From positions 1-36,803 of the forward strand of contig CAIPQK010000112.1 of the NCBI GenBank assembly GCA_903867185.1: 36,803 nucleotides of DNA. The letters are read 5' to 3'. The stretch is from an uncultured Candidatus Nemicrothrix sp. GTDB lineage: Bacteria > Actinomycetota > Acidimicrobiia > Acidimicrobiales > Acidimicrobilacustridaceae. Under the pieces are notes generated by a model. It searched no databases. It saw only the letters and a list, made by a program, of their open reading frames with translations, and had not been told where the DNA came from. The number at the start of each line of letters is the position of its first letter. Within the stretch, counting starts at the first letter, position 1. Shown one piece after another: positions 1 through 36,803 of this stretch. The position numbers were made by a program, and so were the translations under genes.

Positions 1-56
1 GCAGCCGTGAGTCCGGCCATCCCCGCGCCGATTACTACGACACGCGGCCGACTCAC
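1..56 (-). CDS. FAD/NAD(P)-binding oxidoreductase, N-terminal edge only (partial)
   Basis: Only the first 18 codons are in the window, read leftwards from a GTG at 54-56. The peptide begins MSRPRVVVIGAGMAGLTA, which contains the GxGxxG dinucleotide-binding turn of a Rossmann fold placed right at the N-terminus, as in FAD-dependent amine oxidases, monooxygenases and dehydrogenases. One base separates the start from the stop of the upstream monooxygenase-like gene (TGA at 58-60), so the two are probably co-transcribed and translationally coupled. The exact flavoprotein family cannot be told from this fragment. Confidence 0.75.
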   Translation of the reverse strand, partial: MSRPRVVVIGAGMAGLTA

Positions 57-57
57 C

Positions 58-1227
58 TCAGAGACCGCGGTTGGTCTCTGCAAGTCCCAGTTTTACCTGT
101 GCGGAATCGATGTAGGTCTTCTCGCTGATGAACGCGTGCTGCGTACCGGTGTAGATGTCACGGAATGCGCGCTCGAGACGGCTTCCTTCGCGAATTGCGG
201 TAGTACCTGCAGCGAGGTGGGCCCACTGTGCAACCTCGCGGCTGGCTTCGGTTGCATAGGTCGCGGCAATGCGCATGTCGGCGCGCATATCGACAGTGAG
301 TTCTCCGCCCTCAGCGACAACTCGCTCGGCATCCGAATAGGTGTCGACAACAAGCTGTCGAGCAGCGCGCCACATGCCGAGATGATGTGCATAACCACGC
401 TGGAACGTGGTCTTGTGCACAAGAGTCTCCATATCGCCCATACGCGCTTTCACTTTCGCAAGTTCAGCAACGTCGTCGATCATGCTCTTTGCAACACCAA
501 GCGCCCACGCTGCGTGGCCCGCTGCGGTGATTGCCATGAGGCCCATTCTGAATGTGGGTGAACTTCCGCGATGCGGTGTGCGTTCAAAGAGTTCGAAGAC
601 GCGATGATCGGGAACAAATAGATCGGTGACGTTGTAGTCGTACGAACCTGTGCCCTTCAGGCCTTGCACATGCCAACCATCGGTGAAGTTGATGTCGTCA
701 CGATGAACCACTGCGGCGAGAAGCAGGATCTCTCCGTTGGCATCGAACATGAAGTTGCCGTCATCGATGGGGAGGAATCCTGCGCACACAAACTCAGAAT
801 GACCAGTGCCGGAACCGAAGTTCCATGTACCGCTGATCTTGTAGCCGCCTTCAACCTTTTGCCCTTGACCGTTCGGTGCGAACTGTCCGCCCATAGTCAC
901 GCGCTCGCCGCTACCGAACGTTTCGGCGAAACCCGAATCGGGAAGGTACGCAGCAACAGCTGCGGCTGACGGGAGGTTCGCTATGCCGATCCACCCGAAC
1001 GAACCGTCGAGTTCGGCCATAGCCTGCCAAGTGTTGATCATGTCGGCGAAGGAGGGCTCTGAACCACCTGCTTCGGCGGGGTTCAGGTACGACATAAGAC
1101 CGCATTCCCACATCGCATCGACCACCGCTGGGGTCATGGTGCGATTTGCCTCGCAGGCCGAGGCTTCGGAGAGGACAAGCTCCGCCATCGAATCGACGAG
1201 TGAGGTTCCTGAGTCAGTCAAAGTCAT
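58..1227 (-). CDS. Acyl-CoA dehydrogenase-fold flavin-dependent monooxygenase
   Basis: 389 residues with the acyl-CoA dehydrogenase architecture: helical N-terminus (about 1-110), central beta domain (about 115-225) and C-terminal helical domain. The C-terminal part (AFRDIYTGTQHAF near 355-367) resembles the type-2 C-terminal domain of group D two-component monooxygenases such as HsaA or DszC rather than a classical dehydrogenase. Such enzymes take reduced flavin from a separate reductase and insert oxygen into aromatic or heterocyclic substrates. A flavin reductase-like gene starts 142 bp away on the opposite strand, which fits this reading. The ATG lies 6 nt behind TACATT on the minus strand, suggesting a leaderless transcript. 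A true acyl-CoA dehydrogenase is the alternative; the substrate is unknown. Confidence 0.75.
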   Translation of the reverse strand: MTLTDSGTSLVDSMAELVLSEASACEANRTMTPAVVDAMWECGLMSYLNPAEAGGSEPSFADMINTWQAMAELDGSFGWIGIANLPSAAAVAAYLPDSGFAETFGSGERVTMGGQFAPNGQGQKVEGGYKISGTWNFGSGTGHSEFVCAGFLPIDDGNFMFDANGEILLLAAVVHRDDINFTDGWHVQGLKGTGSYDYNVTDLFVPDHRVFELFERTPHRGSSPTFRMGLMAITAAGHAAWALGVAKSMIDDVAELAKVKARMGDMETLVHKTTFQRGYAHHLGMWRAARQLVVDTYSDAERVVAEGGELTVDMRADMRIAATYATEASREVAQWAHLAAGTTAIREGSRLERAFRDIYTGTQHAFISEKTYIDSAQVKLGLAETNRGL

Positions 1228-1233
1228 ATCCGC

Positions 1234-1239
1234 AATGTA
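1234..1239 (-). promoter_or_regulatory. Candidate -10 box of a leaderless transcript (monooxygenase gene)
   Basis: TACATT on the minus strand ends 6 nt before the ATG at 1227. That spacing would place the transcription start on or next to the start codon. No Shine-Dalgarno sequence is visible between the two. Confidence 0.45.
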
Positions 1240-1369
1240 GGCGGAGTTCCGATCCCCGCAAAAGCAACGAGATCCGCTCTAGCGGTGCCGCCACCGATGC
1301 GCCTTGAACCTCGGTCCCAATTTGAGGGTCTGTCGATGCTCCTGGTCATTGCAATGGCACACTGAGCCC

Positions 1370-1930
1370 GTGATCGATCCCGCAATCAAACGATGTCTCG
1401 GACAAATGATCAAGGGCGTGCAGGTTGTCGCCGCCACTCATGACGGCCTCACTCGGGCCTACACCTCACACTGGGTCACTCAGGTTTCGTTTGAAGAACC
1501 CGTTGTCATGGCCTCGCTCTCGAAGAAACACGACACTTGGCCCGTTCTCCAAGAAAGCGGCGCATTCACGGTTTCGATTCTTGCCGCCGACCAAATCGCT
1601 GAGGGTCAGTACTTCAGTTATCCAGGCCACAAGATGCGCTACTCGGCATCAGAGTTCCTTGGAGAGATCGATGGCCACCCCGTGGTTCCCAATTGCATCG
1701 CTTGGTTCACTTGCGATGTCTTTGACCAGATCAGCTTGATCGATCACGAGCTCGTCTTTGGTCGAATCACAGCTTCTGGTGAAGGTCGCCTCAAAGCACC
1801 TCCGCTTCTCTACTCAAGTCGTCATGGCTGGCGCGTCACCGGCGACAAAGCGCGTGAGCCCGGCGTCTCAATACGCGATCAACTTTTGTCGCGGATCGTT
1901 GATGACACAACGACAGAGTCGGCCACATGA
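1370..1930 (+). CDS. Flavin reductase-like (split-barrel) protein
   Basis: About 186 residues from a GTG at 1370. The sequence follows the flavin reductase like domain: an N-terminal strand pair with the segment VQVVAATHDGLTRAYTSHWVTQVSFEEPVVMAS, where the T-x-x-W-V-T-Q region and following PVVM contact FMN in relatives, then SGAFTVSILAADQ and a late FGRITA strand. These proteins use NAD(P)H to reduce FMN or FAD for a partner oxygenase. The divergent acyl-CoA dehydrogenase-fold gene is a likely partner. A TTG at 1304 would extend the frame by 22 residues unlike the family, so GTG 1370 is preferred. It overlaps the next gene by ATGA. (Motif stretch is given in two pieces in the family: VQVVAATHDG and SHWVTQVSFEEP.). 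Confidence 0.75.
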   Translation: MIDPAIKRCLGQMIKGVQVVAATHDGLTRAYTSHWVTQVSFEEPVVMASLSKKHDTWPVLQESGAFTVSILAADQIAEGQYFSYPGHKMRYSASEFLGEIDGHPVVPNCIAWFTCDVFDQISLIDHELVFGRITASGEGRLKAPPLLYSSRHGWRVTGDKAREPGVSIRDQLLSRIVDDTTTESAT

Positions 1931-2328
1931 ATATTCCCGCCGAACAACGACCATTGATCGATCACAATGTGCACACCCACGAACTTCCCGCGCTGCCACA
2001 ACGCGAGTCACGAATCATTGCGTCACAGTGGATCGAAGCCCCAAACGAAATCAAGACACTCGGCCAAGACCTTCAGGGCGAACCTGGATATCTGCGACGA
2101 ATCGGCGTCTACCTACTTTGGCGCGCGGGTCCGGCAGTGCGCGCACGTGCCCGCTACGGAGCCGTTGACAGCACGGACCTCAAACGCATCTGGACGTTTG
2201 AATTAGATGCCGATGGAAACGGTGACGGGCTCGGACCCGACGGGATCATTCACAGTCGATTCCGTACATGGAAGGAGTCGTTGCGAGATGACCCGGGATT
2301 TGGATCCGAGCCCAATGAGACGAACTAG
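1927..2328 (+). CDS. Conserved-looking hypothetical protein
   Basis: 133 residues; I do not recognise the family. The ATG overlaps the stop of the flavin reductase gene (ATGA at 1927-1930), so it is very probably translated with it. It is hydrophilic, lacks a signal peptide or membrane span, and has a basic middle (GVYLLWRAGPAVRARARYG) followed by WTFELDADGNGDGLGPDG, an acidic Gly-rich stretch that could be a metal-binding-like loop but is not a clear EF-hand. It stops at 2326-2328, where the palindrome CTAG also supplies the stop of the convergent monooxygenase gene. Confidence 0.65.
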   Translation: MNIPAEQRPLIDHNVHTHELPALPQRESRIIASQWIEAPNEIKTLGQDLQGEPGYLRRIGVYLLWRAGPAVRARARYGAVDSTDLKRIWTFELDADGNGDGLGPDGIIHSRFRTWKESLRDDPGFGSEPNETN

Positions 2329-4112
2329 CTTTTTGTCACCAGCGCGCCGGGGAAGTCGCCCGCGGCACGGAACTCATCGAGATGTGCGTGGTAGTTCAGA
2401 AGACTTCCCGCGTACACAAGGCCCTTTGCGGCCTTTTCGTCTGGTGCTGACATTTCGTTGTTGAAGTAACCCGGCGTGCAGGTGGCGACGTACTCGGCAC
2501 CGTTGCCGATCGCTCCGTACAGCACCATGAGCCAACCTTCTTCGGCTTCAGGAGTTGCTTCAATCGTGGCGATGCCCTGGTCATTGCACGCCTTAATGAG
2601 TTCGGCAACGTGACGAGCCGAACGACCAAGGAAATGAACAAAGTTGGTTCCGAATCCAGCCTGCACGAGGCTGATCACCATCATGTTGGGGAAGCCACCT
2701 GACAAGACGCCATGGAGCGTATGGGCGCCATGCGACCATGACTCGTTGAGAGTCACGCCATCGCGACCAACGGGGTCGAAACCAACGCGTGCGTCGAGAT
2801 CGGTGTTGACCTCGAAGCCCGAAGCAAACACAAGGCAGTCGATCGGATACTCAACACCGCCGACAACGACACCAGTTTCGGTGACGCGCTCGATGCCTTT
2901 GCCTTCGGAATCAACGAGGTGCACATTTGGCTTGTTAAACGACGGCAGATATTCGTCGTGGAAACAGACGCGCTTGCAGTTCTTACCGTAATAAGCCTTG
3001 AGTTTTTCGGCGGTTTCTGGATCGTCAATGATTGTGTCGACTCGGCGGCGAAGCTTTTCCATCGTCTTGAAATCGCTGAGTTCCATTTCGGCAAGATGCT
3101 CAGGAGATTCAACAGCGGCCTGAGTATTGCGCCACATGACATCGGTCCAACCATCGTTGACGATATCGACCTCGGGCATGTCGCCGGTGACTGCTCGAGT
3201 GAAGTTCACGATGCGTTCTTGCTGCCAACCGGGCTTAAGGCTCTTAAACCAAGCTTCGTCAGTCGGCCCGTTTCCTCGAACACCGACAGCACTTGGCGTG
3301 CGCTGGAAGACAAACAGATCCTGTGCTGCTTCAGCAAGCTTCGGAACGGCCTGAACTGCAGTGGCGCCAGTTCCGATGATGCCGACACGCTTGTCGCCAA
3401 GCTTGTCCATGAATTCGCGCGGGCCGCCGCCGGTGTAGTCGTAATCCCAACGGCTGGTGTGGAACATGCGTCCCTTGAACTTCTCGATACCAGGAATGCC
3501 GGGAACCTTCGGCTTATGAAGAATTCCGCCGGCGATGACGATGTACTTCGAACTGATCTTGTCGCCACGTGAGGTCGTGATGTTCCAACGGTTGGTGCTG
3601 TCATCCCAGACTGCACCGTTGATGATTGTTTGGAACAGCGCGTGCTCATAGAGATTGAACGTGCGTCCAAGGAGTTGGCAGTAGCCGAAGATTTCCGGCG
3701 CACTCGCGTAACGCTCGGTGGGCATGTAGCCGGTCTCTTCGAGAAGCGGAAGGTAGGTATAGGAGTCGACGTCGCACATGCAACCGGGATAACGGTTCCA
3801 GTACCAGGTGCCACCAAAGTCGCCGCCCTTTTCCACGATGCGGAAATCAGTGATGCCGTTGTTCTGCAGATCGACGCCAGTGAGCATGCCCGCGAATCCG
3901 CCGCCGACGATGACGACCTCGGTCTCTTCAGTGATGGCATCGCGAGTGAAGTTCGGATCGGCGTAGGGATCTTGGTCGAGTTCTTCGAACTGTTCCTTCA
4001 AACCTGAGAATTGCTTGAGGCCGTCGGTACGCAAACGTTTGAGTTGCTCTGCGGCGTACTTCGCCCGAAGTTCCTCGACCGAAACTTCAATGCCTTCGTT
4101 CTGCTCTGCCAT
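2325..4112 (-). CDS. Baeyer-Villiger-type flavin monooxygenase
   Basis: 595 residues. FAD-binding motif GGGFAG at 70-75, the Baeyer-Villiger fingerprint FxGxxxHTxxWD as FKGRMFHTSRWD at 212-223, and a second nucleotide-binding motif GTGATA at 247-252 for NADPH. Class B flavoproteins of this kind insert oxygen next to a ketone, converting cyclic ketones to lactones or open ketones to esters. An N-terminal extension of about 60 residues precedes the FAD fold, as in cyclopentadecanone or steroid monooxygenase relatives. An AGGGGG ribosome site precedes the ATG. It is a paralogue of the enzyme at 28988-30754. Its stop shares the CTAG tetranucleotide with the convergent gene. Neighbouring CoA ligase and beta-oxidation genes suggest catabolism of a cyclic ketone; the substrate is unknown. 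Confidence 0.9.
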   Translation of the reverse strand: MAEQNEGIEVSVEELRAKYAAEQLKRLRTDGLKQFSGLKEQFEELDQDPYADPNFTRDAITEETEVVIVGGGFAGMLTGVDLQNNGITDFRIVEKGGDFGGTWYWNRYPGCMCDVDSYTYLPLLEETGYMPTERYASAPEIFGYCQLLGRTFNLYEHALFQTIINGAVWDDSTNRWNITTSRGDKISSKYIVIAGGILHKPKVPGIPGIEKFKGRMFHTSRWDYDYTGGGPREFMDKLGDKRVGIIGTGATAVQAVPKLAEAAQDLFVFQRTPSAVGVRGNGPTDEAWFKSLKPGWQQERIVNFTRAVTGDMPEVDIVNDGWTDVMWRNTQAAVESPEHLAEMELSDFKTMEKLRRRVDTIIDDPETAEKLKAYYGKNCKRVCFHDEYLPSFNKPNVHLVDSEGKGIERVTETGVVVGGVEYPIDCLVFASGFEVNTDLDARVGFDPVGRDGVTLNESWSHGAHTLHGVLSGGFPNMMVISLVQAGFGTNFVHFLGRSARHVAELIKACNDQGIATIEATPEAEEGWLMVLYGAIGNGAEYVATCTPGYFNNEMSAPDEKAAKGLVYAGSLLNYHAHLDEFRAAGDFPGALVTKS

Positions 4113-4243
4113 TTCTGATTCCCCCTAGAGAACTGACTTGCGACGTCTACGACGTGAGTCGACATTGTGGCAGATCTACAGGATCTGTTCCTGTTTGGAT
4201 GTGGCGACGGTCTGACCTGTCGCTAATCGCCCAAACTCGCCAA
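4113..4243. other. Intergenic region upstream of the Baeyer-Villiger gene, small inverted repeat
   Basis: This spacer lies upstream of the monooxygenase start and downstream of the PhyH-like gene end. It contains a short inverted repeat, ACGTC-TAC-GACGT near 4141-4155, which could be an operator; the arms are only 5 bp so this is weak. No further gene is seen. Confidence 0.25.
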
Positions 4244-5092
4244 TTACCGCATTGCGTTTTTTACGAAGTCCTCAAGGCCATGGCCTTTCTGGAGGCGATC
4301 GCCGGCATGGAAGCTGCCACGAAGGTGGCGGCGAATCCCGCCCGGTGGATCTTCGGTTGCCCGCGCCGCCGAATGCCAAAGATGGGCATCGTGCAGGAGC
4401 ACGTCTCCACGATCCACATAGACCGCTACCTCGCCGGGGACCTTTTCGAATCCCACGGGCATCCCTTCGGCGTTGTGGAGATGGCTCCCCGGCAGCACAC
4501 GCAAAAACCCATTGGCCGGCGAAGTCCCATCGATATGAATCGTGAATGCGACAGATGGCCAGATAGTGAGGTGTGGTCCCGATTGCCAATCTGAATGCCA
4601 ACCAATTCGCGAGTAACCCGAATCTTTTCCGGGGCGAGCGTCTTGATACACAACCCCGAACCGCTCGTAGTCGAGCAGCCACATGTTCTCGCCCAAGAGT
4701 CGTCGCATTGACTCGACAATCACCGGCGCATGAACCGCGACGTGAGCGAGATCCGAGCATTCAGTGATGTGGCAGACGTAATGCGCAAACGGCTCCCCTT
4801 CAATCAACGCGTCGGGATCATCGAGGATCACGGTTCCGTGTTTCTCGTCCATTGTCCCGGTGAGGAGTTCCGACTGCTGCTGCTGCATCTCTTGTTCAAG
4901 TGCAACCAGTTCCGCGTCTGAATACACGTTGCGGATTCGCGCAAAACCCCAGCGATGGAAGAACTCGATGATGTCGTCAATCTCATGGGGATCAAAAACA
5001 GCAAGCTCCGGCAACATAACGAAGCGGCCGTCATCAATTTGATCGAGATGTTGTTCCCTTGATTTCGGATTTGGATGCGATGGCGTTGTCAT
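4244..5092 (-). CDS. Phytanoyl-CoA dioxygenase (PhyH) family 2-oxoglutarate/Fe(II) oxygenase
   Basis: 282 residues with the PhyH-type jelly-roll signature. The iron ligands are visible as H-x-D (IGWHSDW, His166/Asp168) and a distal His (HLWHSAAR, His240), with Arg254/255 downstream as candidate 2-oxoglutarate anchor. FLRVLPGSH near 197-204 is the typical strand before the second half of the barrel. Members hydroxylate small molecules such as fatty acyl-CoA, halogenated or natural-product substrates. The start overlaps the stop of the AlkB-like gene by ATGA (5089-5092), so two Fe(II)/2-oxoglutarate enzymes form one transcription unit. The substrate cannot be inferred beyond a possible role in the surrounding lipid or ring catabolism. 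Confidence 0.85.
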   Translation of the reverse strand: MTTPSHPNPKSREQHLDQIDDGRFVMLPELAVFDPHEIDDIIEFFHRWGFARIRNVYSDAELVALEQEMQQQQSELLTGTMDEKHGTVILDDPDALIEGEPFAHYVCHITECSDLAHVAVHAPVIVESMRRLLGENMWLLDYERFGVVYQDARPGKDSGYSRIGWHSDWQSGPHLTIWPSVAFTIHIDGTSPANGFLRVLPGSHLHNAEGMPVGFEKVPGEVAVYVDRGDVLLHDAHLWHSAARATEDPPGGIRRHLRGSFHAGDRLQKGHGLEDFVKNAMR

Positions 5093-5697
5093 GACTTCTT
5101 CACCGTTCGAAACGTGAGATTAATTCGCTCGCCCACTGGCTTTTTTGTCTTCGGAACTCGATGTTGCCATAGTGCTTGTGTCGTTCCTCGCATGATGACG
5201 AGATCGCCGTGATGTAGATCTAACTCGATTTTCTCTGCATGGTCATCTGCACGTCGTAGATCGAAGCGACGAGTAGCGCCAAGACTTAGAGAACCGATGA
5301 CCGGCATTGGCCCAAACTCTGATTCGTCGTCGGCATGCCAATCCACTCCGTCATTGCCGTCTCGGTAGAGGTTGCAGAGAACCGAATTGAATGTTGGTCC
5401 TGCGTGTTCACTCACAAGATCCCTTAGCGCTGAGAGTTCTTCGGACCAAGGGTCAGGATCATGGTGAATGCCGGAGTAGGTGTAGTCGAGGCCCTCATCG
5501 GCAACCCACGATTCGAGCCGAGGCACTGCGACCAGCTCACCAAACATCCGGAGATAGTCCTGTCGCCAAGCAACACGTTCACGAAGCGCCACGAACGCAG
5601 CATCGGCGGCGATGGGATCAACAGCGTTACGGACGAGGGTGACGTCGAGTCCGGGACCCTTGGGGTGTTCATCGAACAACGCCGGCTGACCGGTCAT
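5089..5697 (-). CDS. AlkB-like 2-oxoglutarate/Fe(II) dioxygenase
   Basis: 202 residues. The motifs match AlkB homologues: NLYRDGNDGVDWHADDE (iron-binding H-x-D at about residues 121/123), SLGATRRFDLR, HHGDLVIM, then a distal His in QHRVPK (about 179) and the C-terminal R-x-N-L-T-F-R (RINLTFR) that holds 2-oxoglutarate. AlkB enzymes oxidatively remove alkyl groups from N1-A/N3-C in nucleic acids; the NLYRDG...WHADDE form is typical of the short ALKBH2/3-like bacterial type. ATG 5697 is preferred over the adjacent GTG at 5700 because AGGAGG at 5705-5710 is 7 nt away. The coupled PhyH-like gene downstream is an unusual neighbour. Confidence 0.85.
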   Translation of the reverse strand: MTGQPALFDEHPKGPGLDVTLVRNAVDPIAADAAFVALRERVAWRQDYLRMFGELVAVPRLESWVADEGLDYTYSGIHHDPDPWSEELSALRDLVSEHAGPTFNSVLCNLYRDGNDGVDWHADDESEFGPMPVIGSLSLGATRRFDLRRADDHAEKIELDLHHGDLVIMRGTTQALWQHRVPKTKKPVGERINLTFRTVKKS

Positions 5698-5701
5698 CAC
5701 C

Positions 5702-5710
5702 CCTCCTCCT
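5702..5710 (-). promoter_or_regulatory. Strong Shine-Dalgarno deciding the AlkB-like start
   Basis: The minus strand reads AGGAGGAGG just before GTGATG. Seven nucleotides separate the first AGGAGG from the ATG at 5697. It is one of the few strong ribosome sites in a window where many genes look leaderless. Confidence 0.6.
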
Positions 5711-5781
5711 TATCAAGCGACTTTCCTCCCAACGATAGGTTCACCCCACCGCTGATGAGCGGCTGGAAGTACGGTGAAGGT

Positions 5782-6597
5782 ATGACTTTTCCGAATCGAC
5801 CACCTGAGGGCGACTGGTGTGGCACGCAGTTCTTGAAGTTTGAACGCGAAGGCTCGATCGCCGTGCTCACTGTCGATCGTCCCCTCCGACGCAACGCGAT
5901 GACACCCGCGATGTATTTCGGCGTCCGCTACGCCGTCGACCACGTCGCGAAGTCTGACGATCTCGCGGCACTTGTCATTACTGGAACCGGAGATGTCTTC
6001 ATCCCCGGTGGCGACCTCGGTGGCGACCAAGAAGACGGTTGGGCCGACCTCGCCAATCTGCTTCATATGGACAACGTCCCATTCGACGCGATTCGAAATG
6101 CATCCAAGCCTGTGGTCTCGGCAGTCAACGGCATCTGTCAAGGCGGAGGGCTCGTCATCGCGATGCTTTCGGATGTCGCCGTCGCTTCCACGAACGCAAC
6201 CTTCCGTACGCCCGAGTTGCTTCGTGGAATTGCCGACACGTCCTATGCCGCGATACTTCCCGGGCAGATCGGGATTCCTCGCGCTCGCGACATGCTCATG
6301 ACCGGCCGAGCCATCGATGCGGCCACTGCAGAGTCTTGGGGCCTTATTACGCGGGTTGTGTCGCCTGGCGCTGAACTCGCCGAAGCGATCGATATCGCGA
6401 AACAAATTTCCCGCGGAGCACCGGGGGCACGCAACATCGTCAAGCGCGAGATCAACCGCCAATACGAAAACTACGACCGCATGTCGATGACCGAATCGCT
6501 CTACGGCCCCGAAGCTCTTGAAGGTTTCAACGCGTTCAAAGAACGACGCAACCCGTCATGGGTTCCTGAAGACCTTCGCACCGAAGGCCGCCTCTGA
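5782..6597 (+). CDS. Enoyl-CoA hydratase/isomerase (crotonase) family protein
   Basis: 271 residues from an ATG with GAAGG just upstream. Crotonase features: LTVDRPLRRNAMTPAM, the first oxyanion-hole segment IPGGDLGGD (74-82), the second PVVSAVNGICQGGG (110-123), then FRTPELLRGIAD. The Glu that aligns with Glu164 of rat enoyl-CoA hydratase is present (Glu145), but the Glu144 equivalent in the GGGxE motif is replaced (GGGLVIA, Val125). Classical hydration uses both, so this may be an isomerase, a ring-cleaving or a retro-aldol crotonase. The next gene is a fused acyl-CoA dehydrogenase 24 bp downstream, suggesting a beta-oxidation-like operon. An in-frame ATG at 5755 is a weaker start. Confidence 0.85.
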   Translation: MTFPNRPPEGDWCGTQFLKFEREGSIAVLTVDRPLRRNAMTPAMYFGVRYAVDHVAKSDDLAALVITGTGDVFIPGGDLGGDQEDGWADLANLLHMDNVPFDAIRNASKPVVSAVNGICQGGGLVIAMLSDVAVASTNATFRTPELLRGIADTSYAAILPGQIGIPRARDMLMTGRAIDAATAESWGLITRVVSPGAELAEAIDIAKQISRGAPGARNIVKREINRQYENYDRMSMTESLYGPEALEGFNAFKERRNPSWVPEDLRTEGRL

Positions 6598-6612
6598 TCC
6601 CGACCGGGATCA
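6595..6612 (+). other. Perfect 7-bp hairpin in the crotonase-dehydrogenase spacer
   Basis: TGATCCC-GACC-GGGATCA begins with the crotonase stop codon and ends 9 nt before the next ATG. There is no T-tract, so it is not a standard terminator; it could tune expression of the downstream gene or stabilise the upstream message. Confidence 0.4.
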
Positions 6613-6621
6613 GTCTCGAAG

Positions 6622-8604
6622 ATGCGAGCATCACTCGGTGAGATCGAAACGGCGCTCGTTTCGCTCGCGCGTTCCCTTGCAATAGATACAGGCGTTTCGA
6701 GCATCGAGGAACTTCCTCCGTTTGCCGATGCTGACAAGGCATGGAGTGCGCTCGAAACAAGCGGGTTGCTCAGCCTTCGCAACGACGGTGGTTCGGTTCT
6801 CGATCTGATTCTTTGTGCGGAACAATTTGCAGCAACGCTAAGCGCGTCACCCTTTCTCGGAGCAGTCCTCGGCCGTGAACTCGTCGGGCCAACAAGCGAC
6901 CGCATCGTTGCCAGCCTTGATGGCCACATCGCTCCCGATGCGCTCGGTGCTGAGAAGGTTGCGTTCGTTCGCGTAGGTCACACTCACCTAACCAATTCGG
7001 ATTCGGTGATCCAGACCGCCGATCGGTCTCGGGTCGCGATGACAACTGCGTCGTCTGATGTCACATCGATCAGTGCCGCAGACGAAGCGGGTTTCCTTGC
7101 CCTCACGCAACTTCTTTTAGGCGCTGATCTTGTGGGCAATGGAATCGCTGCCATCGAAGACGCTGTTTCCTATGCATGCGAGCGTGAGCAATTCGGCGCT
7201 CCAATCGGCAGTTTCCAAGCCCTACAGCATCTTCTTGCTGATGCATGGGTTGATCTCGTTGCTGCGCGTAACGCACTTCGGTCAGCGGCATGGAAACTCG
7301 GGAATGGCACAAGTGATGCGCACTCGGCGGCCGCTCGCGCATCGCTCGTTGCTTCCGAAGCCGGCGTTGGTGGTTGCGAGACTGCCACCCAGGTTCTTGG
7401 CGGGATAGGACACACGTGGGAGCACCTCGCTTCGGTCCGTCTTCGACGCGCGCTCATGTCACGAGCGCTGCTGCCAACACCTTCCGACGAGCTGCTCTGC
7501 GCACGAATTGGCGTCACCCCTTCTGGCATTGCTCTCGCTGACGGCTTCGACCTTCGCGATGACGTCGTAGAAGCGTCATTCCGTGCACGCCTTCAATCCT
7601 GGCTTTCGACAAATCCGGTCATTACCGATTGGCACCGGCAACTCGCGGCAGCTGGTTTCGTAGGCGTTTCGATGCCAACCGAAGCGGGTGGTTTCGGACT
7701 TCCCGTGACCTGTGAAGCCATCGTTTCAGAGGAACTCGGCGACAACGGTTTTCCTTCACCTCCAGCAATCGCACACCTTGCCCATGCACTCGCCGAATTC
7801 GGAACCACCGAACAGCGAGAGGTGCACCTCGCACGCATGCTCGACGGTTCTGTTCGTTGGTGCCAGGGCTTTAGCGAACCCGGAGCCGGTTCCGACCTCG
7901 CGGCACTCCGAACTCGGGCAAACATCGACGGAGACGATTTCGTAATCAACGGCCGCAAGATCTGGACAAGTGAAGCCGCTCAGTCCGAGTGGATTCTTTT
8001 GCTGTGTCGAACCGACGAACATCCACATCGCGGACTTTCGGTACTTCTTCTCCCCCTTACTTCTCCCGGAATTGAAGTGTCGACCATCGTCACGGCCTGG
8101 GGATCTGAGGAATTCGCCGAGGTGTCATTTACCGATGTGCGTGTGCCGAAGTCTGCTCTTCTTGGTGTCGAAGGTCAGGGCTGGGAAATCGCCATGTCGT
8201 TACTTGCCGTCGAACGCGGGCCAGCTGATATCGGTTGGATCTCAAAGTTCCGCCGAATAGCATCTGCCCTACTCAGCGATCCGATCATCGCAAGTCGGCC
8301 CGACGTGCAACGCGTTGCGGCATGGATCGAAGCACTCGATGCCACCGTTGCCGTCACATTGACTGATCGACGAAATGGCACATTCGACTCAACCTCGGGA
8401 TCGATCGACAAACTCCTGATGACCAAGGTCGACCAACTTCTTCATGACATCGCACTTCAATCAGATTCTCAGGCGCTTTTCCAAGAGACAAGCGAAGCGC
8501 TCGAGCGCTACCTTTGGGCGCGTGCGGCAAGCGTGTTTGGCGGAACAAGCCAAATCCAGAAGAACATCGTTGCTCAGCGGATCCTGGGACTTCCGCGAAT
8601 CTGA
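6622..8604 (+). CDS. Fused two-domain acyl-CoA dehydrogenase
   Basis: 660 residues, nearly twice a normal acyl-CoA dehydrogenase. The N-half (about 1-305) looks like a degenerate subunit: it keeps YACEREQFGAPIGSFQALQ and QVLGGIGHTWEH, but little of the substrate-binding middle domain. The C-half (about 310-660) is complete: GFGLPVTCEAIVSEELG, CQGFSEPGAGSDLA (the flavin/substrate strand), RKIWTSEA, and the C-terminal ASVFGGTSQIQKNIVAQRILG. Actinobacterial steroid side-chain dehydrogenases such as FadE28-FadE29 (ChsE1-ChsE2) are alpha/beta heterotetramers with a similar division, so this reads as a fusion of both subunits. It would catalyse alpha,beta-dehydrogenation of a bulky acyl-CoA with FAD. 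It ends 8 bp before the convergent CoA ligase. The substrate is inferred only. Confidence 0.85.
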   Translation: MRASLGEIETALVSLARSLAIDTGVSSIEELPPFADADKAWSALETSGLLSLRNDGGSVLDLILCAEQFAATLSASPFLGAVLGRELVGPTSDRIVASLDGHIAPDALGAEKVAFVRVGHTHLTNSDSVIQTADRSRVAMTTASSDVTSISAADEAGFLALTQLLLGADLVGNGIAAIEDAVSYACEREQFGAPIGSFQALQHLLADAWVDLVAARNALRSAAWKLGNGTSDAHSAAARASLVASEAGVGGCETATQVLGGIGHTWEHLASVRLRRALMSRALLPTPSDELLCARIGVTPSGIALADGFDLRDDVVEASFRARLQSWLSTNPVITDWHRQLAAAGFVGVSMPTEAGGFGLPVTCEAIVSEELGDNGFPSPPAIAHLAHALAEFGTTEQREVHLARMLDGSVRWCQGFSEPGAGSDLAALRTRANIDGDDFVINGRKIWTSEAAQSEWILLLCRTDEHPHRGLSVLLLPLTSPGIEVSTIVTAWGSEEFAEVSFTDVRVPKSALLGVEGQGWEIAMSLLAVERGPADIGWISKFRRIASALLSDPIIASRPDVQRVAAWIEALDATVAVTLTDRRNGTFDSTSGSIDKLLMTKVDQLLHDIALQSDSQALFQETSEALERYLWARAASVFGGTSQIQKNIVAQRILGLPRI

Positions 8605-8612
8605 CGTTTCGT

Positions 8613-10115
8613 TCAGCCACGAACCAGATCGACGGCGTCGCGAACCTTATCTTTCTGAATTTTTCCCATCGGATTGCGTTCAATCGCTTCGACGAAAACG
8701 ATTTCCTCTGGGCACTTGTACTTGGCCAACCCGAGCGAGATGCAATGTTCGGCGAGCCCAGAAACATCAAGAGAGCCACCCGGAGCAAGAACGATTGCGG
8801 CACACACGCGCTCGCCGGTCCTGGAATCGGGAAGCCCAATGACCGCAACATCCGCAACTGACTCATGGAACAGAACGGCTTCTTCAACTTCTGTTGCTGA
8901 AATGTTCTCGGCATTGCGAATGACGACATCTTTCAATCGGCCAACGATACGAATTCGGTCATCGTCCGAAATTTCAGCTAAGTCACCGGTTCGAAACCAG
9001 CCGTCGTCTGTGAATGCTGCAACGTCGAGAGATTCGTCAACGTATCCAAGGAAACATTGGGCGCCTCGTAGCTGAAGCTCGCCATCGATAACACGGGCCT
9101 CAACTCCTGGTCCGGCGGGACCGACATCGCGACCAACTTCTGGGCCATCAAACCATTCACACGTGCAGTTCGGAACTTCAGTAAGTCCGTAGGCCCCAAC
9201 TACACCCGCTACGCCAAACGTGTCGATGAGCGCTTGATTGACGTCTCCGGGAATCGGAGCTCCACCACCCACACATCCGCGCACGTTCGGAAATAACGAA
9301 CCGCCCTCGTGGCGATGTTCCGCTTCAAGGAATGCGCGGAAAAATGGAACGGCAGAACCCAACATTGTCGGTTTGTGTGTTGCCATGCGGTCGGCGGTCG
9401 TCGCCGGATCGAAGACGTCGAACAGCACAAGACGAACACCGGTATTGAGTGAGGTCACCAACATCGCGATTCCACCGATATGAGAAAATGGCCATGCGAT
9501 GGGGTACACATCGTCTGGCCCGAATCCCAAACGTTCCGAAAGCGACGCGGCCGATGCCATGGCGGACTTGTCGGTATGGCGAACGCCTTTCGGCGCTGCC
9601 GTTGTCCCTGAGGAGAAATAAATCCAGCGACCGTCATCGTTCGTACTTGGTGCTGTTGGAAGCGCCGACGGATCACCCTGAGGCAATCGCAATGGCGTCG
9701 TCGCTTCAACCAACACTTCGTAATCCGCAGTCCAAGAGCGAAGCCCAAGTTCATTCGCCATCACTGCATGGCCGAACCCACGCCAACGATCGGGGACGAT
9801 TAACAGATCGGTTCCGATCTGACTAGCGATATGTCCAACTTCCGCGTGGCGGAGCATTGAGATAATTGGATTCTGAACAACTCCAAGCCGCGCGCACGCG
9901 ACGAGCATGACCACCGCCTCAAGCGTGGTCGGAATCTGCCATGAAACGACGCCACCAGGAACGACGCCAAGTTCGACAAGGCCTGCAGCGACCCGTTCAG
10001 CGGCATCACGAAGTTCGACGGTGGTGAGCGAACGACCGTAATCATCAGCAGCGACCACACGATCGGGGTGCTGCTGCGCAGTCGAGTTCACAAAGTCCCA
10101 GAACGTCTCAGCCAT
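8613..10115 (-). CDS. Acyl-CoA synthetase / AMP-dependent ligase
   Basis: 500 residues of the ANL adenylating family. Phosphate loop YFSSGTTAAPKG at 166-177, GAYGLTEVPN (A5 region), GWFRTGDLAEI (A7), GRLKDVVIRNAENISATEVEE (A8 hinge) and the C-terminal catalytic lysine in NPMGKIQKDKV near 481-491. It would activate a carboxylic acid to acyl-AMP and then acyl-CoA, feeding the convergent acyl-CoA dehydrogenase and crotonase. The closest feel is the cyclohexanecarboxylate/medium-chain CoA ligase branch, but the substrate cannot be fixed. No good ribosome site precedes the ATG; CAGTCT 6 nt upstream could be a weak -10 of a leaderless message. Confidence 0.9.
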   Translation of the reverse strand: MAETFWDFVNSTAQQHPDRVVAADDYGRSLTTVELRDAAERVAAGLVELGVVPGGVVSWQIPTTLEAVVMLVACARLGVVQNPIISMLRHAEVGHIASQIGTDLLIVPDRWRGFGHAVMANELGLRSWTADYEVLVEATTPLRLPQGDPSALPTAPSTNDDGRWIYFSSGTTAAPKGVRHTDKSAMASAASLSERLGFGPDDVYPIAWPFSHIGGIAMLVTSLNTGVRLVLFDVFDPATTADRMATHKPTMLGSAVPFFRAFLEAEHRHEGGSLFPNVRGCVGGGAPIPGDVNQALIDTFGVAGVVGAYGLTEVPNCTCEWFDGPEVGRDVGPAGPGVEARVIDGELQLRGAQCFLGYVDESLDVAAFTDDGWFRTGDLAEISDDDRIRIVGRLKDVVIRNAENISATEVEEAVLFHESVADVAVIGLPDSRTGERVCAAIVLAPGGSLDVSGLAEHCISLGLAKYKCPEEIVFVEAIERNPMGKIQKDKVRDAVDLVRG

Positions 10116-10244
10116 TTGGTCAGACTGCCACGTTCGGTCAGGCGGCGAACAAACCTCATTTCACGGCTGTTTCGTTCGAGCTGTGACCTATCAAGGGCTT
10201 GTCTCAAGGAGATACATTGAGCAGTCGCCCAACTGGAGTCCTCC
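10116..10244. other. Divergent promoter region, CoA ligase / three-domain protein
   Basis: 129 bp between divergently read genes, so promoters for both must lie here or reach in. A TACATT at 10213-10218 is a possible -10 for the rightward gene, with GGAG at 10234-10237 as its ribosome site 7 nt before the GTG. No clear -35 or operator palindrome is visible. Confidence 0.3.
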
Positions 10245-13200
10245 GTGAGACTTGACCAACCCATCATTCGACTGCCGATCAGCACCGATATCGAGGCCCT
10301 TATCGCCGAGATCAGTGCGATCCCTGAAGACGTCTGGCGTCCCCATCCTGAAGGTATGCCCGGCAACAGCGCCCTACCTCTGGTTTCCGTCATGGGCGAT
10401 CCAACCAACGATTCCGTCGTAGGCCCGATGCGACCGACACCGCATTTGGAAACACTGCCGTCAGTCATAAATGTCATGGCGGGGCTGACCGGACTCGGCT
10501 GTCCAATTGGTCGCACCCGATTGATGCGAATCGACATCGAATCAGAAGTGAAATCGCATGTCGACACCAATCGCTATTGGTGGGACCACCTTCGTGTCCA
10601 CATTCCGATTATCACCGACCCCGCCGTGCTGTTTCACGTTGATGATGAATCAGTGCACATGGAACCGGGCAGTTGTTGGGTGTTCGATACATGGCAACCT
10701 CACCGGGTAGAGAACCCAGTAAATGCTCCGCGTATTCACTTAGTCATCGACACTGTTGGCGGTGCCGGTTTTTGGTCGCTCATCGACAGGCAGACGGGAG
10801 CGCTTGACCCCAATTCACCACTCCCCGCGCTGCAAAAGGTCAACGCAATTGCGTTTGAAACTGCGAACCAACCATCAGTGATGCCCTCTGCAGAAATCGA
10901 CCAAACGCTCGCCAACGTTCTTCACCAGTTCGCCGAGGTTGACCTCGATAAGGCGGTTGCACTCGACCAAGCGCTCATTTCTTTCCGACGTTCTTGGAAA
11001 GCATGCTGGTCTCACTTTGGCGACAACCCTCAAGGGTTTGATTCATTTGACAAACTCCGCGATGAAGCCGACGCGGTCGTCGACCTCATCGATGATCAAC
11101 TTCCCAATACGGTGAAAGTCAACGAAGCAATCCGTCAACTGGTGCTTCGTCCATCACTTGCGCGCGAAGCATTAAGCGGTTCCCCGCAGGTTGCACCTGC
11201 GACCGATCCCGGCGCTCTAGCGGCCACAGCAGCACCCACTTCAGCGCAGCCGCCGCAATCCACTTCGCCAGCAGTGCCTGCGGCAAAACAAATTGGTGAA
11301 CCGATCACTCTTGATCGTCCCGTGTTCATCATCTCCTCGCCTCGTTCGGGCAGCACGATGTTGTTCGAAGCAATGATGCGAGCAAAAGAGTCCTACACAA
11401 TTGGCGGCGAAAGCCATCAACTCATCGAAGCGTTTGCCGCACTCGCTCCTGCTGCACATGGGTGGGATTCAAACCGCCTCACCGTGGATGACATCAGCCC
11501 AGAAATCGTTGAGAAACTCAGTGGCTCTTTTGTACGTAGGTTGAAAAATCGTGACGGCGAGCCGGTGCAGCCCGGCTCAGTTGTGCGCATGATCGAAAAA
11601 ACTCCGAAGAACTCGCTGCGCATTCCATTTCTTGCTGCTGCATACCCAGACGCGAAATTCGTCTACTTGTGGCGTGACCCGCGTGAAACCATCAGCAGCA
11701 TGCTTGACGCTTGGCGCTCAGGACGCTTTGTCACCTACCCCGATCTGCCGGAATGGACAGGAGACCGCTGGTCGCTACTACTGACTCCTGGTTGGCGCGA
11801 TCTCATCGGGAAATCACTTCCCGAAATTGTTGCCAATCAGTGGGTAACGGCAACGACAATGATGCTCGATGACCTTGAAGCACTCGATCCCGACCGTTGG
11901 TGCGTCACGAGTTATTCAGCCCTACTGGCGGATCCCGATGCGGAACTCTCCCGTCTTTGCGCCAATCTCGATCTCACCTGGGATACCGAGACCGGCGGCG
12001 AACTTCCAATTTCGGCAACCACGCTTGAGGCACCGCAGCCCTCAAAGTGGGAGCGCAACGCCGAAGAGATGAAGAAAGTCTGGGACATCGTCGATCCCGT
12101 AGCGGTTCGTGCGCACGATGTCTTCGCCGACCCGCCGCCCATTCAACCTTCGAAAACTCGATCTGCTGAAGCAGTGAAGGTTGGGCTCACTGAAGAACCC
12201 GATGGCGCTATCCCCACGGATTTCTCAAGTGTGTTTACCGGTTCGTTTGCCAGCATCCTTGAGGCGGCGAATTGTTCTCTCGCCATCACCACCTATCAGA
12301 GCGGTCGGCTTGTTCTTGTTCGCCGTGACGGCGACAAGGTCAATACCCACCTCCGCTACTTTGCGAGCCCGATGGGTGTCGCGGTGCAAGGCGCAAAGTT
12401 GGCGCTCGGCACCAAGACCACCGTGTGGGAGTTCTGGAACCAACAGGCTGCTGCGTCAACCATTGACCCTGAAGGTCGTATCGACGCGTGTTACATGCCT
12501 CGTCGTGGTCACACCACGGGTGACATTCGGATTCATGATCTTGGCTACGACGCCGACGGCCAACTTTGGGCTGTCGCAACACGCTTCTCCTGCTTGGTCA
12601 CGTTCGACCGCGAAAATTCCTTCGCGCCGCAGTGGAGGCCGCAGTTCATTTCCGGATTGTCTGCCGACGACCGCTGCCATCTCAACGGGTTGGCCATGGT
12701 CGATGGCCGACCGAAATACGTCACCGTTCTTGGCATGACCGATACGCCCAACGGTTGGCGCGACGACAAAGCCGCTGGTGGCGCGATTCTCGACATTGAC
12801 GGCGGGGCTCCAATCACTGTCGGCTTGTCGATGCCTCACTCGCCGCGCTGGCATAACGGCAAATTGTGGGTGCTTGAGTCTGGCCGCGGCGCACTCTGCA
12901 CCGTCGATGTTGAAACCGGTGAACGCGAAACCATCGCGATTCTCCCGGGCTTCACCCGAGGTCTTTCCTTCGTTGGAAACATCGCGTTTATCGGTCTCTC
13001 AAAAGTTCGAGAAACCGTGTTTGACGGTTTGCCAATCACGCAAGCCGATACGCCTCGCGAATGCGGAGTGTGGGCAGTCGACATCAACACCGGCTCCATC
13101 GTCGGCTTTATGCGGTTCGAAGGCTCAGTTACCGAACTCTTTGAAGTCGCAGTACTTCCCGGCACACTTTGGCCCGAACTCGTCGAACCAGGCGCAGAAG

Positions 13201-13274
13201 CAACGAACGACGCGTTCGTGTTGTCTGACGAAGCGTTGAAAGATGTGATTCAACCAGCCAAAAAGGCTGACTGA
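10245..13274 (+). CDS. Asp/Asn beta-hydroxylase-like - sulfotransferase - TIGR03032 fusion protein
   Basis: 1009 residues in three parts. Residues 1-175 resemble the aspartyl/asparaginyl beta-hydroxylase fold: SHVDT (His105, Asp107), LRVHI, FDTWQPHRVEN (His153) and RIHLVID (Arg163), giving candidate Fe ligands and a 2-oxoglutarate Arg. A helical stretch and a Pro/Ala-rich linker (315-355) follow. Residues 358-625 are a sulfotransferase: the PAPS loop IISSPRSGSTML (362-373), EKTPKNSLRIPFL, and the 3'-phosphate segment LWRDPRETISS (475-485). Residues about 660-1000 match my recollection of TIGR03032/DUF4915, with repeated SPMGVAVQG, HLNGLAMVDGRPKYVT, MPHSPRWHNGKLWVLESG units that look beta-propeller-like. 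No signal peptide or membrane span is seen, so it is probably cytoplasmic. Hydroxylation followed by sulfation of one substrate is an inference. The GTG start has GGAG 7 nt upstream. It stands alone, between a divergent ligase and convergent carD. Confidence 0.8.
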   Translation: MRLDQPIIRLPISTDIEALIAEISAIPEDVWRPHPEGMPGNSALPLVSVMGDPTNDSVVGPMRPTPHLETLPSVINVMAGLTGLGCPIGRTRLMRIDIESEVKSHVDTNRYWWDHLRVHIPIITDPAVLFHVDDESVHMEPGSCWVFDTWQPHRVENPVNAPRIHLVIDTVGGAGFWSLIDRQTGALDPNSPLPALQKVNAIAFETANQPSVMPSAEIDQTLANVLHQFAEVDLDKAVALDQALISFRRSWKACWSHFGDNPQGFDSFDKLRDEADAVVDLIDDQLPNTVKVNEAIRQLVLRPSLAREALSGSPQVAPATDPGALAATAAPTSAQPPQSTSPAVPAAKQIGEPITLDRPVFIISSPRSGSTMLFEAMMRAKESYTIGGESHQLIEAFAALAPAAHGWDSNRLTVDDISPEIVEKLSGSFVRRLKNRDGEPVQPGSVVRMIEKTPKNSLRIPFLAAAYPDAKFVYLWRDPRETISSMLDAWRSGRFVTYPDLPEWTGDRWSLLLTPGWRDLIGKSLPEIVANQWVTATTMMLDDLEALDPDRWCVTSYSALLADPDAELSRLCANLDLTWDTETGGELPISATTLEAPQPSKWERNAEEMKKVWDIVDPVAVRAHDVFADPPPIQPSKTRSAEAVKVGLTEEPDGAIPTDFSSVFTGSFASILEAANCSLAITTYQSGRLVLVRRDGDKVNTHLRYFASPMGVAVQGAKLALGTKTTVWEFWNQQAAASTIDPEGRIDACYMPRRGHTTGDIRIHDLGYDADGQLWAVATRFSCLVTFDRENSFAPQWRPQFISGLSADDRCHLNGLAMVDGRPKYVTVLGMTDTPNGWRDDKAAGGAILDIDGGAPITVGLSMPHSPRWHNGKLWVLESGRGALCTVDVETGERETIAILPGFTRGLSFVGNIAFIGLSKVRETVFDGLPITQADTPRECGVWAVDINTGSIVGFMRFEGSVTELFEVAVLPGTLWPELVEPGAEATNDAFVLSDEALKDVIQPAKKAD

Positions 13275-13277
13275 GTT

Positions 13278-13784
13278 TTAATCTTCAGCGAGAACGAGGT
13301 CGACGCGTTCGCCGGCGTCTTCCATCGTGGTGTTCCACGACACTGCGAGTTCCGACACAAGGATGCGTCGAGCACGGATCTGCATTGCTTTCTCGGCGCT
13401 CGAAAGCGATGACTGGCGATCGCGGAGTGCGAGGTTTCGAACAACCTCTGCACATTCGTAGATATCGCCAGACTTCATCTTCTCTTGGTGATTCTTGAAT
13501 CGACGTGACCAGTTCGTCGGAACGCGAACGTTACGAACGGCAAGCACTGCGAGTACGTCTTCAACTTCTTCTTCAGAAATTGCCTGACGAACACCAAGAT
13601 CTTCTGCTCGATCTTCGGGCACCGACACCTTGAGGTTGCCGCCGCGCCATGAGTCGTCACCAGCAGCAACTGACAGCTCGAGGTACTTGACCTTCTTGCC
13701 ATCGACCACTCGAGTCGAGCGACCGGTGACCTCGGCAGTGCCGTGAGCGGGATAGATGACCTTGGAACCGACGGTGAACTTCAT
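13278..13784 (-). CDS. carD: CarD family transcriptional regulator
   Basis: 168 residues, close to the 162 of mycobacterial CarD. The N-terminal RNA polymerase-interaction (Tudor-like) domain is FTVGSKVIYPAHGTAEVTG; the C-terminal helical DNA-binding domain contains the conserved Trp in TNWSRRFKNHQEKMKSGD and then ECAEVVRNLALRDRQSSLSSAE. CarD binds the RNAP beta subunit and stabilises open complexes, mainly at rRNA and housekeeping promoters. The start at 13784 is chosen because the CarD domain begins there and AGGAAGG sits about 7 nt upstream; a longer frame to 13838 adds 18 unrelated residues. It converges on the three-domain gene with a 3-bp gap. Confidence 0.93.
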   Translation of the reverse strand: MKFTVGSKVIYPAHGTAEVTGRSTRVVDGKKVKYLELSVAAGDDSWRGGNLKVSVPEDRAEDLGVRQAISEEEVEDVLAVLAVRNVRVPTNWSRRFKNHQEKMKSGDIYECAEVVRNLALRDRQSSLSSAEKAMQIRARRILVSELAVSWNTTMEDAGERVDLVLAED

Positions 13785-13871
13785 GAATGCCTTCCTGCAA
13801 ACCGGGTCACAAGTATGGCCAATGAAACGAGAGATCACACCATCTCGCCGTGCGACCCTGATTCGAGCCCG

Positions 13872-15191
13872 TTACTCCATTGAGGGAAACACCCCGGGAA
13901 CGGAAGAATCCTTGTCTCCAGCCAGTTCCTCGCCGGCCAAGATCGATGCTCGCTCGATGGCCTCGGCCTCTTCCTCAGAGACCACTTCCTCGGTAGATCT
14001 TCGCAACGAGGGCCATGCCACCGCTGCAGTGATCAGACACGCAAGGCCACCTGTGATGTAGGTCGCCCTTGGGTCGATGTGCTGGCCAATCCAACCAATG
14101 ACCGGACCACCGATCGGCGTGGTTCCAATAATTGCCGTGATGTACAACGCCATCACGCGGCCGCGAACCGAGACGGGAGAGGTGAGTTGGAGTGTCGCCG
14201 AGTTCATCGTGATGAACGCGACGCTGCCACTTCCGACAAATAACAGAGCGATCGCCATTGTCCAGAACGTCGGCATGAACGCAGCGAGCAGCATCGTTGC
14301 CCCAAGGAAGGTCGCAGCGAAACCCAGTCGCCTGTGCGTCGCACGACCAAATCTTGCGATCAGTAGTCCCCCGGCGACTGAGCCAATGCCCATCATCGAT
14401 GACAGCACGCCATACCCGGTTGCTTCTCGATGAAACGTGAACCTGGCGAAAAGAGGAAGCGCGATCTGATTTTCGTAGGCGAGCATGCCAATCACGACGG
14501 TCATCAACATCGGGGTACGCAAACGCGGATCTGCCCAAACGACTTTCACGCCTTCGCGGATCTGCCCCTTCTCCCGTTTCACCGGAGCCTTCGGCACAAA
14601 CTCAGATCTACGCATCAGGAGAAGAGCAATCGAAATCCCGAGGAAACTGACCCCGTTCACCAAGAACGGCACCGCGAGTCCGAACGCTGCAATAAGAACA
14701 CCCGCAATCGCTGGTCCGAAGATACGGGCGATGTTGTTTGCAGTACTTCCGATCCCAACCGCGCTCGTGATGTCATCGGGTCCTACAAGTTCGTAGACAA
14801 ACGAGGAACGAATTGGCATATCGAATGCGTTAACGGTGCCGAAGGCCGCAGCAAGAGCGAACAAACTCCAGACCGAAATCGTGTCGGTGGCCACCATCAC
14901 ACCTAGTGCCGTCGCGATCGTTGCAGCGAGAACTTGGGTGATCTGCAACATGTGCCATCGGCTATGTCGATCGGCGAGTGTCCCGGCAAATGCGCCAAAG
15001 AGGAGCGTCGGGGTGAATTGCGCCGCACTCACGAGACCGAGCATTCCGCCGCTGCCAGTCACTTTGAGAACAAGCCAACCCATCGCGACGGTCTGCATCC
15101 AGGTTCCGGCTTGAGACTCAACTTGACCAGTGAGATACAAGCGAAAATTGCGATGGCGAAGAGCGGAGAACCCGCTGCCTTTATTTTTCAC
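13872..15191 (-). CDS. MFS transporter, EntS-like exporter family
   Basis: 439 residues with about 12 hydrophobic segments. It opens with FSALRHRNFRLYLTGQVESQAGTWMQTVAMGWLVL, split between a basic start and the first helix, which is typical of the MFS_3/enterobactin exporter (EntS) group, and carries the loop motif GTLADRHSRW (motif A) between helices 2 and 3. AFDMPIRSSFVYELVG is another signature of the group. Such proteins export small molecules using the proton gradient; the substrate is unknown. Its start overlaps the end of the MOT1-like transporter gene by 11 bp (15181-15191), so the two are one transcription unit. The last 40 residues are an acidic cytoplasmic tail. Confidence 0.85.
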   Translation of the reverse strand: MKNKGSGFSALRHRNFRLYLTGQVESQAGTWMQTVAMGWLVLKVTGSGGMLGLVSAAQFTPTLLFGAFAGTLADRHSRWHMLQITQVLAATIATALGVMVATDTISVWSLFALAAAFGTVNAFDMPIRSSFVYELVGPDDITSAVGIGSTANNIARIFGPAIAGVLIAAFGLAVPFLVNGVSFLGISIALLLMRRSEFVPKAPVKREKGQIREGVKVVWADPRLRTPMLMTVVIGMLAYENQIALPLFARFTFHREATGYGVLSSMMGIGSVAGGLLIARFGRATHRRLGFAATFLGATMLLAAFMPTFWTMAIALLFVGSGSVAFITMNSATLQLTSPVSVRGRVMALYITAIIGTTPIGGPVIGWIGQHIDPRATYITGGLACLITAAVAWPSLRRSTEEVVSEEEAEAIERASILAGEELAGDKDSSVPGVFPSME

Positions 15192-16353
15192 AAGTGATCC
15201 GCTTGTTGCTTCGAGCTGTGCGAATCCGAGAAACCACTATTGGAGCCTGCGCCACGACCAGAGCAATCGCAGTTGTATACGCAAGGTTCGAAGTCCAAAT
15301 ACCGACAGCTGCGGCTGCTACTGCAATTGCGATCTGCAGCGGCGCAAGGTCGAGGACCAGTAATGCGTGACGAATTCCGGCATAGGCGAGAAAGCCTCCA
15401 AGGATCCCTACCGGTAAGAGCCCAAACATTTCTAGAACTTGATCTGAGAAAAATATGCCAAGCGTGACGAGCACTCCGCCCAGCATTGCGTTCATTTTCC
15501 AGGTCTGTGCCCCCATACGAACATGAGCGGAAAGCCCGCTTGATCCGTGACACATCGGCATTCCCCCAAATGTTGCCGACACCACATTCCCCAATCCACA
15601 AACCAACGCAACCCTCGCCGGCGAAACGCGATCGGCGCGTTCCCCAAATTGCTGATGAGCCAGGTCGCTGACGCCGACAACAGCGTTGCCATAGGTCAAC
15701 GGGATCTGCGGGATCACGAGCAAGACAAATGCGGTGCCAAAAACTGACCAAGGAGGAAACGAAAATGTCGGGAGATCGATTGACGGCCCGCCAAATGACG
15801 GTTGCTCAACCAACAATGTCACGATCACGCCAACGACGACGAGCACAATGCTCAAGACATACCAACGTCGCCACGCGGCAATCATGACCAGGCCAACCGT
15901 GAGTGCTGCGAGTAACAGGCCCGTTCTCGACGACGGTGAGTGCACGAAAACCGCTGGTGGTTTGAGCACCAACTTCACGGCAGTCACCACCAACAACCAC
16001 CCCACACCAAACTGCAAAGCGCGGATTACGGGTTTCGTGAACAACTTGGAAAGCCATGTGGCGAGTCCCGTCAAGGACATGGCGAGCAGCACCACCCCGA
16101 TTTCGAGACCCGCGGCATGGATCACATCCGGGGCAAGGTGCTGAGCCACTGCGAGAGCAGTCAGGGCCTTGAGCGGCTGCACGGGGAAGGGAATCTGAAA
16201 TACCAATCCGGCGGTCACGACGAGGAGGCCGGCCATGAGAAGTACCGAACCGACATCGAGACCGTTGACCACCACAAGGGCAGCCGTCAGTGGAACCAAA
16301 ATTCCGAGATCGGCCAGTGCCCCCGAGACGTCTCCGGTGATGGTGCGAGTCAC
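15181..16353 (-). CDS. MOT1-type molybdate/sulfate transporter
   Basis: 390 residues, highly hydrophobic, with both signature segments of the MOT1 family: GALADLGILVPLT near residues 11-23 and FPVQPLKALTALA near 56-68. A third SGLSAHVRMG and MPMCHGSSG region corresponds to the second anion-binding repeat of the SulP-like fold. These proteins take up molybdate, or sometimes sulfate, across the cytoplasmic membrane. The GTG start is 6 nt behind TAGTTT (minus strand), suggesting leaderless transcription. It heads an operon with the MFS transporter. Uptake of molybdate is inferred from the family only. Confidence 0.85.
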   Translation of the reverse strand: MTRTITGDVSGALADLGILVPLTAALVVVNGLDVGSVLLMAGLLVVTAGLVFQIPFPVQPLKALTALAVAQHLAPDVIHAAGLEIGVVLLAMSLTGLATWLSKLFTKPVIRALQFGVGWLLVVTAVKLVLKPPAVFVHSPSSRTGLLLAALTVGLVMIAAWRRWYVLSIVLVVVGVIVTLLVEQPSFGGPSIDLPTFSFPPWSVFGTAFVLLVIPQIPLTYGNAVVGVSDLAHQQFGERADRVSPARVALVCGLGNVVSATFGGMPMCHGSSGLSAHVRMGAQTWKMNAMLGGVLVTLGIFFSDQVLEMFGLLPVGILGGFLAYAGIRHALLVLDLAPLQIAIAVAAAAVGIWTSNLAYTTAIALVVAQAPIVVSRIRTARSNKRITCEK

Positions 16354-16359
16354 GGATCG

Positions 16360-16365
16360 AAACTA
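16360..16365 (-). promoter_or_regulatory. Candidate -10 box, leaderless MOT1-like gene
   Basis: TAGTTT on the minus strand ends 6 nt before the GTG at 16353. No ribosome site lies between. Confidence 0.4.
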
Positions 16366-16417
16366 GACGAGGTCCCAGTTCCGGGCCGCTACCCAGCCCA
16401 GCCCCCTTAATGGGGAA

Positions 16418-16448
16418 TTGTCCGCTTAGGCCGGCGGCCGGATAGGGT
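16418..16448 (+). promoter_or_regulatory. Candidate promoter for the structured leader / SNF2 gene
   Basis: TTGTCC at 16418-16423 and TAGGGT at 16443-16448 are separated by 19 bp, predicting a start near 16455. This places about 250 nt of transcript before the helicase start codon. Confidence 0.45.
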
Positions 16449-16454
16449 GGTCCT

Positions 16455-16690
16455 ACCGATCTGGGCCGCGAAGAAGTGTTCGCAGCCCGGTTGGGCGGAT
16501 GAAGACGACGGTGGTTGAAGCAGGCCAACGGAGATCTTTGTCGCTCTGGGCTTCCCCATTCCGCCTAGGGCAGCAGGACACGTAGCAGCCGGTTTCCTCG
16601 TGGGTGAGGGGCGGAGTGTTGCGGAGCATGACCGGTGCCGACAGGGGATCAGGCACCACGAGCGGACGCACAGGTTGCGTTTGCACGAAA
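16455..16690 (+). ncRNA. Unidentified structured RNA or long 5' leader upstream of the SNF2 helicase
   Basis: The 352-bp gap 16354-16705 holds no convincing gene but many paired segments. Seen directly: a long hairpin at 16461-16490 (CTGGGC...GCCCGG outside, GCGAA/TTCGC inside, 6-nt loop); an 8-bp long-range pairing of 16492-16499 with 16560-16567 enclosing GAAGC/GCTTC (16517-16521 with 16550-16554); GGTGCC/GGCACC (16634-16639 with 16652-16657); CTCGTGG/CCACGAG (16597-16603 with 16656-16662), which competes with the previous helix for two bases; and ACGCA/TGCGT (16666-16670 with 16676-16680). I could not match it to RNase P, tmRNA, SRP, cobalamin, SAM, ZTP or Moco RNAs. It could be a riboswitch-like leader of the helicase gene or an independent small RNA. 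Confidence 0.4.
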
Positions 16691-16705
16691 CCACCAAGGA
16701 CGTTT

Positions 16706-19700
16706 GTGCCTCAAGACGACGAGATCGAACAGATCGAAACAACTGAGCCGGCTGCGGCAAGTTCCAACGCGCCCTCAATCGATGTGCACGGCGCTCGCTT
16801 TGAGACGCTCGTCGAATCGGCCGCATGGGGCGAAGCCTCTGCCGAAGATCTTGCGATTCTCGAGGCCCACAACGCCGCATGGCAACGTGTTCTTGTCGAA
16901 CGACTGAACGACACCGACGAAGCTCTTGACCGGTTGCGTTTGCGCCGGTCACCTGACGATCAACAAGTCATTGCCGACCTCGAGAACGAACAGCGCAAAC
17001 TCGAACTCGCCCTCGATCGCCTTTTGGGAATCGAACCCGAAGTCGGAGAACTCACCCCTGGTGTTAACGCGCTGCAACTTTCTTGGGTAACCGGCCGCCT
17101 CGTGGCATGGCTCGGAGGCCCCGATGCGCCGCCGACAACCGTTGAACAGCTTCGCACGTTCCTCGCAGCAACCGATGCTCCAGAAATGTGGGGCGGCCGT
17201 TCGCCCGTCACGCTTCCAAGTGGGGAAAAGACCGTTGCGCTCGAAGCCAACACGAGCGATGTTCTCGGTTGGTTGCTCGCACTTTCCGCAGACCCACCCG
17301 AAGAGGAGATCGGTCCCTCCGCTCGGTGGATGTCAATCGTTGCCGCATGGGCGGTTTCTCTCGCTGCACGAGGCGCAATGATCCCGACGTTGCGACGCTC
17401 ACGTACCGGTCGACGCAACCAAAGTCGAAGTGCATTCGGCGTCACATGGCAGCCAGCTCTTATCGACTCCGAACGACTTCGCGTCATCGGCGATGCAATG
17501 CCCGGAGCAGTCGCTGCGCTTTCACCTTCGGTCGACGGGGCCACAATGACTCGCTCTGTCCTCGCGGAAGTTGTCGATGTCATTTGCTTCGATGCAGCCC
17601 GCCGCGTCGAAGTTCCGGCTGCTCCCGATGACCCCAAAACAATTGCTGCTGCTGCCGAGTCATTCCTTGCTCGTCTCGACGGAACTGCATTCGAGGTTCC
17701 TGCAGGAATCGCCGGAGAACTCACCAACTCAATTGAACGCTGGGCCACACCGGTTCTCTCGCGCAACTACCGCCCACTCATCGTGCAGCTCGATCCCCCC
17801 GATTCTGGCGATGCGTGGCATCTCGCCGTTTTTGCTCCCGGCAAGGGCGAACAACTCACCCCCGTTGAAGTTGCGCTCGTGAATGCCGGCAACCAACGAC
17901 GCGAACTCGAAGGAAACCTTGTTCGCCTTGAACGTCTCTATCCGCCACTTATGCGTCCAGGCAGTATGCGGCGCGGCGAAGTCGTGCTCAGTCAAGAAGA
18001 AGCATGGGAATTGATGTCCAAAGTCGGACTCGTTCTTGCCGATGCCGGTTTCGAGATGCGTGTGCCGGCGCTCTCACGCCGCAAGGCCACTCCATCACTG
18101 CGCATCTTCGCTGAATCGAACGGGGAAACCTCCGTCGGTGCTCACCAACTCGCGAACGTCAGTTGGACAGCAGTCTTCGACGACATCGAACTCACCGCAG
18201 CCGATATCGCGCGTCTAGCGAAAGAAGCACGCCCCTTAGTTCGCGCCAACGGACGATGGGTCGCACTTGATCACGCCGATCTTGCTGCAGCAGCAGAAGC
18301 ATTAGCCGAGCGAGCAAAGAAGCCACAGATGACCGGCGCAGAAATGTTGCGTCAGGCACTCGGTCTCGACGGTTCTCCGCTTGCTGGTGGCGTTTCCATC
18401 GACGGTTCGGGTTGGGCAGCCGACCTCATGGCCAAGGCATCGACTGCATCACTTGCCCCGGCATCGAATCCCGACGGATTCAAGGGTGAACTTCGCAGCT
18501 ATCAGGCCGACGCATTGGCATGGCTGAAATTCCTCGACACCACCAGCCTTGGGGGTTGCCTTGCCCTCGACATGGGCCTCGGTAAGACACCAACAATTCT
18601 CGCCCATCTCGTCGACAGCATCAGTGACGCGCCTTCACTTGTCATTGCACCCCCCGCCGTTGTCGGCAACTGGGCTGCCGAAGCCCGTCGTTTCACTCCT
18701 GAACTTTCGGTGGTCGTTCACCACGGTGTTGGGCGTGCCGATCACGAAGAAATCGCCGAAGAAGTTGCGCGAGCCGACGTCGTCATCACCACGTACGGAA
18801 CAGCAGTGCGCGATATCGAGGCACTCGAGAAAATCACATGGGGCCGAATCATCCTTGATGAAGCACAAGCCATCAAGAACCCGGCAAACGAAACTGCCCA
18901 GCAACTTCGCCGTCTGAATGCATCATCGCGACTCGCGCTCACCGGAACTCCGATCGAAAATGGATTAGGCGATCTTTGGGCAATTCTCGATTTCACCAAT
19001 CCCGGCCTCGTCGGTCCTCGGCCTCAATTCATTGCGCAACTTTCGGCCACTGGCGCTACCGGTCGCGACCAAGGCGAACGTGCACTTCGCGCCCTCAATG
19101 GCATCCTCGTCTTCCGACGCACGAAGTCTGAACCTGCGATTGCGGCAGAGCTTCCCGACCGCATCGATGAACTTGACCATTGCTCGATGACTCCTGAACA
19201 GATCGGCCTCTATCAAGCAGTGCTCGACAGTCTTGTCACCGGAGCAGCCCTCGAATCAGGTGCCGACAGTCGCAACGGTCGCATCCTTGCTGCCATCACT
19301 GCTCTCAAACAGATCTGTAACCATCCCGTCGCCTATCGGCATGACGATGGCCCGCTCGATGGACGCTCAGGGAAACTTGCTCGCCTCGAAGAAATCATCG
19401 AACAGGTATACGCCGCTGGCGAGCGCGCACTGGTGTTCACACACTTTGCCGAGTGGGGCCAGAAACTCGCCGAACATCTCTCCACGCGTTTCGACAATCC
19501 AGTCGGCTGCTACCACGGTGGCCAGTCACGCGGTGCTCGCGATCAACTTGTTGCCGACTTCCAGGCACTCGAAGGCCCTGGCACTCTCGTGCTTTCACTG
19601 AAGGCTGGCGGAACCGGCCTTAATCTCACCAATGCCAACCACGTCATCTTGTATGACCGCTGGTGGAATCCTGCGGTAGAAGATCAGGCACGCGACCGCG

Positions 19701-19933
19701 CGTGGCGAATTGGGCAGGACAAAACGGTGATTGCGCATCGTCTCGTGTGTCCCGGCACTGTCGATGAGCGAGTCGAGGAAGTCGTGGCCGGCAAGCGCCA
19801 CATCGCCGATCTCGTTCTTCCTAAATCCAGTTCGCTCGGCGATCTCGATTCCAATCAGTTGCAAACCGCGCTTGGCTTGCGTGCCGATGAACTCCTGTCC
19901 GATACCGATGACCTCGAGGGGAGCCTCACATGA
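16706..19933 (+). CDS. SNF2 family DEAD/DEAH-box helicase
   Basis: About 1075 residues. The C-terminal half is a full SNF2 ATPase: motif I DMGLGKTPT (Lys near 626), DEAQAIKNP motif II (about 718), LTGTPIENGLGDLW motif III, and the C-lobe signatures GGTGLNLTNANHVILYDRWWNP and DQARDRAWRIGQ. The N-terminal 550 residues are alpha/beta regions with low similarity, as in bacterial SNF2 proteins of actinobacteria (HelZ-like). These proteins translocate on duplex DNA and remodel nucleoprotein complexes; some belong to defence islands, but no such neighbours are seen here. GTG 16706 is chosen for the AAGGA 5 nt upstream; the frame stays open to 16604, through the structured leader. It overlaps the next gene by ATGA. 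Confidence 0.9.
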   Translation: MPQDDEIEQIETTEPAAASSNAPSIDVHGARFETLVESAAWGEASAEDLAILEAHNAAWQRVLVERLNDTDEALDRLRLRRSPDDQQVIADLENEQRKLELALDRLLGIEPEVGELTPGVNALQLSWVTGRLVAWLGGPDAPPTTVEQLRTFLAATDAPEMWGGRSPVTLPSGEKTVALEANTSDVLGWLLALSADPPEEEIGPSARWMSIVAAWAVSLAARGAMIPTLRRSRTGRRNQSRSAFGVTWQPALIDSERLRVIGDAMPGAVAALSPSVDGATMTRSVLAEVVDVICFDAARRVEVPAAPDDPKTIAAAAESFLARLDGTAFEVPAGIAGELTNSIERWATPVLSRNYRPLIVQLDPPDSGDAWHLAVFAPGKGEQLTPVEVALVNAGNQRRELEGNLVRLERLYPPLMRPGSMRRGEVVLSQEEAWELMSKVGLVLADAGFEMRVPALSRRKATPSLRIFAESNGETSVGAHQLANVSWTAVFDDIELTAADIARLAKEARPLVRANGRWVALDHADLAAAAEALAERAKKPQMTGAEMLRQALGLDGSPLAGGVSIDGSGWAADLMAKASTASLAPASNPDGFKGELRSYQADALAWLKFLDTTSLGGCLALDMGLGKTPTILAHLVDSISDAPSLVIAPPAVVGNWAAEARRFTPELSVVVHHGVGRADHEEIAEEVARADVVITTYGTAVRDIEALEKITWGRIILDEAQAIKNPANETAQQLRRLNASSRLALTGTPIENGLGDLWAILDFTNPGLVGPRPQFIAQLSATGATGRDQGERALRALNGILVFRRTKSEPAIAAELPDRIDELDHCSMTPEQIGLYQAVLDSLVTGAALESGADSRNGRILAAITALKQICNHPVAYRHDDGPLDGRSGKLARLEEIIEQVYAAGERALVFTHFAEWGQKLAEHLSTRFDNPVGCYHGGQSRGARDQLVADFQALEGPGTLVLSLKAGGTGLNLTNANHVILYDRWWNPAVEDQARDRAWRIGQDKTVIAHRLVCPGTVDERVEEVVAGKRHIADLVLPKSSSLGDLDSNQLQTALGLRADELLSDTDDLEGSLT

Positions 19934-20220
19934 GCCGATCACGCCGCCGTCCGGCAACCGGGGTCCAGAAGAAACAGACCGCCGATCGCCTTGCCGCCCA
20001 AAAGTTCTGGGGAGAAGCGTTCCCAGACGATCCCGCTTTGGTGCGAATGTCCACCGATCCTTCGGGAATGGTGCTCTCTCTCGGCGATCCCCCACTCCGA
20101 ACGATCGAACCCACAGCACAGCAAACCTTCGTTCTCGTGTACCACCGAGCAGCGCAGATGGCGATGCTCGCAGCCACTGCCGCTGGCCTCGACGCCGACC
20201 CCTTAGGCGAAGCGTTCTAG
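19930..20220 (+). CDS. Small hypothetical protein coupled to the SNF2 helicase
   Basis: 96 residues, starting within the helicase stop (ATGA, 19930-19933). The N-terminus is very basic (MSRSRRRPATGVQKKQTADRL), followed by a compact region with FWGEAFPDDPALVRMSTDPSGMVLSLG and an Ala-rich helix ending MLAATAAGLDADPLGEAF. No family is recognised. Mycobacterial SNF2 helicases often neighbour a SWIM zinc-finger protein; this one has no cysteines at all and is not that partner. The tight coupling and basic start suggest a nucleic-acid or helicase accessory factor (inference). The guaB1 start follows 21 bp later. Confidence 0.7.
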   Translation: MSRSRRRPATGVQKKQTADRLAAQKFWGEAFPDDPALVRMSTDPSGMVLSLGDPPLRTIEPTAQQTFVLVYHRAAQMAMLAATAAGLDADPLGEAF

Positions 20221-21681
<1,461 letters not shown>

Positions 21682-21735
21682 CTCGCGAAACCCTTTGTGA
21701 CAAGGGTCATTGTGACTGCTGACCGGCAAAATCAC

Positions 21736-21765
21736 TTGGGCTCATCGGCGCGCGTCCCGTAGCAT
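21736..21765 (+). promoter_or_regulatory. Candidate promoter of the 6C RNA
   Basis: TTGGGC at 21736-21741 and TAGCAT at 21760-21765 with an 18-bp spacer predict a start near 21772, two bases before the first stem of the RNA. This fits a free-standing small RNA rather than a guaB1 3' UTR. Confidence 0.5.
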
Positions 21766-21771
21766 TTCTGT

Positions 21772-21883
21772 ATCGGCTCTGGGAATCCCCCCTCCCATCG
21801 AGCCGGTTGGCCGAAACAGAACTTTGGTTCTGCCGGCCGTGCGACACCCCCGCCATCCCCCCGGCTGGGGGTGTTTGCGTTTT
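21772..21883 (+). ncRNA. 6C RNA
   Basis: Two hairpins carry the same loop ATCCCCCC, the defining feature of the actinobacterial 6C RNA. Hairpin 1: CGGCTC (21774-21779) with GAGCCG (21800-21805), then TGGGA with TCCCA across a 2-nt bulge, loop at 21785-21792. Hairpin 3: ACACCCCC (21844-21851) with GGGGGTGT (21867-21874), inner GCC/GGC, loop at 21855-21862. Between them is a third stem, GGCCG/CGGCC plus CAGAAC/GTTCTG with loop TTTG (21809-21838). The last hairpin runs into TTTGCGTTTT and so also works as terminator. Function of 6C RNAs is not well established. Confidence 0.88.
21844..21883 (+). terminator. Rho-independent terminator, 3' hairpin of the 6C RNA
   Basis: An 8-bp GC-rich stem (ACACCCCC/GGGGGTGT) with an inner GCC/GGC helix is followed directly by a T-rich tail ending at 21883. 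It would also stop any guaB1 read-through before the convergent hydrolase gene. Confidence 0.75.
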
Positions 21884-21905
21884 GCGGCACTACAACAGAG
21901 CTGAA

Positions 21906-22625
21906 TTAGCTCATGTGATCGTCAAGAAACTCCAACGTGCGTGCCCAAGCAATCGAGGATGTCTCCGCATGGAACGACGGACGCTCATCGCAATGAAACC
22001 CATGGTCAGCGTCGGCAAATCGAATGACTTCGGTATCAACCGGTGAGGATGCTGCAGCGATACGCGCTTGTTCAACCTCGTCGATCGGAATGTGTTCGTC
22101 GAGATCGCCATACAGACCGAGCCACGGCGTGCGCAATCTTGCGGCACTTTCGATTCCAGACGAAAGACCGAAACGGCCTTCACCTAAGCCCCCGCCATAA
22201 AACGTGATGGCAGCAGCGAGTTCAAGACGAGCGGCAGTTTCAAGAGTGACCGTTCCACCGAAACAGAAACCCATGATCGCCAGTTTGTCGGCAGGAACCT
22301 TGAGCCGAACGAGCTCGGCGAATGCTGCATCGACATCGACTTCGATCGTTGCACGAGTCATGGTCATGATGACGGGGCCGAGTTTGTCGTAATCGCTATA
22401 ACCGAATAATTGGTCTTCGCTTCGATGAAAGAGCGCTGGCGCCACCGCGACATATCCGGCATCGGCAACGGCCTCACACACTCGCTGGATATGACCCGTG
22501 AGACCAAACGCTTCCTGCACCACGACCACACCACCTTGAATGTCTTCAAGCGGCGTGGAAACGAAGACGTCCATCGGACCGTCGACAGTTTCCAGTTGTC
22601 GTTTCTCAGTGATATGACCGCTCAT
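21906..22625 (-). CDS. Dienelactone hydrolase family protein
   Basis: 239 residues with the alpha/beta-hydrolase arrangement of dienelactone hydrolases: nucleophile Cys121 in MGFCFGG, Asp176 in YGDLDEHIP, and His208 in ADADHGFHC; Glu38 in VVQEAFGL fits the Glu that hydrogen-bonds the Cys in the resting enzyme. The family hydrolyses dienelactone in chloroaromatic degradation, but many members act on other lactones or esters. A G-rich ribosome site (GGGGGGAA) precedes the ATG. It follows the MBL-fold gene by 38 bp on the same strand, probably as an operon. A lactonase acting after Baeyer-Villiger oxidation is possible but only inferred. Confidence 0.88.
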   Translation of the reverse strand: MSGHITEKRQLETVDGPMDVFVSTPLEDIQGGVVVVQEAFGLTGHIQRVCEAVADAGYVAVAPALFHRSEDQLFGYSDYDKLGPVIMTMTRATIEVDVDAAFAELVRLKVPADKLAIMGFCFGGTVTLETAARLELAAAITFYGGGLGEGRFGLSSGIESAARLRTPWLGLYGDLDEHIPIDEVEQARIAAASSPVDTEVIRFADADHGFHCDERPSFHAETSSIAWARTLEFLDDHMS

Positions 22626-22663
22626 CGATGTTCCCCCCGGCGCTTCGATGCCAATGGCATCGG

Positions 22664-23485
22664 TCAGATGGTCACCGACGTTAGATCGTCACCTAGAACG
22701 ATGTCGCCTGAAAAGTGCGCTGCGGCAATGGCTCGCCATTCATCTTCCTGCCCCGGACCGATGCCCGGCACGTAGTGCGTCAAGATGAGCGTCTTCACTC
22801 CCGCCTTCGTTGCCGTCTGTGCCGCCTGTTCGACGGTGGAGTGGTAGTCGAGAATGTCCAGAAACCGCTGAAGCGGGAAGAGTTTGACGATGTCATCACG
22901 CAACACGGTTTGCACATAGGCCGTTGCTCCCGCACACAGTTCATCGAGGGCGGCACACGGAATGCCATCGCCACCGAGAACAACAGATGTCTCTGCGTGC
23001 TCGAGTCGGAACGCCACTGTTGGCTCGACGGGGCGGTGGTCGGTTGCGCCGACGAGAACGGCGACATCACCGATCGTGAACGAGTCACCCGGTGCAACTT
23101 CAACAACCGTCACCGCTGGAGGTTTGATGAGGTCATCGTGATGCTCGATGCGGTATCCAATATCGAGAGAAAGCATTTCCATCATCTTGGTCACCACGAA
23201 GTTGAGACCAACCGGGCCGTAAATCGTGATGGGGCTCGATTCTGGCGACATGATCCAACGGGTCGTAATGACGTCATTGAGATCGGTCAAGTGATCGCTG
23301 TGGAGGTGCGTCACGAGGATGGCCGAAAGGGCAGCTGGGCCAGCGAAGGCGGCAGCAAGGCGCATCACCACGCCACGGCCGGCGTCGCACAAAATCACCT
23401 GTTCACCGGCGCGCACGAGCGTTGACGGGCCTGCCCGATTGGGGTCAGGGATTGGCGAACCGGTTCCGAGAAGGGTGATGTCCAT
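22664..23485 (-). CDS. MBL-fold metallo-hydrolase, RNase Z-like
   Basis: 273 residues. The metal-binding motif is THLHSDHLTD (His60, His62, Asp64, His65), preceded by MDITLLGTGSPIPDPNRAGPS, the N-terminal form of the RNase Z/lactonase-like branch, with GAGxQ replaced by RAGEQVILCDAGRG. A late ILTHYVPG and GDIVLGDDLTSV supply the last ligands. Members include tRNase Z, phosphodiesterases and arylsulfatase-like enzymes; which one applies cannot be said. There is no exosite insertion of true tRNase Z visible. Likely first gene of an operon with the dienelactone hydrolase. Confidence 0.82.
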   Translation of the reverse strand: MDITLLGTGSPIPDPNRAGPSTLVRAGEQVILCDAGRGVVMRLAAAFAGPAALSAILVTHLHSDHLTDLNDVITTRWIMSPESSPITIYGPVGLNFVVTKMMEMLSLDIGYRIEHHDDLIKPPAVTVVEVAPGDSFTIGDVAVLVGATDHRPVEPTVAFRLEHAETSVVLGGDGIPCAALDELCAGATAYVQTVLRDDIVKLFPLQRFLDILDYHSTVEQAAQTATKAGVKTLILTHYVPGIGPGQEDEWRAIAAAHFSGDIVLGDDLTSVTI

Positions 23486-23567
23486 AACGGGCCTCTGCTA
23501 ACTCTTGGCGAACACACTGACAATAGTTCTGCCCCGCCGCCCGTGCCCGAGGCATCAGATTTGGCCC

Positions 23568-23573
23568 TACCCT
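23568..23573 (+). promoter_or_regulatory. Candidate -10 box, leaderless acetolactate decarboxylase
   Basis: TACCCT ends 6 nt before the ATG at 23580, and the start codon has no ribosome site. Confidence 0.45.
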
Positions 23574-23579
23574 CCGGCC

Positions 23580-24377
23580 ATGACCAGTGACATCATCGAC
23601 GATCGCCTCATCGGCGCCCTGCACGTCCGAGCGCTGTCACGGGCCGGACTCGATCACGATGCCGCCGCCGAACACACCGTGGTGCAGGCCGGCACCCTCG
23701 AAGCCCTGATGGCCGGCGGCTACGACGGCGATACCTCTCTGGCGGAAATTCTGCGCCTTGGCACCCTCGGTATCGGAACCGTTCAGGCTCTCAACGGGGA
23801 ACTCATCGTCGTCGATGGTCTCGCGTATTCCGCTCATGCCGACGGAACGGTGCACCCGCTTGCGCCGACAGTCATGACTCCGTTCGCGGTTGTCACACCA
23901 TTCGCACCGACTGCCACGGCAACCATCGACACTCCTTTGGACTTCGACGCGTTGCACGATGCTCTCGACGCGATGGCGCCTTCCGATGCGCCCGTCATCG
24001 CTGTGCGTATCGATGGTGTCTTCACCAACCTTGTCTTACGCAGCGTCGAACGGCAGACGAAGCCTTACAAACCATTACGCGAAGTGGTTGCCCACCAATC
24101 AGAATGGCGCGTTGAGCGAGCGATCGGAACAGTTGTTGGTTTCCGCTTTCCCGATGCCACCGCAGGCGTCGAAGTGCCTGGTCACCATCTGCATTTCCTT
24201 TCGGAAGATCGCAAACTTGGTGGTCACATCATTTCCATCGCCTTAGAGCAGGGTTCACTTGCTGTTGACCCCTGCCACGATCTCCATGTTGAACTTCCAC
24301 CCGGGATGGAACTCGGTCAACCAGGAACCGTTGACCGTGCTGAAATCGCCAGGATCGAAGGCGGAATGAAAAGCTGA
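23580..24377 (+). CDS. budA: Alpha-acetolactate decarboxylase
   Basis: 265 residues. The family hallmarks are present in order: GIGTVQALNGELIVVDGLAYSAHADG is split here as GTVQALNGEL (Glu74) and DGLAYSAHADG; then TPFAVVTPFAP, RIDGVFTN, GTVVGFRFP, and the zinc site GHHLHF (His203, His205) with GGH (His216). The enzyme decarboxylates alpha-acetolactate to acetoin in overflow metabolism or to regulate valine/leucine supply. No acetolactate synthase or butanediol dehydrogenase gene is adjacent. ATG 23580 is preferred to the TTG at 23505 because the family begins there. The TGA stop is part of TGATCA, shared with the convergent gene. Confidence 0.85.
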   Translation: MTSDIIDDRLIGALHVRALSRAGLDHDAAAEHTVVQAGTLEALMAGGYDGDTSLAEILRLGTLGIGTVQALNGELIVVDGLAYSAHADGTVHPLAPTVMTPFAVVTPFAPTATATIDTPLDFDALHDALDAMAPSDAPVIAVRIDGVFTNLVLRSVERQTKPYKPLREVVAHQSEWRVERAIGTVVGFRFPDATAGVEVPGHHLHFLSEDRKLGGHIISIALEQGSLAVDPCHDLHVELPPGMELGQPGTVDRAEIARIEGGMKS

Positions 24378-24812
24378 TCAGCCGCGTGCGAGAAGTTCCT
24401 CGAGTTGATCGAACACACTCGTAAAGCCTTCGGTTGCGCCTTCAAGGTATTCAACGGGAAGCCCTGACTGTTCAACATCGATGCGCGTTCCATCGCTCAC
24501 TTCGGCGAACGACATGATCGATGAAAAACCTTCCGAGAAACGCGGCTCTCCGAATCGGAAGTGGCTGTGTTCTACGAACTCAACGAAGGTTCCAACGTTG
24601 TGATTGGCCACGCCTTCAACGATCATCGTGCACTCGAATCGACCACCAACTCGCGGTTCGATCACCACTGAGTCAAGCGGAATCTCAACGGCAGCCGGCG
24701 CCCAGAACTGCACGAATTGTGACGGAGTCATATACGCACGCCACACCTGATCGAGAGGCGCCGCGACAATCCGACTGATCGTGAACGCACCGGTTTCACC
24801 TGAAAGTTCCAT
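24378..24812 (-). CDS. SRPBCC/AHSA1 domain protein
   Basis: 144 residues of the START-like (Bet v1) fold in the Aha1 C-terminal-like branch. Signature segments: FTISRIVAAPLDQVWRAYM, PSQFVQFWAP, then PRVGGRFECTMI, VGTFVEFVEHSHFRF, and the C-terminal amphipathic helix GATEGFTSVFDQLEELLARG. Such small hydrophobic-cavity proteins bind lipids or aromatic ligands; no specific role can be assigned. ATG 24812 is chosen because the fold begins there and TACTCT lies exactly 7 nt upstream, inside the last codons of the homospermidine synthase gene. Confidence 0.8.
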   Translation of the reverse strand: MELSGETGAFTISRIVAAPLDQVWRAYMTPSQFVQFWAPAAVEIPLDSVVIEPRVGGRFECTMIVEGVANHNVGTFVEFVEHSHFRFGEPRFSEGFSSIMSFAEVSDGTRIDVEQSGLPVEYLEGATEGFTSVFDQLEELLARG

Positions 24813-24819
24813 GCGAAGC

Positions 24820-24825
24820 AGAGTA
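24820..24825 (-). promoter_or_regulatory. Candidate -10 box, leaderless SRPBCC gene
   Basis: TACTCT on the minus strand ends 7 nt before the ATG at 24812, at the end of the upstream homospermidine synthase gene. The small gene may therefore be expressed independently. Confidence 0.4.
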
Positions 24826-24829
24826 ACAA

Positions 24830-26287
24830 TCAGCGAACGAGGATGTTGCGGAACTGCCACGGATCGGACTCGTCGATGTCGTCGACAAACAATCCGAGAC
24901 GGCGAGTAAGCGGAGTCCAGTCGGTGTAGTGACCTTCCACCGGCCCAAGGTAAGGAACCTGCACCTCGAGACAACGAACGTGGTCCATTTCGTCGGTTTC
25001 GACGATGCCCTCATTCGGATTCTCAAGCGCCCACACCACACCAGCAAGAACCGCAGAAGAGATCTGCAATCCAGTTGCGGTGTTGTACGGCGCAAGTTCA
25101 CGAGCCTCTTCAATCGAAAGTCGTGAACCGAACCAGTAGGCATTGCGGTCGTGGCCGTAAAGCAAGACACCAAGTTCGTCGATGCCATCAACCAGTTCGT
25201 CTTCGTCAAGTACGTGCTTCGTTGTCTGGTTGCGGCCGCCGTTGCCAAACAGTTCGTGGAACGAAAGCACTGCGTCGTTGCACGGGTGATAGGCGTAGTG
25301 ACAGGTGGGTCGGTAGACAACCTCACCGTTCTCGTCGCGCACTGAGTAGAAATCGGAAATCGAGAGTGATTCGTTGTGCGTAACGAGGAATCCGTACTGC
25401 TCGCCCAGTGTCGGACACCAGGTCCGAACTCGAGTCTCGGCACCCGGTGATTCCAAATAGATCGCTGGGGATTCCGGATCTGAGAAATGGTGAGCGTTTT
25501 CCGGCATCCACTTTTCGTGCGTGCCCCAGCCAAGTTCTGCGGGCTGAAGCCCTTCGGAAATGAATCCGTCGACCGACCACGTATTCCAGAACGTGTCGAC
25601 CGGCTTCGGGCTTGTCACCCGTTGCGTGTCACGTTCGGCGATATGAATTCCCTTGACGCCAACGGCCTGCATGTAGCGAGACCACGCATCTTTGTCTGCA
25701 GGAGCAGGAGTTGTAAGTCCGAGACCAAGTTCTTCGTTCAAACGCACCAGCGCGTCTTTCACGAACCACGACACCATGCCGGGGTTGGCCCCGCAACACG
25801 AAACTGCAGTGGTTCCACCTGGGGAACGACGACGTTCCGCCACTGCCTTGCTGCGCAGGAACTGATTTGTGCGATCAGCATTGTCAATTGACTGGTTGTA
25901 ATAGAGACCAGGCCATGGTTCAACAACGGTGTCGATGTAGAGAACGTCGAGTTCACGGCACAAACGCATGATGTCGACCGAGCCCGTGTCGACCGAAAGG
26001 TTGACGCAGAAACCTTGGCCTTCACCGTTCGTGAGAAGCGGTGTGAGGATCTCAACGTAATTCTCAGGTGTGAGCTCGACCTGCTGAAAGGCAATGCCGT
26101 ATTCATCGGCGTATTTCTTGCGATCCGCCAATGGATCAAGCGCAATCGCTCGCGACTTATCAAATGCAATATGACGATCGAGCAGCGGAAGAGTCGCTCG
26201 GCCGATCGAACCCATTCCGATCATCACGAGCGGGCCAGCAACGGCTCCGAGTTGCGCGCCACCGTGGGGCATCTTCGAATCAGTCAT
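24830..26287 (-). CDS. hss: Homospermidine synthase (saccharopine dehydrogenase-like)
   Basis: About 485 residues. It begins with the Rossmann motif VMIGMGSIGRATLPLL (G24-x-G26-x-x-G29), then GFCVNLSVDTGSVDIMRLC, YIDTVVEPWPGLYYN, and CGANPGMVSWFVKDAL, all signatures I associate with bacterial homospermidine synthase. The NAD-dependent enzyme joins two putrescine units (or spermidine and putrescine) to sym-homospermidine. In actinobacteria polyamine synthesis is patchy, so this is a notable presence. Start ATG 26287 has GAGG about 8 nt upstream; an in-frame ATG at 26308 is an alternative. Its neighbour on the divergent strand is a mycothiol-dependent enzyme-like gene. Confidence 0.85.
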   Translation of the reverse strand: MTDSKMPHGGAQLGAVAGPLVMIGMGSIGRATLPLLDRHIAFDKSRAIALDPLADRKKYADEYGIAFQQVELTPENYVEILTPLLTNGEGQGFCVNLSVDTGSVDIMRLCRELDVLYIDTVVEPWPGLYYNQSIDNADRTNQFLRSKAVAERRRSPGGTTAVSCCGANPGMVSWFVKDALVRLNEELGLGLTTPAPADKDAWSRYMQAVGVKGIHIAERDTQRVTSPKPVDTFWNTWSVDGFISEGLQPAELGWGTHEKWMPENAHHFSDPESPAIYLESPGAETRVRTWCPTLGEQYGFLVTHNESLSISDFYSVRDENGEVVYRPTCHYAYHPCNDAVLSFHELFGNGGRNQTTKHVLDEDELVDGIDELGVLLYGHDRNAYWFGSRLSIEEARELAPYNTATGLQISSAVLAGVVWALENPNEGIVETDEMDHVRCLEVQVPYLGPVEGHYTDWTPLTRRLGLFVDDIDESDPWQFRNILVR

Positions 26288-26394
26288 TTCAGGCACCTCG
26301 CTTGTCATCAGGGGGTAGGAACGAAGGGCAGAACCTAGTTGTTTTGGGCAACGGGAAGAAAACATCGAAATGAATGGTGTGCGAGGCTTCATCG

Positions 26395-27021
26395 ATGTCT
26401 CAGCTCCTTCCCGATGTAGACGTCTGTGAGGCCTACCAACTCACTCGTGAGTCAGTGTTTGAACTTCTCACCCAGATTCCAGAGACCTCCGCCACTGTTC
26501 GTGTTCCGGCATGTCCCAACTGGACTGTGCAGCAAACCGTTTCGCATTTCGTGGGCGTTCCTGAAGATCTCCTGGCCAGTCGGATGGAAGGTGTCGCGTC
26601 CGACGCGTGGACCAACGCACAGGTGCGACGTCATGAAGGTGAATCGCTCGCCGAACTCGCAGCTGCTCTCGAAGCAACGATCATTCCCTTCGACGCGATC
26701 TTGCCGGCCATCCCTCGCCCATCGAACTCGCAGTTGGTCATGGATGCAGTCACGCACGAGATCGATCTTCGTGAGGCACTTGGCCTGCCGTGTGTCGACT
26801 CGTCACCCTCGCTCACCGTTGCGAGGGCATGGCTCCTCGGCATGATCGAACGTCACGATTCGCTGATCGTCGATCGGCTCGACGGTGCCGGCTGTACCGA
26901 CTTCATCCTCGTCCGCGCACTCACCGGCCGGTTCTCGATCTCGGCAATGGACGCTCATGGCCTGCCCGGCGCTCAGATCGCGGCGGCCTTGGCCGGCACC
27001 CCACTCAAGCCACCGGCTTAG
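26395..27021 (+). CDS. Maleylpyruvate isomerase N-terminal domain (DinB-like) protein, TIGR03083-type
   Basis: 208 residues. The DinB four-helix bundle is recognisable: ESVFELLTQIPE, VPACPNWTVQQTVSHFVGV with the first metal-type His, and AVTHEIDLREALGLP, where the His and the D-x-R-x-ALG pattern match mycothiol-dependent maleylpyruvate isomerase-like proteins. These use mycothiol as thiol cofactor, supporting an actinobacterial host. The C-terminal region (about 130-208) contains FSISAMDAHGLPGAQIAAALAGTP, an SCP2-like tail common in this family. The substrate is unknown. ATG 26395 is preferred over GTG/ATG starts from 26374; GAGG is present 9 nt upstream. Confidence 0.8.
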   Translation: MSQLLPDVDVCEAYQLTRESVFELLTQIPETSATVRVPACPNWTVQQTVSHFVGVPEDLLASRMEGVASDAWTNAQVRRHEGESLAELAAALEATIIPFDAILPAIPRPSNSQLVMDAVTHEIDLREALGLPCVDSSPSLTVARAWLLGMIERHDSLIVDRLDGAGCTDFILVRALTGRFSISAMDAHGLPGAQIAAALAGTPLKPPA

Positions 27022-27042
27022 GCCAATAACCTCCACCTCGGG

Positions 27043-27072
27043 TCATGACATCGCGCTATCATGATGTCATGA
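27043..27072 (+). promoter_or_regulatory. Operator/promoter of the RHH-Doc toxin-antitoxin operon
   Basis: A perfect 10-bp inverted repeat, TCATGACATC and GATGTCATGA, with a 10-bp spacer. The spacer contains TATCAT (27057-27062), a -10 box that ends 6 nt before the antitoxin ATG at 27069; the right arm contains that ATG. Binding of the ribbon-helix-helix antitoxin here would cover both promoter and translation start, a simple autoregulation layout. Confidence 0.65.
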
Positions 27073-27278
27073 ACAAGCAAACGACGGTCCGACTCCCCGA
27101 GGATCTTGCCGACCAAGCCGAGGTCATTGCTCGAGCTCAAGGCACAAGCGTGAACCAGGTCCTCATTGATGGCCTTCTCCTCGAGATCGAGCGAGTCAAA
27201 GCCGATAAAGAGTTCATGGCCACCCTTGAACGCCTTGTTGCGCGAGACAAGGAGATCCTCGACCGCCTCGCCCAATGA
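27069..27278 (+). CDS. Ribbon-helix-helix antitoxin
   Basis: 69 residues. The N-terminal 45 fit the ribbon-helix-helix fold: strand KQTTVRLPEDL, then ADQAEVIARAQGTSVNQVLIDGLLLEIERVK, shown by the VRLP strand followed by two helices with a GTS turn. The remaining 25 are an acidic/basic helix likely to bind the toxin. Such proteins repress their own operon as dimers through the beta-strand. The start overlaps the right arm of an inverted repeat, and its stop overlaps the Doc start (ATGA, 27275-27278). The pairing of an RHH rather than a Phd-type antitoxin with a Doc toxin is not the classical P1 arrangement. Confidence 0.82.
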   Translation: MNKQTTVRLPEDLADQAEVIARAQGTSVNQVLIDGLLLEIERVKADKEFMATLERLVARDKEILDRLAQ

Positions 27279-27667
27279 GGTACCTCACCCTTGCAGAGGG
27301 ACTCCTTATCGCATCCGCGGTTACTGGACTTGAAGTATCGACAATCCAGCATGTTTCGCGAGTCGAACTTCTTGATTCAGCACTCCATGCGCCGCAGGCC
27401 GGATTCGAAGACGAGGATTTCTACCCGACTCTTGAAGAGAAGGCTGCGGTACTTTGCCTTCACCTCGCTCGAAATCATCCACTTCCCGATGGGAATAAAC
27501 GCCTGGCTTGGATGGCGACGGTGATGTTCCTCCGACTCAACAACGTCGACCTCGTCGTCAGTACCGAAACTGCTGTGTCCATGATTATTGATGTCGCAAG
27601 CGGCGTCATGCCTCAATCAGATCTCACCACTTGGATCATCAAGTCTCGGAGTCGCGACAACGCCTGA
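27275..27667 (+). CDS. doc: Doc-type Fic toxin
   Basis: 130 residues, similar to the 126 of phage P1 Doc. The Fic-type catalytic motif is HPLPDGNKR (about residues 68-76), with the His, the D-G-N-K-R anion loop and flanking AWMATVMFLRLN helix; the usual Phe after the His is Leu. It is preceded by LEEKAAVLCLHLARN. Doc phosphorylates EF-Tu and stops translation (known for P1 Doc); here the same activity is an inference. It is translationally coupled to the RHH antitoxin. No transposon or phage genes are adjacent. Confidence 0.88.
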   Translation: MRYLTLAEGLLIASAVTGLEVSTIQHVSRVELLDSALHAPQAGFEDEDFYPTLEEKAAVLCLHLARNHPLPDGNKRLAWMATVMFLRLNNVDLVVSTETAVSMIIDVASGVMPQSDLTTWIIKSRSRDNA

Positions 27668-27705
27668 GCCTGCTGTGCGAGGATCATCGGCTACGAGGAG
27701 GTCGT

Positions 27706-28977
27706 ATGGACGGTCAGGAAATGCTGGAGCGATCTGCTCGTTGGATCACTGGCGAGGAACCACTCGCGATGAACGGGCTCTTCAGCGACAACGCTGGCGG
27801 CGCAGCAGTTGTTGCTGATGGAGTCGTTCTCATCGAAGCGTTCAGCAACGTCGTCGCGTTCGATACCGACGAAGGCGTCGTCCTCTTCGACGTGTCGCAT
27901 CACATGTCTGCACCGCAGGCGATTAGCGAACTCCGCACCTGGTCGGATGCGCCCGTACACACCGCGGTCTACACACACGGCCACGTCGATCACGTAACTG
28001 GCGCACAAGCATTCGATGCCGAAGCGGCAGCACGCGGCGACCGCCCAATTCGCTATGTCGGCCACGAAGCAATCCCCGATCGCTTCGATCGTTACCAGTT
28101 GACCAACGGTTACAACGGCTGGATCAACATGCGCCAGTTCCGTCTGCCCGAGCCAGCGTGGCCGAGTGAGTTCATCTACCCCGAACTCACCTATCGCGCC
28201 TCAACCAACCTCTCCATTGGTGGCACCGAATTCGATCTCCGCCATGCCCGTGGTGAAACCGATGACCACACCTGGGCCTGGATTCCCGACAAGCGTGCGA
28301 TCTGTGTTGGCGACTTGTTTATTTGGCAATTCCCTAACGCCGGTAACCCACAAAAAGTGCAGCGCTTTGCCTGGGATTGGGCGGTATCGCTTCGCGAGAT
28401 GGCAGCGATGCAACCGGAACTTCTTCTTCCCGCGCACGGCCCCGCTGTTGGTGGCGAAGAAATGGTTGCTGAAGTGCTGCTCAACACCGCTACAGCGCTC
28501 GAGTCACTGCACGAACAAACGCTTGCCCTCATGAATTCAGGCGCCCGTCTCAACGACGTCATTCACACCGTGAAACTTCCGCAAGAACTTGCCGACCTTC
28601 CGTACCTGCGTCCGTCCTATGACGAACCGGAATTTGTAGTGCGCAATATTTGGCGCCTCTATGGGGGTTGGTACGACGGCAATCCCGCGAGCCTCAAGCC
28701 CGCTGCCGATGTCGCCCTCGCTGCCGAGACAGCGGCTCTTGCCGGCGGTGCCGAGGTTCTTGCGGCGCGCGCCGAAGCGATCGCCGAAGAGGGCGACCTT
28801 CGATTGGCATCACACTTCGCCGAAATGGCCGTGATGGCCGATCCCGATTCAGCGCGATGCCATCAGGTTCGCGCTGGGGTGTACGACGCTCGACGCAAAG
28901 TCGAAGCGTCATACATGGCACGCGGTATTTATCGATCAGCGGCAATCGATTCAAAGATCCGGTTGAAGGACCTTTGA
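27706..28977 (+). CDS. Alkylsulfatase-like MBL-fold hydrolase
   Basis: 423 residues. The metallo-beta-lactamase motif is HGHVDH (His91, His93, Asp95, His96), with ARGETDDHTWAWIPDKRAICVGDLF and LLPAHGPAV completing the ligands. From about residue 260 the sequence follows the alkyl sulfatase dimerisation domain (YDEPEFVVRNIWRLYGGWYDGNPASLKP), then a TPR-like helical tail. SdsA/BDS1-type alkylsulfatases are longer, with a signal peptide and an SCP2-like C-terminal domain; both are absent here, so it is a cytoplasmic short variant. Start ATG 27706 sits 5 nt after GAGGAGG. It converges on the second Baeyer-Villiger enzyme with a 10-bp gap. The substrate is not known. Confidence 0.85.
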   Translation: MDGQEMLERSARWITGEEPLAMNGLFSDNAGGAAVVADGVVLIEAFSNVVAFDTDEGVVLFDVSHHMSAPQAISELRTWSDAPVHTAVYTHGHVDHVTGAQAFDAEAAARGDRPIRYVGHEAIPDRFDRYQLTNGYNGWINMRQFRLPEPAWPSEFIYPELTYRASTNLSIGGTEFDLRHARGETDDHTWAWIPDKRAICVGDLFIWQFPNAGNPQKVQRFAWDWAVSLREMAAMQPELLLPAHGPAVGGEEMVAEVLLNTATALESLHEQTLALMNSGARLNDVIHTVKLPQELADLPYLRPSYDEPEFVVRNIWRLYGGWYDGNPASLKPAADVALAAETAALAGGAEVLAARAEAIAEEGDLRLASHFAEMAVMADPDSARCHQVRAGVYDARRKVEASYMARGIYRSAAIDSKIRLKDL

Positions 28978-28987
28978 ATCGACGCGA

Positions 28988-30754
28988 CTAGTTCGCTTTT
29001 GTAACGACGACACCAGTGAGTTCGCCAGCCTCACGCCAAGCAATGAGGTGATCGGCGTACTCCTCGACGCTGCCCATAAACGATGCGCTACGCGCACCCT
29101 TCATGTCGCCGGCTGACTGTTCCCGATTGAGATAGCCAGGAGTGCACGACGCGTTATACATGCCGACGCCCATGACTTTGCTCATGAGAACGTTGAACCA
29201 ATCTTCCTCAGCGTCAGCCGAAGGCTCAATTTGAGTGATTCCGTCATCGAGACACATACGGATGATGTGGGCGCAATGCTTCGATGTTTCGGTGAGGTAG
29301 TGCACAAAGTTGGTGCCGAAGCCACCCTGCACCGTGCTGATCATCAGCAAGTTGGGGAAGTCGCGAGTCATCACGCCATGCATGGTGTGCGGTCCTTCAC
29401 CCCATGACTGCGTCATTGACACACCATTGCGACCCTTGGGATCGAAACCAAGGCGGTCGTAAGTTGCAGCAACATCGAAGCCCGAGGCATAGATCAGAAG
29501 ATCGACGGGGTACTCGACGCCATCGACGACGGGGCCGTTCTCAGTGATTCGTTCAACGCCCTTGCCATTGGTGTCGATGAGGTGCACGTTTGGTCGGTTG
29601 AATGCGGGCAGATATTCGTCGTGGAAGCAAGGGCGCTTGCAACGAACGCCGTACCAAGGCTTGAGCTTTTCTGCAGTTTCTTGATCGTCAACCGATTCAC
29701 CAATTCGCGCACGAACGGCTTCCATGATTTCGAAGTCGATTCGTTCAAGCTCTGCAGCTTCGGCAGGGTCTTCGGTGTACTTCGTGGTGTCAGTCCACAT
29801 CACGTTGGTCCACTCGTCGCCAACCATGTTCTCTTCAGGCTGCTGGCCGCATACTGCTCGAGTGAAGTTCTTGATGCGCTCGCCTTGCCAACCTGGCTTC
29901 AGGCTCTTAAACCAATTCTCGTCGGTCGGTGCCTGTCCGCGATAACCAACGAATGCTGGCGTGCGCTGGAACACAAAGAGTTCCTCGGCCGCTTCAGCGA
30001 GTCGGGGGACAACCTGCACTGCAGTTGCGCCTGTTCCGATGATGCCGACGCGCTTGCCCTTCAGTTTGTCCATGAGCTCCGACGGGCTTCCGCCGGTGAA
30101 CTCGTAATCCCAGCGACTCGTGTGGAATGACTTGCCCTTGTAGTTCTCGATTCCAGGAATACCGGGGAGCTTTGCTTTGTGAAGGACGCCGCCGGCAACG
30201 ACGATGAACTTCGTTGAGAGCACGTCGTCACGCGTTGTGGTGACCGTCCAGCGCTCGGTCTTTTCATTCCAGACCATGTCCTTGATTTCGGTCTGGAAAA
30301 GCGCGTTCTCGTACATGTCGAAGCGATGACCAAGTTGTTGGCAGTAGGCAAAGATCTCAGGCGCAAGCGCGTAACGGTTGGTCGGCATGAAGCCGGTTTC
30401 TTCGAGCATTGGCAAGTACACGTAGGACTCAACGTCGCACATCGCGCCCGGGTAACGATTCCAGTACCAGGTGCCGCCGAAGTCCCCGCCCTTTTCGATG
30501 ATGCGGAAGTTGTCGACGCCGAGCTTGCGAAGATTCGCCGCTTCGAGCATTCCGCCGAAACCGCCGCCAACAATGACGGCGTCAACATCAGCGATCTCTG
30601 GCTCGCGGGTGAAGCCAGGCTCGACGTAAGGATCGCGATTGAATTCTTCGTACATGCCAGCGAGTGCTGAGTACTGAGCAGTGCCGTCGGACCGGAGGCG
30701 CTTCTCGCGTTCAGCGGCGTACTTCTGACGGGTCTCTTCAATGCTCGGTGACAT
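28988..30754 (-). CDS. Baeyer-Villiger-type flavin monooxygenase, second copy
   Basis: 588 residues. FAD motif GGGFGG at about 63-68, fingerprint YKGKSFHTSRWD (the first Phe of the FxGxxxHTxxWD consensus is Tyr), and GTGATA for NADPH. It is a clear paralogue of the enzyme at 2325-4112 along its full length, including the N-terminal extension, the FHDEYLPxFNxPNVHL segment and the C-terminal TPGYxNxE region. Ribosome site GAGGAA precedes ATG 30754; a longer frame to 30841 adds an unrelated 29 residues. The divergence around the fingerprint and the N-terminus suggests a different substrate range. No coupled gene is present on its strand. Confidence 0.9.
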   Translation of the reverse strand: MSPSIEETRQKYAAEREKRLRSDGTAQYSALAGMYEEFNRDPYVEPGFTREPEIADVDAVIVGGGFGGMLEAANLRKLGVDNFRIIEKGGDFGGTWYWNRYPGAMCDVESYVYLPMLEETGFMPTNRYALAPEIFAYCQQLGHRFDMYENALFQTEIKDMVWNEKTERWTVTTTRDDVLSTKFIVVAGGVLHKAKLPGIPGIENYKGKSFHTSRWDYEFTGGSPSELMDKLKGKRVGIIGTGATAVQVVPRLAEAAEELFVFQRTPAFVGYRGQAPTDENWFKSLKPGWQGERIKNFTRAVCGQQPEENMVGDEWTNVMWTDTTKYTEDPAEAAELERIDFEIMEAVRARIGESVDDQETAEKLKPWYGVRCKRPCFHDEYLPAFNRPNVHLIDTNGKGVERITENGPVVDGVEYPVDLLIYASGFDVAATYDRLGFDPKGRNGVSMTQSWGEGPHTMHGVMTRDFPNLLMISTVQGGFGTNFVHYLTETSKHCAHIIRMCLDDGITQIEPSADAEEDWFNVLMSKVMGVGMYNASCTPGYLNREQSAGDMKGARSASFMGSVEEYADHLIAWREAGELTGVVVTKAN

Positions 30755-30884
30755 GGCAGATGTTCCTCGGTGGTGATTGGGGCCCAAGGGCCCGGCTGCG
30801 TAGACGACCACAGTATGCGACCCACACTTGGCTTGATCCACCGACCTTGGTCACACGTTTTTGGAGGCCTATTTCAAGGGCAGA

Positions 30885-31283
30885 TCAGCCCTCGAGTACA
30901 ACTTTGATTGCTGCGGTGCCCGCCGTGGCCGAGCCATCTTGTTTCGCAGTTTTCTTGTCACTTCGCTCGATCAAGAGGCGATACATAATTCGGTACTTTC
31001 CCCGCACCGCTTCGCGCACCCTCGCCACTGCATCAGGATCCAGCACTTCGGCCCTTCCAGCAACCACCACCGAACCTCGCTTTGGCCGGCCCCGAACATT
31101 GCTGGCCTGGATCGTGACAGCGGGGTTCTTCAGGATGCGCTTGATCTTCCATGAATCAGGGTCGGTCGTAAAGGCGTAGCCATCTTCAAATGGAACCACC
31201 CATACGGCCGTTGAAACCGGGGTTCCATCCTTTCGAAACGAAACGAAAGCGATGTACCGGGCCGCATCCAGTTCAGCTGTCAT
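30885..31283 (-). CDS. PPOX-class (F420/FMN) split-barrel protein
   Basis: 132 residues of the pyridoxamine 5'-phosphate oxidase-like split barrel. The order AARYIAFVSFRKDGTPVSTAVWVVPFEDGYAFTTD, here read as VSFRKDGTPVSTAVWV and DGYAFTT, then KIKRILKNPAVTIQA and VVAGRAEVL, matches the actinobacterial PPOX class F420-dependent TIGR group. Members use F420 or FMN for redox reactions or heme-related binding. The C-terminus is Lys/Ala-rich and variable. ATG 31283 is preferred to ATGs at 31331/31319 because the domain begins there; CACACT 7 nt upstream is a weak -10. The divergent neighbour is a deazaflavin-dependent nitroreductase, a natural pairing. Confidence 0.78.
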   Translation of the reverse strand: MTAELDAARYIAFVSFRKDGTPVSTAVWVVPFEDGYAFTTDPDSWKIKRILKNPAVTIQASNVRGRPKRGSVVVAGRAEVLDPDAVARVREAVRGKYRIMYRLLIERSDKKTAKQDGSATAGTAAIKVVLEG

Positions 31284-31353
31284 AACGAGAAGTGTGCCAT
31301 CGATGGGTATTGAATTCATATGACGCGGCATTTGGTCGACCGGGAGAAAGAGA

Positions 31354-31359
31354 TACCGT
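31354..31359 (+). promoter_or_regulatory. Candidate -10 box, leaderless nitroreductase gene
   Basis: TACCGT ends 7 nt before ATG 31367. Confidence 0.4.
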
Positions 31360-31366
31360 GCGCACC

Positions 31367-31783
31367 ATGAATGACGAACTGAATGATTTCAACCAGCAGA
31401 TCATGGATGAGTTCCGCGCCAATGCCGGAAACGTCGGTGGCCACTTCGAAGGTCGGCCGATGACAATCGTTCACCACATCGGCGCAAAGAGCGGCATCGT
31501 TCGCCACGCTCCGCTCGTTTACCTACCTAATGGCGATGACGTCGTCATCTTTGCGTCAAAGGGTGGCCAGCCGACCAACCCCGACTGGTATCACAACCTC
31601 ATTGCCAATCCCGATACGCAGATCGAACTTGGAGCCGACATTGTGCCGGTTCATGTTCGAGAAGCTACCGGCACCGAACGCGACGAACTGTTCGATCGTC
31701 AGAAGACGGCAAGCCCGGTGTTCGCAGAGTATGAAGCGGCAACAACACGCGTCATCCCCGTCTTAGTGCTCGAACCTCGCTAA
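31367..31783 (+). CDS. Deazaflavin (F420)-dependent nitroreductase family protein
   Basis: 138 residues of the DDN family (named after the mycobacterial F420-dependent nitroreductase). Typical segments: IMDEFRANAGNVGGHFEGRPMTIVHHIGAKSG, given here as NGGHF-like NVGGHFEGRP and VHHIGAKSG; HAPLVYLPNGDDVVIFASKGG; and NPDWYHNLIANPDTQIELG. These lines the F420-binding groove. Known members reduce nitroaromatics, quinones or unsaturated lipids with F420H2. ATG 31367 is chosen because it sits 7 nt behind TACCGT and begins at the domain edge; GTG 31358 in the same frame is less likely. Confidence 0.87.
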   Translation: MNDELNDFNQQIMDEFRANAGNVGGHFEGRPMTIVHHIGAKSGIVRHAPLVYLPNGDDVVIFASKGGQPTNPDWYHNLIANPDTQIELGADIVPVHVREATGTERDELFDRQKTASPVFAEYEAATTRVIPVLVLEPR

Positions 31784-31809
31784 CACTCTCAGCGGTAGTT
31801 GCGCGCCGA

Positions 31810-32802
31810 TCAGACAGTGAGGTCGACGAATCCACCCGTTGTGGTGAACGGCATCGAGCGTGACTTCGAGAAATCGGTTTTCGCGAGATCGATCGCGTAC
31901 CACTGAGGATCACCAATGGTGTTGTAGATGTAGCGATTGCCGGTGAGATTCGAAACGGTCGACCACATCGTCAGCAATGGCATGAGGCCATTCGGTGTTT
32001 CTTCCATGACCACTCCGGGCACGAGATCAAACCCATGAAGAATTCGCACGGCATCCATCTCTGCTGCCTTCTGGTCTGCAGGTTGCTGCGCGAATTGGAC
32101 ATTGGCCAGCACTCGAATGAAGCGCGACGGTGAATACTCGTCGGCGGGAAGACCACGGAAACCCTGGCCCTGTCCCGAAGCGGCAAAGGTCGTTCCACCA
32201 ATGTTGACGGGCTTTGGGTTTTCCGCCGAGAGACTCAGGTAGTTCGCGACATTCGTGAGATGCCAATCGAGATACGGCGCATTGGTCGCAACCTGAACCG
32301 GATTGTCGGAGACGACCATGCCATCGGGATGAAACTCAGCGACGACACAGGAATCCTTGTCGTGAAGAATGATGTGAAGCGGGAGCGGTACGGGAACTTC
32401 CTTCGGAACCCAGTTCACGAAGTTGAGGCTCGCAAGCGCCGCTTTTGCTTCAGTTGTGTTCGAGCAGGTTCCGAGAATGAACGCGAGGCCTTCGAGAATG
32501 CCGATATCGGTTCCGTCGTTCTTCGCCGCGTAGTAGGTCGCGTGATCTGGCATGTAGAGGAGATGACCAGAAAGACCTGCGTTGTTCATCGCATCGGCAA
32601 ACCACGGTTTACCAAATCCAGAAACTCCGACAATGCCGTATTTGGCGGTCCACGTCTTGCCATTCGAGCTGCTCTCACTCTTCCCTACATGGTCACTGGC
32701 GAGCACTCCGAGTTCCCATGGCAACACGTCGGGAAATTCCATTGTGCGACCAACACAAACCGTGCCGTCTTTTGCTACCGGGTGTTTGAAGTTGGTGCAC
32801 AT
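31810..32802 (-). CDS. Choloylglycine hydrolase/penicillin V acylase family amidase
   Basis: 330 residues. The frame from 32802 begins MCTNFKHPVAKDG, so removal of Met exposes Cys2, the N-terminal nucleophile of this Ntn-hydrolase family; VGRTMEFPD supplies the conserved Arg and Asp, MNNAGLSGHLLY and NAPYLDWHLTN the Asn residues of the oxyanion site. Bile-salt hydrolases, penicillin V acylases and N-acylhomoserine-lactone acylases belong here. The Met at 32841 would place 13 residues before the Cys and no signal peptide is seen, so a cytoplasmic enzyme starting at 32802 is preferred, although periplasmic relatives exist. The substrate (N-acyl amide) is unknown. Confidence 0.85.
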   Translation of the reverse strand: MCTNFKHPVAKDGTVCVGRTMEFPDVLPWELGVLASDHVGKSESSSNGKTWTAKYGIVGVSGFGKPWFADAMNNAGLSGHLLYMPDHATYYAAKNDGTDIGILEGLAFILGTCSNTTEAKAALASLNFVNWVPKEVPVPLPLHIILHDKDSCVVAEFHPDGMVVSDNPVQVATNAPYLDWHLTNVANYLSLSAENPKPVNIGGTTFAASGQGQGFRGLPADEYSPSRFIRVLANVQFAQQPADQKAAEMDAVRILHGFDLVPGVVMEETPNGLMPLLTMWSTVSNLTGNRYIYNTIGDPQWYAIDLAKTDFSKSRSMPFTTTGGFVDLTV

Positions 32803-32867
32803 AGAAAAGCCTGGACTTTCTCTAGGGAAACTCGTAGTCATGTCTACTTTAGAAACGGATCAACGCA

Positions 32868-33143
32868 CTATCGCGGTCGATAGACGTCGGATCGATGTTC
32901 AATACGCAGGACGCCGATCGTCCTGTCGTCGTCTTCGATCTCGTAAATGACTCGGTACGCCCCGCGTCGAGCCGACCCGAGTCCGGCGAATTCTCGCTGA
33001 AGCGGATGTCCAACTTGGCGCGGGTTCTCGCACAAAGGCCCGAGCAAGAACTCGACGACTGCAGCAGCAATGCGTTCTGGGAGTCGAGCGAGTTGTCGTT
33101 CAGCGGACGCTGCAACTCGCAAACTCCAAACCTCGTCCGTCAC
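32868..33143 (-). CDS. RelE/ParE family toxin
   Basis: 91 residues. WSLRVAASAERQLARLPERI, ENPRQVGHPLQREFAGLGSARRGAYRVIYEI and VLRIEHRSDVY follow the RelE/ParE fold; the pattern LxREFAGLxSxRxGxYRVIYEI is the common RelE core. Toxins of this family cleave ribosome-bound mRNA or, in the ParE branch, inhibit gyrase; the C-terminal basic HRSDVYRPR looks RelE-like. It is translated from an ATG that overlaps the stop of the antitoxin gene (33140-33143). It is the last gene of the pair. Confidence 0.88.
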   Translation of the reverse strand: MTDEVWSLRVAASAERQLARLPERIAAAVVEFLLGPLCENPRQVGHPLQREFAGLGSARRGAYRVIYEIEDDDRTIGVLRIEHRSDVYRPR

Positions 33144-33412
33144 TCGCTCAGATATTTCGCGCGCAACTCATCAGCGGAGACGGTCCTGCCGGCTCTGACT
33201 TCGAGACGCGCTTCTTGGATTTCGGTCATTGCCGCTGGGTCGGACAGCAGTTCCAGCGTGTCCTCGAGTGTGGCGAGTTCCTCGGCGCTCATCAGCACCG
33301 CTGCTGGACGCCCATTGCGCGTGACCGTGATCCGTTCGTGCTGTTGCTCCACTCGATCCACCATTTCCGAAAACTTGGCTTTGACTTCGGCGAGGGGAAG
33401 AACGTCTGACAT
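33140..33412 (-). CDS. Phd/YefM-type antitoxin
   Basis: 90 residues. DVLPLAEVKAKFSEMVDRVEQQHERITVTRNGRPAAVLMSAEELATLEDTLELL, represented by LAEVKAKFSEMVDRV and ITVTRNGRPAAVLMS, is the Phd/YefM DNA-binding fold; the C-terminal acidic/basic helix (EIQEARLEVRAGRTVSADEL) binds the toxin. The gene precedes its toxin, and overlaps it by ATGA. A palindromic operator with an embedded -10 box lies directly upstream, so autorepression is expected. Confidence 0.9.
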   Translation of the reverse strand: MSDVLPLAEVKAKFSEMVDRVEQQHERITVTRNGRPAAVLMSAEELATLEDTLELLSDPAAMTEIQEARLEVRAGRTVSADELRAKYLSE

Positions 33413-33429
33413 GACCAGAATTCTAGTCA
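33412..33429 (-). promoter_or_regulatory. Operator and -10 box of the Phd-RelE operon
   Basis: TGACCAGAATTCTAGTCA is an 18-bp palindrome with one mismatched pair. It contains TAGAAT on the minus strand (33420-33425), which ends 7 nt before the antitoxin ATG. The antitoxin would cover the promoter of its own leaderless transcript. Confidence 0.6.
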
Positions 33430-33482
33430 GAATGTCCGAAATCGCAACCCGTCACGCTTACGATTCAACGAGGGGCCGCTTA

Positions 33483-33549
33483 AGGGCCAGAGTCGAATAG
33501 CCCGATCACGCGGGACTTAGGACTCCAAGTCATATCGGTACACATTTGT
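33483..33549 (-). repeat. Direct repeat copy A (67 bp)
   Basis: Aligns without gaps to 34840-34906: 51 of 67 positions are identical by my count, including 17 identical bases at the right end. The repeat covers the 3' end of a GNAT gene and about 34 bp of its downstream flank. Weaker similarity continues a further 20 bp to the left, around CGAGG. It brackets the first GNAT and HicAB. Confidence 0.75.
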
Positions 33550-33552
33550 ATC
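33517..33552 (-). pseudogene. Truncated GNAT C-terminus
   Basis: The minus strand reads DTNVYRYDLES followed by TAA, matching DTNVYRYSLDS-stop at the end of the acetyltransferase at 34874-35323. Only about 11 codons remain; upstream the sequence changes to unrelated AT-rich bases and then the stop of another GNAT gene. This is a leftover 3' end, not a gene. Confidence 0.65.
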
Positions 33553-33562
33553 TATTTTCTGA

Positions 33563-34384
33563 TTAGAAATCAGGCGACTCGAACCGATATCGAGTCAATT
33601 GTCCGCGAGTGTCGAAGCCAAGTCGCTGATACACGGGATAACCGGCAGCACTCGCTTGAAGAACGACTGAGTGCGCGCCCTGTCCGAGCATCAGATTGGT
33701 GAGCCAGCTCGTAACAAAGCCCGCCACTCCTCGTCGCGCGCTCGTTGGTGGCGTCGAGACGTAATAGATGCCACCCACAACCCCTTCTAGGAACGCGCAA
33801 CCGGCACCTACAGGCTCGTCGCCATCCCACGCGACCACCCATGTCACGTCAGGCGCCTCAAGCATGTTGTGATGCTCCATGAGCCAAGCCATTCCATCGA
33901 TTTCGTAGGCCGTCTCGCACAAGCGAGCGCAGAGCGCGAATTCTTCCGGACCCGATGCGACACGCATCTCGAATGAACTCTCCGCTGTGATCGGTTCGGA
34001 GATCCACATGTCGGGCGACGAATCGTGTTCCACGACTCCACCCGACTGTTCAACCGCAGCGCCGAGTTCGTCGTCCTCTTCAGGCACCCAAATCACGAAC
34101 GGCGATCCCGTCTCGCCAAAGAATGCAACCGCCTCAGCAATCGACGCCAAACGAGGAACGACGCTGTCGAGGACGAATGCAGCATTCACGAATCCATTCG
34201 CGACGGGCACCGGGCTGCGAACGCACTTGACACTTTCTCCGTAGTGAACTTCGCCCACACGACCGACCGTGGACGAGACGAATGCAGAGAGATTCGGAAT
34301 CGAACTCGGGATAAAAACTTCTCCAGCCACACGGTTGATTGTTGCATGAACGATTGAGTCCAGTCGGTTGAATTCGCGATCCAT
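33563..34384 (-). CDS. GNAT family N-acetyltransferase
   Basis: 273 residues. The C-terminal half is a GNAT fold: VTWVVAWDGDEPVGAGCAFLEGVVGGIYYVSTPPTSARRGVAGFVTSWL, shown by the strand VVAWDGDEPVGAG and the acetyl-CoA-type turn SARRGVAGFVTSW (the usual R/QxxGxG/A), followed by VLQASAAGYPVYQRLGFDTRG. The N-terminal half is a degenerate GNAT-like or adaptor region. The acceptor cannot be predicted. ATG 34384 is preferred; the longer frame to 34576 runs through the hicA gene. It lies 10 bp downstream of hicA on the same strand, and a TAGTCG 7 nt before the start is a poor -10, so it may depend on the hicBA promoter. Confidence 0.8.
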   Translation of the reverse strand: MDREFNRLDSIVHATINRVAGEVFIPSSIPNLSAFVSSTVGRVGEVHYGESVKCVRSPVPVANGFVNAAFVLDSVVPRLASIAEAVAFFGETGSPFVIWVPEEDDELGAAVEQSGGVVEHDSSPDMWISEPITAESSFEMRVASGPEEFALCARLCETAYEIDGMAWLMEHHNMLEAPDVTWVVAWDGDEPVGAGCAFLEGVVGGIYYVSTPPTSARRGVAGFVTSWLTNLMLGQGAHSVVLQASAAGYPVYQRLGFDTRGQLTRYRFESPDF

Positions 34385-34394
34385 GCACCGCCGA

Positions 34395-34613
34395 CTACAG
34401 AAGCGCGAGGAACTCTTCAACTGACATCCCCGATTGGCGGATGATTGAGCGAAGCGTTCCGGACGCGAGCTCCTTGTGCATCGGGACGATGACCGTGGCA
34501 TCGCTGTGACGGAGCTTCCGGTGACTTCCCCGTTGGCTGACCTCGAAGAAACCAGCAGTGATGAGTGCCTTGACAACCTCGGCCCCGCTTACAACGGGAA
34601 GAGGCGGATTCAA
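34395..34613 (-). CDS. hicA: HicA toxin
   Basis: 72 residues. The double-stranded RNA-binding-like fold of HicA is evident: VVSGAEVVKALITAGF, then the catalytic GSHRKLRH, then VIVPMHKELASGTLRSIIRQSGMSVEEF. The catalytic His is in QRGSHRK. HicA cleaves mRNA and tmRNA; HicB neutralises it. The ATG overlaps the hicB stop (34610-34613). Confidence 0.92.
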   Translation of the reverse strand: MNPPLPVVSGAEVVKALITAGFFEVSQRGSHRKLRHSDATVIVPMHKELASGTLRSIIRQSGMSVEEFLALL

Positions 34614-34810
34614 GCAGAGATTTGGAATGTGGTGACGATCGGATGGCTGAGATCGAAAGGCTCGTTCTCGTCCTCGAAGTAGAGCCCGAGGGCCTCTTTG
34701 AGGTTCGCGAGAGCGTCATCCATCGACTCGCCCTGACTCGTCACATCGACTTCAAGACAGCGCGCAACGAAGAAATCGCCTTCGTGAGTGATCGCGGCTG
34801 TGAGTTCCAT
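34610..34810 (-). CDS. hicB: HicB antitoxin
   Basis: 66 residues. The partial RNase H-like fold of HicB is evident: AAITHEGDFFVARCLEVDVTSQGESMDDALANLKEALGLYF, here the strand EGDFFVARCLEVDV, the turn TSQGES and the helix DALANLKEALGLYF. There is no C-terminal DNA-binding domain (short form), so autorepression may need HicA or another protein. Precedes hicA with an ATGA overlap. Its ATG lies 6 nt after TATGAT, so the operon looks leaderless. Confidence 0.9.
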   Translation of the reverse strand: MELTAAITHEGDFFVARCLEVDVTSQGESMDDALANLKEALGLYFEDENEPFDLSHPIVTTFQISA

Positions 34811-34816
34811 TTCTCA

Positions 34817-34822
34817 ATCATA
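34817..34822 (-). promoter_or_regulatory. Candidate -10 box, leaderless hicBA
   Basis: TATGAT on the minus strand ends 6 nt before the hicB ATG at 34810. It lies just outside direct-repeat copy B. Confidence 0.5.
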
Positions 34823-34839
34823 CGAGGAAGGGCTCTACC

Positions 34840-34906
34840 AGGGCCATAGTCAAATGGCCCGACGAAGCGGAGTTCAGGAATCGAGGCTGTATCGGTACAC
34901 ATTTGT
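34840..34906 (-). repeat. Direct repeat copy B (67 bp), including the GNAT 3' end
   Basis: Counterpart of 33483-33549, with the final codons and stop of the acetyltransferase gene at 34874-35323 inside it. The flank contains GGGCCA/TGGCCC, a 6-bp hairpin (34841-34860) with an 8-nt loop, which may serve as a terminator; in copy A the same stem has one mismatch. Confidence 0.75.
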
Positions 34907-35323
34907 GTCGCGGGCGACGAAACCGATGCGCTGGTACAGGCGGTTCGCAGCTTCGCGGCTGGGGCGCGAGGTGAGGTCAACCGTCTTTGCACCAAGTTCA
35001 CGCGCACGATCGAGCGCCGCACGATTCAACAAATCACCCACGCCCTGCCCGCGCGCTGCTTCATCAACAACAACATCTTCGATCCAGGCCCGCACTCCAG
35101 TGGGAATACGGAACCACGCCAATGTGAGACTTCCCAGAATGTGATCTGCTGCGTCACGATCGACAGCGAGCAGCAACACGCTGGCTTCGGACTCGCAGAT
35201 CGCCGCAAGTTCCGTCTCGGTCGGAGCCGGATTTGAGGAAGATAACTGGGGGATGAGGCGCTCAAATGCGGCCACCAATTCCGGTGTCACATCGGTAGCC
35301 TCAATGATCTGCACGTTCGCCAT
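34874..35323 (-). CDS. GNAT family N-acetyltransferase
   Basis: 149 residues, a complete single-domain GNAT: motif D/A strands VLLLAVDRDAADHILGSLTLAWF, then ARGQGVGDLLNRAAL (the R-x-x-G-x-G/A acetyl-CoA pyrophosphate turn), then VDLTSRPSREAANRLYQRIGF (motif B, with Tyr as possible general acid). The substrate is unknown; RimI-like or small-molecule acetylation is possible. Start ATG 35323 is 6 nt behind TACGCT. Its 3' end is part of the 67-bp repeat, and a truncated copy of that end sits 1.3 kb away. Confidence 0.87.
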   Translation of the reverse strand: MANVQIIEATDVTPELVAAFERLIPQLSSSNPAPTETELAAICESEASVLLLAVDRDAADHILGSLTLAWFRIPTGVRAWIEDVVVDEAARGQGVGDLLNRAALDRARELGAKTVDLTSRPSREAANRLYQRIGFVARDTNVYRYSLDS

Positions 35324-35329
35324 CGGTCC

Positions 35330-35349
35330 AGCGTAGACACCGATACCCT
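35330..35349. promoter_or_regulatory. Back-to-back leaderless promoters (GNAT / PAC2)
   Basis: TACGCT on the minus strand (35330-35335) ends 6 nt before the GNAT ATG at 35323; TACCCT on the plus strand (35344-35349) ends 7 nt before the PAC2 ATG at 35357. The two -10 boxes are 8 bp apart, so polymerases on the two promoters would compete. Confidence 0.45.
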
Positions 35350-35356
35350 TCTGCGA

Positions 35357-36226
35357 ATGCCGGAGACCTCAGGGCACTCGCTCCCCCATTTGCGCTGGAC
35401 CCAGCCCGCCGATGTGACTGGCCCCGTTCTGCTTGTGGCCTTCGGCGGTTGGAACGATGCTGGCGACTCCGCAACAACAGCAATCGATTACATGGCCGAG
35501 CAATGGGGGGCCACGACATTCGCCGATATCGACCCCGAAGTGTTCTACGACTTCACCATTACTCGCCCCGAGGTTCGTGTCGATTTTGATGGCGTGCGTC
35601 GTATCGATTGGCCAACCAACGAATTCCGCTCTGCCCATGCAACGCCAAACGGTGCCGATGTCATCCTCCTTTCAGGTATTGAACCCCAGTTGAAATGGCG
35701 AACATTTTCTGAACACGTCATCGGCGTCGCGCTGGCAACAAATGCGCGCATGGTTGTCACGTTGGGCGCGCTGCTGGCTGAAGTTCCTCATTCACGCCCC
35801 GTTTCAGTGTTCGGTGCGACGTACGACGAAGCGAGCACCGATGCGCTCGATCTACTTCCGTCGCGTTACGAAGGCCCAACCGGCATCACGGGCGTGTTGC
35901 ACAATGCATGCAGAGAAGCAGGGATTCCTTCCGCTGCGCTGTGGGCCGCCGTTCCCACTTACGTGCCATCCTCGCCATCACCAAAAGCAGCGCTTGCGCT
36001 TATTGAGCGAACAGCTCGTCTACTCGAAGCCACGATCGATACCACCGAATTGAAGTTCGCTACCGATGCGTACGAACACCAGGTGTCTTTACTTGTTGCC
36101 GAAGACGATGAAACCACCGAATATGTTGCTCATCTTGAACAGCGTTACGACGAAGAACCCGATGCGTTCACCGACGGCGAAAGCCTGGTCGACGAAGTCG
36201 AGCGTTTTCTTCGTGATCAGGACTAA
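35357..36226 (+). CDS. PAC2 family protein
   Basis: 289 residues of the proteasome assembly chaperone 2-like family, frequent in actinobacteria. Signatures: LLVAFGGWNDAGDSATTAIDYM, given as FGGWNDAGDSAT (the conserved GWNDAG), FYDFTITRPEVR, ILLSGIEPQLKWRTF, VVTLGALLAEVPHSRP, GPTGITGVLHNACREAGIPSAALWAAVPTYV. No signal peptide. The acidic C-terminal tail (DEPDAFTDGESL-type) is predicted disordered. Role in bacteria is not settled; a link to proteasome or ATPase assembly is family-based. No proteasome genes are in the window. Its last codons form one arm of a palindrome shared with the convergent NUDIX gene. Confidence 0.85.
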   Translation: MPETSGHSLPHLRWTQPADVTGPVLLVAFGGWNDAGDSATTAIDYMAEQWGATTFADIDPEVFYDFTITRPEVRVDFDGVRRIDWPTNEFRSAHATPNGADVILLSGIEPQLKWRTFSEHVIGVALATNARMVVTLGALLAEVPHSRPVSVFGATYDEASTDALDLLPSRYEGPTGITGVLHNACREAGIPSAALWAAVPTYVPSSPSPKAALALIERTARLLEATIDTTELKFATDAYEHQVSLLVAEDDETTEYVAHLEQRYDEEPDAFTDGESLVDEVERFLRDQD

Positions 36227-36242
36227 GAACTAGTCCTGATCA
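36214..36242. terminator. Bidirectional hairpin between the PAC2 and NUDIX genes
   Basis: TGATCAGGACTA and TAGTCCTGATCA form a perfect 12-bp stem around the loop AGAAC. Each arm encodes the last three residues (Asp-Gln-Asp) plus the start of the stop of one gene, on opposite strands. There is no clear U-tract on either side; convergent actinobacterial genes often use such I-shaped hairpins. Confidence 0.6.
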
Positions 36243-36803
36243 GTGAGGTCAACAACAACGTGATCCCCCTGCCACACCGGCGTGCGTGGGTGATCGAAAT
36301 GCACATCGACATTCGCACCGCTGAACGCGTGTGTGGCAAGTGGGCCCCATAGGTCTTGGCCAACCGCCATGTCGGGAAGCGCGTCAAGTGGGAAGAATCC
36401 GACATCTCTTGTTTCAAGCGGATGTGCCTTCAGCGAACCGCCCGTTGCTCGGCAATGGAACACAAGTGAGTACAGCGGAACGCTGGTGAAGCGTCGTTGC
36501 AGGCCGTCGTAGACCGCGAGCAACTGCACAACTTCGCAGTCAATGCCCGTCTCTTCACTTACTTCTTTCACCGCAACTTCAGCAGGTGAATAACCAATGT
36601 CGGCCCAACCGGTTGGGTACAACCACACACCGGAATCGGAACGCTGCACAAGAAGAATCTCGTCGTTTTCGTTCTGAACGATTGCGCCGACTGCGACCTT
36701 CGGCGTTTGGTAGCCGGGAACGCCAACGCCAACAGACTTCATCCACTCGTGCACGAGATCGTCGGGGTTATACGAACTTCCAGCCGCAACGCGCATGTCC
36801 GCA
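36230..36803 (-). CDS. NUDIX hydrolase (5' end outside the window)
   Basis: The Nudix box is present: GWADIGYSPAEVAVKEVSEETGI matches G-x5-E-x7-REUxEExGU except that Arg is Lys (AVKEVSEE), split here as GWADIGYSPAEV and KEVSEETGI. Upstream, VGAIVQNENDEILLVQRSDSGVWLYPTGWAD is the usual strand before the box, with LYPTG in place of LPGG. The reading frame stays open to the window edge, and the part before PKVAVGAIV looks like the end of a NUDIX hydrolase N-terminal domain; I therefore call it partial, although ATG 36796 could start it. NUDIX enzymes hydrolyse nucleoside diphosphate-X compounds; the specific substrate is unknown. Stop TAG at 36230-36232 is inside the shared palindrome. Confidence 0.85.
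   Translation of the reverse strand, partial: ADMRVAAGSSYNPDDLVHEWMKSVGVGVPGYQTPKVAVGAIVQNENDEILLVQRSDSGVWLYPTGWADIGYSPAEVAVKEVSEETGIDCEVVQLLAVYDGLQRRFTSVPLYSLVFHCRATGGSLKAHPLETRDVGFFPLDALPDMAVGQDLWGPLATHAFSGANVDVHFDHPRTPVWQGDHVVVDLTDQD

Follow-up and report, generated by a model that had tools for sequence, protein, structure and literature searches.

The described systems closest to the element analysed here are the structured cis-regulatory leaders of mRNAs, riboswitches and protein-binding leaders alike, the Ms1 RNA (RF02566) and the T-box. With the structured cis-regulatory leaders, the leader in front of the SNF2 gene shares its 5' position, an apparent promoter of its own, covarying helices, a probable pseudoknot and closeness to the ribosome-binding site; it differs from them in matching no known family and in preceding an unusual class of gene, which codes for an SNF2/DUF3670 ATPase. 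Ms1 is alike in being a structured RNA of actinobacteria, but its match to the SNF2 leader spans 80 nt and skips most of the model. As to the T-box, the hairpin called P3 below carries in some relatives (the second clade) a GGGUGG-like string resembling the T-box antiterminator. We rejected a T-box identity, since there is no T-box match at the Rfam gathering score, the string is missing from P3 in the clade of the window and neither an amino-acid gene nor a tRNA gene follows. Titles and abstract openings in the literature describe no SNF2 leader RNA and gave nothing for Microthrix together with riboswitch; among the matches listed, they contain no SNF2 term and never name the Acidimicrobiia. 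We regard the leader as a new and narrowly distributed RNA of the structured-mRNA-leader kind, outside every Rfam family tested.

The window, i.e. the whole stretch of 36,803 nucleotides that was analysed, corresponds to contig C112 in an assembly of 232 contigs (genome G000). In it, about 350 bases separate a MOT1-type gene from the divergent SNF2/DUF3670 ATPase gene, whose product has its top NCBIfam match, under the cut-off, in the SCO1167/SCO6262 helicase family. The leader measures about 250 nt, and its 3' end is formed by the Shine-Dalgarno sequence and the GTG (16706) of the SNF2 gene. The features referred to in the following, with pairing given for the 11 sequences of the window's clade, are:

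15181-16353, minus strand: MOT1-type molybdate transporter gene, divergent from the SNF2 gene
16418-16448, plus strand: promoter-like pair TTGTCC (16418-16423) and TAGGGT (16443-16448) with a 19-nt spacer
16456-16494, plus strand: predicted hairpin H1 of the window's clade, the first past the presumed start of transcription; 97.4% of cells paired, one both-side change
16498-16542, plus strand: predicted hairpin P2 with outer strands GAUGA..UUGUC and an inner stem at 16509-16530, abutting P3; 2 of 12 pairs kept through double changes
16543-16571, plus strand: predicted hairpin P3 with a C-rich loop; 100% of cells paired
16553-16557, plus strand: 5' strand UCCCC of the probable pseudoknot, in the P3 loop; partner GGGGA at 16644-16648
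16581-16623, plus strand: predicted accessory hairpin P4 of the window's clade; 98.9% of cells paired, A-U changed to G-C at one pair in 5 of 11
16634-16657, plus strand: predicted hairpin P5 with a G-rich loop; 100% of cells paired, no both-side change
16644-16648, plus strand: 3' strand GGGGA of the probable pseudoknot, in the P5 loop; complementarity kept across clades
16659-16687, plus strand: predicted hairpin P6, just 5' of the ribosome-binding site; three pairs changed on both sides
16696-16711, plus strand: Shine-Dalgarno AAGGA and a weak predicted hairpin with the GTG start (AGGAC..GU-GCCU); pairs invariant in the 11
16706-19933, plus strand: SNF2-family ATPase gene preceded by the leader (Pfam SNF2-rel_dom, DUF3670 and Helicase_C)

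Leaders at the matching place are found in 19 loci of 18 genomes, all from two Microthrixaceae genera (g1 and g4). In all 19 loci whose SNF2 5' region was recovered, the leader lies between the putative promoter and the start codon of this one gene family, a linkage which the comparison of loci establishes at the level of sequence. In a DNA search of 41 genomes, the region was present in 10 of 21 of the genus (own genome counted) and in none of the 20 others. The window and ten copies, 76-95% identical to it, make up the window's clade, for which an 11-sequence alignment (A3) runs from the promoter into the SNF2 start and conservation extends to AAGGA and the GTG. An SNF2 search of 37 family genomes added a second clade of eight loci (six in g1, two in g4), in which SNF2 is 76-80% identical and the leaders have no DNA match to that of the window. 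Outside the 19 stand G018 and G016, with later SNF2 parts only, and G005, G014 and G017, with no SNF2 match. Raw identity (leader 77-94%, SNF2 81-91%, next gap 77-93%) is equal in the leader and in the neighbouring genes and gaps, so that conservation alone was discarded as evidence. Some of the genus members (L028, L035, L043, L046) are deposited as 'Bifidobacterium breve' (e.g. CAMAYJ010000060.1), a label that is almost surely wrong for these Microthrixaceae-like MAGs.

The preliminary description had proposed a promoter-like TTGTCC/TAGGGT pair and no convincing reading frame before 16706, and both proposals agree with the comparison. The two boxes are present and their 19-nt spacing is identical in 19 of 19 related loci. 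The -10 box, which was located by pattern, reads TAGRGT in 18 loci and TAAGGT in one; 25 bases ahead of it stands TTG in 18 loci and GTG in one, and this trinucleotide was not selected by pattern. A sigma-70 scan with spacers of 16-18 nt does not list the pair. Between the -10 box and the SNF2 GTG, the window's clade has 256-259 bases and the second clade 189-282. Since the upstream gene is MOT1 in 6 of the 19 loci and modC-like in the other 13, the putative promoter has been kept in place despite exchange of the preceding gene. With regard to coding capacity, the leader contains no conserved reading frame: variable columns of the 11-sequence alignment distribute over the codon phases as 39/34/37, i.e. 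without phase, indels break the frame, and Pfam gives no match for two opposite-strand ORFs spanning the region. The comparison therefore indicates a non-coding leader. The SNF2 frame itself is open upstream as far as a GTG at 16604. Among the ten of 11 copies in which this place can be located (window included), it is in frame in six and shifted in four, and for this reason 16706 was kept as the best SNF2 start.

Next to the leader, one molybdate transporter gene has replaced another in place: it is MOT1 and divergent in 6 of 19 loci and modC-like and codirectional in 13. A second contig in the bin of the window's genome (C125; L014, 1-2865) carries modABC and, beyond it at the contig end, 119 bases that match the start of the leader exactly; this fragment perhaps reflects strain variation or an assembly branch.

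Folded as a single sequence, the leader of the window exceeds chance only mildly (z -2.0; 9 of 200 shuffles did equally well), and the opposite strand (z -0.9) and two relatives folded singly (z -1.2 and -1.4) give weaker values. For the 11 sequences RNAalifold predicts six main hairpins, with a further small hairpin at the start codon. Once the loop-loop pairing is included, 98.5% of 790 cells are paired; sliding one strand lowers this to 34-47%, and redealing the letters gives 96.9%. Eight pairs are changed on both sides; such changes occupy 20 cells, against 9.3 in shuffles, and the covariation score is 0.194 against 0.161, with none of 500 shuffles reaching either observed value. By contrast, 77 of 500 shuffles matched the count of doubly changed pairs and 365 of 500 that of pair types, and the structure scored in this way had been derived from the same alignment. 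Covariation, for which the relatives were checked with pair counts and shuffles, is thus found in the leader, with some measures not beating their controls. The pairs of the Shine-Dalgarno/start hairpin are invariant in the 11 sequences and therefore uninformative by themselves; in short-segment folds of 18 of the 19 loci, the Shine-Dalgarno sequence pairs with the region of the start codon, at -2.0 to -3.9 kcal/mol.

The structure conservation index of the leader is 0.902 (column-shuffle z -5.5), against 0.49-0.81 (z -2.1 to +0.5) in 14 coding segments of similar identity, 0.46 (z +1.2) in a gap containing a small ORF, and 0.77 (z -2.5) on the weaker reverse strand of the leader; a convergent gap (21682-21890, five sequences) is with 0.79 and z -4.6 nearly as structured as the leader. 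This control comprised 17 segments with up to 7 sequences from 6 genomes, and its column shuffle does not preserve dinucleotides. One of the two control gaps holds a small ORF and the other has structure of its own, which in practice leaves coding DNA as the control. Taken by comparison among the relatives, the predicted hairpins of the leader are conserved, and both conserved structure and covariation are clear. The two competing helices of the preliminary description fared differently: the proposed expression-platform alternative CUCGUGG/CCACGAG, the sole one examined, has one mismatch in 4 of 11 sequences and never covaries, which leaves the switch unsupported. Nor was GGUGGU/ACCACC confirmed, the helix that closes the minimum-energy fold; it pairs 6/6 in the window only and 2-5/6 in the other ten, and it overlaps the -10 box.

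In the second clade, the hairpins P2 and P3 are kept, and the place of P2 is taken by a hairpin of different sequence. Folded alone, the P3 segment forms its hairpin in 19 of 19 loci and the P2 segment, whose length was set by hand per subgroup, in 18 (the exception is G049); in those 18, P2 ends at P3 or one base short of it. Its sequence reads GAUGA..UCAUC in one clade and GAUGGG..CUCGUC, AUGGA..UCCAU or GUGA..UCAC in the other. MAFFT misplaced strands in alignments A6 (P2-P3, both clades) and A7 (second clade), which were dropped, and the two clades were counted separately. Applied to six sequences of the second clade, RNAalifold yields P2 and P3, with three doubly changed pairs that all lie in P2. 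With four full-length leaders as input, its prediction comprises a 5' hairpin with covariation, P2, and a long-range UCCCC/GGGGA pairing in place of P3, together with an unlikely helix between -10 and Shine-Dalgarno; the program cannot draw knots, so that the long-range helix appears instead of P3 and not alongside it. Seven second-clade leaders folded singly reach z -1.7 to +0.5.

The long-range pairing points to a probable pseudoknot between the loops of P3 and P5. Its 5' strand is UCCCC in 18 of 19 loci, and the core forms 5/5 pairs at a fixed register in 17; of the exceptions, G007 carries a single mismatch, and in G013 a one-base shift improves the pairing, as judged by eye. The second-clade loci pair at 6-8 of 8 positions, and five of the eight loci do so at all eight (CGGUCCCC/GGGGACCG). 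There is hardly any covariation in the pseudoknot: its core is nearly invariant, and its extension is present or absent by clade. Because the local P3 fold of the second clade takes some of the C-run into the stem, loop-loop pairing would need those pairs opened. The block CACCAC after P5 was rejected as a general invariant, being present in 10 of 19 loci (6 of 11 in the window's clade and 4 of 8 in the second).

Against the 4227 families of Rfam 15, the window gives no match at gathering cut-offs, and the same holds for 16 related loci, second-clade leaders among them, and for 20 SNF2 loci of the order. A relaxed scan of 16350-16760 gives Ms1 as its sole match, at 9 bits compared with a cut-off of 162 (E 4.5). 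RNase P RNA was rejected as an identity, as the one match of the genome sits elsewhere (G000:C57, 240.8 bits). The covariance model of the window's clade (R1) detects 11 strong loci in 10 of 99 genomes, one per genome in nine of them and two in G001, and all are model-building members. Besides these, five weak matches in other genera (E 0.014-0.088) were judged to be chance, and weak matches at the right place occur in second-clade G004 and G003 (E 0.019 and 0.033). The model of the second clade (R2) gives four strong matches in 397 genomes of the order, all from model-building genomes; at 28-31 bits it finds G023 at the right place and six matches in other genera, which mark that score range as background. 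G023 and G049 were assigned also by position and direct sequence identity. R2 matches at the right place in four window's-clade loci are likewise at background level (E 0.8-1.9), and within the family R2 has three matches in the window's genome, none at the window's leader. Each clade's model detects the other clade at background level only.

SNF2 relatives (E up to 1e-60) are present in 96 of 148 genomes of the order, and many of them sit well downstream of a TANNNT box. An order-wide folded leader was nevertheless rejected: at 35 loci the mean z of the leaders is -0.64, compared with -0.08 for upstream DNA (p 0.07) and -0.70 for coding DNA (p 0.80). Since there is no such folding excess and neither R1 nor R2 finds a convincing copy at SNF2 loci of other families, we make no claim at the level of the order. 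Long leaders were also observed at SNF2 loci L106, L107, L109 and L110, L112 and L125, L137, L142, L145 and L146, as well as L136, L143 and L148. By eye, leaders in f45, f30, f35 and f10 share strings within family or genus, and GGCGGAGCGGC occurs in three of the four f45 SNF2 leaders; Rfam gives no match in L106, L107, L109, L110, L112 and L125. It is possible that these other-family leaders of the Acidimicrobiales are separate leader RNAs.

Based on our data, the 5' leader is real, structured and narrowly distributed, and the preliminary description holds in proposing a leader element upstream of the SNF2 helicase: no known Rfam class matches it at the gathering cut-off and its helices covary in relatives. 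The same description left the choice between a leader and a small RNA. A stand-alone RNA, 6S/Ms1-like or otherwise trans-acting, encoded before SNF2 and released by processing, would have its own promoter and a compact multi-hairpin fold, as is predicted here, and Ms1 is the sole match listed at the relaxed threshold. Against this stand the very low score of that match, the one strong locus per genome in all but G001 of the R1 genomes, as well as the lack of a terminator-like site in the leader, the conservation that continues into the ribosome-binding site and start codon, and the position directly before SNF2 in 19 of 19 loci. For these last three reasons a leader is preferred, and we consider a free small RNA quite unlikely. 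Control of molybdate uptake would fit the neighbouring gene, a transporter gene in all 19 loci (modC-like in 13, MOT1 in 6), but the leader is directed away from MOT1 or located after modC, has its own putative promoter and remains with SNF2 when the transporter is exchanged (modABC vs MOT1); such a role appears very improbable. An ordinary conserved 5' UTR, whose hairpins protect or insulate the mRNA without regulating it, agrees with the variation of the accessory hairpins between clades, with the sole alternative fold examined not being conserved and with CACCAC in barely more than half of the loci. The specific loop-loop complementarity, retained while most of the sequence changes, argues against it, and we hold this explanation to be conceivable but doubtful.

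The absence of a terminator-like site, the conservation up to AAGGA and GTG and the Shine-Dalgarno hairpin predicted in 18 of 19 loci make a leader that tunes SNF2 translation the simplest reading. With moderate confidence, we propose a structured 5' leader of about 250 nt that has its own promoter, reads into the SNF2/DUF3670 gene and acts in cis; control of SNF2 translation would be its most likely function. The RNA would start at this promoter and read through the leader into the gene. In its core, P2 would stand beside P3, whose loop UCCCC would pair with the loop GGGGA of P5, followed by P6 and the Shine-Dalgarno sequence. This P2-P3-P5 core may be a sensor or a protein-binding site, and its folding could set, via P6 and the weak Shine-Dalgarno/start hairpin, how often the SNF2 mRNA is translated. 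The trigger might be a ligand, a protein (possibly the SNF2 product itself) or a condition. A bolder version, in which a new class of pseudoknotted leader RNA autoregulates a SNF2/RapA-type ATPase and the kissing P3/P5 loops sense the ATPase or its condition and gate translation, strikes us as unlikely; under it, since SNF2 genes in other Acidimicrobiales families likewise lie well downstream of promoter-like boxes with leaders particular to each family, control of the ATPase by RNA might extend beyond these two genera. If the leader acts in cis, it would connect RNA-based control with a bacterial ATPase that resembles chromatin remodellers, and would offer a handle on the signals to which the SNF2 ATPase answers. 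Since its spread is limited to two genera, the claim stays modest.

Downstream of the leader and its gene, two further observations concern the same window. Between SNF2 and IMPDH lies a small ORF (19930-20220, 96 aa, ATG) that has no match in Pfam and NCBIfam; across six related loci, the gap carrying it shows 77-93% identity. The convergent genes for IMPDH and a dienelactone hydrolase are separated by a strongly structured gap (21682-21905), with z -3.3 for the single sequence and, for five aligned sequences, z -4.6 on one strand and -4.5 on the other. This gap contains a terminator-like CACCCCC..GGGGGUG with a T-rich tail and exceeds a plain terminator in size.
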